Notes under the pieces: generated by a model | The model's database searches: none | What the model saw: only the letters and a program-made list of their open reading frames with translations | What the model was told of the DNA's origin: nothing | Shown: piece after piece, positions 1-64,000 of the stretch | Layout of the letters: the number at the start of each line of letters is the position of its first letter | Numbering within the stretch: the stretch's first letter is position 1 | NCBI GenBank assembly: GCA_025056895.1 | Contig: JANWVJ010000002.1 | Location: forward strand, 1-64,000 | Direction: 5' to 3' | Length of the DNA stretch: 64,000 nt | DNA from: Thermoflexales bacterium | GTDB lineage: Bacteria; Chloroflexota; Anaerolineae; J036; Brachytrichaceae | Program-made: the position numbers and the translations under genes

Positions 1-176
1 CGTTCCCGCTCTTCCGGCGCCTTGTCGATCTGATCGTAGGCCATGAACTGCGCCCGCCCGCGCATCGCCAGCACTTTCGTGATCGCCGCCGTCAGCGTCG
101 TCTTCCCGTGATCCACGTGTCCCATCGTCCCCACGTTTACGTGCGGCTTCGTCCTGACGTACTTTTCCTTTGCCAT
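1..176 (-). CDS. tuf: Translation elongation factor Tu, N-terminal part (runs off the window)
   Basis: Reverse complement from 176 translates to [37 protein letters not shown]..., with the EF-Tu P-loop [10 protein letters not shown]. Confidence 0.97.
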
Positions 177-275
177 GTGTTCTCCGTATTGCGTAATGCG
201 TAAATTCGTAAACTTGCTCAGCGTGACGCTGCGGCAGGGCCGCCTTTACAGATTACGCATCACGCTTTACGCAAA

Positions 276-347
276 GCCCACAACCGGGATCGAACCGGTG
301 ACCTCACCCTTACCAAGGGTGTGCTCTACCGACTGAGCTATGTGGGC
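276..347 (-). tRNA. tRNA-Thr (anticodon GGT)
   Basis: Reverse complement GCCCACATAGCTCAGTCGGTAGAGCACACCCTTGGTAAGGGTGAGGTCACCGGTTCGATCCCGGTTGTGGGC folds as a cloverleaf; anticodon loop TTGGTAA. Confidence 0.96.
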
Positions 348-365
348 GCATCCGGTGCGCTTAAG

Positions 366-448
366 TGGGCCGAGCAGGACTCGAACCTGCGAAGGCTTCT
401 GCCAGCGGATTTACAGTCCGCCCCCTTTGCCGCTCGGGACATCGACCC
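366..448 (-). tRNA. tRNA-Tyr (anticodon GTA), class II with long variable arm
   Basis: Reverse complement GGGTCGATGTCCCGAGCGGCAAAGGGGGCGGACTGTAAATCCGC...GGTTCGAGTCCTGCTCGGCCCA; anticodon loop CTGTAAA. Confidence 0.95.
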
Positions 449-553
449 TTATTGAATTCGGAACGCCAGCTGTCACACGCTGAACGATGCCCCGCATCTG
501 CCATACAATTTCGGGGCAGACCCTCAGGACTCAGCATTCAGCACTCGTGTTGT

Positions 554-626
554 AGCCGACGACGGGAGTTGAACCCGTAACCTATCGATTACAAATCGAT
601 TGCTCTGCCATTGAGCTACATCGGCA
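554..626 (-). tRNA. tRNA-Thr (anticodon TGT)
   Basis: Reverse complement TGCCGATGTAGCTCAATGGCAGAGCAATCGATTTGTAATCGATAGGTTACGGGTTCAACTCCCGTCGTCGGCT; anticodon loop TTTGTAA. Confidence 0.95.
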
Positions 627-1131
627 CATCGACACTGGTACGCGAACAGGCATTCTACCCGACAAAGCTAAGCGGCGTCAAGCTCTTGAAGCAGAAAAGC
701 AGAAATCAAGTAATCGCGTCGCTCACTTCAGAGTTCTGCCGCAGGAGACTTCCTCAAGCGTCTGAGCAGTTCCAACAAATCCTAGCCTAATTGTGTTTAT
801 TTTGACTTGCTTCCTTAGGATTGTAATACCTTCAGCCGGCTCAGGCCCAAGGTCAGCATCCGTGATGTCGATATGCCAAGATGTCAATACATCGCATAGT
901 CTTCACGCCGGTTGGGATCGTCGGTCGGCACATCGTGATCACCGCTGATACGCTGGGTGATAACACGGTACGCGATCGTGAACATCGACTTGTCAACGCT
1001 CAAGATAGCACGCTGACGGCCAAGCCTTATCCGAAGGAGATGAGCGGCTGAACCCATAGACATATGGCGCAGCGCTAACTTCGTCTATACTGGCTTTGCA
1101 TTCTGATGCCACGGAGGCAAGGGAGTGAGTC

Positions 1132-1650
1132 ATGGATTTCTTCGATGTGGTGCAGTCCCGGCGGTCGATCCGCTCCTTCCTGGACAAGCCGGTTGAGGCG
1201 GACAAGTTGCACCAACTCTTGGAGGCTGTTAACCGCGCGCCGTCGGCGGGCAATTTGCAAGCCTACGAGATCTTCGTGGCCTGCGATGCACAACGCCGTG
1301 CAGCGCTTGCACATGCTTCGTTGGGCCAGAGCTATGTGGCCAGCGCGCCCGTCGCGTTGGTGTTTTGTGCTCATCCACAACGATCTGCGACGCGCTATGG
1401 CGAACGAGGCGCACGGCTGTATGCCGTTCAGGACGCTACGATTGCATGCACATACGCCATGCTGGCAGCCACAGCGCTGGGCATGGCCAGCGTCTGGATC
1501 GGTGCATTCAGCGACCAGCAGGTCTGGCAGGCAATCGGCTCGCCAGAAGGCCTTGAACCGGTTGCTATCCTATCAGTAGGTTACGCGGCAGAGCAACGCG
1601 AGCCGTCCCGCCGTCGTCCACTTAATACCATTGTGCATTACCTGGACTGA
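1132..1650 (+). CDS. Nitroreductase family protein
   Basis: MDFFDVVQSRRSIRSFLDKPVEADKLHQLLEAVNRAPSAGNLQAYEIFV... typical nitroreductase N-terminus. Confidence 0.9.
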   Translation: MDFFDVVQSRRSIRSFLDKPVEADKLHQLLEAVNRAPSAGNLQAYEIFVACDAQRRAALAHASLGQSYVASAPVALVFCAHPQRSATRYGERGARLYAVQDATIACTYAMLAATALGMASVWIGAFSDQQVWQAIGSPEGLEPVAILSVGYAAEQREPSRRRPLNTIVHYLD

Positions 1651-1668
1651 GTCAGGCGAGCCATTCGT

Positions 1669-1971
1669 TTAAGCGTTTCTCGGTAAACGTTGACCACCTC
1701 GAAAGAGGAATCGGATGTGATTGCCAGCTACCAGAAGATATGCCAAAGGCACAAGCCCATCCAGCCAGTATGGGCCGCGCTCCCATCCTTCAGCTTCTCC
1801 GCCGATCCAGCCACTTTGAGCAACGTCGGGCCAAAACTCATCTAAGTGCCCGCTCAAACCATCGGCCTGAATCGATAATTGATTGAGCAGCCAACCGGCC
1901 GGCCGGATGCTGCCTAACGGAATTGGACTGAACGCCTGTGCAATCAACCGCGAGCAATGCGCGTCGCTCAT
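1669..1971 (-). pseudogene. Truncated N-terminal fragment resembling a GH127/DUF1680 (beta-L-arabinofuranosidase-like) protein
   Basis: PIPLGSIRPAGWLLNQLSIQADGLSGHLDEFWPDVAQSGWIGGEAEGWERGPYWLDGLVPLAYLL matches the family N-terminus, but the ORF stops after about 100 aa. Confidence 0.6.
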
Positions 1972-2047
1972 ACCCCTCTTCTCACTCTGTCTGCTTGTTT
2001 TCTCGTCACATTGTATTCACCCTCACTCTCAGAGTAGAATCCTATTG

Positions 2048-2701
2048 ATGCCCATGCAAGACAGTTTTCAGTCTTCCGTGCGCCGTCCGCGCCCGATTGA
2101 TCTGCGTGACCTGGCGCAATACGAATTGATTTGTGAGCTGGACATGCGCGAGCCGGGCGATTTCCTACGACGTTACATGTTCCGCTTCAACCTGGGCAGC
2201 CTGGCTTTCTTTCTGTTCGCTTTGGTCACGGTCGCTATGTTCATCGCCGAGTTGACCAACCCAGCCTACACCGGGGAATCGACTCTCACTCAGCTCGTGT
2301 TGGCGCTGATTGGCTCCGTAGTTGTTGTGCCGATTCATGAAGGCATTCATGCACTCACCTACAAAGCGATCGGCGCGCCGGCGGTCAAATTTATGGCCGA
2401 ATGGCGCAAAGGGTTGATCTACACGGTTGCTGACCGCTTTGTAGTAAACCAACGCGAATACGTGTGGCTGGCGATCATGCCTGTGCTGGTCATCAGCGCG
2501 GCGCTAGGGGGGCTGTATTTTGTTGCGCCCGAATACGATCTGTTTATTGCCGGCCTGCTGTGTTTTCACACCGTGTCTTGCGTTGGAGACATTGCTATTG
2601 TCAATTTCCTGTGGGAACACCGCGAGCGGGTCATTTTCAGCTACGACGATTGCAAGCTGCACAGAAGCTACTTCTACGCTCGGCGAGACACTTCATCTTA
2701 A
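2048..2701 (+). CDS. DUF3267-type membrane zincin-like protein
   Basis: Polytopic protein with HEGIH (HExxH) in VVVVPIHEGIHALTYKAIGAPAVKF; ATG at 2048 in the frame of the longer ORF. Confidence 0.75.
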   Translation: MPMQDSFQSSVRRPRPIDLRDLAQYELICELDMREPGDFLRRYMFRFNLGSLAFFLFALVTVAMFIAELTNPAYTGESTLTQLVLALIGSVVVVPIHEGIHALTYKAIGAPAVKFMAEWRKGLIYTVADRFVVNQREYVWLAIMPVLVISAALGGLYFVAPEYDLFIAGLLCFHTVSCVGDIAIVNFLWEHRERVIFSYDDCKLHRSYFYARRDTSS

Positions 2702-2748
2702 GGCAAAGCGCCGGCAAGCGGCAGTTTGAATCAGTGATAATCGCTGCC

Positions 2749-3909
2749 GTGATCATTGGCATCGACGCCAGTCGCGCATCAGGAACGACCCATACGGGCA
2801 CAGAGCGTTACTCACGCGAAGTCATTCGGGCGCTGATCCAAGCGGCTCCGCAGCACCGCTTCCGCCTATACTGCCGACCTACCAGCCTGCCCGATCAAGA
2901 CGCTTGGACAAGATTATTGAAAGCCGGCCGAGAAGTTGATCCGCGCATCATTCGTCGGCAGCGACTGTGGACTCATATTGGCCTAAGCGCAGAGATCATC
3001 CGTCAACCGCCAGATGCGCTGTTTATTCCGGCGCATGTGCTGCCGATTGTCTTCGGCGCACCGAGTTGGGTGAGTCGCACTCGCTCCGTAGTCACAGTGC
3101 ATGACATAGGTCATCGACGCTTTCCATCTACGCACACGTGGGGCCAACGGTTGTACTTGGATTGGAGCACTGTATTCGCAGGCCGGTATGCCTCTTTCAT
3201 CATCGCTGATTCTGAAGCGACGCGGCAAGATATTCACCGCTTTTATCGCGTTCCCCTTGAGCGGATTCGTGTGGCATATCCAGGCGCAATGCCGTTGCCG
3301 GCACTAAGTGAAGCGCAGCGCCGGGCAATTGTGGGCCGTTTTGGTCTGGATGCCGGTCATCCGTTTGCGTTGCACATTGGCACCATCCAACCGCGCAAAA
3401 ACTTGCGCCGGCTGACACGCGCCTGGCGACACGTGCTGGCCGATTGGCCCTCTGCTGAGCCGTTGCCGCTCTTGGTGCTGGCCGGCGCAGCAGGTTGGAA
3501 CAACGAGGCCACGCGTCTGCGGGCCGAAATTGCAGCCCAGGGGTTGAGTGAGAGGGTGCGTTGGATTGGTTACATCTCTGATGAGGACAAAGCAGGATTG
3601 CTCGGCGCAGCGCGAGCGCTTGTCTTTCCGTCGTTACATGAAGGGTTTGGCTTCCCAGTGCTCGAAGCACAGGCAGCGGGCGTGCCGGTCGTATGCAGCA
3701 AGACCAGCTCGCTACCTGAAGTTGCCGGTGATGGAGCACTGTTAATCGATCCGCTGGATGAGCGCGCTATCGCACAGGCAGTGTTGCGCATCTTGCGCGA
3801 CGAGAGCTTACGCACACGCCTTGTCGCAGCCGGCGAGCGCAATTCCAAGCGCTTTACGTGGCAAAATTGCGCCTGTGTGATCCTCAGCACGCTTGAAGGG
3901 CGCGCCTAG
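2749..3909 (+). CDS. Glycosyltransferase family 4 (mannosyltransferase-like)
   Basis: GTG start then IIGIDASRASGTTHTGTERYSREVIRAL; C-terminal ALVFPSLHEGFGFPVLEAQAAGVPVVCSKTSSLPEVAGDGALLIDP. Confidence 0.9.
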   Translation: MIIGIDASRASGTTHTGTERYSREVIRALIQAAPQHRFRLYCRPTSLPDQDAWTRLLKAGREVDPRIIRRQRLWTHIGLSAEIIRQPPDALFIPAHVLPIVFGAPSWVSRTRSVVTVHDIGHRRFPSTHTWGQRLYLDWSTVFAGRYASFIIADSEATRQDIHRFYRVPLERIRVAYPGAMPLPALSEAQRRAIVGRFGLDAGHPFALHIGTIQPRKNLRRLTRAWRHVLADWPSAEPLPLLVLAGAAGWNNEATRLRAEIAAQGLSERVRWIGYISDEDKAGLLGAARALVFPSLHEGFGFPVLEAQAAGVPVVCSKTSSLPEVAGDGALLIDPLDERAIAQAVLRILRDESLRTRLVAAGERNSKRFTWQNCACVILSTLEGRA

Positions 3910-3915
3910 AGACCG

Positions 3916-4770
3916 TTGATCCAAACACTTATGCCTCCCTCCTTCCGTGAGCCAGCCCACACAGTATGGCAGCACCACACAGACAAATCCGAGGTAGCCT
4001 CGTCCATCGACATCCTCGGCGTGCCCATCAGCGCCGTCAGCATGACAGAAGCCTGCGAACAGGTTGTGGCGCTGGTGCAGCATGGCGGCGTGCATCAGAT
4101 TGCCACTGTCAATCCTGAATTTATCATGGCTGCCCAGCGTGACCGCGCATTTGCCGACCTGTTGCGCAACACGACGCTCAATGTGCCGGATGGTGTTGGT
4201 GTGCTGTGGGCGGCAAGACGAATGGGCCGGTCGCTGCCTGAGCGCGTCGCCGGCGTCGATTTGATGGAACGTCTGTGCGCCCTCGGTTCACAACATCGCT
4301 GGCGGGCTTTCTTTCTGGGTGCACGCGAAGGTGTGGCCGAACGCGCCGCCGCGTTGTTGGCATTCAAGTACAACGGCTTGTTGATCAGCGGTGCCTATGC
4401 CGGCTCCCCTCGCGCTGAAGACGAGGCCGACATTGTCTCCCGCGTGCGCAAAGCACGACCGAATTTGCTCTTTGTGGCTTATGGCGCGCCAGCGCAAGAC
4501 AAGTGGCTGGCGCGCAACCTACCGTTGATCTATCCGACCGAACGCCCCTACGGAGAACTGCCCGGCTTAGTCGGCATGGGCGTTGGAGGCGCATTTGACT
4601 TTTTGGCCGGCGCCCAACAGCGCGCCCCGCGTTGGATACAAGATGCCGGCCTAGAATGGCTCTATCGTTTACTGCGCGAACCGCGACGCTGGCGCCGACA
4701 ATTGGCGCTCGCACATTTTGTCTGGCACGTGATGATGGAATCGACACGCTTGACGTGGCGCCGCAGATAA
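3916..4770 (+). CDS. WecG/TagA/CpsF family glycosyltransferase (GT26)
   Basis: TVNPEFIMAAQRDRAFADLLRNTTLNVPDGVGVLWAARRMG...ERVAGVDLMERLC; start may be the ATG at about 3931. Confidence 0.92.
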   Translation: MIQTLMPPSFREPAHTVWQHHTDKSEVASSIDILGVPISAVSMTEACEQVVALVQHGGVHQIATVNPEFIMAAQRDRAFADLLRNTTLNVPDGVGVLWAARRMGRSLPERVAGVDLMERLCALGSQHRWRAFFLGAREGVAERAAALLAFKYNGLLISGAYAGSPRAEDEADIVSRVRKARPNLLFVAYGAPAQDKWLARNLPLIYPTERPYGELPGLVGMGVGGAFDFLAGAQQRAPRWIQDAGLEWLYRLLREPRRWRRQLALAHFVWHVMMESTRLTWRRR

Positions 4771-4825
4771 CCAGCCGGCGGCTACGCTTACTGAAACCAC
4801 CGCGCTGGTTGAGGGGTACATTCCA

Positions 4826-4955
4826 AGGGGGAATTTCCCTGCGCGGGTTACCCGGCGACGGGAAGTCGCCGTCCGTCTGAGTCGAAAGCGGCACGGACGA
4901 TGTCCGCCTGTGCCGGCTTTGCAGGTGTTGCGCGCGGATTCTTTCGCCGCGCAAC
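4826..4955 (+). ncRNA. Candidate structured leader RNA / hairpin array upstream of the cNMP-binding membrane protein
   Basis: Consecutive hairpins: GGCGAC(4854-4859)/GTCGCC(4865-4870); AAAGC-GGCAC-GGAC/GTCC-GTGCC-GCTTT (about 4886-4920); GTTGCGCG(4927-4934)/CGCGCAAC(4948-4955); alternative pairing CGTCCGT(4870-4876)/ACGGACG(4893-4899). Confidence 0.4.
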
Positions 4956-5018
4956 GGCTCGTGCTGCCTCTAACAAAAAATGCACCCTGCTTGAGCAGCG
5001 GCTCAGAGTATAAGTAAA

Positions 5019-6857
5019 ATGGAGCATGATAATCACACTATGAACGGCGACCTCTACACCAGACCAAGCGCACCCGACAGCAGGGACTTGTTGTACGCCG
5101 AGCAGCCGGCGTTCCCTGCCAGGAACCGGTCAGCCGATCCGGCGCGTGATGTGCTCATGGCGCTGCGGAGCTTGCCGCTGTTCTCACGCTTAAGTGACGA
5201 CCAGTTCAAGCAGGTAGCCGCCCTATTGCATTCGGATGTTGCCAAACAGGGCCAACTTATCTATGAGATCGGCGGCCGTAACACCAACTTGTACATCTTG
5301 CGGCGCGGGCGAGTGGCCTTGCGCTGGACCGATCAGCAGGACATCGAACGCCGGCAGGTCGTTATGGCTGGTGGGGTATTCAACGAATTAGCCTTCCTCA
5401 CCGGCGTTCGGTGCCGCGATACCGCCGAGGCGCTTGAACCGAGCACCAAACTGTGGTACCTGCCGCGCAAAGATTTCCAGGAGCTGCTGAGCCGCCACCC
5501 CGAGATCAAGTCGCGCCTGGTCTATTCGCAAGAAGCTCTCGACGTGTTGGAAAAGCTAACGCGCATCGATTGGCTGCGCCCTGACGAGACGGTGATTGTG
5601 TTTGCGAAGCGGCACTGGTGGGTGTTTGCCCGCTTGGCCCTCATGACCACAGCAGCGGTGATCTTGTTGCTCGGATTGTTGGCATTCACAGCGGCCGCTC
5701 AAATACTAGGCCCGTTGTTGCTGCTGGCGATCGGGCTGATCGTCGCGCCGGCCGCCACGTTTTTGATCTGGTCCTTCATCGACTGGCAAAATGACTTCTT
5801 CGCTGTGACCGACCAGCGTGTGGTGCACCGCGAGCGTGTGCTGTTGATCCGCGACGATCAAGACGAAATCCCACTGAACCGCGTGCAAGATGTGATTGTG
5901 GTGCGCGAGGGGACGAACATCCTGCAAACGATAGTGTTCGTCTTTCTCGATATCGGCAATATCATCATCGAAGCACAGGGCGCCCAGTCGCGGATTGTGT
6001 TCGACGATATCGGCAAACCGGACGACATCAGCTACCAAATCTTTGTAGCCCGCGCCCGCGCCCTCAGCGCAACCCATCTGACCGAGCGGGCCAAAATCCG
6101 CGCTGAGCTGCGACGCGAGCTTGGTCTGGCGCCGCGCGAGCCGATCAAATCCATCGAGCGCAAATCGACCCGCCCCAAACTGTTGCGCGAGCGCCTCGCG
6201 CAAATCCAGACTGCCTTGCGCCGGCTGCGACAAACGCTTCTCCCCCGTATGCGTTTGGTCGAAGGCAACCAGGTCACCTATCGTAAGCACTGGCTGGTAT
6301 TGTTGCAACGCGCCGGCCTGCAATTCGTGTTGTGGCTGACATACACCATCGCTGTTGTCATTCTGTGGGCCACCCAACCCGACGTTCGAGCAGTGCTCAC
6401 GCAATTCGTGCCGGCCGTGATCGTAAGCATTGTTGGCGTGGGCCTGTTCGCTTGGTTTGTTTGGGAGTATGAGGACTGGCGCAACGATATTTACATCCTC
6501 ACCCCCGATCGCATCATCGACAGCAAACGTTCGCCGTTTGGATTGCGCGGGACACAGCGTCGCGACGCCGGCCTGGGCGCAGTGCAAAATGTGACCGCCG
6601 CCACGCGCGGGGTCATCGACCTGCTGTTTGACATGGGAGATGTGACGGTGCGCACCGGTGGGGCAGAAGGCGCGCTGGTGTTCGAGCGCGTATACAACCC
6701 ACGCCAGGTACAACGCGAAATCACCGTCCGGCTGGAGGCATACGCCGCCAGCCAGCGCGCCAGAGAAGCGGCCCAGCGCAATCGCGAACTGGCCGAATGG
6801 ATCGCCATCTACGACGACTTACGGGGCTTACACAAGCACGATTCATCCTCGCCATAG
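5019..6857 (+). CDS. Cyclic-nucleotide-binding domain protein with two membrane/bacterial PH-like modules
   Basis: N-terminal LPLFSRLSDDQFKQVAALLHSDVAKQGQLIYEIGGRNTNLYILRRGRVAL (cNMP fold); then two TM + bPH-like units starting KRHWWVFARLALM... and RKHWLVLLQRAGL... Confidence 0.8.
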   Translation: MEHDNHTMNGDLYTRPSAPDSRDLLYAEQPAFPARNRSADPARDVLMALRSLPLFSRLSDDQFKQVAALLHSDVAKQGQLIYEIGGRNTNLYILRRGRVALRWTDQQDIERRQVVMAGGVFNELAFLTGVRCRDTAEALEPSTKLWYLPRKDFQELLSRHPEIKSRLVYSQEALDVLEKLTRIDWLRPDETVIVFAKRHWWVFARLALMTTAAVILLLGLLAFTAAAQILGPLLLLAIGLIVAPAATFLIWSFIDWQNDFFAVTDQRVVHRERVLLIRDDQDEIPLNRVQDVIVVREGTNILQTIVFVFLDIGNIIIEAQGAQSRIVFDDIGKPDDISYQIFVARARALSATHLTERAKIRAELRRELGLAPREPIKSIERKSTRPKLLRERLAQIQTALRRLRQTLLPRMRLVEGNQVTYRKHWLVLLQRAGLQFVLWLTYTIAVVILWATQPDVRAVLTQFVPAVIVSIVGVGLFAWFVWEYEDWRNDIYILTPDRIIDSKRSPFGLRGTQRRDAGLGAVQNVTAATRGVIDLLFDMGDVTVRTGGAEGALVFERVYNPRQVQREITVRLEAYAASQRAREAAQRNRELAEWIAIYDDLRGLHKHDSSSP

Positions 6858-7007
6858 GGATTCCTGTAAAGTCTGCCTCAGATCATCATCCAGCCGGCGC
6901 GCGAGCTTTTCCGCACGCCGGTCGGTCTGCCGATCCAGAATGGCGTAAGATTGGTGTCCGGCGCGATACAACCGAAACCACCCATCGCGCCCCAGACGAG
7001 TGAGCAT
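6843..7007 (-). CDS. Candidate 54-aa small protein, head-to-head with the def start
   Basis: MLTRLGRDGWFRLYRAGHQSYAILDRQTDRRAEKLARRLDDDLRQTLQESLWRG; fills the gap between flanking + strand genes. Confidence 0.3.
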   Translation of the reverse strand: MLTRLGRDGWFRLYRAGHQSYAILDRQTDRRAEKLARRLDDDLRQTLQESLWRG

Positions 7008-7542
7008 GATCAGACAGATTCGCAAAATAGGTGATCCCGTTCTGCGGCGCAAGGCTAAAAAAGTAGAAAAGATCACCCAAGATACACACAGATTGATCGA
7101 CGACATGATCGAAACCATGCGCGCCCATCATGGCGTCGGCCTTGCTGCGCCCCAGGTCGGCTCGCCGGTGCGCGTTGTGGTGGCGGAAATTGAGGCCGAT
7201 GACAAGATACCGGGCAGCGGCATGACCTACGCGCTGATCAATCCAGAGATCGTGCATCACTCCGAAGAGACTTGGGAAAACCAAGAAGGTTGCCTGTCGA
7301 TTCCCGGCTGGCGAGGCGAAGTGGAGCGCCCCTATCGCATCACCGTCAAGGCACTGGGCCGCGACGGCAAGCGGATTCGCCTAGAGGTCGAAGGATGGGT
7401 TGCGCGCGTCTTGCAGCATGAAATCGATCACTTGGACGGCATTCTGTTTATCGATAAGCTGGTTGCGCCCGATCGGATATGGCGCGTTGAAGAAGGCAAA
7501 GAGGAAGAGACTGCCGAAGAGATGGCGCTTGCTACGCCCTAA
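7000..7542 (+). CDS. def: Peptide deformylase
   Basis: HHGVGLAAPQVG, EGCLSIPG and HEIDHLDG motifs. Confidence 0.97.
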   Translation: MSMIRQIRKIGDPVLRRKAKKVEKITQDTHRLIDDMIETMRAHHGVGLAAPQVGSPVRVVVAEIEADDKIPGSGMTYALINPEIVHHSEETWENQEGCLSIPGWRGEVERPYRITVKALGRDGKRIRLEVEGWVARVLQHEIDHLDGILFIDKLVAPDRIWRVEEGKEEETAEEMALATP

Positions 7543-7583
7543 TGGCGAGCAGCACACCGTGTTGCCCGTTGAGGTCGATCATT

Positions 7584-8588
7584 GTGAAAACAGACATTTA
7601 CACCACCCCGGCGGTGTTTGACCTGCTGGCGCACGAATGGAATCCACTACTCGAGCACTCGACGACCAATACCTTATTTCTGACCCGCGAATGGCAGAAG
7701 GTGTGGTGGCAAGGATTGGGCGAGGGTGAACTGCGCGTGCTGACCATGCGCGACGAGGCCGGTCATCTAATCGGCATTGCACCGCTCTTTTTTAGCAGCG
7801 GCGAGATCAGCGGCGCCGAAGTGGCTTTTGTCGGCTGCCGCGAAGTATCCGACTACCTGGACTTCATTTTCGCGCGCGGGAGCGAGCCGGCCTGTTTGCA
7901 GGCGCTGCTCGATTACCTGGCCGGCCCGGCTTGCCTGCCGTGGCGCGAGATCGGTTTGTGCAACATCCCAGAAACTTCCCCTACCTTGACGCTTTTGCCG
8001 CCGCTGGCGCAGGCGCTCGGCTGGCAAGTGGAGACCCGCTTCGAGGATGTGTGCCCAATCGTCCAATTGCCGGCCAGTTTCGAGGATTACTTGGCGCTGT
8101 TGGATGGCAAAGAGCGGCGGGAATTGGTGCGCAAACTGCGCCGCGCCGGCGAAGAGGTGCACCTGGTTTTCGCCCGTGAGGCCGTCACCCTCGACCGCGA
8201 CATGGATGACTTCATCCGCCTGATGAAAGCCTCCATGCCGAGCAAAGCGGCCTTCATGACGCCGCGCATGGAGCGCTTCTTCCGCCTTGCAGCCCGTGCC
8301 ATGTTCGACGCAGGCTGGTTGGAACTCTCTTTTCTGGAAGTGAACGGTGAGCGCGCAGCGACATATTTAAATTTTGTTTACGACAACGCCGTACTGGTGT
8401 ACAACTCCGGTCTCGATCCCTACAAATACGCTTATCTCAGCCCCGGCCAGGTTCTGCTGGGCCGGCTGATCGAAAAGGCAATCCACGATGGTCGGCGCGC
8501 CTTCGATTTCTTGCAGGGCAACGAGGAGTACAAATACCAGTTTGGCGGCAAAGACTTGAAGCTGTACACGATGTACATCTCGCGCTGA
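7584..8588 (+). CDS. BioF2/FemAB-like GNAT-fold acetyltransferase
   Basis: KTDIYTTPAVFDLLAHEWNPLLEHSTTNTLFLTREWQKVWWQ...KERRELVRKLRRAGEEV...YNSGLDPYKYAYLSPGQVLLGRLIEKAI. Confidence 0.8.
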   Translation: MKTDIYTTPAVFDLLAHEWNPLLEHSTTNTLFLTREWQKVWWQGLGEGELRVLTMRDEAGHLIGIAPLFFSSGEISGAEVAFVGCREVSDYLDFIFARGSEPACLQALLDYLAGPACLPWREIGLCNIPETSPTLTLLPPLAQALGWQVETRFEDVCPIVQLPASFEDYLALLDGKERRELVRKLRRAGEEVHLVFAREAVTLDRDMDDFIRLMKASMPSKAAFMTPRMERFFRLAARAMFDAGWLELSFLEVNGERAATYLNFVYDNAVLVYNSGLDPYKYAYLSPGQVLLGRLIEKAIHDGRRAFDFLQGNEEYKYQFGGKDLKLYTMYISR

Positions 8589-8655
8589 TCTGACGGCTCG
8601 GCCGATCTGCCGGGTTGATTTCCAAGATCAGTCGCGACCTGATGCACGAACACGT

Positions 8656-9723
<1,068 letters not shown>

Positions 9724-9732
9724 AACGACGAC

Positions 9733-10668
9733 GTGTCCCAGGAGTGTGTGCAGACTGCTTTACGCGCAGCGATTGCCCGCTTTGAAGAAGCCGGCATCGA
9801 CAGCCCGACCCTCACTGCACGGGTGCTTTTGGCTGTCGTCCTGAATCGGCCGCGCGAATGGCTTGTCGCGCACCCCGATCAGCCGATCGAGCCGGCGCAG
9901 CAAGCTGCTTTTGATCACCTGGTACAGCGCACGTTGGCGCGCGAGCCACTCGCGTATGTGCTGGGCCGACGCGAGTTCTACGGTCTCGATTTCACCGTCG
10001 ATCCGCGCGTCCTCATTCCGCGCCCGGAGACCGAGATACTGGTTGATCTGGCGCTGGCGCACCTGCGGCGTTCCATTCTCAGCACGGCCCAACCGCAATC
10101 AGAAGAACACGTTGTGGATGTGATTGATGTAGGGACGGGCAGCGGGGCGATCGCCGTTGCGATCGCCACATGCGCCCCCACCGCGCGCGTCATAGCAACG
10201 GATGTTTCCGCCGAAGCGTTAGATGTTGCGCGCTTGAACGCAGCACGGCACGGCGTCGCAGAACGGATTCAATTCATCACGGCGGATTTGCTGCATGATG
10301 TGCCCGTGCGGGCGCGCGTGATCACAGCAAACTTGCCTTACGTCACAACTGAAGAGATTGATGTCCTGCCGGCAGAGATTCAAGCGCACGAACCGCGCAT
10401 CGCGCTAGACGGTGGTCCAGATGGGTTATCGCTTGTGCGCCGGCTGCTGAATCAATTGCCCGCTCACCTGTTGCCGGGCGGGGCGGCGTTCTTTGAGATC
10501 GGCTCGGCTCAAGGAGTAGCTGCTCTGCGCGCAGCGGCTGAGGCTTTGCCTGATGCCCAGGCAGTGTTGGAAAAGGACTGGGCCGGCCTGGATCGTGTGC
10601 TGAGCGTTTTTATGCCGGAAGGATACCCATGCCATCATCCGCTGTCATCACGAATACCCCTTCTCTGA
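9733..10668 (+). CDS. prmC: Release factor glutamine methyltransferase
   Basis: GTG start; DVGTGSGAIAVAIA and NLPYV motifs; directly downstream of prfA. Confidence 0.93.
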   Translation: MSQECVQTALRAAIARFEEAGIDSPTLTARVLLAVVLNRPREWLVAHPDQPIEPAQQAAFDHLVQRTLAREPLAYVLGRREFYGLDFTVDPRVLIPRPETEILVDLALAHLRRSILSTAQPQSEEHVVDVIDVGTGSGAIAVAIATCAPTARVIATDVSAEALDVARLNAARHGVAERIQFITADLLHDVPVRARVITANLPYVTTEEIDVLPAEIQAHEPRIALDGGPDGLSLVRRLLNQLPAHLLPGGAAFFEIGSAQGVAALRAAAEALPDAQAVLEKDWAGLDRVLSVFMPEGYPCHHPLSSRIPLL

Positions 10669-11477
10669 TTCGCTTGTTGGCCTTCGATCTAGACGGGACG
10701 GTGCTGAACGATCAATTCGTCATTTCGCCGCGCGTGAAGGCCGCGATTCAAGAGGCCAAAGCGCGCGGCGCACACGTCACGATTGCCACTGGGCGGCCGC
10801 CGGCTGTGACGTTGCCCTATGCACAGCAGATCGGCGTCACCGCGCCGATTATTTGCCTGCAAGGTGGCTTGGTCTATGACGCAACGGCCGGGCGCACACT
10901 GCGCCATATTACGCTACCCCATGCGCTGGCTTGCGAGTTGGTGGAGTTAGAGCAGATTCACCCCCAATGGCAAGCAGTGGTCTACGTCAAGGGGGATATG
11001 TTCATGTCGGCGAAGCGATACGACGACCAGTTCTACGAGTCGCTTCTGGGCAAAGACTATTCTCTACACGCCGACGTGTGTGATGCACTGGCCGGCGGCG
11101 ACCCAGACAAAGTCTTGTTCATCATCGAGCCGCCGGACGCTGCGGCGATTCTGGATGTGCTGGGCCGGCTGGTAGGCGCGCGCGCTAGTGTGGTCCAGTC
11201 TCACGCACGCTTTGTCGAAGTCAACCCCTTAGGCGCAACCAAAGGCGCAGCGCTAGCCTGGTTGGCGGAATACTTGGGCGTGCCGCGCACGAGTGTGATG
11301 GCAATCGGCGACCAGGACAACGATGTATCGATGATCGAATGGGCCGGCATCGGCGTCGCGATGAGCAACGGCAGCCCGGCAGCTCGCGCCGCAGCCGACT
11401 GGATTGCGCCGTCCATCCATGAAGATGGCGTCGCCGTTGCCATCGAGCGGTACGTTCTGAGGACAGACAAGGCGTAG
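10629..11477 (+). CDS. Cof-type HAD-IIB family hydrolase
   Basis: LLAFDLDGTVLND...TIATGRPP...GATKGAALAWLAEYLGV...AIGDQDNDVSMIEWAGIGVAMSNG. Confidence 0.93.
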   Translation: MPSSAVITNTPSLIRLLAFDLDGTVLNDQFVISPRVKAAIQEAKARGAHVTIATGRPPAVTLPYAQQIGVTAPIICLQGGLVYDATAGRTLRHITLPHALACELVELEQIHPQWQAVVYVKGDMFMSAKRYDDQFYESLLGKDYSLHADVCDALAGGDPDKVLFIIEPPDAAAILDVLGRLVGARASVVQSHARFVEVNPLGATKGAALAWLAEYLGVPRTSVMAIGDQDNDVSMIEWAGIGVAMSNGSPAARAAADWIAPSIHEDGVAVAIERYVLRTDKA

Positions 11478-11504
11478 CGCTGCCAGAGCGCCGATGAACT
11501 GTCA

Positions 11505-12587
11505 TCAACTGCCGGCAAGCGCGACAGGTTGCAACGCTGGCGAAGCCGCCAGTCGGCGCTGTTGCATCATGTTGAACAGAGCCTGGCGGCGGTTGCGTCG
11601 CGCAACGGCCATCTGGATAATCGTGCTAATCGCCTCGCCGTAGGAGTAGCCGGCTGCGCGACACGCGCCGATGAACCCGCCATCGGCAGTGATATCAGGA
11701 TTGGGATTCACATCCACTACGAAAGGCTGATTGTTCCGATCAACTCTCAAGTCCACGCGGGCGTAATCGCGGCAGCCAAATACGCGGTAGGTATCCAAAG
11801 CAACTTGCTCGATGCGCGCCCGCAGCTCATCGGACACCTTGACTTCTGTGATCACCGGCATTCTGTTCCAGTCTTCGCTGGTAGGGATCCATTTGCTATC
11901 CCAGGTGACCATGCGGTGAAAGGGGTTGTCAATGGCAGAGAAGTCGATCTCGCGCAGCGGGAGCACGCGCGGCCGGCCGTTGCCCCAAATGCCGACGTTG
12001 ATTTCGCGGCCGTCCACGAACTGTTCAACCAGGGCTGCTTCCTTGAAGGTCTCGTTGATGTACGCCACACGCCGACGTAGGCTATCCAGGTCGTGAACGA
12101 CGGCGTCGCGCGTGACGCCGGCGGAGCAATGTTGGCTGACAGGCTTGACAATGGCGGGGAAGTGCTCCCAGTGGATGACCTCATCTGCCAACTTGAACTC
12201 TCGACCGAACGGGGTAGGAATGCGCCACCGCTGGAGCAGGCGTTTGGCGCGGCCTTTCTCCACCGAAAGCCGCAAGGTGGCCGGCGGGTTGCCGGTGTAG
12301 GTGAACCCCATCGCCTCAAGTTCGGCGCATACGCGGGCGTCGCCTCCCACTTCGTCTTCAACACCTTCGCACCAGTTGAAAACGATCCACTTGGCCGGAT
12401 CAAAGCGCTTCATCGGCTCGGTCACATCTTTCCAGAACTCGACGACGCGGACAGGATGCCCGACTGCCTCCAGGCACTCCACCATATAGCCGGCATGACG
12501 CTTGGCTTCCTGAGCTTCTTCAGCCGACCAACTTTTGTAATAGTTGTACAGCAACAGCACTGCTGCACGCGGTTTTGCTGCCAGCAT
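11505..12587 (-). CDS. ATP-grasp enzyme, D-Ala-D-Ala ligase-like (paralog C)
   Basis: VFNWCEGVEDEVGGDARV...FGCRDYARVDLRVDRNNQPFVVDVNPNPDITADGGF. Confidence 0.85.
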   Translation of the reverse strand: MLAAKPRAAVLLLYNYYKSWSAEEAQEAKRHAGYMVECLEAVGHPVRVVEFWKDVTEPMKRFDPAKWIVFNWCEGVEDEVGGDARVCAELEAMGFTYTGNPPATLRLSVEKGRAKRLLQRWRIPTPFGREFKLADEVIHWEHFPAIVKPVSQHCSAGVTRDAVVHDLDSLRRRVAYINETFKEAALVEQFVDGREINVGIWGNGRPRVLPLREIDFSAIDNPFHRMVTWDSKWIPTSEDWNRMPVITEVKVSDELRARIEQVALDTYRVFGCRDYARVDLRVDRNNQPFVVDVNPNPDITADGGFIGACRAAGYSYGEAISTIIQMAVARRNRRQALFNMMQQRRLAASPALQPVALAGS

Positions 12588-12595
12588 CTAAATGG

Positions 12596-13168
12596 TTACT
12601 CCTCTCCTTTCTTTAGCCGCTTTGAGTAGATAAACAAATGGTCGCCATCGGCGTAGTAATCCGGCACGGTAGCGACATGGATAAATCCGCGCGATTGATA
12701 GAGACGGCGGGCGGGGGCATATCGTTCGGTTGAGGAGGTATAGATCACCATCAACCGAGCGTTGTCTGCGAGGGCCAGGAGTTGTGCTTCGCGGAGCAAG
12801 GCACTGCCGGCTCCCTTGCCGCGCGCAGTGGGATGCACACAAATCCAGAACAAATCCCACGTTCCCTGCGTCAGGGCCTCTCGACCACAACACGCAAACC
12901 CGATTAAACCGGCGCGGTCAGGCGCCTGATCATCCCAGCACGACAAAAAGCGATAGTTGTCCTCGAATGGCGGACGCAGGCTTTGGGTAAACAGGTCCTC
13001 CACGCAGTCGGCGTCGAGTGGCCCAAAGATGCCCGACTCTAGAATCACACGCCGAATGGCCGATCGATCATCAGGCGTGGACGGAGCAACCCGTAGCGGC
13101 GTGCGCCAACTGACGGTCGCTGCATCGGGCACGACTCGGCTCGTTGAAGCGGTGTCAATCATCGACAT
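12596..13168 (-). CDS. GNAT family N-acetyltransferase
   Basis: WICVHPTARGKGAGSALLREAQLLALADNARLMVIYTSSTERYAPARRLYQSRGF. Confidence 0.88.
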   Translation of the reverse strand: MSMIDTASTSRVVPDAATVSWRTPLRVAPSTPDDRSAIRRVILESGIFGPLDADCVEDLFTQSLRPPFEDNYRFLSCWDDQAPDRAGLIGFACCGREALTQGTWDLFWICVHPTARGKGAGSALLREAQLLALADNARLMVIYTSSTERYAPARRLYQSRGFIHVATVPDYYADGDHLFIYSKRLKKGEE

Positions 13169-13180
13169 CTGTCACTAAGA

Positions 13181-14260
13181 CTAGGGAGTCGCCAGCACAC
13201 TCTCCGGCTGTGGCATCCATGCGCCGACACTGCACTCTACGGGCATACGTGCCGGCATGTATGCCGGTTGCTGGCTGCGTTCTAATGCAAACAGGGCGAT
13301 CTGCTCCATCATCTCGCCATAGCTCAGGCCGGCGGCAGCAGCCGCCACCGCAAATCCGCCATCTGGGCTGACATCGCAGTTGGGGTTGACATCCAACACC
13401 ATTGGCCAGCCGTCCTTGAGCCGCAAGTCGATGCGACCGTAGTCGCGGCAGCCCAGCGCCGTATAGGCAGCAACCGTGACTGCTTCGATCTCGGCTTTCA
13501 GGGCGGGCGAAACAGGCGCCGGACAAACGGCCGGAATGCGCCGGTATGGCTCAGAAGAGGGGTCCCATTTGGCCTCGAACGTGCACAATCGGTCGCGCAC
13601 ATCCTCAAAGGCCTCGTAGGTCATCGTGGAAATGCCGAGCACCGCCGGCTGGACGCTGCCCCACACCGACACGTTGTACTCGGCGCTGTCAAGAAACTCT
13701 TCGATCAGTACCGGCCCGTTGAACTGAGCGATGATGCGCTCGGCCTGCGCCTGAGCCTCTGCTGCGTCCATCACGACAGATTCGCGCGTGATGCCATAGG
13801 AGCAGTGTTCGTTAGCCGGTTTAACGATTGCCGGGAAGAAGTCATTGCTGAGCGCGCGCGGGCCGATATCGGCCGCCTGTTCAAACACCACCCAGCGCGG
13901 CGTAGGCACGCCGCACTGTTGAAGGACGCTTTTCATTTTCCACTTGAACTGGGTCGCGTCGAGCGCAACGTGATCGGCGCCGGTGTAGATGTAACCCATC
14001 ACAGACAGGATCCGAGCCGTTTTGGCGTAGTAGAACGCTTGAGACGGCGATCCTTCGCACAGATTGAAGATCAGCCAGTCATCGGGCGAGTACGGTTTGA
14101 GAGCGCCGATCAGGTCGTCCTTCACTTCGATCGTTGCCACCTCCCAGCCGCGCCCTGCCAGCGCACTCTCGGCGCCGGCGATGAGCGCGCGCGTAGCGGC
14201 AACCTCGAACTCTCGGCTCTGATCATCTATGCCATACAGAAGCGCAATGCGTTGTTTCAT
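13181..14260 (-). CDS. ATP-grasp enzyme, D-Ala-D-Ala ligase-like (paralog B)
   Basis: MKQRIALLYGIDDQ...IFNLCEGSPSQAFYYAKTARILSVMGYIYTG...LGCRDYGRIDLRLKDGWPMVLDVNPNCDVSPDGGF. Confidence 0.85.
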   Translation of the reverse strand: MKQRIALLYGIDDQSREFEVAATRALIAGAESALAGRGWEVATIEVKDDLIGALKPYSPDDWLIFNLCEGSPSQAFYYAKTARILSVMGYIYTGADHVALDATQFKWKMKSVLQQCGVPTPRWVVFEQAADIGPRALSNDFFPAIVKPANEHCSYGITRESVVMDAAEAQAQAERIIAQFNGPVLIEEFLDSAEYNVSVWGSVQPAVLGISTMTYEAFEDVRDRLCTFEAKWDPSSEPYRRIPAVCPAPVSPALKAEIEAVTVAAYTALGCRDYGRIDLRLKDGWPMVLDVNPNCDVSPDGGFAVAAAAAGLSYGEMMEQIALFALERSQQPAYMPARMPVECSVGAWMPQPESVLATP

Positions 14261-14279
14261 GGCTGTTCTTAGACCTCTA

Positions 14280-15443
14280 TCAGATGGCGCGTAGGATGCC
14301 GCTTGGCGTCTCAACTGTCATACTGTATCGCTTGAGCGCCGCATCAAGCACTGCGCACACCAGATCGGCGTGCGTCCATCCTTCAGCCTGGGCCATCAAC
14401 GTCAGGTCGCTATGAGGCGTGATGCCCGGCAAACTGTTGATCTCCAAAACGTACAACCGGCCGTCGTCGGTCAAGCGAAAGTCAACCCGCCCGTAGTCTC
14501 GGCAACCGGTCACTTTGAACACTTGGTGGGTCAGACGGCGCACTTCGGCGGTCAGCTTCTCGCCCAGCGGTGCGGGGCATTTATTGCGATAGTAATCGGC
14601 GTAGTCCACCTTTTGCTGCACCCCATAGATTGGCTCTAGCTCCGGCGGGTAGCCGCTGAAGTCCACCTCGGTGATGGGGAAAAAGTGCACGTCGTTGCCG
14701 TTGCCAACCAATCCACAGGTGATGTCCTTGCCTTCAATATAGGTTTCAACCAGCGCCGGCTGGCGATACGAAGCGATTGTCCAGGCTACCTGCTCGCGCA
14801 GTTGACGCTCGTTGCGTACGATGCTGGTGTTGCGGATACCCATGCCGGTGCCCTCATGGGCCGGCTTGACGAACAGGGGATAAACAAAGTCCGGGCGCGG
14901 CGGATCGTCGGGCGACTCAAACACTTGAAACAGGGGGATCGGTATGCCGTAGTAGTGCAGGATGCGCTGGGTTGTCGGTTTGTCCTGGGTGATGGCTGCC
15001 GCAAGAGGGCCGGGGCCGGTGTAACGCAACCCCATCATCTCCAACATGGCCGGCACTTGCGCCTCGCGGCTTTCGCCCGTGAAGCCCTCACACACGTTGT
15101 AGCAGATGTCGGGTCGGTACACGCCCAACCATTCCGGCAGGTGGACATTCCCCTCGTGCGCTTGCACCTCATATCCGCGTGACAAGAGCGCCTGCGCGTA
15201 GGAGTAAGCGGTCTTTTCACTATCCAGCTCGGCCAAGATGTCGTAAGGGGCGTCGGCCGGCACGGGAGGAGCGTTACGATCGATCGACACCAGTAAGGCA
15301 ACGCGCAGCGGCCGAGCGCGTTGCGCAGGGTCGGCTGCGGTAGCCTCTTCTTCAGAGGCTGAGAGAGTGGAAGCGACCGAACGGGCAGCCGCACGGGGTT
15401 GCGCGCCGTTCACATGTACTGTGAAGCTTGGATTGATTGACAT
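14280..15443 (-). CDS. ATP-grasp enzyme, D-Ala-D-Ala ligase-like (paralog A)
   Basis: YNVCEGFTGESREAQVPAMLEMMGLRYTG...TGCRDYGRVDFRLTDDGRLYVLEINSLPGITPHSDL; alternative start at 15491. Confidence 0.85.
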   Translation of the reverse strand: MSINPSFTVHVNGAQPRAAARSVASTLSASEEEATAADPAQRARPLRVALLVSIDRNAPPVPADAPYDILAELDSEKTAYSYAQALLSRGYEVQAHEGNVHLPEWLGVYRPDICYNVCEGFTGESREAQVPAMLEMMGLRYTGPGPLAAAITQDKPTTQRILHYYGIPIPLFQVFESPDDPPRPDFVYPLFVKPAHEGTGMGIRNTSIVRNERQLREQVAWTIASYRQPALVETYIEGKDITCGLVGNGNDVHFFPITEVDFSGYPPELEPIYGVQQKVDYADYYRNKCPAPLGEKLTAEVRRLTHQVFKVTGCRDYGRVDFRLTDDGRLYVLEINSLPGITPHSDLTLMAQAEGWTHADLVCAVLDAALKRYSMTVETPSGILRAI

Positions 15444-15519
15444 GTCCCTAGCGAATTCGCTGGCTTGTTGTAGTATTGTCTTCCCCAACACGTCCGAACG
15501 AACAGATAGTCAAACTTCG

Positions 15520-15547
15520 ATTCTATGGCTTGAGGTTCGACTGTCAA
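15520..15547 (-). promoter_or_regulatory. Sigma70-like promoter for the ATP-grasp/GNAT operon
   Basis: Reverse strand TTGACA (15547-15542), 16-nt spacer, TAGAAT (15525-15520), in an AT-rich gap. Confidence 0.5.
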
Positions 15548-15667
15548 TCTTTTTTGTGCTCTATGAAGCTTAAACTTGTTTTTTAACTTTGTTAAAAGAC
15601 CATCTCTGCCGGCAATGGTGTTCAGCATCCCATCGATCCGGCAGCCTAGGACAAGGAGCAACGGCAC

Positions 15668-16423
15668 ATGAACGTATTTCGACTGGACGACCAACTGGCG
15701 CTCATCACTGGCGGTGGCACGGGCTTGGGGCTGGCTATGGCGCGGGCAATGCGCGAGGCCGGCGCGCGCGTGATCCTAACCGGCCGACGACGCGAACCGC
15801 TCGAACAGGCATGCGCCGAGCTAGGCGCGGGCGCGGCTTTCATCCAGCATGACATCGACGACTTGGATTCGATTCCCAGCTTGATCGAACAAGCCGAAGC
15901 GCAACACGGGCCGCTGGACATCGTGGTGAGCAATGCCGGCAATCATCTGAAGAAGCCAGCCCTCGATACAAGCGACGAAGAGTTTGCGCGGATCGTTCAC
16001 ACCCATGTGTTCGGTGGATTCGCCTTGTGCCGCGAAGCAGGCCGGCGTATGGCGCGGCGCGGGCGCGGGTCGTTGCTGCTGATTACTTCAATGACGGCCC
16101 TGTTCGGTGTGCCACAAGTGGCCGCTTACGGTGCAGCGAAAGCAGCCCTCGTCGGCCTGATGCGCGTCCTGGCGGTGGAGCTATCGCCACAGGGCGTGCG
16201 GGTGAACGCGATTGCGCCGGGCTGGATTGAAACGGCCTTGAGCCTCAAGGCGCTGGAAGGCGATCCGGGACGACGGGCGCGCATTCTGCAACGTACACCG
16301 ATGGGCCGCCTGGGTGACACGATGGACGTGGGCTACGCAGCCGTGTACTTGTGCTCGCCGGCGGCGCGCTACGTCAACAACATTATTCTGCCGGTGGACG
16401 GCGGAATGAGCAACGGCTTCTGA
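15668..16423 (+). CDS. SDR family oxidoreductase
   Basis: ALITGGGTGLGLAMARAMREAGARV...YGAAKAALVGLMRVLAVELSPQGVRVNAIAPGWIETAL. Confidence 0.94.
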   Translation: MNVFRLDDQLALITGGGTGLGLAMARAMREAGARVILTGRRREPLEQACAELGAGAAFIQHDIDDLDSIPSLIEQAEAQHGPLDIVVSNAGNHLKKPALDTSDEEFARIVHTHVFGGFALCREAGRRMARRGRGSLLLITSMTALFGVPQVAAYGAAKAALVGLMRVLAVELSPQGVRVNAIAPGWIETALSLKALEGDPGRRARILQRTPMGRLGDTMDVGYAAVYLCSPAARYVNNIILPVDGGMSNGF

Positions 16424-16541
16424 CAGAGCGCAAAACAAGAGAATCAGCAGGGTAAGCGCACAGCGGCAACTTCGGGTACACAATTCACCTTGACAAAACA
16501 CAGAAGCACATTTTTGATCGAGTTAAGGAGAGAAGACGACC

Positions 16542-17594
16542 ATGCTACTGAACAACCGTCAGTTCGGACTGGGGGCATTGCCGGTGTTGGGCGACTTCGA
16601 GACGCGCTCCATCAGCGCCGAGAACCCAGATGGCAGTCGCGCCGGCGGTGCTAAAGCCATCCCCGACGCCAACAACCCGGCCAGTCAGCTCGGCAAAGGC
16701 TGGAAAGTGCGCCCGTGTATCACGCTCGACCAAGGCAGCACGACAACGTTGGCCGATGTCAGCGGCCAAGGGTTGATCCAGCATATCTGGATCACCGTGC
16801 ATCCCAACGCCTATCGCGATTGCGTGCTGCGCATGTACTGGGACGGCGAAGAGAGCCCTTCCGTTGAAACGCCGCTCGGTGACTTTTTCGCCAACGGCCA
16901 CGGCCTACGCTACAACGTCAACTCGCTGGCAGTGGCCGTCAACCCCAGCGGCGGCTTTAACTCCTACTGGCCGATGCCGTTTTACAAGTCCTTCAGGATC
17001 ACCATCGAGAACCAACGCCACGAAAGCATCGACGGCTTTTTCTACCAGATCACCTATGCGCTCGGCCAACTTCCTCCCGAACTGGGCTTGTTCCATGCTC
17101 AGTGGCGTATGAGCATGACCACCCGCCAATACCCGGAGCACATCATTCTCGACGGTGTCAAAGGCAACGGCCAGTACGTGGGCACGTTCATCGCTTGGGC
17201 GCAGTTCTCGGATGGCTGGTGGGGGGAGGGCGAAATCAAGTTTTACATCGACGGGGATACAGACTATCCCACCATTTGCGGCACGGGAACCGAAGATTAC
17301 TTCTGCGGTGCATGGGGTTTTGGAGACACTTTCTCCGGCTTGTACAGCGGCTACCCTTTGTGGCAGCGCGAAGGGGAGCGCGTGCCCAAGCATGGCTTGT
17401 ATCGCTGGCACATCATGGACCCGATCCGTTTTCGTCAAGACTTGAAAGTGACCCTGCAAGCGTTGGGCTGGTGGCCGGGCGGCAAGTTTCAACCGCTCAC
17501 CGACGAGATTACATCGGTAGCGTACTGGTATCAGCACGAGCCGCACGCGCCTTTCCCGCTCTTGCCGGCGCGCAATGATCGCCTGCCGCGATAA
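16542..17594 (+). CDS. DUF2961 / glycoside hydrolase family 172 protein
   Basis: CITLDQGSTTTLADVSGQGLIQHIWITVHPNAYRDCVLRMYWDGEESPSVETPLGDFFANGHG...GTGTEDYFCGAWGF. Confidence 0.88.
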   Translation: MLLNNRQFGLGALPVLGDFETRSISAENPDGSRAGGAKAIPDANNPASQLGKGWKVRPCITLDQGSTTTLADVSGQGLIQHIWITVHPNAYRDCVLRMYWDGEESPSVETPLGDFFANGHGLRYNVNSLAVAVNPSGGFNSYWPMPFYKSFRITIENQRHESIDGFFYQITYALGQLPPELGLFHAQWRMSMTTRQYPEHIILDGVKGNGQYVGTFIAWAQFSDGWWGEGEIKFYIDGDTDYPTICGTGTEDYFCGAWGFGDTFSGLYSGYPLWQREGERVPKHGLYRWHIMDPIRFRQDLKVTLQALGWWPGGKFQPLTDEITSVAYWYQHEPHAPFPLLPARNDRLPR

Positions 17595-17678
17595 CTATTT
17601 GAATCACGAAAGCGCGAAGAACTCGCTCGGCCGGCCAGATCATCTTCGCACTTGTGCATCTTCTTGATAAAGAACACG

Positions 17679-18653
17679 ATGGATAGTGTTGCTTTTGACT
17701 CAAATCGACCCGACCATATCCATGCTGCTACAGGCATCTGGAATGCAGCTTGTGGCCCCGACCTGTCGTTCAGTGAGCGTTTCATGCGCTTTAACACCGA
17801 CCCGGCCTACTGGAATGGACACGGCAGACATCAAGCCGGCCAGATCGCCGTGATCGACGGGCAACCGGTCGGCTTTGTGTTGGCAAGCGCGTTGAAGGAA
17901 CCCTACGCCGAGCCGCCTTACAGCGGTCATATCGACGCGCTGGCGGTGCTGCCGGCCTATCAACGGCGCGGCATTGGTCGAGCGCTGGTCGCTTGGGCGG
18001 AGAGATGGCTGCGCGAACAGGGCTGCGCCAACGTAAGCGTTGGGGCAAGCGTGCGCACGTTTGTGCCCGGCCCGCCGGTGGAATTGGGCAGCGCCCTTTT
18101 CTTCGCCCAGCGGGGCTATTCCCGCAATGGCGTGTGTTGTGACATGGCGCGTGACCTAGCCGGCTACACAACACCGGCGACTGCCCTCAAAGCCAGAGGG
18201 GTGACCGTTCGGCCGGCCCAGCCGGAAGATCGAGCGGCTCTGCTCGGCTTCCTGAAGCGCGAGTTCCCCGGCGGCTGGTACTGGGAATGCGTCCAACTGC
18301 TTGAGGCCGGCAGCCGCATTTCAGACTATGTGATTCTGCTGAGCGAGCGCGGCGTGGATGGCGCCTTGCTGGTCACCTTCGAGGATTCGTACCGCCCGCT
18401 TGACCGCTTTTATCCGCGCCGGCTGCCTCGCCCATGGGGACAACTGGGGTCGGTCGGCGTGAGCGCAGAGTGCCGGGGCAGCGGCTACGGGGCGGCGCTG
18501 ATGGACGGTGCGCTGCGCTATTTGCAGGCGCGCGGGGTGCGGGGCTGCGTGATCGACTGGCTGGTGTTGGTGGATTTCTACGCCAAGTTTGGCTTCGAGG
18601 TATTCCGACAGTACGAGATGGTGAACAAAGACTTGCAAATTGGAATTGCCTGA
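17679..18653 (+). CDS. Tandem-GNAT acetyltransferase
   Basis: Two GNAT cores: IDALAVLPAYQRRGIGRALVAWAERWL and GSVGVSAECRGSGYGAALMDGALRYLQ. Confidence 0.85.
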   Translation: MDSVAFDSNRPDHIHAATGIWNAACGPDLSFSERFMRFNTDPAYWNGHGRHQAGQIAVIDGQPVGFVLASALKEPYAEPPYSGHIDALAVLPAYQRRGIGRALVAWAERWLREQGCANVSVGASVRTFVPGPPVELGSALFFAQRGYSRNGVCCDMARDLAGYTTPATALKARGVTVRPAQPEDRAALLGFLKREFPGGWYWECVQLLEAGSRISDYVILLSERGVDGALLVTFEDSYRPLDRFYPRRLPRPWGQLGSVGVSAECRGSGYGAALMDGALRYLQARGVRGCVIDWLVLVDFYAKFGFEVFRQYEMVNKDLQIGIA

Positions 18654-18662
18654 GGGAAAGCC

Positions 18663-19227
18663 ATGCGCGAATGTTTGATCGGAAACACGCGCCTGCTTTT
18701 AGTGCAAGGCGATATCACGCGACAGGATATCGATGCCATCGTGAACGCCGCCAACAGCAGCCTGATGGGCGGGGGCGGCGTGGATGGAGCGATACATCGC
18801 GCTGGCGGGCCGAGCATCCTGGAGGAATGTCGGCGCATCCGGCAATTGCAATACCCTGAGGGTCTGCCGACCGGCAAAGCGGTGATCACCGGCGGTGGAC
18901 ATCTGCCAGCGCGCTGGGTGATCCACACAGTCGGGCCGATCTGGAAGGGTGGAAACGGCGGGCGAGGCGCAACTGCTGGCCGACGCATACCAGAATAGTC
19001 TGACCTTGGCCCATCAACGAGGGTTGCGCCGTATTGCCTTTCCATCGATCAGCACCGGCGCATACGGCTACCCCATCGAGTGCGCTGCGCCGGTTGCCTT
19101 GAAAGCGATCATCGCGTTCCTGCGCGAGGATCCTCAGGCGTTCGACGAAGTACGGGTAGTGCTATTTAGCGCCCACGACTTGGACGTGTATGCCCGCGCG
19201 CTCGCGCAAATCCACCCTCAGCCGTAA
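18663..19227 (+). pseudogene. Macro domain (ADP-ribose-binding) protein disrupted by an apparent single-base frameshift
   Basis: Frame 1 (18663-18998): [37 protein letters not shown]...[15 protein letters not shown]; frame 2 (ORF 18949-19227): [38 protein letters not shown]; joined by removing one G in ggcgggcgagg near 18958-18962. Confidence 0.85.
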
Positions 19228-19246
19228 TCAACTTCGAGCGCCAAGC

Positions 19247-20002
19247 CTAAAAGAGCTGATAGGCCACCCAGCCGCCGTCCACGCGCATGGTCTCGGCGGT
19301 GATGTAAGACGCTTCATCGCCGGCGAGGAAGAATACCGCTTCGGCAACTTCTTCTGGGGTGCCCAGCCGGCGCATGGGCGTGCGCCGCTCGAAGACTTCT
19401 AACGTTCCCTGCCCTTGCTCGACCGTGGCGCGCACCATCTCGGTCAGCACCACCGCCGGCGCAACGCCGACCACACGCACGCCTCGGCCGGCCCACTCCA
19501 CACCCAGCGCCTCGGTTAACGCAATCACGCCAGCTTTAGCTACGCTGTAGGCCGCGCGATGATGATGATGCACCATACCGGTGACCGAAGCGATGTTGAT
19601 AATGACGCCCTTGCCGCGCGTCAACATATGCCGGCCAACGGCCTGCGCACAGTAGAACGCGCCGGATAGCATGACGGCGATGCTGTCGTCCCAATCGGCG
19701 AGTGGCATAGTCTCGGCCGGAGCCAGACGCGAGATGCCGGCGTTATTCACCCACACGTCAATGTGACCACGCTCGGCGACAAGCTGCTCGACCAGCGCGG
19801 CGCTGTGCTGCGGGTTGCGCACATCCAGCGGAGCAAATTGCACCGCGCCGCCCTCAGCACGGAGACGTTCGGCCGCCGCCTGGCCGGCAACGGTGTTCAG
19901 CTCGGCAATCACAACATGAGCGCCGGCTTGAGCAAAGCGGCGAGCACACGCCAGACCAATCCCTTGGCCGGCGCCGGTGATGACAACGGTAGACTGATTC
20001 AT
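19247..20002 (-). CDS. SDR family oxidoreductase
   Basis: MNQSTVVITGAGQGIGLACARRFAQAGAHVVIAE...YSVAKAGVIALTEALGVEW. Confidence 0.93.
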   Translation of the reverse strand: MNQSTVVITGAGQGIGLACARRFAQAGAHVVIAELNTVAGQAAAERLRAEGGAVQFAPLDVRNPQHSAALVEQLVAERGHIDVWVNNAGISRLAPAETMPLADWDDSIAVMLSGAFYCAQAVGRHMLTRGKGVIINIASVTGMVHHHHRAAYSVAKAGVIALTEALGVEWAGRGVRVVGVAPAVVLTEMVRATVEQGQGTLEVFERRTPMRRLGTPEEVAEAVFFLAGDEASYITAETMRVDGGWVAYQLF

Positions 20003-20007
20003 GTCAC

Positions 20008-20793
20008 TCACTCCGGGAATCCTACTGCATTCAAGTTTGCCCAGGGCACCCACCCGCCGTCCACGCGCAGGTTTTCGCCTGTCACGTAGCTAGAGCGATC
20101 TGAGGCCAGAAACAGGACAGCACTAGCGACCTCCGAAACTTCGGCCACTCGGCCCAGCGGCGTGCGGTTGGAGTACTTGGCCACGTTAGCCACGCCTTGC
20201 TTGATAGCGACATCCATCATCTCGGTGCGCGTGACGCCCGGCGAGACACAGTTTAGGCGGATATTGTATTGCGCCCACTCTGTAGCCAGCACTTCCGTTA
20301 ACACAATCACGCCTGCTTTGGCTGCGTTGTAGGCAGAGCGCATCGGCCAGCCACCCATTCCGCCAATCGAGGCGATGTTCACAACAGCGCCGCGCCGCCG
20401 GGGGATCATGGATGCACGCGCGGCAGCCTGCGTCATGAAGAAGACGCCGTTGAGCATCACGTCAATCTGGATGCGCCAGTCGGCTTCCGGCATGTCCTCG
20501 CTCTTGTGTAGGATGAATAGGCCGGCATTATTGACCAGCACATCGATCTGCCCATGTTCGGCCACAACGCGTTCGCACAGAGACTTGCATGAGTCAGGGC
20601 TTGTCACATCCAGGGGAACAGCCTGGGCACGATAGCCCTGCGCTTGCAGTTTAGCTGCTGCCTCACGACCGCGTTCTTCCACCAGTTCTCCGATGACAAC
20701 GATCGCCCCTTCACGACAAAACGTCTCGGCAATTCCATAGCCGATGCCGCGCCCGGCGCCGGTCACAATCGCCACGCGATCCTTTAACAACAT
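20008..20793 (-). CDS. SDR family oxidoreductase (paralog of 19247-20002)
   Basis: [25 protein letters not shown]...[32 protein letters not shown]. Confidence 0.93.
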
Positions 20794-22181
20794 CCTTGCC
20801 CTCCTTCTTTTGTGTCATATTCTCCCGCTCTCATGCTCTCATAGCGCTCCAACACCCGGTCAACGAACTCGCTGGCCAAGCCTATGTAGCGCTGTGGATC
20901 GAGCAGACGGTCGATATCCGAATCTGACAAATGACGCGCCACGATTTCTTCGTCGGCCAGTGCCCGGCGAAAGTCGATGCCATGATCGACGACGCGCATC
21001 GCACACCGATAGACCACCTCGTGGGCGGTTTGCCGGCCTACCTTTTCGGCCAAGGCCAACATCACGGCCTCCGACAACCAGAGTCCACGGGTGGCACCGA
21101 GATTGGCGGCCATACGCTCAACGTGAACATGCAGCCCCTCGACGACCCGCACAGTCAGCACCAGTGCGCCATCGGTCATGATGCACGCCTCGGGCAAGAA
21201 TGCCCATTCAATGTGCTCATTCGTCCAGTCACGCTCATGCTCGTGGAGCATGGCATCTAGGCCGAGCGGGATGGCATTGATGACCAAGCGCGCTAAAGCC
21301 AGCAGCGCTTCGCAAAGCATCGGATTGCGCTTGTGCGGCATGGTGCTGCTGCCAACTTTGCCGGGGTTGAATGGCTCTTCAACCTCCCATACTTCGGTTT
21401 TTTGCAGCAGGATGACTTCCTGGGCAATTTTGCCCAGCGTGGCCGCGACTAGCCCAAGCCAAGCTGCGAATTCGGCCATACAGTCACGCGCAGTGTGCCA
21501 GGTGATCAAGGGTGTGTTCAAGCCGAGGCGGGCCATCATGCGGCGCTGGATCTCGAAACCCTGTTCGGCCACCGCAGCCAGTGTGCCGGCAGCTCCGCCA
21601 AATTGTCCTGTTAATACGCGCGGCTTGAGCTGCGTCAAGCGCTCCTGATGACGCATGACCTCGGCCAGCCATTGCGCAACCTTAAAGCCAAACGTAATGG
21701 GGAGCGCATGCTGCCCATGGGTGCGACCGGGCATCAGGGTACTGCGATGTCGCTCGGCCAGCACGGCCAAACCATCGCTCAGCCGGCGCAGGCGGGATTG
21801 GAAGATGTCCATCGCTTGTTTGATCTGCAACACACTGGCAGTGTCCATGATGTCTTGTGTCGTCGCACCCCAGTGAACAAACTCGCCGGCGCCATGCTCG
21901 CATACCGCCTCCAGAGCACGGATCACCGGCACAATCGGATGCACGGTCTGATCGATGTCACGCTTGATCGCTGCTGAGTCCAACAGATCGGCGCGGCCCT
22001 TGCGCGCGATCTCGTCGGCGGCCCAATTCGGAATCAGGCCCACCTCTGCCTCAGCTTGCGCCAAAGCCACTTCCACATCCAGCCATTTCTGAAGCAGATT
22101 TTTGTCGCTGAACACGGCGCGCATGTCGTCCGTGCCGTATAGGTCTTTAAAGAAGATTGAATCGATGAGGGTAGATGGCAT
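20784..22181 (-). CDS. Fumarase/aspartase superfamily lyase (adenylosuccinate lyase / 3-carboxymuconate cycloisomerase-like)
   Basis: [25 protein letters not shown]...[29 protein letters not shown]. Confidence 0.9.
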
Positions 22182-22197
22182 TGCTAGATGGCATTGC
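22172..22197. repeat. Exact tandem duplication of 13 bp (TAGATGGCATTGC x2) over the start codon of the lyase gene
   Basis: Read directly: tagatggcattgc tagatggcattgc. Confidence 0.95.
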
Positions 22198-22198
22198 G

Positions 22199-23170
22199 CT
22201 ACGATTTGCTGGTCGGTCTGATGCCGTTCACGATCCGCCCGTTGTCGATGCCACGCAGAAAATCCACTGCATTCTGGGCCGTCCAACTACGCATGCGGAT
22301 TAACGACTCAGGGGAATAAAACGCCATGTGCGAGGTCAGCACGACGTTAGGGCATTGACGAATCGGCGCATCGATTGGCAGCGGCTCTGTTTCGTGCACA
22401 TCGAGGCCGGCGCCGGCCAGATGGCCGCGCAGCAGCGCATCGGCCAAGTCCTGCTGGACCACGACTGGCCCGCGCGCTGTATTCACCAGAATGGCATCGT
22501 GTTTCATCAGCGCCAGCTTTTCGGCGTCGATCATGTGATGGGTGAGCGGCGTGAGCGGCACGTGCAAGCTGACTACATCTGCCTGCGCCAATAACGCTTC
22601 CAGACTGTTCGTGAAATGCACATCCAAACCCGGCAGCGGCAGAGGATTGATGTCATAGGCGATGAGGCGCATCCCCAGGCCGGCGGCACGCTTAGCTGTG
22701 GCTTTGCCGATACGTCCAAAACCGATAATGCCAAACGTTTTACCCGTGAGTGTGCGAAAGCCGGCAAAATTCGTGCGCCATTCTCCGCGCCGCATCTCGT
22801 CATTGTTGCGCACCACACAACGTGACACGGCAAACATCAAAGCGATGGCATGCTCGGCCACTTCATCCGGGCAGTAGTCGGGCACATTCATGACGGCGAT
22901 GCCGCGCCGCGCCGCAGCCTCGATATCCACATTGTCATAGCCGACGCCGTAGCGCGCCACAACGCGGCATTCCGGCCAGGCAGCCAGAATGTCATCGGTG
23001 ATGCGCACCCATTCCACCAGCACACCAGAGGCGCCACGACCGGCTTCGATAATCGCTTCGGGCGTCTGCGCATTGTGCCAGCGGCAAGCAAAGCCATGCG
23101 CTTCGATCACCGGTCGTTCCACATCATCGTTGCCAAAGTCGCTTTGCACGATTGAAATCAGCTTGTTCAT
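22199..23170 (-). CDS. D-isomer specific 2-hydroxyacid dehydrogenase family protein
   Basis: VVARYGVGYDNVDIEAAARRGIAVMNVPDYCPDEVAEHAIALMFA...TFGIIGFGRIGKATAKRA...LVNTARGPVVVQQDLADAL. Confidence 0.93.
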   Translation of the reverse strand: MNKLISIVQSDFGNDDVERPVIEAHGFACRWHNAQTPEAIIEAGRGASGVLVEWVRITDDILAAWPECRVVARYGVGYDNVDIEAAARRGIAVMNVPDYCPDEVAEHAIALMFAVSRCVVRNNDEMRRGEWRTNFAGFRTLTGKTFGIIGFGRIGKATAKRAAGLGMRLIAYDINPLPLPGLDVHFTNSLEALLAQADVVSLHVPLTPLTHHMIDAEKLALMKHDAILVNTARGPVVVQQDLADALLRGHLAGAGLDVHETEPLPIDAPIRQCPNVVLTSHMAFYSPESLIRMRSWTAQNAVDFLRGIDNGRIVNGIRPTSKS

Positions 23171-23273
23171 GGGCCATAGCATGCCACACACATGCTTGGG
23201 GTTGGACGCAAAAACAGGCGCAGGCCAATCGTCTGTTAGAAGTCAACGAGTCGTCAATTAGGCATCACGCGCG

Positions 23274-23516
23274 TTGACTAATGTGTTGGTTGACGAACAG
23301 GGAGGTAGGCAAGGAATGGCGCTTTTTGGTGTGCGATATGGGCGTGTTGTCGCTTGTCTCATCATCACGTTGATTGTGGGTGGGGTTTTCTATCTCTGGC
23401 TGGCCGGCAGTGGCTCGGTTGTGCTCACGACGCTGATCGCTTCGTTGGCGCTTGCCGCCACGTGCGTCGGCTTTACCTGGTGGAGCTTGGGTTGGCGCCT
23501 AACGGGCGACGAGTGA
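23274..23516 (+). CDS. Small hypothetical membrane protein (80 aa)
   Basis: Two predicted TM stretches: VVACLIITLIVGGVFYLWLAG and VVLTTLIASLALAATCVGFTWWSLG. Confidence 0.5.
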   Translation: MTNVLVDEQGGRQGMALFGVRYGRVVACLIITLIVGGVFYLWLAGSGSVVLTTLIASLALAATCVGFTWWSLGWRLTGDE

Positions 23517-23523
23517 AAGCAAA

Positions 23524-23549
23524 CGACGCGAGATATGTGTCTCGCGTCG
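23524..23549. terminator. Perfect 10-bp inverted repeat between the small membrane ORF and tRNA-Glu
   Basis: CGACGCGAGA-tatgtg-TCTCGCGTCG. Confidence 0.55.
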
Positions 23550-23556
23550 CAGGGGA

Positions 23557-23629
23557 TGACCCCACGGGGATTCGAACCCCGGTTTGAGCCTTGAGAGGGC
23601 TCCGTCCTGGGCCACTAGACGATGGGGCC
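23557..23629 (-). tRNA. tRNA-Glu (anticodon CTC)
   Basis: Reverse complement GGCCCCATCGTCTAGTGGCCCAGGACGGAGCCCTCTCAAGGCTCAAACCGGGGTTCGAATCCCCGTGGGGTCA. Confidence 0.95.
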
Positions 23630-23687
23630 GGCACAGTAGCGCGTCAAGTGTACCACACAAATCCGGCCTTAATGCTAGGATTAGGGC

Positions 23688-24113
23688 GTGACGACAGCCA
23701 GAGATCATTCTTTCGGCGTGGTGCCTGTTCATCGCGCAGGAGAGCAGACGCGCTATTTGCTTGTACAACACCGCGCCGGCCACTGGTCCTTCCCAAAAGG
23801 TCATGCCGAGCCGGGCGAAACAGAAACTCAAGCTGCGCTGCGTGAGCTGCGCGAAGAAACCGGTATCCAACAGGTGACCCTGCAGGCTGATCTACCGATC
23901 ATCGAAACGTACTCCTTTCTGCGCAACGGCCAACCGGTACAAAAAACGGTGCAATATTTTGTAGGGTTGGTAGATCATGACGTGGTCAAGATTCAGGACA
24001 AAGAGTTGTGCGCGTATCGCTGGGCCACATACGACGAAGCGCACACCCTCATTACCTTCCCCGAAAGCCGGCGCGTGTTGCAAGAGGCCCAGCAAATCGT
24101 TGAAGCGCTCTAG
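23688..24113 (+). CDS. NUDIX hydrolase
   Basis: GTG start; Nudix box GHAEPGETETQAALRELREETGI. Confidence 0.94.
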   Translation: MTTARDHSFGVVPVHRAGEQTRYLLVQHRAGHWSFPKGHAEPGETETQAALRELREETGIQQVTLQADLPIIETYSFLRNGQPVQKTVQYFVGLVDHDVVKIQDKELCAYRWATYDEAHTLITFPESRRVLQEAQQIVEAL

Positions 24114-24148
24114 CCAAGCGGTAGCGCGGGGCGACCAGATACACGCTC

Positions 24149-25408
24149 TCAATCCAGTAGCCGCGCCTGCACGCGCGCGCCGGCCAGCAATCGCTCCACC
24201 CCGATCGGCGCGCACACCAGCGCCGAGGCGCGCGAGAGACTAAAGATCAGGTTGCTCTTCGAGGGCACAGGCTCGGCGCGGCCATCGCCAGTTAAGCGAA
24301 CCGGGAACCAGTGCTCCAGCTCACGCGGCGATTTCACTTCTTGCGTCAGTTCCACCTCAACCGTTGCCGGCGGAGGTGGATTGAGCGCACCTTGCATACG
24401 CCAAAGCGTCGGCACGACGAACATCATTCCCGTCACCAGGGCGCTGATCGGATTGCCGGGTAAACCGAACACCGGCTTGCCGTCGCATACGGCGAACAAG
24501 GTCGGCTTGCCCGGACGGAAAGCGATGCCGTGAACCAAAATACCCGGCTTGCCCATATGGTTGACCACTTCCGGCGTGAAGTCGCGCTCGCTCATCGAGC
24601 TGCCGGCCATGAATACCACCCCATCGGCTTCATGCATCGCGCGCGCAGCGGCTTGCTCAAAAGCGTCTAGCCGGTCGGGCAGAATACCGAAATCCAGCGG
24701 GATGCCACCGTGCCGTTCGATCAAGGCTGCCAGCATTGGGGTGTTGATGTTGCGCACTTGGCCAGGGCGCGTCACGGCGTAGGCCGGCACCACTTCGTCT
24801 CCGCTGGCAATCAGCGCAATGCGCGGCCGGCGCGTCACAGGGATCTCCAGTATGCCGAATGAGAGCAAGCCGCCAATCTCCGGCTCCCGCAAGCGCGTGC
24901 CCGCAGGAATGACCACTTCGCCGGCTTTCACGTCCTCACCTTCGAGGATGATGTTGTCACCGGGCGCAAGCTGCACCTGAGTTTGAATCTTGCCGGCGAA
25001 GGTTTGATCGATCGGTCGTGCATGTTCGACCATCAGCACGGCGTCGGCGCCTTCTGGCACATTGCCGCCAGTATGCACAATCACCGCATCACCCAAACGC
25101 ACACGCAGCGAGGTCAACTCCCCCATGCGCACTTCGCCGATCACGCGCAACACGCCGGGCGTCGAGGCAGCGCGCACAGCATAGCCATCGACGGTGCTGC
25201 GTCGAAACTCCGGCAGAGGCGTCGGTGCAAGGATATCGCGCGCTAACACGCGGTTGCGCGCCGTTGCGGTCGCAATCCTCTCGACCGGCACATTCAGAGC
25301 GCCTTGCACAATCGGATAAGCGGACTGAGGTAACTGGCCGGCTTCATCTAGTGCGCGATAGAGGCGCGTTAATGCTTCTTCAGGTGTGAGCAAGTCAAAC
25401 GTGCGCAT
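24149..25408 (-). CDS. moeA: Molybdopterin molybdotransferase
   Basis: RSTVDGYAVRA, VHTGGNVPEGADAVLMVEHA, GLPGNPISALV. Confidence 0.94.
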   Translation of the reverse strand: MRTFDLLTPEEALTRLYRALDEAGQLPQSAYPIVQGALNVPVERIATATARNRVLARDILAPTPLPEFRRSTVDGYAVRAASTPGVLRVIGEVRMGELTSLRVRLGDAVIVHTGGNVPEGADAVLMVEHARPIDQTFAGKIQTQVQLAPGDNIILEGEDVKAGEVVIPAGTRLREPEIGGLLSFGILEIPVTRRPRIALIASGDEVVPAYAVTRPGQVRNINTPMLAALIERHGGIPLDFGILPDRLDAFEQAAARAMHEADGVVFMAGSSMSERDFTPEVVNHMGKPGILVHGIAFRPGKPTLFAVCDGKPVFGLPGNPISALVTGMMFVVPTLWRMQGALNPPPPATVEVELTQEVKSPRELEHWFPVRLTGDGRAEPVPSKSNLIFSLSRASALVCAPIGVERLLAGARVQARLLD

Positions 25409-25480
25409 AGGCCAATCGTAGTCGATGTTTAGTTTTGTTGTAGGATTGCCTTAATTCACAAAGGAGGATTTGAACTCAAC

Positions 25481-25801
25481 ATGTCCGCTCAATCATCTGG
25501 CTCAAACGACAACTTACTGGCCGGCCTGACCTATGTGATTCCGATCGTGGGAATCATCATTCTGGTTTCAGAGTCCATGAAGAACAACCCTTATCTGCGC
25601 CGCCATGCCGTGCAGAGCATTGCCCTCGGCATTGTTCTGTTTGTGATCTCATTCATCATCGGTTTGATCCCAGTAATCGGTTGCTTCACGCCCATCTTGT
25701 GGCTGGCCGTAACCATTTACTACGCGATTCAAGCCTACAACGCTAAAGAGTTCACCATTCCGGTTGTCACCGACTTCTGCAAGAATCAGAACTGGATCTA
25801 G
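25481..25801 (+). CDS. DUF4870-type small membrane protein
   Basis: LAGLTYVIPIVGIIILVSESMKNNPYLRRHAVQSIALGIVLFVISFIIGLIPVIG. Confidence 0.7.
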   Translation: MSAQSSGSNDNLLAGLTYVIPIVGIIILVSESMKNNPYLRRHAVQSIALGIVLFVISFIIGLIPVIGCFTPILWLAVTIYYAIQAYNAKEFTIPVVTDFCKNQNWI

Positions 25802-25842
25802 TCCGCTCGTTCTTTGCTACACAACGCACACGGTGCGTCGTG

Positions 25843-25878
25843 GCCCGCCTCCGGTGTGAAGGCGGGCTGTTTTGTTTT
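25843..25878 (+). terminator. Rho-independent terminator
   Basis: GCCCGCCT-ccggtgtga-AGGCGGGC followed by TGTTTTGTTTT. Confidence 0.85.
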
Positions 25879-25935
25879 GAGCGGCGCGCCAGCAGTGATT
25901 GGCGCGCAGTACAATCCCGACCCAGGATCGATCAG

Positions 25936-27732
25936 ATGAGCGACACAACGGCAAACAGCCCGTCTGCCCCAGCGGATTACAACCACGGCGCTCGCCATCG
26001 CCCTCGCAGGCACTGGGTCGTTGCGCCGACCGCGCCGATCGAGCTGTTCACTGCGTTGCGCGATATACATCCGCTGCTGGCGCAGGTGCTGTACGCACGT
26101 GGCCAAACGACGCCTGATCAAATCCGATCTTTCCTTGATGCGCCGATAGACGAAGGCGATCCGTTCGAGCTGGCCGACATGGCACAGGCCGTTGATCGCA
26201 TCGCCCGCGCCATTCACACCGGCGAGCAGATCGCCGTTTACGGCGATTACGACTGCGATGGCGTGACGGCGAGCGCCTTGCTGTGCACAACGTTGCGCCG
26301 CCTGGGGGCACGCGTATGCGAGTACTTCCCCGACCGTTTCGATGAAGGGTATGGGTTACACGCGCCAGCGCTTGATGCACTCAAAGCCGAAGGCGTCGGC
26401 CTGGTTGTCACAGTCGATTGCGGCGGACGCGCCCTGCGCGAAGCAAACCACGCCCGCACGATCGGACTTGATCTGGTCATCACCGATCATCACGAACCAG
26501 AAGCCGGCCTGTTACCGGACGCGTGCGCTGTGGTCAATCCCAAGCGACCGGACTGCGGTTACCCATTCAAAGCGCTGGCCGGGGTCGGGGTGGCCTATCG
26601 ACTGGCGCAAGCATTGACTCGTGTCCTGAACGGCCCACCCATCGACGACTTGCTGGACCTAGTGGCGCTGGGCACCATCGCGGATGTCGTGCCGTTGACT
26701 GATGAGAATCGCGCTCTTACGCGTGAAGGGTTGGCGCGTATGAACGCCCAGCCGCGTGTGGGGTTGAAGGCATTGATGGATGTGGCCGGCGTTACGACGG
26801 GCGCCATCACCGCTACAACGGTTGGCTTTGCGCTGGCACCGAGGCTGAACGCAGCCGGTCGGCTAGACACCGCCCGCAACGCTTACGATTTGTTGATGGC
26901 CGAATCGGTGGAATGGGCAAATGAGCTGGCCAAGGCGCTGAACAAGCGTAATATCCAACGTCAGACGATCACCGCTCAGACGGCTGACCGCGCCGAAACG
27001 GAAGCGCTGCAACCCGAGGGTTCTGAAACACCGCCCCTGCTATTCGCGGTGCTGGAGGATTGCGCTCCAGAGCGGGAACAACGCATCTCTGGCGTGATTG
27101 GGTTGGCCGCCGCACGACTGGTCGAGCGCTATCATCGGCCGGCTGTGGTGGTCGCGTTGAACAACGGGGAGGGGCGCGGCTCTTGCCGCAGCATCGAAGG
27201 CTTTCACATTACGGCTGCACTGGACGCGTGTGGCGATTTGCTGCTGAAATACGGCGGTCATGCAGCAGCAGCCGGTTTCACTGCCCGCGCAGAACATCTG
27301 AGATCGTTGCGCGAACGATTGATTGCGTTGGCGGCACGTGCGCAACCGGAAACGGGCTGGGTGCGGGTCATCCGTGCCGACGCCGAAGTGCGTCTGGAGA
27401 AGTTGAGCTTTGAGACTTTTGAAGCCTTGCAACGTCTGGAACCCCATGGAATGAGCAATCCCAGGCCGACTTTTGTGGTGCGCGGAGCGCTCGTGCGCGA
27501 TGTACAACGAGTGGGGCGGGCTGAACATGGCGGCGCACTGCCTCATTTGCGTCTGCGCCTGCGCGACGCGCGCGGGGCAATTTGGGACGCCGTCGGATGG
27601 CGCATAGGAGAAGATGCCGCTCAGATAGGGAACGACACACGCATCGATCTGGCTTTTCAGTTGGATGTGAACGAATGGCAAAGCCAGAAGCGCCTGCAAT
27701 TGGTGATTGTAGATTGGCGAACAAGCGATTGA
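25936..27732 (+). CDS. recJ: Single-stranded-DNA-specific exonuclease RecJ
   Basis: IAVYGDYDCDGVTASALLCTTLR, VTVDCGGRAL, ITDHHEP, KYGGHAAAAGF. Confidence 0.95.
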   Translation: MSDTTANSPSAPADYNHGARHRPRRHWVVAPTAPIELFTALRDIHPLLAQVLYARGQTTPDQIRSFLDAPIDEGDPFELADMAQAVDRIARAIHTGEQIAVYGDYDCDGVTASALLCTTLRRLGARVCEYFPDRFDEGYGLHAPALDALKAEGVGLVVTVDCGGRALREANHARTIGLDLVITDHHEPEAGLLPDACAVVNPKRPDCGYPFKALAGVGVAYRLAQALTRVLNGPPIDDLLDLVALGTIADVVPLTDENRALTREGLARMNAQPRVGLKALMDVAGVTTGAITATTVGFALAPRLNAAGRLDTARNAYDLLMAESVEWANELAKALNKRNIQRQTITAQTADRAETEALQPEGSETPPLLFAVLEDCAPEREQRISGVIGLAAARLVERYHRPAVVVALNNGEGRGSCRSIEGFHITAALDACGDLLLKYGGHAAAAGFTARAEHLRSLRERLIALAARAQPETGWVRVIRADAEVRLEKLSFETFEALQRLEPHGMSNPRPTFVVRGALVRDVQRVGRAEHGGALPHLRLRLRDARGAIWDAVGWRIGEDAAQIGNDTRIDLAFQLDVNEWQSQKRLQLVIVDWRTSD

Positions 27733-27788
27733 GCCGGCGCCGCGGTCACTCACCCTAACACACAAGCTCAATCCCACATCAAGTAAAG

Positions 27789-29624
27789 ATGGCGATACAA
27801 CTACTGCCCGAGGAGTTGGTTACACGCATCGCTGCCGGCGAGGTGGTCGAGCGTCCGGCTTCGGTGGTGAAAGAGATGGTCGAGAACGCGATCGACGCCG
27901 GAGCGCGCAGTATTCGCGTGGACTGCGTGGAGGGAGGCCGGCGTGTAATTCGCGTGGCGGATGACGGCAGCGGTATTCCCGCTGAAGAAGTCGAGTTGGC
28001 GTTCGCGCATCATGCCACCAGCAAACTGCGCAGCGCTGATGATCTGTCACAGATCGTCACCTTGGGATTTCGCGGTGAAGCGTTGGCCAGTATTGCGGCC
28101 GTCAGCGTGGTGACGTGTGTCACGCGCCACCGCGACGAAGAAAGCGGCGCACTGCTGCGCATTGATAACGGCAAGATTGTTGCGCGCGAGCCGATCGGTC
28201 GGCCGCCAGGCACAACGATGACGGTAGAGCATCTGTTCGCCAAAGTGCCGGCGCGCTTAAAGTTTCTCAAGTCGATACAAACCGAGCGCGCGCACATCGA
28301 TGGCCTCCTCACACGCTATGCGCTGGCTTATCCCCACATCCAGTTCACCCTGACACATGATGGCCGGCGCAGTTTCCAATCGCTGGGCAACGGCAATCTG
28401 CGCGATGTGTTGCTGGAGGTGTACGGCGCCACAGCGGTGGAGAAAATGATTCCCATCGGTACAGAAGCCAACGAGCCGGACAGACCGACTCAGGCAATCG
28501 GCTCGATCAGCGTGCGCGGCTATGCTGCGCTGCCGGAATATGACCATGCCAACCGCAGCAAAATCGTCTTGTTTGTGAACGGCCGGCCGGTGCAGGATGC
28601 CAAACTCACGTATGCCGTCATTCAGGCTTACCACACCTTGCTGATGACCGGACGCTACCCGCTGGCCGTGATTCTGATCGAGCTACCGCCGGCAGACGTT
28701 GATGTGAACGTGCACCCGGCCAAAGCGGAAGTGCGCTTTCGCGATCCCGACGCCGTGTTCAGCGCCGTGCAACGGGCGGTGCGGCGCGCTTTGCTGGCCG
28801 CCTTACCTGTGCCGGAGCCGCCCAGCGTATTGGTCGATCAGCGGCTCAGCCTAAACACTGCTCTTGAAACGGGCGCGGCGGCAGGAAACCGCGAAATCGA
28901 TCGGGCAGGCCTGGGGCCACGTCAATCTCCCCTAAGCGGGGCAGAAACTTGGGAGCGAGTCGGCATCGCCCGCCACATTCCTTCCCCCGTTACGTCGGCG
29001 TCCGAAGCAACCGCCAATCTGCCCTTCCATAGCATCCATCCTCAACTGCCCGCGTTACGCATCCTCGGTCAACTGGCGGCCACGTATATCATCGCCGAAG
29101 GGCCGGAGGGGTTATACTTGATTGACCAACATGCTGCACACGAGCGCGTTTTATATGAGCGCTTGTGGACAGCACGGGAGTTAGGCCAAGTGGCTGCTCA
29201 GCACCTGCTTGATCCGGTTGCTGTAGATGTGCCGGCTGAAAGCGCTCGTCTGCTGGAAGCCGAGCTAGAGGTGTTGCAGGAGCTGGGATTCCAGATCGAA
29301 CCGTTTGGCGGCAACACTTTTCTGGTGCGTACGGTGCCGGCAGTCATGGCCCAAGACGATATTGCCGCAGCGCTGCGAGAAATCATAGCCGACTTGGAAA
29401 TGGGCGATGCACCGCTGCAACGTGATCTGGAGGCGCGTGTACTGCGGCGCATCTGCAAACGCATGTCCATCAAGGCTGGACAGGTCTTAGCATATCCAGA
29501 GATGGCCGCTCTAGTGCGCGACTTAGAGGCATGTGAGTCACCGCGTACCTGTCCGCATGGCCGACCGACGATGATCCAAATCGGTCTCTCTCAACTCGAA
29601 CGCGAATTTGGGCGCACAGCATAA
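27789..29624 (+). CDS. mutL: DNA mismatch repair protein MutL
   Basis: LPEELVTRIAAGEVVERPASVVKEMVENAIDAGA, GFRGEALASI, DVNVHPAKAEVRF, LYLIDQHAAHERVLYE. Confidence 0.97.
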   Translation: MAIQLLPEELVTRIAAGEVVERPASVVKEMVENAIDAGARSIRVDCVEGGRRVIRVADDGSGIPAEEVELAFAHHATSKLRSADDLSQIVTLGFRGEALASIAAVSVVTCVTRHRDEESGALLRIDNGKIVAREPIGRPPGTTMTVEHLFAKVPARLKFLKSIQTERAHIDGLLTRYALAYPHIQFTLTHDGRRSFQSLGNGNLRDVLLEVYGATAVEKMIPIGTEANEPDRPTQAIGSISVRGYAALPEYDHANRSKIVLFVNGRPVQDAKLTYAVIQAYHTLLMTGRYPLAVILIELPPADVDVNVHPAKAEVRFRDPDAVFSAVQRAVRRALLAALPVPEPPSVLVDQRLSLNTALETGAAAGNREIDRAGLGPRQSPLSGAETWERVGIARHIPSPVTSASEATANLPFHSIHPQLPALRILGQLAATYIIAEGPEGLYLIDQHAAHERVLYERLWTARELGQVAAQHLLDPVAVDVPAESARLLEAELEVLQELGFQIEPFGGNTFLVRTVPAVMAQDDIAAALREIIADLEMGDAPLQRDLEARVLRRICKRMSIKAGQVLAYPEMAALVRDLEACESPRTCPHGRPTMIQIGLSQLEREFGRTA

Positions 29625-29833
29625 GCTCGGCTCCTCTTCTCTCATCAAATTACAAGCTCATCAACTGAAGCGATAAAGTTCGCTTAAAGATACGCACATA
29701 GAACATCCGACAAGATATGCATAGAGGTACATAAGTGACTGACCGAAGTAGCGCCTTGTCCCAGTTGGATCGCGGATGAATCGACTCACGTGGAGTATTT
29801 GGTTGTCTTGCAATTTCCGAGGAGGAACAAAGG

Positions 29834-31294
29834 ATGTCTGAACACTCTTCTACCAGTGCCGGCCTGGATCGCTACGCCAAAACTGCTCAAGCGCGTAGCA
29901 GCGTCTGGCGGTCGGCCATCATTACCCTCGTTGTGTTGCTGGTGTTTGTCGCGGCAGTTGTGGCTATTGACGCTGCTTTACAGCCGCAGCTTGCCGGCAT
30001 TGGGTTACTAGCTGTCGGCATTGTGTTGGCCCTAGCGCCAGCCATCTTGTGGTTGATTTTCTTCTACTTGCAAGATCGCGTCGAGCCGGAGCCGGTCGGC
30101 CATGTAGCACGTATGTTCGTCATCGGATTAGCACTGGCCGGCGCGATTGGCATACCGCTGACCGATCAGGTGTTCCGCACTCAGGATTGGTTGTTTCGAG
30201 ATATCGGCAGCACGCTGATTGGAACAGTGTTTGTGCGGGGCGCAATTGAGACCTTCATCGTGTACGCCACTGTGCGCTACTTCATGTTCGACTCGTCGGA
30301 GTTCGATGAGCGCACCGACGGCGTGATTTACGGAATGGCCGCCGGCCTGGGCTACGCCACAGCGAGCAATCTCCAGTTCATTCTATCCAGCGGCGGCACG
30401 GCGCTGGGCGGCGCCGAAGTGTATGTCGCCGAGGTGGCGTTGGCCTACGCCGCCTTCGGCGGCTTGCTTGGCTATTTCCTGGGCCATGCCAAAATGCAAC
30501 AGGACCCTGTCTGGTGGTTGCCCCTCGGATTCATCCTCACCGCAGCGCTGAATGGGCTATTCCTGACGTTGCGCGGCCAACTGGAAAGTGGCTCGATCTC
30601 GGTCGGTGCACAAGCCGGCGGCTTGCCGACAGTCACCGGCCTGCTGTTGTCCGGCGCCCTAGCGGTAATCGTCACGGCAATTGTGGCCTGGCTCATCAAC
30701 CGTGACGTGTCCGCCGCAGAAAAGGGCCAAGTGGCACCAGCAGCCGGCGATCCAACCATTGGCGATCGTCAGGCGAATTTGGCAACTATTGTGGTGTTTG
30801 CGGCGATGCTGCTTGTCGGCGTGATCGGCTGGAACGGCACCGTCAACGGCGTCTCCGCCTTCGAGCAGAACGGCATTCGCGGCGCCTATCCGGCCCACTT
30901 TAGTCTCGCCACGGGCGCGGGAGACGTGCTGCGCGTAGCCGACCGCACCGGCACGGGCACAGAGTTTGTAATCAGAAAGATGGAGTTGCCGGCTGGCCGG
31001 GACGTGAAAGCCGTTTCGTCCATGCTGGCTGCTGAACGTGCTGCAAACAACGTTCTATACAAAGTTGTACGCACAGGGAACGCCAATGTGAACGGCAAAG
31101 CAGCCACTGTGCAAGAATTTGCTTGGGTCGATCAGGGCGGACTCACAGGTGCTGTGCCACAAGTGATACAGGGCATTGATTACATCTTTGTCGTCGATAA
31201 CACAGCGATTGTTGTCACCATGATTGCTACGCCTGACACGATCGGTGTTGTGCAACCACAATTCGAGAGCTTTGTCAGCAGCCTGCTCTTTTGA
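29834..31294 (+). CDS. PrsW-like polytopic membrane protein fused to a C-terminal PsbP-like/extracytoplasmic domain
   Basis: YLQDRVEPEPVGHVARMFVIGLALAG...SSEFDERTDGVIYGMAAGLGYATASN; C-terminal NGIRGAYPAHFSLATGAGDVLRVADRTG... Confidence 0.75.
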   Translation: MSEHSSTSAGLDRYAKTAQARSSVWRSAIITLVVLLVFVAAVVAIDAALQPQLAGIGLLAVGIVLALAPAILWLIFFYLQDRVEPEPVGHVARMFVIGLALAGAIGIPLTDQVFRTQDWLFRDIGSTLIGTVFVRGAIETFIVYATVRYFMFDSSEFDERTDGVIYGMAAGLGYATASNLQFILSSGGTALGGAEVYVAEVALAYAAFGGLLGYFLGHAKMQQDPVWWLPLGFILTAALNGLFLTLRGQLESGSISVGAQAGGLPTVTGLLLSGALAVIVTAIVAWLINRDVSAAEKGQVAPAAGDPTIGDRQANLATIVVFAAMLLVGVIGWNGTVNGVSAFEQNGIRGAYPAHFSLATGAGDVLRVADRTGTGTEFVIRKMELPAGRDVKAVSSMLAAERAANNVLYKVVRTGNANVNGKAATVQEFAWVDQGGLTGAVPQVIQGIDYIFVVDNTAIVVTMIATPDTIGVVQPQFESFVSSLLF

Positions 31295-31400
31295 CAGCCG
31301 ATTGACGGTCAAATGTCCGATATACCCGCCAGACGCAACTTAGAGTGTCTCACACAGGACACAAGTTCAGGATCGTTTGTCGGGCCAGGAGAGTTTTGAA

Positions 31401-32231
31401 ATGAAGAAGATATTTCAATCGTGGATGGGATTGTTGTCCCTCACAATCGCTGTGTTGGTCTTGACGGTTGGCACGGCGTATTCCCAGCAGGTAGCGAAGT
31501 TTGCCACCCGCACGACGCCGGCGAGCGCTATGCAAGCGCCGGTCGAGCAGGGTTCCAGATGCACGAAGATGGAGGCCAGCGAAGTTGTTTGGGTTGTCCT
31601 GGATGAAGATGGAGAAGTCGTCGAAGAGGAAGTTGAGAGTTATCCCACCGAGACCACGCGCATCACGGCCCAGTTTGAGTACAACTGCATCCCGCGCCGA
31701 ACCACGCTGGTGACCGTGTGGAGCATCGATGGCGAAACCGTGGTGACAGCCGAAGACAAACCCAAGGCCAGCAATAAGCCGGATTTGTGGCAGGCCAGTC
31801 TCTTTATGCAGGACGGTTCGCCTTTGCCCGATGCTGAGTACGGCGTTCAGTTCTACATCGGCAAAGAGTTGCTGACCGAGGGTGTCGTGATTGTGGGCGG
31901 TGAAGGCGGAGTATCTAGGACTGTCACCGTGCAAGGCACCATTGTCGATTCTAGGACACAGAAGCCCATTCGGGGCGCGATCGTGATCGTATTGAACGAA
32001 GGCGTCGTTTTGGATGATTGGCTGAATGAAGGCGCAGACGAGGATATCTACGCCTTCGCCAAAACCGACAGCAAGGGCCAGTTTGTGCTGGACAATCCTA
32101 TCCCGATCGGCGTTCCACATTCATGGGTGATTGGCGCTCAAGGATACAGACCCGTTATCGAAGAAGACTGGGCGCTGGAAGAAGATACCGAAGATCCACT
32201 CGTGTTGAACATCAAGTTGGTGAAGCGTTAA
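31401..32231 (+). CDS. Secreted protein with C-terminal carboxypeptidase-regulatory-like domain
   Basis: Signal-peptide-like N-terminus MKKIFQSWMGLLSLTIAVLVLTVGTAYSQQ; VTVQGTIVDSRTQKPIRGAIVIVLNEG...AKTDSKGQFVLDNPI; C-terminus similar to the 34089 product. Confidence 0.65.
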   Translation: MKKIFQSWMGLLSLTIAVLVLTVGTAYSQQVAKFATRTTPASAMQAPVEQGSRCTKMEASEVVWVVLDEDGEVVEEEVESYPTETTRITAQFEYNCIPRRTTLVTVWSIDGETVVTAEDKPKASNKPDLWQASLFMQDGSPLPDAEYGVQFYIGKELLTEGVVIVGGEGGVSRTVTVQGTIVDSRTQKPIRGAIVIVLNEGVVLDDWLNEGADEDIYAFAKTDSKGQFVLDNPIPIGVPHSWVIGAQGYRPVIEEDWALEEDTEDPLVLNIKLVKR

Positions 32232-32263
32232 AAGGGAAGAGCTGATTTTCCCACTCGATCCTA

Positions 32264-32301
32264 CGGCGCGATTGCGCTGCACGTGCGCCGCAATCGCGCC
32301 G
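32264..32301. terminator. Long perfect hairpin (13-bp arms) downstream of the 31401-32231 gene
   Basis: CGGCGCGATTGCG - ctgcacgtgcgc - CGCAATCGCGCCG; no strong U-tract. Confidence 0.5.
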
Positions 32302-32570
32302 CAGCGCTGTGTCTTTCTCTTCGCTTTCAGGTGGGCAAACACACTTGCTGAGTTTCGAACCTGATCGCGCAGAATTGCATAGCACACCTTCAATCTGGCA
32401 TAATGTCAGTCGCGCTCTTAAGTGCAGTATCAATCCGCTGGTGATCGTGCCGTCATCACGAGCGCTTGAACCACCTGCTCGGGCCTGAATGCCCCATTTG
32501 CATGGGTTGCGCTAGAACGACGATCAGAGACTAAAAACCGAGCTTTTCTCATCAAAGCTGAGGAGGTCAT

Positions 32571-33458
32571 GTGAATATTGGGCGTGATCGTCAAAGTATC
32601 TGGCAAGCCGGCTTAATCGAGATTGTTGCCCTGCTTGCCTACGTTGCAATTGCTGAATTGGTGGTCGCCGTATTCAATCCAACCATCAGCCGGGACTGGC
32701 TGTTGCCGGTGGGTATGGTGCTGGCCATTGTTCCGGCTGCCATTTGGATGGCGTTCTTCTATGCCCAAGATCGCGGCGAGCCGGAGCCACGCCAGTATGT
32801 GTTGGCGGTGGCCATCCTTGGTGCACTGCTGGCCGCTGCAGTTGGCCAACCGTTCATCAATGATGTTGCCCGCGCCCCCCAATGGCTGGGCCACGACACA
32901 TTGACGGAAATCGTCGGCGCTATCCTGATCGTCGGCTTCACCCAGGAGTTTCTCAAGTACGCCGCTGTGCGCTACAGCATCTATTACTCGAACGAGTTCG
33001 ACGAGCGCATCGATGGTGTGCTGTACGGCACAGCAGCCGGCCTGGGCTACGCCACATTCATCAACATCGCCATGGTCATCAACAGCGGTGGTATCGCGGC
33101 AGAACAACTGAGCGCCGGCATCATCCGCATCGTCATTGTCACGCTGGTGCAAGCAGCACTGGGTGGATTGACTGGTTATTTCATCGCGCGCACCAAGTTC
33201 GACGACGAGCCGATCTGGTGGATGCCGGCCGGTCTCACGTTGGCTGCGGTCATCAATGGTTTGTTCTCATGGCTGGCCGGAGAGATCACCACGTCTCCGT
33301 TGACCATCGGCGCGGGTGAAGCTAGCGGGGGCTACAACCCTTGGCCAGCGCTGGCGCTGGCTGCAGTCGTCGCAGTCGCTTTGCTGGCTTTGACGTTCGC
33401 CCTCATGCGACGCGCGAATCGGCTCACACTGGCCGGCGCCGATGCGGATCACAACTAG
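32571..33458 (+). CDS. PrsW-like polytopic membrane protein (unfused paralog of 29834-31294)
   Basis: GTG start; FYAQDRGEPEPRQYVLAVAILGALLAAAVGQPF...TQEFLKYAAVRYSIYYSNEFDERIDGVLYGTAAGLGYATFIN. Confidence 0.78.
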   Translation: MNIGRDRQSIWQAGLIEIVALLAYVAIAELVVAVFNPTISRDWLLPVGMVLAIVPAAIWMAFFYAQDRGEPEPRQYVLAVAILGALLAAAVGQPFINDVARAPQWLGHDTLTEIVGAILIVGFTQEFLKYAAVRYSIYYSNEFDERIDGVLYGTAAGLGYATFINIAMVINSGGIAAEQLSAGIIRIVIVTLVQAALGGLTGYFIARTKFDDEPIWWMPAGLTLAAVINGLFSWLAGEITTSPLTIGAGEASGGYNPWPALALAAVVAVALLALTFALMRRANRLTLAGADADHN

Positions 33459-33468
33459 GAGGCAGTCC

Positions 33469-34092
33469 ATGATCACTCAAGCTCCCTCTTCTCAAACCCC
33501 CGTCTTTCGCATCAACAAGCGCGATCAACTGTCGGCTTTGCTCACGCTGATCGTGGCACTGATTGCCATCCTGGTTGGTCTGATGTGGCGCAATGTGGTC
33601 GAAAGCCGCACCCGCTCTTACACCGATCCATCGGGCTTTAGTTTCCAGTACCCTGAGCAATGGCGACTGGACACAACTGCTGCGGACGCCGGCTTGATCC
33701 GCGTCAGAGAGCCGGTCGGCGCCGACTATCCCGCTACCTTCGAAGTGCGTTGGCTGCCGGTTGTCCCTGACGCGACGGATCAGGATGCGCTGGCTACCGC
33801 TCTCAACACGCTTGCCCTCAATCGTGGTCGTGAGCTGTCGGCCTACAAGCTACTGGACACACAAACCGATCAGCTTGTTAAAGGACTGCCAGGCGCTACA
33901 GCCGCTTTCGTTTTTGTGGACGATCCGACCGGCGTGTTTCAACAGGGCATCCCCGCTGTGGTGCTGGGTGATGACCTACTAGCCCGCAAAGGAGACCGCG
34001 TGTATGTATTTAGCCTGCTGGCCGCGCGCACCAATCGCGAACAGACTGAAGGCTTGTTCCGTGCATTTATAGAGTCTGTGAGGTTGCCATGA
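33469..34092 (+). CDS. Membrane-anchored PsbP-like protein
   Basis: AGGAGG upstream; TM then SRTRSYTDPSGFSFQYPEQWRLDTTAADAGLIRVREPVGADYPATFEVRWLPV. Confidence 0.6.
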   Translation: MITQAPSSQTPVFRINKRDQLSALLTLIVALIAILVGLMWRNVVESRTRSYTDPSGFSFQYPEQWRLDTTAADAGLIRVREPVGADYPATFEVRWLPVVPDATDQDALATALNTLALNRGRELSAYKLLDTQTDQLVKGLPGATAAFVFVDDPTGVFQQGIPAVVLGDDLLARKGDRVYVFSLLAARTNREQTEGLFRAFIESVRLP

Positions 34093-35357
34093 GCAAAGTG
34101 CGTCTATTGTTTAGATCGGCTTGTCTAAGCTTGGCTGTGTTAGTTGCCTTAGCGGGCAGTAACCTCGCCGGCGGCGGCCTGTCGCTAGCTCAGGCTGCCT
34201 CTCCTGGACAACGAGGGGAGCGAGGGTCCGACACTGCAAAAGCACCTTGGCGCGCCGTCGTGCAACTGGGACCGGTAGCCCTGGTTAAAAACAAGAAAGG
34301 CAAGCAGGAGCTACGCTATTTTGGTTGGGGCAGCGGCACAGTCCTGACCCGCGACGGCTTGATCCTGACAAACTATCATGTGGTTGACGTCAGTGGCCTA
34401 GCCGAAGAGATCAAAGGCCAAAAGAATGTGCAGTTGCTTGAAAACACCATGGTGGTGTTGTTCACCCGCCAAACCGATCAGCCGCCGGTGGCCATGTTCA
34501 TCGCCGAGGTAGTCGATGCTTTGCCTAATCTTGATCTGGCGTTGGTGCGGATCCGCAGCGACTTGTCCGGCAACGAAATCGATCCTGATTCACTTGATCT
34601 GCCATTCATCGAATTGGGCGACTCAGACACGGTCGAGATTGAGGACGTGCTGCGTATTTACGGCTATCCGAGCATTGGCGGCAACACCATCACCTTCACA
34701 CGTGGCAACGTCAGCGGCTTCGACACCGAAGAGGGCGTTGAAGGCCGTGCCTGGATCAAGACTGATGCGACAATCTCCGGCGGCAACAGCGGCGGCACAG
34801 CCCTGAACGACGCCGGCCAACTGGTCGGCGTGCCGACTCAAGCTGCGGTGAGCAGCGCCGAACGGATCACCGATTGCCGGCGCGTGCAGGACACCAATGG
34901 CGATGGGCGGATCGACGAAACAGACACGTGCATCCCGATTGGAGGCTTCATCAATGCGCTGCGGCCGGTCAACCTGGCCCGCGAGATGATCGCCAGAGCG
35001 ATAGATGGAGAATCGCCAAACCCAGATGAGCCGGATGGGCCGGCGAGTGATGGTGTGCAAATCGTCGGCACGATTGTCGACGCCCACACCGGTAAGCCCA
35101 TCCCCGGCGCGGTGTTCGTCGTCTTGCAGGCCGGCCTAACTTGGAGCGAATTCAGCGGCAGTGAAGACGAAGTGCTGGAGGCCGTCAAGACCGATCGGCA
35201 GGGCCGCTTTGAGATGACCGAACTTCTGGAGCGCGGCAAAACCTACAGCGTAGGCTGGGCGGCGAAAGGTTATCGAGAAGTCACACAAGACAACTTGAAA
35301 GTCACCAACGAGACACCCGATGTCGTCGAGGCGACATTAAAGCTGCAAAAGCGGTGA
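34089..35357 (+). CDS. Trypsin-like (S1/HtrA-type) serine protease with C-terminal carboxypeptidase-regulatory-like domain
   Basis: Triad segments LTNYHVV (H), NLDLALVRI (D), ATISGGNSGGTAL (S); C-terminal VQIVGTIVDAHTGKPIPGAVFVVLQAG...KTDRQGRFEM. Confidence 0.88.
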   Translation: MSKVRLLFRSACLSLAVLVALAGSNLAGGGLSLAQAASPGQRGERGSDTAKAPWRAVVQLGPVALVKNKKGKQELRYFGWGSGTVLTRDGLILTNYHVVDVSGLAEEIKGQKNVQLLENTMVVLFTRQTDQPPVAMFIAEVVDALPNLDLALVRIRSDLSGNEIDPDSLDLPFIELGDSDTVEIEDVLRIYGYPSIGGNTITFTRGNVSGFDTEEGVEGRAWIKTDATISGGNSGGTALNDAGQLVGVPTQAAVSSAERITDCRRVQDTNGDGRIDETDTCIPIGGFINALRPVNLAREMIARAIDGESPNPDEPDGPASDGVQIVGTIVDAHTGKPIPGAVFVVLQAGLTWSEFSGSEDEVLEAVKTDRQGRFEMTELLERGKTYSVGWAAKGYREVTQDNLKVTNETPDVVEATLKLQKR

Positions 35358-35380
35358 TGATTCGCGAACAGCATTGACCC

Positions 35381-35815
35381 ATGCAGCCGACTCACGACCA
35401 GGCGATTTGGGACACGCTGCGCCGACACTTGACCTCCATCTTCAACGGCGATGCCCAAACCTATGCCGAGACAACTGACTCAGAATTGTCACTGTACGAG
35501 TGGTACATCACGCCGCATCGCCAGGATGGCCTGGAATTTCATCTGTGCCTGGTGCAAGAATCCGTCCCGCCGGCTGACCACGCGGTGCGTTTTGACGTGC
35601 TGGAGCCACGCTTGCAAGTGTACGGTGATCCGACCGGTGAGGGGCTGGCTGTTGCCATTGCCAGCTACACGCTGATGGTGACGCGCAAGACACCGGCCGG
35701 CATCACCCATCGAACACACAACGAAAGCCGGGTGTTGGTTCGGCGCGCCGGCAGATGGCAAGTCGTGCATGTCCACAAGTCGCCGGCCTGGCCTGCGCCG
35801 TTTGCACCCAGCTAG
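35381..35815 (+). CDS. NTF2/SnoaL-like (CaMKII association domain-like) protein
   Basis: MQPTHDQAIWDTLRRHLTSIFNGDAQTYAETTDSELSLYEWYITPHRQDGLEFH...THNESRVLVRRAGRWQVVHVHKSP. Confidence 0.7.
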   Translation: MQPTHDQAIWDTLRRHLTSIFNGDAQTYAETTDSELSLYEWYITPHRQDGLEFHLCLVQESVPPADHAVRFDVLEPRLQVYGDPTGEGLAVAIASYTLMVTRKTPAGITHRTHNESRVLVRRAGRWQVVHVHKSPAWPAPFAPS

Positions 35816-35838
35816 CCGGCTGTTCTGCCTTCAGCCAT

Positions 35839-35861
35839 AGGGCGACCCAACCGGTCGCCCT
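35839..35861. terminator. Perfect 9-bp hairpin between the NTF2-like and PQQ-propeller genes
   Basis: AGGGCGACC-caacc... GGTCGCCCT. Confidence 0.45.
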
Positions 35862-35882
35862 AATTCGTAGTAAGCAGGGCCT

Positions 35883-37802
35883 ATGCAATCCCAGCCGCGT
35901 TCTCCCTCTTCTGAGTCGCGCGCACGAGTCGCGCAAGACCTTGCCGGACTAGCCATCTTGTTCGCGTGCATTGTCGTGATCGGCGCGGCATTTTGGCAGC
36001 CCTGGTTGCCCCCACCCGACCCGGCAGGCACGACACTCGATCAATACATACCGGCCGCCAACGGCGACGTGCGCCTGCTGGCCGTGTATGACGCAGCCGG
36101 CCAGATCAGCGCTTGGAGCAGCCACAACGTCGTTGTGTTGCCGGCCTTGCGTGGCATGACCTACGACCTGGGGCTGGCCATCGGCGGCGCCATACTCGAA
36201 CGCTATGCCCCTCCTACCGGCGATGTCCTATCGGTGGAATGGCTGCGCGATTTACAGCTCATTGAAGCGCGCAGTCGCATGATAGACAAGAGGGGTGTGA
36301 TCACGTCAACCACCGCCGTCTACGTGCGCGAGCCGGCCGGCCAGTTTCTGGTCGCTGTGCGTGATATGACCCACGGTTTGGACCTGGTCTTCTCGCCCTT
36401 CATTCAAGCGTATCCTGCCAATTTGACATCGGGCAGCACGTGGAACAGTGAAGGAGTCGCATCGGGCGGGCTGACCTATCGTTTTGAAGGTCGTGTGGTG
36501 CAGGCCGGCCCATTTCAAAACGCCGCAGCGCGGTACGAGGACTGCTTGCAGGTCGAAACTCGTTTGAGCCTGATGGCCGAAAACGGGTGGCACGCGACAA
36601 CAACGGTCAACGAATGGCTATGCGCTGGTGTGGGCGTCGTGGAACACGTTGAGCGGGATAGCGGTGGAGGGATCATGTGGCGACGCATCCTGAGTGACGC
36701 TGCGCCGCTTGCGGAACGCTATCCCCCGCCGGCTGCTCTTTTGAAGGAGACACCGCCCTTAGCCGACGCCGGTCGCTGGCGGCTCAATCTGTTTGCCAGG
36801 GCCAATCTGAGCGGCGTTGAATTTGAAAGCTCAATCCCACCGACCTGGTTGCCGCTCGACCCGCCTCTTGTTTTGACAGCGGGATACAACGGCGATTTGT
36901 TAGCATTTACGGCGCTCACTCAAACTGGCGCGCTGGCGTGGCGCTTTCATACCGACGGCACGATCTACAGCCCGCCGGCATTCGACCCTCTTCGCACCCG
37001 CATCTACTTCGGCGCAACAAACAAGCGCCTGTATGCACTGGATGCACGTGGGATATTTCTATGGTCGTTCGCCACCGGCGACAACGTGGCCACTCGGCCT
37101 TTGGTTGTAAGCGACACGGTCATCTTCGGCAGCGAGGATCGCCATGTCTATGCTCTGAATGCGGATGCCGGCACCCTGCGTTGGCGCGCAGAACTCGGCG
37201 CAGCAGTTGTTTCCGCGCCAGCCCTCGCCGGTGACGCCGTGATCGTCGGATGTGACGACGGGGGTGTGTATGCACTCGATGTCGATGACGGCGAGTTGCT
37301 CTGGGAAACCGGCATCGATTCAAGCGACTCATTCATTGAAGCGCCGGTCACGACAGTTGGCAATCGTGCCTTCGTCGCCTCCAGCGCCGGCACCCTAGCC
37401 GCGCTTGATTCGACCAGCGGTGAAGTCATATGGACAGCGAGCCTCGGCGCAGGGATTCGTAACGCACCGGCCATCGGCAACGGGATAATCGCTGTGATCG
37501 ATCAAGCAGGTCGCCTGACGGCGCTCAACGCCCAAGATGGCCGGCGGCTATGGCGCGACGAGACAATTCGCTATTCAGGCGCGCCGCTGATTATCGACAC
37601 CACTGTTCTGGCCATCGACCGAGATGGCGTGTTCCACCTGTTGGATCAGGCCGGCCGGCGGCTACAGCAGTGGGCCACAGCAGAGCACATTACAGCCGCG
37701 GAGACCGGCAATCGCTTTGACTTCATCTATGGCGCGACGATCGGCGGCGAAGCAATCTGGGCGATCAACGCTAAAGCGCTTGTTTGGAGGTTGGGTCCAT
37801 GA
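35883..37802 (+). CDS. Membrane-anchored protein with PQQ-like beta-propeller repeats
   Basis: Repeats GALAWRFHTDGTIYSPPAF, GIFLWSFATGDNVATRPLV, GTLRWRAELGAAVVSAPAL, GELLWETGIDSSDSFIEAPV, GEVIWTASLGAGIRNAPAI. Confidence 0.85.
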   Translation: MQSQPRSPSSESRARVAQDLAGLAILFACIVVIGAAFWQPWLPPPDPAGTTLDQYIPAANGDVRLLAVYDAAGQISAWSSHNVVVLPALRGMTYDLGLAIGGAILERYAPPTGDVLSVEWLRDLQLIEARSRMIDKRGVITSTTAVYVREPAGQFLVAVRDMTHGLDLVFSPFIQAYPANLTSGSTWNSEGVASGGLTYRFEGRVVQAGPFQNAAARYEDCLQVETRLSLMAENGWHATTTVNEWLCAGVGVVEHVERDSGGGIMWRRILSDAAPLAERYPPPAALLKETPPLADAGRWRLNLFARANLSGVEFESSIPPTWLPLDPPLVLTAGYNGDLLAFTALTQTGALAWRFHTDGTIYSPPAFDPLRTRIYFGATNKRLYALDARGIFLWSFATGDNVATRPLVVSDTVIFGSEDRHVYALNADAGTLRWRAELGAAVVSAPALAGDAVIVGCDDGGVYALDVDDGELLWETGIDSSDSFIEAPVTTVGNRAFVASSAGTLAALDSTSGEVIWTASLGAGIRNAPAIGNGIIAVIDQAGRLTALNAQDGRRLWRDETIRYSGAPLIIDTTVLAIDRDGVFHLLDQAGRRLQQWATAEHITAAETGNRFDFIYGATIGGEAIWAINAKALVWRLGP

Positions 37803-39592
37803 ACAAGTTTGTGCATCGGCTGAAACCCACATCAGCAACCCTGGCGGCGCTGCTCGGCTTGATGTGGGCCTTGACGTTCGGCGCGTTGCGCGACTTTGTG
37901 TGGGCTGATCTGAAGGCCGGCCTCATCGATCTACGCGGCTTATCGCGCGTGACACGTGGCTTGATTGGTCTGGGGTTTGCGTTGATGGCGCTGACTATTG
38001 GCTTGCTGATATTCAACGACTTCTGGCGCGCCTCGGCCGATTTGATTGCCCTACCCAACAGCCTGCCGGGACGCGGCACACTGGCGCCGGTTCCGCTCCT
38101 GCCGGCGACGCTGTTTCTATTGTCTATGGCATGGAGCTTCGCTCTGGTCGGCGCGCTGCACAGCCATTGGGCCATTCGGTGGGGTGTGCTGGCGCTCTTT
38201 GTCATCGTCAGCGCCACACGCATTGGCAGCATGACCAAACTCGGCAGCGCGGGCGCCGGCGTACTCGGCGTGGCAACAGTGATCGCTTTGTTTGTGATTC
38301 GGCTACGTTGGAAGCTGCCGCTCGGCCTAGACTTTTTGCTGGTTCTGACGCTCGTGTCGTTCAGTTTCCTGACTCCACAAGCACAAGGCATATCAGACTG
38401 GCGCGTGACCGGCGTGCCGCTCGTGGTGTCCGATCTGAATGGCCATTTATTGACCGTCTCCACACTGGCATTCCCGATGTTGATGTTGGTGGGGTTGTCG
38501 ATGGCTCAATTTACGCACCTCGCTTCGAAGTGGACGGTGGAGATTGTTCAGCACCGGTTGCCGGTTGTCGTTCTATACATTGCGCTCGGTGTGACGCTTG
38601 CCCTCCGCTTGCGCCATACCGTGAGCTGGGCTATTGAGACATTTCAACGCGCGCCGGCCCAGGAAATCGGCTCTTTTCTCGGCGCGTTAGGTGTGCCGCT
38701 ATGCGTTGGCGTGGCGTGGTGGATCGCGCGGCGAAACATGTCGGCAGACGCCCGGCCGACCGCATCAGAGCTGACCGAGAGTGCCGACACCGCTGCGCCG
38801 GCGCTGATTGTTGGCTATCTTGCCCCTCAGTTGTACATATTTGTCTTGCTGTCGTTGCTGCTGGCCTTCGTGTCGTTCTTTCCCATCACCGAGGTGTCCA
38901 GCGTGGCACAACTGGCCGCCAGCGGATATGCCGATTTTCTGAACAACCAATACACCCCGATTTGGCGGGTGGTGTTCTTTGGATTGGTCATGCTCATCGG
39001 CGTCGCCCAAGCAAAGCGGAAACAACATGCTCTTGCCCTCTACTTGATGGCGTTTGCGCTGATCGCAACATGGATTGAGTTGGCCGATATCGGCCGGCCG
39101 TTGAGCGCCTTGAGCTGGTTTGGGCCGGCATACACCGATTTCTGGTGGACAGTTCTTTTTGGCGTGGTGGCGCTGTCGTGGGTGGCGCGGCGTACGCTCA
39201 CGCCGGCACGGGCCGCAGCACTGCTGCTGGTCACGCTGATGAGCGGGCTGTTACAACAGACCGCTTTTATCAACAATCGTTTCACGCCGTTCCTGGGATT
39301 TGCCGGCGTTGGGTTCGTCGCTTTTGGTCTGATCTGGGACGCCTTGACAGCCGGATCATGGGCGAATGTAGATTCCCCCGGCTTGCCTCGGGCCGGGCGC
39401 ATTTTCCTTTACCTCGGCTACGTGCTGTTGACGGTGACATTGGTGAACTGGGCGCTGACCACGCACGACTTAGCAAAAACGGCCCAGCTCACCGGCGACG
39501 CAGCCGCCTTTGGGTTAGACCGCTTTGGAAAGCCCATGCTGTATGCCCTGTACTTTGCCACACTCTGGGCGGGGCGCGACGCCAAATCGTGA
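37799..39592 (+). CDS. Hypothetical polytopic membrane protein
   Basis: Many TM stretches; ATGA overlap with the upstream gene (translational coupling). Confidence 0.65.
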   Translation: MNKFVHRLKPTSATLAALLGLMWALTFGALRDFVWADLKAGLIDLRGLSRVTRGLIGLGFALMALTIGLLIFNDFWRASADLIALPNSLPGRGTLAPVPLLPATLFLLSMAWSFALVGALHSHWAIRWGVLALFVIVSATRIGSMTKLGSAGAGVLGVATVIALFVIRLRWKLPLGLDFLLVLTLVSFSFLTPQAQGISDWRVTGVPLVVSDLNGHLLTVSTLAFPMLMLVGLSMAQFTHLASKWTVEIVQHRLPVVVLYIALGVTLALRLRHTVSWAIETFQRAPAQEIGSFLGALGVPLCVGVAWWIARRNMSADARPTASELTESADTAAPALIVGYLAPQLYIFVLLSLLLAFVSFFPITEVSSVAQLAASGYADFLNNQYTPIWRVVFFGLVMLIGVAQAKRKQHALALYLMAFALIATWIELADIGRPLSALSWFGPAYTDFWWTVLFGVVALSWVARRTLTPARAAALLLVTLMSGLLQQTAFINNRFTPFLGFAGVGFVAFGLIWDALTAGSWANVDSPGLPRAGRIFLYLGYVLLTVTLVNWALTTHDLAKTAQLTGDAAAFGLDRFGKPMLYALYFATLWAGRDAKS

Positions 39593-39881
39593 CCTCCTTC
39601 ATGCGATAAGCCGACCAAATCTCACTTGCGCAAATGAACCACCAGCCCATAATGCTAGGCGATGCCGGTTGGCGCTGCCCTGTCGCCGCGCAAGCCGGCG
39701 CAGAGCTGTGAAAACCCATTCCGTCCTTCGCGCCGTGCGCAAAGCCGCGCAAAGCGATGTGCAATCACCGCTCGCACCTTGCCAGCACTGTGACAGCGGC
39801 GAGGGTATCAGCAACCTGATTCACGAGATTGGCGGTTTCACGCGCCCGACGCAGGACGTATCAACAGGAGATTTTGTAGAG

Positions 39882-43439
<3,558 letters not shown>

Positions 43440-43471
43440 CACGCTTGACGCACAACGCAGAGAGGGTAATC

Positions 43472-44485
43472 ATGGACCTAACTACGACCTACATGGGCAT
43501 GAAGTTGGCGCATCCGATCGTGCCGGCTGCCTCCCCTTTATCCAAGAATCTCGACAGCATCAAGCGGCTGGTGGATGCCGGCGCGCCGGCTATCGTGATG
43601 TATTCCCTGTTCGAAGAACAAATTAACGCCGAAGGGCTGATTCTGGATCACTACCTGAACTATGGCTCCTACAGCTCGCCGGAAGCGATGACCTATTTCC
43701 CCGATCTCAAAAACTACAACATCGGGCCGGATGACTATCTCGAGCTGATCCGCAAGGCGAGCGAGCGGGCCGGCGTTCCCATCATCGGCAGCCTAAACGG
43801 GGTGTCCACCGGCGGCTGGATCAGTTATGCGAAGAAGATCGAAGAAGCCGGCGCCGCCGGCCTAGAGTTGAATATCTACTACATCGCCACCGACATTGCG
43901 CGCGACGGCAACGAAATCGAGCAAATGTACCTCGACGTGGTGCGCGACGTGAAGAAAAGCGTGTCGATCCCGGTGGCGGTGAAGGTCGGCCCGTTTTTCT
44001 CTGCCACGGCCAACATGATGCGCAAGCTGGCCGACGCCGGAGCCGATGCGCTGGTGTTGTTCAACCGGTTCTATCAGCCCGACATTGATCCTGAGACGCT
44101 GGAGGTCGTGCCGCAGCATATCCTCAGCACGTCCACCGACCTGCTTGTGTCGCTGCGCTGGGTGGCGATTCTGTATGGGCGCGTACCGGTGGACTTCGCC
44201 GTGACCAACGGTGTGCATAGCACGACCGACGTGCTCAAGAGCATGATGGCCGGCGCAAAAGTCGCCATGGTGGCCTCGGAGCTGTTGCAGCACGGCATGG
44301 GCCGCATCCGCGAGCTGGCCAACGACTTGCAGCGCTGGATGGAAGAACACGAGTATGAATCGGTGCGCCAGATGCAAGGCAGCATGAGCCAGATCAACGT
44401 GGCCCAGCCAGCTGCCTTCGAGCGGGCCAACTACATGAAGTCGCTCGAATCCTGGCGACCTGACCCGACCGGCGTGAAGTTGTAA
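43472..44485 (+). CDS. Dihydroorotate dehydrogenase-like protein
   Basis: [51 protein letters not shown]...[15 protein letters not shown]. Confidence 0.85.
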
Positions 44486-44518
44486 ACTGCGCGCCCCTTT
44501 TAACTTTCTATCCACCAG

Positions 44519-44557
44519 GCGTAGGCGAGGGCCGTGTCTTCGCCTACGCTTTTCTTT
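44519..44557 (+). terminator. Rho-independent terminator downstream of the nifJ/DHOD-like pair
   Basis: GCGTAGGCGA-agggccgtgtc-TCGCCTACGC followed by TTTTCTTT. Confidence 0.88.
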
Positions 44558-44603
44558 CATTGTGTACCATACCGACCACCTGCCCAGCTCAACGGAGGCG
44601 CAC

Positions 44604-45893
44604 ATGTCTTCTGATCGAACGACTTCTGCCATTGGTGTCGCCGAGCGACTAGCCGATCCCATCACCATGACGCCGGACGACCGGCTCATCTTGCGCGAGT
44701 TAGCCCAACAGGTTGCTGAACTGGCTGCTCAGCCCATCGAACACGCTAAGCGAGCATTGTGGTACGCCCACAACGCTCTATCCCCAACACGTCCGTTGAT
44801 ATTCTGCGACCCCGAGAACGGTTGGAACGAGATCATCCGTCAAGCCGATCTGCGCTGCGAGTCACAGCTCGCGCGCGAATGGGAAATGCGTCTGCGCAAG
44901 GAAATTTTCTGGGGCCGGGATATGCAAGACGACCGCGTGATCCAGCCATATTTCGATGTCCCTCACGTGTATACAGAAACGGACTGGGGCTTGCACGAGA
45001 CACGCATTGGCGGTCAGCATGGCGGGTCGTATGCTTGGGATGCACCGATCAAGTCAGGGGCCGATCTCGACCAACTCCGTTTTCCTCATATCGAAGTCGA
45101 TGTCGAAGCAACTCGGCGCATCCTGACGCTGGCCCAAGAGACCTTGGGCGACATCTTGACCGTGCGGCTGAAGACGAACTGGTGGTGGACGCTGGGCCTG
45201 ACACAGACCGCTGTTTTCCTGCGCGGCCTGCAATCTTTTCTACTGGACATGATTGACGAGCCGGAGATGATTCACCGCTTAATGGCCTTTCTGCGCGATG
45301 GCACACTGGCGCGTCTCGATTTTCTGGAGCAGCACGGCCTGTTGAGTTTAAACAACGACGGTACCTATGTGGGATCGGGCGGCTTTGGCTGGACGCGCGA
45401 GTTGCCCCAAGCGGATTACGCCGGCCAGGTGCGCACACAAGACTTGTGGGGCTTCGCCGAGAGCCAAGAGACGGTCGGCGTCTCGCCGGCCATGTTCGAA
45501 GAATTTGTCTTCCAATACCAACTGCCGATCTTGGAGCGCTTCGGACTAAACTGCTATGGCTGCTGCGAGGCGTTGGACACGCGCTGGCGCGTCGTCAAGA
45601 AGACGCCCCGCCTGCGTCGCGTCTCGATGTCGCCTTGGGCCAATGTGCCGGTAATGGCCGAGCAGCTTGGCCCATATTACATCTTCTCCTGGAAACCGAA
45701 CCCCGCCGACTTGGCGATGCCGACGTTCGACGAAGAGCGGATTCGCGCCGGCCTGCGCGCCGGCCTGCGCGAGCTACGCCGGCAAGATTGCCGTGTCGAG
45801 ATCATTATGAAGGACAATCACACTATCGCCAATGACCCTTCGCGCGTCGTGCGCTGGACGCGCATCGCGCGCGAAGAAGCCGAGCGATGGTGA
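44604..45893 (+). CDS. Uroporphyrinogen decarboxylase (URO-D) superfamily protein
   Basis: ALSPTRPLIFCDPENGWNEI...LDFLEQHGLLSLNNDGTYVGSGGFGWTRELPQADYAGQVRTQDLWGFAESQETVGVSPAMFEEFVFQYQLPILERFGLNCYGCCE. Confidence 0.75.
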   Translation: MSSDRTTSAIGVAERLADPITMTPDDRLILRELAQQVAELAAQPIEHAKRALWYAHNALSPTRPLIFCDPENGWNEIIRQADLRCESQLAREWEMRLRKEIFWGRDMQDDRVIQPYFDVPHVYTETDWGLHETRIGGQHGGSYAWDAPIKSGADLDQLRFPHIEVDVEATRRILTLAQETLGDILTVRLKTNWWWTLGLTQTAVFLRGLQSFLLDMIDEPEMIHRLMAFLRDGTLARLDFLEQHGLLSLNNDGTYVGSGGFGWTRELPQADYAGQVRTQDLWGFAESQETVGVSPAMFEEFVFQYQLPILERFGLNCYGCCEALDTRWRVVKKTPRLRRVSMSPWANVPVMAEQLGPYYIFSWKPNPADLAMPTFDEERIRAGLRAGLRELRRQDCRVEIIMKDNHTIANDPSRVVRWTRIAREEAERW

Positions 45894-45905
45894 GCACAAG
45901 CGAAC

Positions 45906-46769
45906 ATGAACTCTGCGGATGTACGCGCCTATTACGAGCGCAATACGCGCCTGTTCTTGGCATTGGGCGCAGGGCGGCGGGCACGCACCATCCACCGAGC
46001 GGTGTGGGCGAGCGGCATTGTCAGCGCCGATGAAGCGTTACATTACACCAGCCGGCTGTTGCTCCACGAAATCGAATGTCTGCGTCACGATCGGCTTGCC
46101 GCGCCTGTCCACATCATCGACTTGGGGTGCGGTGTGGGTGGCACGTTGTTCTACCTAGCCAGCCACTTCGACGGCCCACTCAGCGCCGTTGGGGTGACGA
46201 TCAGCCCGTTGCAAGTTCGCCTGGCGCGCGAGCAAGCCGCGCGGCTGGGTTTGCAAGATCGCTTCCAGTTCATCGAGGCAGATTTTCTCTGTTTGCCCGA
46301 CCTCACACCGGCAGATATCGTGTTCTCCATCGAGGCATTTGTGCATGCGCCGGCCCCTGAGCGCTACATGGCTCAGGCCGCTCGCGTCGTGCGCGCCGGC
46401 GGTCGCCTCATCGTGTGCGACGATTTCTTGTCCCCACGTGCTGCAAACGGCGCTTTAACGGCGCAGGAGCAGCGTTGGCTGCGCACCTTCCAAGAAGGGT
46501 GGCACGCGCCCGGCCTATCCAGCGCGGCACAGATTACAGAACTGGCCGGCGCGCACGGGTTTAAGCTGCTCGACGACCGCGATCTGACGCCCGATTTGCG
46601 GGTGTTGAGCTGGAACATGGGCGTGATCGACGCGCTGATTCGGCTGGGCCGGCTCACGTGGCTGCCTTCGGCCTACTGGCGCAGCACCTTAGGCAGCCTG
46701 GCGCTGCAACAGTGTCTCAAGGCCGGCTTGACTACGTATCGTTTCCTCGTCTTCGCGCGCTGTGACTGA
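45906..46769 (+). CDS. Class I SAM-dependent methyltransferase
   Basis: VHIIDLGCGVGGTLFYLASHFDGPLSAVGVTISPLQVRLAREQAARLGLQDRFQFIEADFLCLP. Confidence 0.88.
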   Translation: MNSADVRAYYERNTRLFLALGAGRRARTIHRAVWASGIVSADEALHYTSRLLLHEIECLRHDRLAAPVHIIDLGCGVGGTLFYLASHFDGPLSAVGVTISPLQVRLAREQAARLGLQDRFQFIEADFLCLPDLTPADIVFSIEAFVHAPAPERYMAQAARVVRAGGRLIVCDDFLSPRAANGALTAQEQRWLRTFQEGWHAPGLSSAAQITELAGAHGFKLLDDRDLTPDLRVLSWNMGVIDALIRLGRLTWLPSAYWRSTLGSLALQQCLKAGLTTYRFLVFARCD

Positions 46770-46798
46770 GCGCCCCCGGTTCGATTATCATCCTGTCG

Positions 46799-49333
46799 AT
46801 GCAACAAGATCGCCTAGCGCGCTTGCGTCTGGCCGTGCGCGGCGCTGTGCAAGGTGTTGGGTTCAGGCCATTTGTATACCGCCTGGCAACCGAGCTGGGA
46901 CTGACCGGCTGGGTCATCAATAACGCACAGGGAGTGTTCATCGAGGTCGAAGGAGCGCCGTCGCGCCTAGAAGATTTTCGACGGCGCATAGAAGCAGATA
47001 AGCCGGCCCATGCGTTGATCCAAAGTGTGGACGCCTCTTATCTGCAACCAATCGGCTTTACAGATTTTCAGATCCGCCATAGCGACGACGCCGGCGACAA
47101 AACGGTAATCGTGCTGCCCGACCTGGCGACTTGCGCGGATTGCCGGCGCGAGATTTTTGATCCGTCGAACCGGCGTTACCGATACCCGTTTACCAACTGC
47201 ACCCACTGCGGCCCACGCTACACGATCATCGAGTCCTTGCCCTACGATCGACCAAACACCTCGATGCGCTTGTTTCCGATGTGCGACCGGTGCCGAGCGG
47301 AGTATGAGAATCCACTCGATCGTCGTTTTCATGCCCAACCGAACGCCTGCCCCGTGTGCGGACCGCGTTTAGCGCTATGGGACACGCGCGGCGTCACACA
47401 GCTCACCGAATACGACGCACTGCTCGGCACAGCCGAGGCCATCCGGCGCGGCCAGATCGTGGCTGTTAAAGGATTGGGCGGGTTTCACCTCATGGTTGAT
47501 GCGCGCAATGACGACGCAGTCATGGAACTGCGCCGGCGCAAGCAGCGCGAAGAAAAGCCGTTCGCCCTGATGGTTCCTTGGGCGCATGACACGCCCGAGG
47601 CCCCGTTGCGCCATGTTGAAGCGTTGTGCCGGCTTAGCCCGCTGGAATCTCACTTGCTGCAATCGCCGCAAGCACCAATTGTGTTGTTGCGCAAGCGGGA
47701 CAGAGTTGATGTATCGAAGGCAATCGCCCCGCCGCCCAATCCCTATCTGGGCATCATGCTGCCCTACACGCCTCTGCACCACCTGCTCATGGCAGAGCTG
47801 GGTTTTCCAGTCGTTGCCACCAGTGGCAATTTGTCCGATGAGCCGATCTGCATCGACGAACAGGAAGCGTTAGCGCGGCTGGCCGGCATCGCCGATGGAT
47901 TCCTGGTTCACAACCGGGCCATCGTGCGCCACGTGGATGACTCGGTTGTATGTGTCATCTGCGATGCCGAAGGCACTGAAGAAGAAATGGTGCTGCGCCG
48001 CGCGCGCGGCTACGCGCCGTTGCCGGTGATCGGTAAGACGGCGAATACCCTCCATCACGCTTCACCTGGCAATCGACAATCGGCACGTGCCGATCGGGGG
48101 TCGATTTTGGCGGTTGGCGCTCACTTGAAGAACGCGGTTGCACTGGCCATAGGTGACACCGTGTTCATCAGTCAACATATCGGCGACTTGGATACCGCGC
48201 AAGCCTACGAGGCATTTTGTCGCGTGATCGACAGTGTGAGCGGTCTATACCAAGTCACGCCCGATACTGTAGCGTGCGACTTGCATCCGGACTATCTCTC
48301 GACGCGCTTTGCCGAGAGTTATGCCCGTGAGCGTGGCCTGCCGCTGATCCGCGTGCAGCACCACCTAGCGCATGGAGCGGCATGCTTGGCAGAAAATGAT
48401 CTCAGCGGGCCGGCGCTAGGTGTTTCGTGGGACGGCACAGGCTACGGCCTTGATGGAACGATCTGGGGTGGAGAGTTCTTGCGCATCGGCTCACTCGATC
48501 AGCCTTCTGGCGAGGCACTGTTCGAGCGCGTCGCCGCCTTGCGTCCATTTCGCTTGCCCGGCGGCGAGCGCGCAGTCAAAGAGCCGCGCCGCGCGGCGCT
48601 TGGGGTACTTCACGAACTGTTCGGCGACCAACTATGGGAAATGGACGATCTGCCGCCCATAGCCGATTTTGCGCCGGCAGAGCGGGCAGTGCTACAGCGT
48701 GCCTTGAAGCAGAACGTGAATGCCCCGATCACAACCAGCGCCGGCAGGCTGTTTGATGCAGTGGCAGCCTTGGCCGGCCTGCGCCAACGTGCCGCTTATG
48801 AAGGCCAGGCGGCTATGCATCTCGAATTTGCGATCGACGGCCTGCGCACCGATGAAGCATATCCCTTTTCGATCGTCGATTCAGCCGGCGCAGAGGACGC
48901 ACTGTCCTCCTTCGCCAGCGAGGGTCAGAAGTTCCAACATCCGCCTTCTGATCGGATCGAGTCCTGGGTTTTGCACTCAACGCGCTCGCTACAGATCGAC
49001 TGGGCGCCGTTGATCCAAGCAGTGATTGACGATGTGCGCGCGCTCAATCACCAATCGCCCGTCTTCAAACATCAAGTCAGTGTATTGGCAGCGCGCTTTC
49101 ATAATGCGCTCGTCGAAATGATCGTGGCGATCGCCCGACGCATCCACGAGCCGCATGTCGCGCTGAGCGGCGGCTGCTTTCAAAACCGCTATTTGCTGGA
49201 GCACGTCATCCGTCGGCTGCGCGCAGAAGGCTTCCAACCCCACTGGCACCGTCAGGCGCCGACCAACGATGGTGGAATTGCGCTCGGTCAGGTCGCCGTT
49301 GCGCGGCGGTCGAGATGGACAAGAGACGAGTGA
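46799..49333 (+). CDS. hypF: Carbamoyltransferase HypF
   Basis: Acylphosphatase domain VRGAVQGVGFRPFVYRLA; zinc-finger CADCRREIFDP, CTHCGPRYTIIESLPYDRPNTSM; HHLAHGAACLAEN. Confidence 0.96.
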   Translation: MQQDRLARLRLAVRGAVQGVGFRPFVYRLATELGLTGWVINNAQGVFIEVEGAPSRLEDFRRRIEADKPAHALIQSVDASYLQPIGFTDFQIRHSDDAGDKTVIVLPDLATCADCRREIFDPSNRRYRYPFTNCTHCGPRYTIIESLPYDRPNTSMRLFPMCDRCRAEYENPLDRRFHAQPNACPVCGPRLALWDTRGVTQLTEYDALLGTAEAIRRGQIVAVKGLGGFHLMVDARNDDAVMELRRRKQREEKPFALMVPWAHDTPEAPLRHVEALCRLSPLESHLLQSPQAPIVLLRKRDRVDVSKAIAPPPNPYLGIMLPYTPLHHLLMAELGFPVVATSGNLSDEPICIDEQEALARLAGIADGFLVHNRAIVRHVDDSVVCVICDAEGTEEEMVLRRARGYAPLPVIGKTANTLHHASPGNRQSARADRGSILAVGAHLKNAVALAIGDTVFISQHIGDLDTAQAYEAFCRVIDSVSGLYQVTPDTVACDLHPDYLSTRFAESYARERGLPLIRVQHHLAHGAACLAENDLSGPALGVSWDGTGYGLDGTIWGGEFLRIGSLDQPSGEALFERVAALRPFRLPGGERAVKEPRRAALGVLHELFGDQLWEMDDLPPIADFAPAERAVLQRALKQNVNAPITTSAGRLFDAVAALAGLRQRAAYEGQAAMHLEFAIDGLRTDEAYPFSIVDSAGAEDALSSFASEGQKFQHPPSDRIESWVLHSTRSLQIDWAPLIQAVIDDVRALNHQSPVFKHQVSVLAARFHNALVEMIVAIARRIHEPHVALSGGCFQNRYLLEHVIRRLRAEGFQPHWHRQAPTNDGGIALGQVAVARRSRWTRDE

Positions 49334-49504
49334 CGATAGAGCGGTTCGTGTACACTTGCATCTTGTTTGTCGAGTTGCGCCGGCTACCCATGCAAGGCAT
49401 CTTGTACCCTATCCGGTGCGCCGAGTTCGACAGACGAGCATCGGTAATTGTAGATTATGGATATAACCATCCTCGGTGTGTCCTTGGCTAAGGAGTGACT
49501 TGAG

Positions 49505-49783
49505 ATGTGTCTTGCTGTTCCAGGCCGGATTGTCAGCATTAGCGGCGATGACCCACTGATGCGCATGGCCAAGGTGAATTTTGGCGGCATTGTTAAGGAT
49601 GTGAGCCTAGCATACGTACCACACGCCAAAGTGAACGATTACGTGGTTGTACACGTTGGCTTTGCCCTCAACACCATCGACGAGACAGAGGCCAACCAGG
49701 TATTCGAGTACTTAAAAGAAATGGGCGAGCTGGGTGAGTTAGAGGCGCACAACACGGAAGAGAGTGTGGCAGGGTCGAGATGA
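49505..49783 (+). CDS. hypC: Hydrogenase assembly chaperone HypC/HupF
   Basis: [55 protein letters not shown]. Confidence 0.96.
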
Positions 49784-50883
49784 AATACCTGGACGAATAC
49801 CGTGACGGTGAAGCCGCCCGCCGCTATGCGCAGGCGATTGCGCGCCTTGTCACGCGGCCTTGGACGATCATGGAGATTTGCGGCGGTCAGACGCACGCCA
49901 TCCTCAAGTTCGGCATTGACGAATTGTTACCCAACTCGATCACGTTGGTGCATGGGCCAGGCTGTCCGGTGTGCGTCACGCCAGTAGATTTGATCGATAA
50001 GGCGATTGCAATTGCAAGCCGGCGTAACACAATTCTGTGCTCGTTTGGCGACATGCTGCGCGTACCCGGCTCGCACAAAGACCTGCTGTCCACCAAAGCA
50101 CAGGGCGGCGACGTGCGCATTGTGTACTCGCCGATGGACTGCTTAAAGATCGCACGGCAACATCCTGACAAGGAAGTAGTGTTCTTCGCCGTCGGCTTTG
50201 AGACGACTGCGCCGGCCAATGCGATGGCCGTGTATGCTGCCCGTCAGCAAGAGATTTCCAACTTTTCAGTCCTGGTATCGCACGTGCTGGTGCCGCCGGC
50301 AATGGAAGCAATTTTGTCCGCGCCGCACAATCAAGTACAAGGCTTTCTGGCTGCCGGCCATGTGTGCACGGTGATGGGTTACGCCGAATACGAGCCGATT
50401 GCCCGCCGCTATCGCACGCCGATTGTCGTTACCGGCTTCGAGCCGCTGGACATTCTGCAAGGCGTGTACATGTGCGTGCGCCAACTGGAAGAAGGCCGCG
50501 CTGAAGTTGAAAATCAATATACGCGCGTGGTGCGGCGCGAAGGCAATCCCCAAGCGCGCCAGATAGTGGAAGAAGTGTTCGAAGTCAGCCCGCGCATGTG
50601 GCGCGGCATCGGCGAAATCCCCAACAGTGGCTATGCGTTGCGCTCGGCCTACGCAAACTTCGACGCCGAGCGGCGTTTCAATTTGACTGCCCGCGTCGCC
50701 GAAGAATCGAGCGAGTGCATCGCCGGGCTGGTCTTGCAAGGTGTTCGCAAGCCCGATCAATGCCCAGCTTTTGGAACGCGCTGCACACCCGAACATCCAC
50801 TCGGCGCGCCGATGGTGTCTTCTGAAGGCGCTTGTGCAGCTTATTATCGCTATCGCCGCATCGGCGAGCCTGCGCGCATCTGA
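49780..50883 (+). CDS. hypD: Hydrogenase formation protein HypD
   Basis: [39 protein letters not shown]...[14 protein letters not shown]. Confidence 0.96.
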
Positions 50884-50897
50884 TCGACCCTCAACCG

Positions 50898-51959
50898 ATG
50901 GAAGCCGCTTTCTCACTTTCTTGCCCGATTCCCATTTCCGAATATCCCGTTGTGTTACTGGCGCATGGCGGGGGCGGGAAGCTGTCACATGCCCTCATTG
51001 AGAAGATGATGGTCGGCGTCTTCAGCAACCCTGCACTCGAGACGCGACACGATGGGGCTGTGTTCACGCTCGGCGATCCGCCCTCTGTGCGATTGGCATT
51101 CACCACCGATTCGTATGTGGTTCATCCACTGTTCTTTCCCGGCGGCGACATCGGATCGTTGGCCGTGCATGGCACAGTCAACGATCTGACCATGTGCGGC
51201 GCGCGCCCGCTGTATCTGAGTGTCGGCCTGATCATTGAAGAAGGCTTGCCGATGGACACCTTGTGGCGGGTGGTGCAATCGATGCAGGGTGCGGCGCGGC
51301 AAGCCGGCGTGCACATTGTCACCGGCGACACCAAGGTGGTGGAGCGCGGCAAGGCGGACGGACTATTCATCAATACCGCCGGCGTTGGCGTGATCGAGCA
51401 TTCATTCCATATCGCGCCTCAGTCAGTGCAGCCTGGCGACGTGTTGCTTATCAACGGGGACCTGGGCCGCCATGGCATGGCCATCATGGCTGTGCGCGAG
51501 GGCTTGGAGTTTGAAAGCACAATCGAGAGCGATTCCGCTCCGCTCAACGGTTTGGTGCAACAATTGATCGACAGTGGAATCGAAATCCATTGCTTGCGCG
51601 ATCTGACGCGCGGGGGGCTGGCCAGCGCATTGAACGAAATCGCCAGCGTCGCGCGCGCGAGCATCGCCGTCGAAGAAGCCTATATCCCGGTGCGTGAAGA
51701 TGTGCGCGCCGCGTGTGAGATTCTGGGCTTTGATCCGCTCTACGTGGCCAACGAGGGACGTTTTGTAGCGTTCGTTGCCGCTCACGATGCCGAACGGGCG
51801 CTGGCCGCGATGCGCGCGCACCCGCTTGGCGCAGGCGCGGCGCGCATCGGCGTCGTTGAGGCAGACGGGCGCGCCGGCCTAGTCACCATGAGAAGTCGTA
51901 TTGGCGCGACCCGCATTGTGGACATGCTCAGCGGTGAACAACTGCCGCGCATTTGTTAA
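50898..51959 (+). CDS. hypE: Hydrogenase expression/formation protein HypE
   Basis: [19 protein letters not shown]...[39 protein letters not shown]-terminus LPRIC. Confidence 0.95.
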
Positions 51960-52525
51960 ATCCGCAGCCGCGCGATCAACGAGCCGATTGCCAGCGCCAG
52001 ACCCAACACCGGGATCAGAGCGAAGATAAACGCCGGCGAGCCGGCCAACAACAGGACGATCGGCGGCAGGATGGTGAACCACGTTGCGCCGACTGCCATC
52101 GCAATGGCTGCAACCAACCACATGTACTGCCCGCGCGTTTTGCCCAGGACGCGACGCACGGCTTCAGCGACCACACCGCCTACAATCGGCCCCACAAATG
52201 CAGACAAGATGATGGCAAAGAAGCCAATGCTGCCGACCAGTTGCAGCACCCAGCCCCCGATGATGCCCAGGCCGAACGCAATCGCGCCGCCGATCAGATA
52301 ATGGATCGGCTGTGCGTTATAGAACGTGGCCACGCGCGCTTTGACGTAGTAGGGGCAGACGTAGCCCGTGGGCGTGCGGCGCGCATCTTTTGGCATAAGC
52401 GGCCGGTCACATTTCGAGCAGCGCAGTGCGGTCGGCCCACTGGCCACATACGGACAATTCTCTTCCGGCCGGTTGTCTGACGCCAGTGACACGCTGCCGG
52501 AGAGGCTGTTTGGTTCTGCGTTCAT
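51956..52525 (-). CDS. Hypothetical membrane protein with N-terminal zinc-ribbon-like segment
   Basis: [26 protein letters not shown] then several TM stretches. Confidence 0.6.
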
Positions 52526-52544
52526 GACATCTACCGAACGCAGA

Positions 52545-53408
52545 CTATCTCATGACAACATGAGCCGCTTCTGAGAGGTGCACCTCTCGAAGAACGTCCA
52601 ACATCGCCGGCTGAAGCAAACCATTGCTCGCGACAATCTCACCACGGCTCAACATTGCATCCTCGCCGGCGCTATCGGTCACCAAGCCGCCAGCCTCGCG
52701 CACGATTGCAATGCCGGCAGCGATGTCATACGCTTTGACGTTGGCTTCCCAGTAGCCATCTATCTGACCGGCGGCTACAAAACACAGGTCGAGCGCTGCT
52801 GAACCGATACGGCGCACTGCCTGACAACGGCGGTTGAAGGCGTCAAACGCGCGCAGATTGTTGCGCGGGTTATGAGCGTAATCGTAGGGGAAGCCGGTGA
52901 TCAGCAACGCTTGTTGTAACGAATTGACGCGCGAAACATGGATCGGTTTACCGTTACAGGTTGCGCCCAAGCCGTGAGCAGCGGCATATAGTTCATCAGC
53001 GGCCGGGTTATACACTGCGCCCAGCACAGGTATGCCGTCGATCAGCAAGCCAATCGATACACAGAACAGACCAAAGCCGTGAGAGAAATTCGTCGTGCCG
53101 TCCAAGGGATCAATTTGCCATTCATAGCGCGGCGGCTGGGTTTCTGCTGCTTGGGGATCATACGCACCTCCCTCCTCGCCCACGATGGCATGGTCGGGAT
53201 AGCGACGACGCAACTCGGACACAATGAACGCCTCGCTGCGTTGATCGTATTCGGTGACGACGTCGCCTGGACTGCTCTTGTAACGCACATGAGCGTGATT
53301 GCCGGCGCGAATGTAGGTCAGACCTTCCAGCAAGATAGCGCCGGCGCCGTGCGCCAGCGTAACTGCCGTGTCGAGCAGCTCAGCCGGTGAAAGAAGTTTG
53401 GAGGGCAT
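52545..53408 (-). CDS. Inositol monophosphatase family protein
   Basis: VGEEGGAYD...WQIDPLDGTTNFSHGFGLFCVSIGLL...NVKAYDIAAGIAIVREAGG. Confidence 0.93.
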   Translation of the reverse strand: MPSKLLSPAELLDTAVTLAHGAGAILLEGLTYIRAGNHAHVRYKSSPGDVVTEYDQRSEAFIVSELRRRYPDHAIVGEEGGAYDPQAAETQPPRYEWQIDPLDGTTNFSHGFGLFCVSIGLLIDGIPVLGAVYNPAADELYAAAHGLGATCNGKPIHVSRVNSLQQALLITGFPYDYAHNPRNNLRAFDAFNRRCQAVRRIGSAALDLCFVAAGQIDGYWEANVKAYDIAAGIAIVREAGGLVTDSAGEDAMLSRGEIVASNGLLQPAMLDVLREVHLSEAAHVVMR

Positions 53409-53502
53409 GGTGATTGTGAATGCGTTCAGTGAGTAAAAAGGAGCGCGGGGCGATCCGGCCAAACACACCCCGCGCCGTCTGTGACAAACCGTTCTCGGCG
53501 GG

Positions 53503-54417
53503 CTACTTGCTCGCCAAGTACTTTTCTGCTTCCATGGCAGCCATGCACCCGAAACCGGCCGAAGTGATGGCCTGTTTGAACCAGTTGTCGTGCGCCTCGC
53601 CGGCAGCAAAGACACCGGGCACACTGGTGTGCAAGCGCGAGTCCACGATCAGATAACCTTCGTGGTCCATCGCTAGCTGGCCTCGGAACAGCTCGGTGTT
53701 CGGCTTGTGACCGATAAAGACGAACACACCATCCACCGGCGTCTTCTCCAGTTCGTTGGTCTTCAGATGGCGCAGCACCACAGCGTTGACTTTGCCGTTG
53801 CCCTCAATCCGTTCGACTACGGCGCTCTTGACAAACTCGATCTTAGGATTCTCACGGGCGCGGGCTTGCAACGTTGCGCCGGCGCGGAACTCATCGCGCC
53901 GATGCACAATCCGCACACGCGAACCGAACTTCGTCAGAAAGAGTCCTTCTTGAAAGGCGCTGTCGCCGCCGCCGACGACGATGATCTCCTTGTTGCGGAA
54001 GAAGAAACCGTCGCACGTAGCGCAGTACGACACACCTCGTCCGACGAACTCTTCTTCGCCCGGCACCCCTAATTTGCGGGGCGTGGCGCCTGTCGCAATG
54101 ATGACTGCTTCGACTTCGTAGCGGTTGCTGGAAGAAGCCAGCTTAAACGGCGGCTTGCTGAGGTCAACCCATTCAATAGTTTCTTCGATCATTCGCGCGC
54201 CGAAACGTTCTGCTTGCCGCCGCATCGCTTCAGTTAACTCCGGGCCTTGCAAGCCGTCTGGAAAGCCGGGGAAATTTTCCACCTCGGTGGTTGTAGCGAT
54301 TTGCCCACCAAACGCCGGTCCGACAAAGACCAGCGGCTCTAAAAAAGCACGCCCGGCATACAGGGCAGCCGTTAGTCCGGCCGGGCCGGCGCCGATAATA
54401 GCCAGTTTTTCAGTCAT
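53503..54417 (-). CDS. trxB: Thioredoxin-disulfide reductase
   Basis: LAIIGAGPAGLTAALYAGRA, CATCDGFFFRNKEIIVVGGGDSAFQEGLFLTKF, GVFAAGEAHDNWFKQAITSAGFG. Confidence 0.95.
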   Translation of the reverse strand: MTEKLAIIGAGPAGLTAALYAGRAFLEPLVFVGPAFGGQIATTTEVENFPGFPDGLQGPELTEAMRRQAERFGARMIEETIEWVDLSKPPFKLASSSNRYEVEAVIIATGATPRKLGVPGEEEFVGRGVSYCATCDGFFFRNKEIIVVGGGDSAFQEGLFLTKFGSRVRIVHRRDEFRAGATLQARARENPKIEFVKSAVVERIEGNGKVNAVVLRHLKTNELEKTPVDGVFVFIGHKPNTELFRGQLAMDHEGYLIVDSRLHTSVPGVFAAGEAHDNWFKQAITSAGFGCMAAMEAEKYLASK

Positions 54418-54624
54418 AGCGTTATCTCGTGTATGTTACAGCTCGTCTGTTGGATACGTACTGATTTAGATAGATGCATTTTAGCGAGAAAAGTGGCCGG
54501 CGCCCGGCGCGAGTCAGCGCAGCGCTCAATCGTGAACGCACACTCGTGAGTGTACGCTGCTGAACGATCCCTCGCTTTCACTGGATCGGTGCATTGCATT
54601 CGGCGGATACAATCCTCAGAAGCA

Positions 54625-55026
54625 ATGTTGTGTTTGTCTCGTATCTGGATGCATCGATTGATCCGTATCTCGGCAGTAGTGGCATGGATGGGGTTGATTT
54701 TCTTCTTCTCCGCGCAACCCAGCTTGCCTTCTGTACACGACGCGTTGTTGGATACTGTGCTGAAGAAAGGTGGCCATGTGATCGGGTATGCGGTGTTGAT
54801 GGTGTTGCTGCTGCAAGCAGCCGGCTCTCAGAACAAACCACTCACCGTATGGCACGTCACGCTCTGTTTGGCAATTCTGATTGGCTACGCATGCAGTGAT
54901 GAGTTTCATCAGTCTTTCGTTCCAGGTCGTAACGCGTCGCTTATGGATGTCATTCTGTTTGATGTGCCGGGCGGACTATTGGGGCTGATTTTGCGCTTCC
55001 GCCCAGTGCAAATAAGAAGCAGTTAA
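54625..55026 (+). CDS. VanZ family protein
   Basis: WMGLIFFFSAQPSLPSV...KKGGHVIGYAVLMVLLL...DEFHQSFVPGRNASLMDVILFDVPGGLLG. Confidence 0.88.
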   Translation: MLCLSRIWMHRLIRISAVVAWMGLIFFFSAQPSLPSVHDALLDTVLKKGGHVIGYAVLMVLLLQAAGSQNKPLTVWHVTLCLAILIGYACSDEFHQSFVPGRNASLMDVILFDVPGGLLGLILRFRPVQIRSS

Positions 55027-55191
55027 AATTCGATTGTCAACTCGTGTTCGCCTGATCAGAGGGCGAGTCTTGCCCAGATAGCAACGTTCGTTAAGCTGAT
55101 CTCCAACGATACATCCGAAACACGTTGGCAAAATCAACTGATTGCTATCTTAGGCTTGCTTAGCAGATATTTGTCACTCAGAGGTATTGAT

Positions 55192-55947
55192 ATGGCATCC
55201 AAAGCGATTTATCTAATGGCCGGAGAAAAGCCGGACGAGGCAATCGAGAAGGGTCTAATTGAAGCAGGGTGTACGATTGAGTTGTTGCGATCCGTCTCAG
55301 CCACGATCGCCGCCATGCAAGCAGCGCAGGAAAGCGATGCTGACCACATCACGCTCCTAGTAGCCGAGGTTCAGGCTGGAGGGATTCCACTCTTGGCTCT
55401 AATGCAGGAGCAAAAAATCCAAGTTGAAGGCATTCTTGTATACGATCGTGATGGGACAGATATTCACACTGTGATCAAGGCCCTCAAATATGGCGCCTCA
55501 GATTACCTGCTGGCCGGCGATCCGGATTTTCAACGTCAGATTCGTGCCCGCATCCTGGCCGAACGAGCTGCTGTGCAGCCTAAAGAATCGAGGCGCCGAT
55601 CAGATGAGCCGACGGCGAGCGATGGGCGACCGGCTGCTTCAATTTTGGTCGCCGAGTCGGGCTTTCGCTGGGACCCAGCCGTTCATATAGTTTACTCGGG
55701 CAACAGTTACCTGCGCCTGAGTCCAATAGAAGGCCGCTTATTTGATTTGTTGTTAACCAAGCGCAATCGAATGGTGACGATGGCAGAGTTGATTGCTGCT
55801 GCATTTAAGGAGCAAGAGATCGACTTTGAGCGAGGCATCAAATTGTTGCGTCCACACATGATGCGATTGCGCAACAAGCTCCAGCGATTCCCGGAGCTGG
55901 CACGTCGCATTGTCAATCTGCGCGGCAGCGGCTACATGTTTGTGTAG
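55192..55947 (+). CDS. Response-regulator-like transcription factor: degenerate receiver plus OmpR-type winged helix
   Basis: C-terminal LRLSPIEGRLFDLLLTKRNRMVTMAELI...LRPHMMRLRNKLQRFPELARRIVNLRGSGYMF; receiver-like N-terminus lacks the DD pair. Confidence 0.7.
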   Translation: MASKAIYLMAGEKPDEAIEKGLIEAGCTIELLRSVSATIAAMQAAQESDADHITLLVAEVQAGGIPLLALMQEQKIQVEGILVYDRDGTDIHTVIKALKYGASDYLLAGDPDFQRQIRARILAERAAVQPKESRRRSDEPTASDGRPAASILVAESGFRWDPAVHIVYSGNSYLRLSPIEGRLFDLLLTKRNRMVTMAELIAAAFKEQEIDFERGIKLLRPHMMRLRNKLQRFPELARRIVNLRGSGYMFV

Positions 55948-55984
55948 ACTGGCTCCAAGCAAATCCGGCGTAACGCAGCGCCTT

Positions 55985-57385
55985 TCAAAAAGCGCGCTGA
56001 AGGAAGCGCCCACGACCCGGCCGGCCGACCCATTTTTGATCACGAACGATGAGTTCGCCGCGTGCAATCACGTCGCGCGGCCAGCCTGCACAGGTCATGT
56101 CGGAGTAAGCCGACCAGTCCAACGCCGAGTGCAACTTATCGGCGGTCAACGACTTGCGAATGGTCGGATCGAACACAACTAGGTCCGCATCGCAGCCGAC
56201 AGCGATTCGTCCTTTGTGAGGTAAGGCATGCAGCTCGGCCGGCCGCGTGCAACACACGCGCACCCAGTCATTCAAGGTCAGGCGACCCTGGCGCACACCA
56301 CATTCGTACATCAATCCCAGCCGTGTTTCAATGCCCGGCACGCCGCCCGGCGCAGCGCGAAAATCGGTCTTGCCGGCGTCTTTCTGCGCCTTGGTGAACG
56401 GACAGTGATCGGTGCTGACGATGTCCAGCGCTCGCGACGCCAGCATGTGCCACATGGCCTCTTGGTCAGCCTGCGGGCGCAGGGGTGGCGCGCAGACCCA
56501 CAAGCGACCATCCGCGCGCGCGAGGTAGTCCTCCGTTAACGCCAAGTAATGCGGACAGGTCTCTCCGAATACGCGCTGATTGCCGGCTGCTTTGGCTTCG
56601 GCAACCACCCGCGCGGCTGCTTCACAGCCCAAATGGAAAATCAGCACACGCGCCCCGCTCAATTCAGCGCATACAACCGCGCGCGAGACAGCCTCACGCT
56701 CACTAACCGGCGGGCGCGTGCGGGCATGATGAATGGCCAGTTCGGGTTGATCTTGAACCGATCGTCGCAGCACCTCGATCACGTCGCCGTTTTCGGCGTG
56801 AATGCACGCCAGAGCATTCAGCTCGGCCACTGTGCGCAGCGCGCGCAGTAAATCCCCATCGCCGATTTGGAAGCCGGGATAGGCCATGTACAGTTTGAAG
56901 GTGGCGCAGCCGGCCTCGTAGGCAGCGCGCATTTCCCGGATGCGCCGCTCACTCACGCGGCGCGGCACGCCGGCGATCACGTGTTCATCCGGCTGAACCG
57001 TCATGTGCAAGCCAAAGTCGATCACGGCTGCGCGCGCTTCTTCCAATCGTTTGTGCAGCGCATCGATAAGGGATTCACCCGGCTCTGTTTCGACAAAATC
57101 GACGATGCACGTTGTGCCACCCAGCGCAGCCGCGCGAGTTCCCGTCTCCCAGTCATCGGCAGTGTAGCCGACACTGGTCGGCATATGCAAATGCACATGC
57201 GCATCGATTGCGCCCGGTAGAACATAGCAACCGGAAGCGTCAAGAACGGCCTTTGATTTAAGGTCTGGGATCGGAGAGTGTGGCAGCACGGCAGCAATCT
57301 TGCCGTCTTGCACGGCCACATCGGCGGCAAATGTTGCATCTGCCGTCACCACAGTCCCGCCCCTCACGATCAGGTCGAACTCCAT
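55985..57385 (-). CDS. Dihydropyrimidinase / D-hydantoinase family
   Basis: LIVRGGTVVTADATFAADVAVQDGKIAAV, GAIDAHVHLHMP, FGETCPHYLALTEDYL, IVSTDHCPF. Confidence 0.9.
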   Translation of the reverse strand: MEFDLIVRGGTVVTADATFAADVAVQDGKIAAVLPHSPIPDLKSKAVLDASGCYVLPGAIDAHVHLHMPTSVGYTADDWETGTRAAALGGTTCIVDFVETEPGESLIDALHKRLEEARAAVIDFGLHMTVQPDEHVIAGVPRRVSERRIREMRAAYEAGCATFKLYMAYPGFQIGDGDLLRALRTVAELNALACIHAENGDVIEVLRRSVQDQPELAIHHARTRPPVSEREAVSRAVVCAELSGARVLIFHLGCEAAARVVAEAKAAGNQRVFGETCPHYLALTEDYLARADGRLWVCAPPLRPQADQEAMWHMLASRALDIVSTDHCPFTKAQKDAGKTDFRAAPGGVPGIETRLGLMYECGVRQGRLTLNDWVRVCCTRPAELHALPHKGRIAVGCDADLVVFDPTIRKSLTADKLHSALDWSAYSDMTCAGWPRDVIARGELIVRDQKWVGRPGRGRFLQRAF

Positions 57386-57433
57386 CTACTCCCTCCACGC
57401 TATCGGCTGTTGGGCAACCGGTCTGCATAGTGC

Positions 57434-58774
57434 TCAAGGCACTATGCCGGCGCGCCGCGCCAAATGAGCCGCGCGATCACGGCATTCGTCTAGCAGAGCC
57501 GCTTCGTCTATCACCTGTACACGCTTGTCTGCGATTAACACACGACCGTCAATGATAACCGTATCCACATCACTGCCGCGCGCGTTGTACACGATGCTGG
57601 CGAGTGGATCGCCGATCGGCTGAATGTGAACGGCGTTCAAGTCCAGCGCGACCACATCCGCCTTGGCGCCGGGCTGGAGGCGACCAATATTGGCAACGGC
57701 CAGGGCGCGCGCACCGTTTGTCGTCGCCAAATCGATGACCTGACGCGGGGGCAGGGCCTGGGCATCCAGCGTCGTCACGCGGGCGAGGTAAGCGGCCAGC
57801 CGCATAGCTTCGATCATGTCCTGGCCGTCATTGCTGGCCGGCCCGTCTGTACCCAGGGCGACATTCACACCCCTGCGCAACAGGTCGGTCACCGGCGCAA
57901 CGCCAGATGCCAGGATCATGTTGGCTGCCGGGCAATGCACCACCGTCACACCGCGCTGCGCCAGCATCTCGCACTCTCGATCGGACAGCCATACGCCGTG
58001 AATGGCATGAAAATCCGGACCTAGCACACCCAGCTCATCCAGCCACTCGATCGGGCGATGGCCGGTTTCCTCAAGTGTCAGCGCCACTTCGTCCTGCGTC
58101 TCGCTGACGTGGCATACGGTCGGAGCGCCGTGCCGACGTGCTAATTCAGTTGTGCGGCGCAGCATCTCCGGCGAACAGCGCCAGGGTGTGATTGGGCCGT
58201 TGGCAATGGTAATGCGCCCGTTGGCCGAGCCGTGCCACTCTGTGAACAAGCGCTCGAAGTCATCTAGGATTGCCTGCGGCGGTTCAGCGTGTGCGCCGCG
58301 ATCGTTCCATGCGCGCGCCAGCACCAGCCGCACGCCGATTTGCTCTGCCGTTTGTAACACGGCGTCGGTGTGCGCCGGCGAGATCGGCAATTTGAAATGA
58401 TGAATGATGGTCGTTGCTCCGCCGCGCAGCGCCTCGATCATCCCCAACATGCAGGCCAGCCGCACATCCTCTACCGTCATAGCAGCCTGCAATTTCCAGA
58501 TGTAGTTTTTCAGCCAATCCAACAGCGCGCGATTGGCGCTGTATCCACGCATAAAGGTCTGTTCCAAGTGCGTATGGGCATTGATCAGACCGGGCAACAG
58601 GATTTTGGATGGAGAGATTCGATTTTGAGAATGCAGGCTGGCAGCAGGGTCGTTGTCGATTCGATGCGTGGCGTCAGATTCAATTGCAGCAATCCGGTCG
58701 CCGTCAATCGCGACCCGCGCATCGGCCACCAGACGATCTGGCGCAACCAGCCAGGCTGCTCGCAGAATGTGCAT
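57434..58774 (-). CDS. TRZ/ATZ/SsnA-type amidohydrolase
   Basis: LLPGLINAHTHLEQTFMRGY, AIHGVWLSDRECEMLAQRGVTVVHCPAANMILASGVAPVTDLLRRGVNVALGTDGPASND. Confidence 0.9.
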   Translation of the reverse strand: MHILRAAWLVAPDRLVADARVAIDGDRIAAIESDATHRIDNDPAASLHSQNRISPSKILLPGLINAHTHLEQTFMRGYSANRALLDWLKNYIWKLQAAMTVEDVRLACMLGMIEALRGGATTIIHHFKLPISPAHTDAVLQTAEQIGVRLVLARAWNDRGAHAEPPQAILDDFERLFTEWHGSANGRITIANGPITPWRCSPEMLRRTTELARRHGAPTVCHVSETQDEVALTLEETGHRPIEWLDELGVLGPDFHAIHGVWLSDRECEMLAQRGVTVVHCPAANMILASGVAPVTDLLRRGVNVALGTDGPASNDGQDMIEAMRLAAYLARVTTLDAQALPPRQVIDLATTNGARALAVANIGRLQPGAKADVVALDLNAVHIQPIGDPLASIVYNARGSDVDTVIIDGRVLIADKRVQVIDEAALLDECRDRAAHLARRAGIVP

Positions 58775-59452
58775 TCACATCACTCCGTGCGGCCATAGCG
58801 TTTGAAACAGCGCCCAAGCCAACACGCCGGCAGCCGGGACGGTCAAGTTATCCAGCCCGGCCGGACTAAACGCCTCGGCTAGGGCAGACAGACAAGCCAA
58901 GCAGAGGGCATACAGCAACGCGTTGCCGATCGGCCATCCCCAAACGGCCAACGCGCCGGCTACGGCGAGGAAGGAGAACCCCAGCATGGCTGCCGTACCT
59001 TCCGCACTGCGCCGAGCGCCGGCGACGGTGTAGCGATGGCGGCCCCACCTTCGACCGATGATGGCGGCAAAGGCGTCGCCCCAGGTGAGCGGCATCAGGG
59101 CAGCCACAAACAAAGGCCGCGAACGCTCGAAGAAGATCAGGATCATCGCAATGAACGCCAGCGGGAAAAGAATGGTGCCGATGTTCGACTTGTCTTCGGA
59201 CTCCATGGCCTGAAACAAGTTGAGACGATATGAGGCGTAGTTGATGAGCACGAAAGCCGCCGGCGGAACAATGGCTGCCCAAAGGCTATCGAACAGCGCA
59301 GCCGTGCCGAAGGCCCACATGCCTACGCCGATGTGCACCCCTTTGCGTGTGAAGTCAACGCCCCAACCGATCACTCGACGCAGGCCCTCGGCGAGGCCCA
59401 GAACAAAAAAGACGTACACAAAAGAAATCAGGATGGCCAGTGCGTCTGTCAT
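58775..59452 (-). CDS. Polyprenol/phytol/diacylglycerol kinase-type CTP-dependent membrane protein
   Basis: FTRKGVHIGVGMWAF and LTWGDAFAAIIGRRWGRHRY motifs, polytopic. Confidence 0.7.
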   Translation of the reverse strand: MTDALAILISFVYVFFVLGLAEGLRRVIGWGVDFTRKGVHIGVGMWAFGTAALFDSLWAAIVPPAAFVLINYASYRLNLFQAMESEDKSNIGTILFPLAFIAMILIFFERSRPLFVAALMPLTWGDAFAAIIGRRWGRHRYTVAGARRSAEGTAAMLGFSFLAVAGALAVWGWPIGNALLYALCLACLSALAEAFSPAGLDNLTVPAAGVLAWALFQTLWPHGVM

Positions 59453-60369
59453 TCCATTCCGTATAAGCGATCTAAGCTGAGTTCAGGGGCTACTGTTTCA
59501 GGTGATTGCAGGGTGAGGGCGGCGGCTCGCAAACCCAATTGCAAGGACTCGGCCATGCCGAATCCTTCGCGCATCCCGAAGATAACCAGGGCGGAAAGGG
59601 CATCGCCGGCCCCGGTGCGATCAACAATCGCGCACTTCAACGCCGCGAACTGCCCGCTTTCATCGACCGTCGCATAGCACGCGCCTCGTTCAGCCTGGGT
59701 GATGACCACGCGCTCCACACCCAGCCCCACCAGCCGGCGCGCAGCTTGCAGCGCTTCATCAGAGTCTCCAATCGGCTCACTCCCCAGCAAGGCTTCGGCT
59801 TCGGCGATGTTCGGCGTGATCAGGTCGATCAGGTGCAGATAGGGGCGCAAGGTCAACGCGCGTTGAGCAGAAGTAGGATCGACGCATATCGGCTTGCCGT
59901 ATTCACGGGCCAGGTGAATCGCCGCTCGCACGGCTTCGGGAGTTAAGTTCATGTCGAGGGCAACCATCTGACAATGGCGGAAGGCGTCTTGGTGAAAGCG
60001 CAGATAGTCCGGCGTGAGATGACGCATCACGCGCAGGTCATCCAGTCCCAGGATCAAGTCGCCATCCTGATCGAGGGCCGCAAGATACGTGCCGGTCGGC
60101 TCATTCTCGATGATCAGCGCGCGCGAGACATCGATGCCGACATTCCCTGCGCCGTCTAAGATGGTGTGGCCGGCAAAGTCGTTGCCGACAGCCGTGAGCA
60201 GAACAACCGGCGTGCCCAAGCGAGCCAGATTCTCGGCGATGTTGCGCGCCACCCCGCCAAAGCTGGTCTTAATGGCGCACGAGTTGGACGAGCCGGTTAC
60301 AAGCGAGGCAAACAGACGCCCCTTAATGTCCAAATTCGCCGCTCCGATGACGAGCACTTCGTCTGCCAT
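59449..60369 (-). CDS. PfkB-family carbohydrate kinase, pseudouridine-kinase-like
   Basis: VLVIGAANLDIKGR...TSFGGVARNIAENLARLG...DRTGAGDALSALVIFG. Confidence 0.85.
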   Translation of the reverse strand: MADEVLVIGAANLDIKGRLFASLVTGSSNSCAIKTSFGGVARNIAENLARLGTPVVLLTAVGNDFAGHTILDGAGNVGIDVSRALIIENEPTGTYLAALDQDGDLILGLDDLRVMRHLTPDYLRFHQDAFRHCQMVALDMNLTPEAVRAAIHLAREYGKPICVDPTSAQRALTLRPYLHLIDLITPNIAEAEALLGSEPIGDSDEALQAARRLVGLGVERVVITQAERGACYATVDESGQFAALKCAIVDRTGAGDALSALVIFGMREGFGMAESLQLGLRAAALTLQSPETVAPELSLDRLYGME

Positions 60370-60439
60370 GATCTCCTGCGCTTCGGGTTCAACGGCCGGA
60401 CCCAGACAAGCTCGGCTGTGATCCGGATTCTGATGGCGA

Positions 60440-61390
60440 CTATCTCACGCCGGCCAGTTGCCAGGCCACAATCAGCGCGACCACCGCCACGATTGCGAAT
60501 TCAAGCAGTACAGCGCGCGTTAAGCGGTCTTGGAAGTGTTGCTGGGCCAGACCACTCAGCATATAGAAAACGGTCAGCAACAAGATGCCGGCGCTCCAGT
60601 CTGAGATATTCCAGTAATTCAGCGCCCAGGTTGCCTGCCCCACAATCAGACCGATGATGCCGGCGAACACAGCAGCCGTGCGGAGGCCGACGATGTGGGG
60701 CGCCAACAAGTCAAGCGCCAGGCCGGCGGCAATGAGCGTGGTCAGCGTTGCGCTGATAATACTGCGCTCGCGCGCGCTGTAAACGAGGGTGAACAGAGCA
60801 AAAGCAATCGCATAGCTTACGCCGGTCAAGGCTAAGCGTGCGACAGCATACCCCCGCGCATTCGGCGACAGACTGACATATTCAGCGAAGATGAGGGTGG
60901 CGATCATTGCTGTTCCCATCAACAGCGTTATGATCCACAAAGGCCAGGTTGGGATGCGGGTCAGCAACAGACCAATTGCCAGTGCTGCAAAGGCCGGCGC
61001 AATCCAAAAGGGGAAGAGGTAAGGCACTTCGCCGGCGCGCGCATCCGGATGATCGCGCAGAATCCAATCTACGCCGGCGCAGGCTAATACCGGCACCAGC
61101 ACCAGCAACAACGAGTCGGTCGAGAGGCTGATCGAAAGGGGAGAGCCGAGAAAGTTCAGTGTGGCACTGCGCGCCGGCAACTCAACGACCAACAGCGCCA
61201 GGGGAGTCAGTGCTATTAGCGCTGCGAGCATGAACACACGCTCGCGCACGGCGGCAGCAGTCAGCTCGCGCTGCGCTTCGTCCTCCGACACACTAGAAAG
61301 TTGGTCGAGCGGCAACTCGGCCGGCGAAACGGCATCGAGTTGGCGATTGGGCATGGAGGGTTCAGGTGCTGGGAATGACATGGCGTCCAC
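60440..61390 (-). CDS. Hypothetical polytopic membrane protein
   Basis: Continuous ORF with many TM segments; alternative start MPNRQLDAV...; 5' end overlaps the dihydroorotase 3' end. Confidence 0.6.
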   Translation of the reverse strand: MDAMSFPAPEPSMPNRQLDAVSPAELPLDQLSSVSEDEAQRELTAAAVRERVFMLAALIALTPLALLVVELPARSATLNFLGSPLSISLSTDSLLLVLVPVLACAGVDWILRDHPDARAGEVPYLFPFWIAPAFAALAIGLLLTRIPTWPLWIITLLMGTAMIATLIFAEYVSLSPNARGYAVARLALTGVSYAIAFALFTLVYSARERSIISATLTTLIAAGLALDLLAPHIVGLRTAAVFAGIIGLIVGQATWALNYWNISDWSAGILLLTVFYMLSGLAQQHFQDRLTRAVLLEFAIVAVVALIVAWQLAGVR

Positions 61391-62759
61391 TGCCGGCTAG
61401 GGCAAGCACAGTATGTCTGTCAAAGGCCAGACGCCCGCGCACAAATGTCTGACGCACTGCTCCGCGCACACGTCGCCCGGCGAAGGGCGTCCAGCCGCAC
61501 TTTGTGAACAGAGGCTTATCGCCAATGGTCCATTCCGAGTTTGGATCGACCAGCGTCAGATCGGCGTCGAAGCCAGGCGCAATTGTACCTTTACCCGCCA
61601 GGCGGAACAGGCGCGCCGGCCCGGCGCAGCACAGGCGGACGATGTCGCTCAACGTCAATCGCTCCGACCGAGCGGTCTCTTCGAGCGCCGACGTGAGCAG
61701 CAACGGCAGCATGGTTTCCAGTCCCGGCACCCCACTGGGTGGGCGGGCGCTGTGCTTTTCTTGCAAGGTGTGCGGAGCATGATCCGTGGCGACGCAATCG
61801 ACTACATCGAGGTTTTCCCACAACGCCTGCATATGGGACACCTCGCGCAAGGGCGGGTTCATGGCATAGCACGTCGGTTGGTGAAGGCGCAACTCTTTCG
61901 GTAGATCAGCGCGCAGCTCATAGTCCAGGTTCAAAAAGAGATGATGCGGGGTGACTTCACACGTGACCGGCACGCCACGCGATTTGGCATCGCGCACCAG
62001 CTCGATCTCGCGGCGGGTGGATAGGTGGCAGATATGCACCGGCCGGCGGCAGTATTCGGCCAACGTGATAGCCCGCGCCGTCTCCAGATCGGCGCAGATA
62101 GGCGGGCGACGCGCGCCGCGTGAGGCAAAGTATTGCACTGCCGGCTCATGTTCGGCATGTACGGCAATCAAGCGCTCAGCGGGATAGCGCGCAAAGTGTT
62201 CGTATTGCGGAGCAAACTCATTCACTAGCAAATCACCGGTGCTACTCCCCATGTACATCTTCAGGCCGCATTCACCCAGATGGGGCGTTTGCTCTGCAAC
62301 AGATTGATTGGTGTTGGTCGCGCCCAGATACAGCCCGAAATCACACACGGCTTTGCGCTGCGCTCGATCAAGCGCATAGGCAAACGAAGGAGCATCGATG
62401 ACCGGCGGCGACGTGTTAGGCATTGCCAACACGGTGGTGACGCCGCCGGCCACAGCAGCGCATGTTGCGCTGTACCAGTCCTCTTTGTGTTCTCCTCCCG
62501 GCTCGCGAGCGTGAATGTGCACGTCGATCAGGCCGGGAAAGATCAGCAGGCCGGCAGCATCGACGATGCTGTACGGCTCGTCGGGCAAGTCATGACGAAC
62601 GCGCAGCGCAGCCAAATCGTCTGCGCGAATGCTGTGTGCAACGGCGAGGATGCGCTCACCGGCGACGACGATGTCGCTTTGGCGCAGGCCATTCTCGCCG
62701 ACCAATGTGCCGTTTCGGATCACAAGTATGTTTTGACTCACCGGGCGGGGTTCGGTCAT
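61362..62759 (-). CDS. pyrC: Dihydroorotase (multifunctional-complex type)
   Basis: GLIDVHIHAREPGGEHKEDWYSATCAAVAGGVTTVLAMPNTSPP; CEVTPHHLFL; VATDHAPHT. Confidence 0.88.
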   Translation of the reverse strand: MTEPRPVSQNILVIRNGTLVGENGLRQSDIVVAGERILAVAHSIRADDLAALRVRHDLPDEPYSIVDAAGLLIFPGLIDVHIHAREPGGEHKEDWYSATCAAVAGGVTTVLAMPNTSPPVIDAPSFAYALDRAQRKAVCDFGLYLGATNTNQSVAEQTPHLGECGLKMYMGSSTGDLLVNEFAPQYEHFARYPAERLIAVHAEHEPAVQYFASRGARRPPICADLETARAITLAEYCRRPVHICHLSTRREIELVRDAKSRGVPVTCEVTPHHLFLNLDYELRADLPKELRLHQPTCYAMNPPLREVSHMQALWENLDVVDCVATDHAPHTLQEKHSARPPSGVPGLETMLPLLLTSALEETARSERLTLSDIVRLCCAGPARLFRLAGKGTIAPGFDADLTLVDPNSEWTIGDKPLFTKCGWTPFAGRRVRGAVRQTFVRGRLAFDRHTVLALAGSGRHVIPST

Positions 62760-62793
62760 CGGAGTACTCGGAGATCGATCGTCAAACGCCGGA

Positions 62794-63612
62794 TCAAATC
62801 GGCATGCGCCGGCCGGTTGGGCCGCGATGCCAGTGGCCGAAATCCTTTTTGCCGTCCAACTGGTCGAGCGTCAACACGGGGCCATCCATACACACCAGGA
62901 TGTCGTCCAGCGCGCACTGCCCGCATATACCGAAGCCGCACTTCATGTATCGCTCAACGCTGAGTTGGCCGTTCCAACCGTATTGCCGGCACAGGGTGTG
63001 CAGCGCAACCAGCATCCGTTCCGGCCCGCAGGCGTACACCGTCACATTGTGAAGCGATCGAGCGTCGGTGGCCGAGGCAGCGGAAGATGTGCGCTCGTGA
63101 GAGAGCGGCTCGATGAAATGTTGACGTATCGCATCGGTGACGAAGCCCGGCACGCCGCGCGAGCCGTCGTTCGTGCTGAGCAAGAGGGGCACACCCAACG
63201 CCTCAAATTTGTCTGCATAGAGCAACTCATCGGCGACACGCGCGCCGATGGCCACGGTTACATCGATGCCTCGCGCCAGAGCGTACTGTGCCAGCACATA
63301 CAGTGGGGCGCTGCCGTATCCGCCGGCCACCAACAACGCCCGTCGTTCTGGCTCCAGACGAAACGGGTTGCCAAATGGACCGCGCCAGCCTACTACGTCG
63401 CCCACATGCAGTTCGTGCAGGGCAATCGTCATCGGCCCAACGCGGGCCACACTGACGGTGAGCGGATTCATGCCGGCAATACTCATCGGCTTCTCATCCA
63501 CGCCCGGCAGCCACAGCAAGATAAACTGCCCCGGCTCGGCGTCGATGGCGCAATCCAACACGAACGTTTTGACAAGCGGCGTTTCACGTCGAATGTCGAC
63601 GATGCGCGACAT
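62794..63612 (-). CDS. Dihydroorotate dehydrogenase electron-transfer subunit-like protein
   Basis: MSRIVDIRRETPLVKTFVLDCAIDAEPGQFILLWLPGVDEKPMSIA...ACGPERMLVALHTLC...YMKCGFGICGQCALDDILVCMDGPVL (2Fe-2S cysteines). Confidence 0.87.
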   Translation of the reverse strand: MSRIVDIRRETPLVKTFVLDCAIDAEPGQFILLWLPGVDEKPMSIAGMNPLTVSVARVGPMTIALHELHVGDVVGWRGPFGNPFRLEPERRALLVAGGYGSAPLYVLAQYALARGIDVTVAIGARVADELLYADKFEALGVPLLLSTNDGSRGVPGFVTDAIRQHFIEPLSHERTSSAASATDARSLHNVTVYACGPERMLVALHTLCRQYGWNGQLSVERYMKCGFGICGQCALDDILVCMDGPVLTLDQLDGKKDFGHWHRGPTGRRMPI

Positions 63613-63688
63613 GCGGGGCAAATCGACACAGATTCCCGAACTGTTCAAGGCCAGATCATTCTAGCAGACCGAATTAGAATCAGAGGCC

Positions 63689-64000
63689 ATGATCCGCTTG
63701 GCTCCTGATGTGATCAACCAACTTCACGCGCGCATCGACGCGCATCGAGAAGACATTGTGCGCTTCATGCGCGAGATTTGCGCCATCCCCAGCATCGATT
63801 CACAAATCGGGCCGGTTGGCGCACGCATCGCTGAGGAAATGCGCCGGCTCCAGTTTGACGAAGTGCGCTTCGATGTAATGGGCAACATCCTGGGTCGCAT
63901 CGGCAACGGCGCGCGTGTGATCGTCTTCGACTCGCACATCGACACCGTCGGCATAGGTGACCGATCGCAATGGCAATGGGACCCGTTCGAGGGCAAAGTG
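63689..64000 (+). CDS. M20-family peptidase/deacylase, YgeY-like, N-terminal part (runs off the window)
   Basis: MIRLAPDVINQLHARIDAHREDIVRFMREICAIPSIDSQIGPVGARIAEEMRRLQFDEVRFDVMGNILGRIGNGARVIVFDSHIDTVGIGDRSQWQWDPFEGKV. Confidence 0.85.
   Translation, partial: MIRLAPDVINQLHARIDAHREDIVRFMREICAIPSIDSQIGPVGARIAEEMRRLQFDEVRFDVMGNILGRIGNGARVIVFDSHIDTVGIGDRSQWQWDPFEGKV

Follow-up and report, generated by a model that had tools for sequence, protein, structure and literature searches.

A conserved Chloroflexota gene module of PrsW-like pseudoproteases, PsbP-like proteins, and C-terminally tagged secreted proteins: A possible membrane cofactor system for surface proteases

Across the Chloroflexota, sequence comparison delineates a conserved and widespread gene module composed of a PrsW-like membrane protein, a PsbP-like protein, and one secreted protein that ends in a CarboxypepD_reg/transthyretin-like domain (hereafter, CPD). 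The PrsW-like proteins are apparently inactive as proteases, judging from the residues at their active-site positions, and the association of this pseudoprotease/PsbP module with the CPD protein points to an undescribed system that holds or controls a protease at the cell surface. From these comparisons, we infer a membrane cofactor system that serves a single cognate protein at the surface, most often a protease—a reading that we put a little short of an even chance. No published description of such a module was found in the open-access literature; an earlier account elsewhere is possible.

The window, the whole 64,000-nucleotide stretch of a Thermoflexales bacterium contig analyzed here, carries two such units side by side (Table 1), and their five open reading frames were recovered exactly as the initial annotation had delimited them. 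Both PrsW-like copies score above the curated PF13367 cut-off (23.5 bits). The Trypsin_2 and CarboxypepD_reg matches of the unit 2 protease also exceed their curated cut-offs (32.3 bits for CarboxypepD_reg), and the CarboxypepD_reg match of the unit 1 exported protein falls slightly below the same value. In the unit 1 fusion, the PsbP part occupies approximately residues 339–486. The tabulated start is the preferred one for the unit 2 PsbP-like gene, with GGAGG immediately 5′, and the downstream S1 protease has its His, Asp, and Ser motifs (TNYHVV, NLDLAL, and GGNSGG). The unit 2 genes abut or overlap, and a 340-base gap with a strong hairpin divides unit 1 from unit 2. This hairpin has a fold z-score of −2.4 and no clear T-run, and it may mark a boundary between two transcription units; a promoter and terminator scan found sites no commoner than in shuffled sequence, and transcription units cannot be drawn from that scan. 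The window is assigned to the genus Candidatus Roseilinea from its nearest named relative. Both same-genus genomes have the identical gene order, with PrsW-like orthologues at 85–86% identity, and the unit 2 PrsW-like protein has fused orthologues in loci L042 (73% identity) and L047 (56% identity).

Table 1. Features of the two units and their surroundings in the window
Feature	Position	Strand	Evidence
Unit 1 PrsW-like protein (apparent pseudoprotease) fused to a PsbP-fold domain	29834..31294	+	PF13367 48.7 bits; AlphaFold; Foldseek
Unit 1 exported protein: Ig-like, C-terminal transthyretin-like CPD, without protease domain	31401..32231	+	PF13620 30.1 bits
CPD of the unit 1 exported protein	31902..32228		
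Hairpin between the units	32264..32300		
Unit 2 stand-alone PrsW-like protein (apparent pseudoprotease)	32571..33458	+	PF13367 68.2 bits
Unit 2 PsbP-like protein, one N-terminal membrane helix	33469..34092	+	hhalign to fused tail 99.8%
Unit 2 exported S1 (Trypsin_2) protease with C-terminal CPD	34089..35357	+	PF13365 84.5 bits; PF13620 36.2 bits
CPD of the unit 2 S1 protein	35034..35354		
CaMKII association-domain-like protein, PQQ-type propeller, and 602-aa membrane protein, 3′ of unit 2	35381..39592		

The initial annotation had proposed that both units carry related tails, setting homology as the test, and that the PsbP-like tail of the fusion is the counterpart of the stand-alone PsbP-like protein. 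Profile–profile comparison bears out both proposals: the CPD of protease-less proteins is homologous to the CPD tails of S1 proteases (99.9%, E 7.6e-37), and the fused tail is homologous to the stand-alone PsbP-like proteins (hhalign, 99.8%, E 1.3e-27). The CPD tails of S1 and M4 proteases are likewise homologous (E 3.2e-31), though the proteases themselves are unrelated. An AlphaFold model of the unit 1 fusion (pLDDT 90.3, pTM 0.88) comprises nine long helices and one PsbP-like domain, for which the best PDB match found by Foldseek is cyanobacterial PsbP (2xb3; E 4.3e-06, TMt 0.72), with further matches to Mog1, EagT6/SciW, and DcrB; by its modeled fold, this domain belongs to the PsbP/Mog1/DUF1795 superfamily. 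The stand-alone protein of the window gives only a weak match to Pfam PsbP, and its orthologue in locus L053 scores above the Pfam cut-off. The model of the unit 1 CPD protein (pLDDT 87, pTM 0.57) leaves the arrangement of its domains uncertain; Foldseek matches the CPD itself to the transthyretin-like domain of carboxypeptidase D (5aq0, TMt 0.78), and also to prealbumin-like domains of pilins. The CPD is a CarboxypepD_reg/transthyretin-like domain by score in the S1 protein and by fold in unit 1. The idea that it is an ordinary CarboxypepD_reg domain was rejected; the CPD model misses other PF13620 domains of the same genome.

The two units had been described as a duplicated module. Parallel units are indeed present, but tandem duplication does not account for them: the two PrsW-like proteins share ~40% identity and fall into separate supported clades, and a recent duplication was rejected on that ground. 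In a tree including four canonical PrsW sequences, the PrsW-like family forms a single group apart from the canonical ones (100/100); unit 1 lies within a clade of fused proteins (100/100) and unit 2 among S1-linked proteins, in a small clade of its own that is supported at 100/100. By this tree, the window units are old paralogous modules that stand side by side. The fusion label undergoes at least four changes on supported branches, with PrsW and PsbP joined or split repeatedly, which is classical evidence that the two work together.

The distribution of the module was surveyed with one genome per species, and 84,980 species yielded 363 relatives; the 80 best loci of this set were read. PsbP adjoins or is fused to PrsW in 78 of the best 80 loci, a CPD-ended protein is present in 70, and the genes all lie on one strand. 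Nine of the ten loci without a CPD are on contigs that end nearby; in the genome of the tenth (L106, on contig C40 of genome G087), an M4-CPD gene lies on another contig. When 301 Chloroflexota genomes were sampled evenly, 20 had the PrsW-like protein and 21 had the CPD tail, with both in 20 (Fisher p 2.6e-30, a value that overstates the case given kinship among genomes); presence of the PrsW-like protein was taken as at least 200 bits, and two further matches near 94 bits were set aside. Seventeen genomes of the window's own family have both, nine have neither, and two have one only. The profiles were made from family members and then applied to neighbors, and matches were therefore cut at 35–60 bits; most of the genomes surveyed are metagenome assemblies. 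A joint role for the parts had been proposed, with a lack of co-occurrence in related genomes as grounds for refuting it; near-perfect co-occurrence, the common strand, and the repeated fusion or splitting of PrsW and PsbP now argue in its favor. Linkage alone is not the cause of the association, since in one genome the two lie on different contigs, and a chance neighborhood beside housekeeping genes was rejected on the basis of phylum-wide co-occurrence and this unlinked case. CPD copy number mostly tracks PrsW copy number, which favors a dedicated partner over a general sorting machine. Two of the 80 loci are labeled as other phyla (L139, Fermentibacterota; L080, Coprothermobacterota), whether by transfer or, as may be the case, misbinning. 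In a further locus (L140:178–1722), an S1-CPD gene lies on a 3.1-kb contig with no PrsW-like or PsbP gene upstream; a PrsW-like protein was also not found in its genome (G001), which is one of the two exceptions in the window's family.

The module occurs in three versions: PrsW and PsbP followed by an S1 protease ending in the CPD (version A); an M4 thermolysin-type protease ending in the CPD, followed by PrsW and PsbP and accompanied by an emfourin-like gene (version B); and a PrsW/PsbP fusion with an Ig-like/CPD protein that has no protease domain, as in unit 1 of the window (version C). The PrsW proteins linked to M4 proteases group in a single clade (100/100). The CPD, a folded domain of ~108 residues whose last residues are often basic, stands at the C-terminal end of the protein in 98 of 99 cases. 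Catalytic motifs of the proteases are kept: HExxH is present in 28/28, and all complete S1 copies listed have a GxSG serine motif. Because homologous CPD tails terminate both the S1 and the M4 enzymes, which are themselves unrelated, the PrsW–PsbP–CPD set is, on this comparison, the constant part of the module and the enzyme its cargo.

Of 28 M4 loci, 25 contain the emfourin-like gene, which is absent from all 53 S1 loci; in M4-type loci it lies directly 3′ of PsbP (e.g., L053:10647–11186, L145:9608–10063, and L057:8352–8987). PF20242 is the best Pfam match in three orthologues, at 14–22 bits against a cut-off of 27; the SGG motif is conserved, and there is no evident export signal. Emfourin inhibits M4 proteases (PMC9505478). 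An inhibitor-like gene in these loci would fit a role in self-protection, with the PrsW-like/PsbP complex serving in the membrane as an immunity factor or inhibitor against the cognate secreted protease near the producing cell, as would the single partner per complex and the presence of the immunity protein Tsi3 among the weaker fold matches of the PsbP-like domain. However, the module is found with proteases of two unrelated folds and also with partners that have no protease domain, which suggests that the CPD tail is recognized rather than an active site, and the M4 loci already have a putative dedicated inhibitor; we therefore regard self-protection as unlikely.

According to published predictions for PrsW (PMC4602095), the active site draws on an EExxK motif in helix 3, a histidine in helix 5, and an HxxxD motif in helix 6; the set tested here allowed HxxxD/N in helix 6. 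Among 95 members of the PrsW-like family, EExxK is kept in 4, the TM5 His in 17, and the TM6 His and the full set in none; these counts include near relatives and do not represent independent events. The canonical PrsW of the same genomes keeps the full catalytic set. In the window, the corresponding positions read ET..V/Y/N in unit 1 and QE..K/Q/N in unit 2, and the two copies score 91.5 and 81.1 bits against the NCBIfam PrsW equivalog NF033739, for which the cut-off is 225. The initial annotation had suggested membrane proteolysis or envelope signaling. Membrane proteolysis by the PrsW-like protein is not supported, given these losses; because the active-site residues are missing, any proteolysis by the module would be the work of the secreted enzyme, S1 or M4. 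Envelope signaling may or may not be involved. Two of the 95 members keep both EExxK and the TM5 His, and these may have residual activity.

Helix count and loop charges place the PsbP domain outside, weakly. Approximately half of the PrsW-like family carries a zinc-ribbon-like CxxC...CxxH motif at the N-terminus (e.g., L145:8071–9012 and L057:9601–10527), possibly a cytoplasmic sensor or binding part. The CPD protein could, in that event, be the ligand or switch of a receptor formed by the PrsW-like protein and PsbP, with the signal passing inward via this zinc ribbon; fusions of PrsW to Zn-ribbon and other signaling domains are on record (PMC3482391), and CPD proteins without a protease do exist. 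But the motif is absent from both window copies, and no transcription regulator, kinase, or anti-sigma factor recurs as a linked gene in the loci read, so that a sensory role seems improbable. Sortase-like processing is more doubtful still: the PrsW-like protein would anchor the exported protein by cutting or exchanging the C-terminus of its CPD, as in myxosortase and rhombosortase systems, and both the strictly C-terminal position of the CPD, with its often basic last residues, and the precedent of CPBP myxosortase in the same wider superfamily (PMC11980579) are consistent with this, but the catalytic residues are lost, the ~108-residue folded tail has neither the membrane helix nor the signature motif of such signals, and there is one partner per genome rather than dozens. 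That the family carries out ordinary site-1 proteolysis on a membrane substrate, as PrsW does, assisted by the neighbors as accessory factors, is very improbable, for although PF13367 is above its cut-off and DRxEPEP and EFDxxxDG-type motifs are common to the family and canonical PrsW, the catalytic counts given above and the equivalog scores (81–92 against 225) speak against it.

A docking or cofactor role is favored by the combination of active-site loss, linkage, co-occurrence, homologous terminal CPDs, repeated fusion, intact protease motifs, and an EagT6/SciW-like fold. Among proteins of the PsbP/Mog1 fold are chaperones and adaptors of effectors, EagT6 and SciW being examples. Version C, including unit 1 of the window, counts against this role, as it is without a protease domain. 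In the mechanism we propose, the PsbP domain would face the outside of the cytoplasmic membrane and form a dock together with the pseudoprotease, and the CPD tail would be the docking tag of one exported partner; the complex would hold the protease at the surface and govern its folding, maturation, or activity, as iRhom does with ADAM17. In M4-type loci, the emfourin-like protein would keep the enzyme inactive before export. It is possible, at a likelihood we would place somewhat below even, that the module is an undescribed envelope system found across the phylum, in which a PrsW/CAAX-superfamily intramembrane pseudoprotease has turned receptor, recognizing the folded domain at the C-terminus of secreted proteases that are interchangeable and under its control; it would then be an independently evolved bacterial counterpart of iRhom–ADAM17.

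iRhom is a rhomboid pseudoprotease and a cofactor of the surface metalloprotease ADAM17 (PMC11248996, PMC6451368). In both systems, an active protease that is exported or sits at the cell surface would be paired with a catalytically dead protein related to intramembrane proteases. However, the membrane fold here is PrsW and unrelated to rhomboid, the system is bacterial, the type of protease is exchangeable, and recognition probably proceeds via the folded C-terminal domain and the PsbP-fold domain; the cofactor role has been shown for iRhom and is proposed for the Chloroflexota module. The PrsW-like family gave no rhomboid match and is PrsW by both Pfam and NCBIfam; the likeness would concern a possible way of working, not descent.

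Likenesses to bacterial systems are also partial. The PrsW site-1 protease of Bacillus subtilis belongs to the same family by profile (PF13367) and shares its noncatalytic motifs (PMC4602095), but the proteins described here have lost the active site and have PsbP and CPD partners, and their genomes still encode a canonical PrsW at another site. Sorting by myxosortase, rhombosortase, or exosortase likewise combines a membrane protein with exported proteins that have a C-terminal region in common (PMC11980579); here, in contrast, there are no catalytic residues, no C-terminal membrane helix, and no signature motif, and a folded tail marks one partner instead of dozens. In polymorphic toxin export, a PrsW-family membrane protein is proposed to handle an exported effector (PMC3482391), but that PrsW is fused at the N-terminus of the toxin and proposed to cut itself, whereas the present protein is separate and inactive-looking and has a PsbP partner; no toxin or immunity gene was seen with the module. 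The protealysin–emfourin operon (PMC9505478) resembles the M4-type loci, where an M4 protease has a putative emfourin-family inhibitor gene beside it, although the M4 enzyme of the module bears a CPD tag and has PrsW-like and PsbP-like genes as further neighbors, and the emfourin match does not reach the Pfam cut-off. The type VI effector chaperones EagT6 and SciW have the PsbP/Mog1 fold and partner an exported effector; the PsbP-like proteins differ in being membrane-linked, no type VI components were seen, and sequence identity is only 12–13%. A known anti-phage defense system was rejected: PADLOC gave only generic trypsin-domain matches to the S1 protein, and none to the PrsW-like, PsbP-like, or CPD proteins.

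By default, members of the PrsW family are annotated as proteases, and a large clade that is without the active site and nevertheless remains tied to a secreted partner implies that many of these annotations are probably wrong. The module may serve as a bacterial model of the route by which intramembrane pseudoproteases turn into cofactors, and its C-terminal domain would mark exported proteins in a phylum about whose protein sorting little is known. The association is strong enough for a direct test with three genes in a laboratory host.

Genes beyond the module recur in places. The PQQ propeller and 602-aa membrane protein that lie 3′ of unit 2 also follow the module in L062 and L141, which are close relatives; as candidate core members they were left out, being conserved nearby only in close relatives. 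Sortilin/Vps10-type BNR propeller proteins of ~850–890 aa are encoded beside protease-less CPD genes in three loci (L052:6203–8851, L098:9372–11933, and L141:8235–10892).
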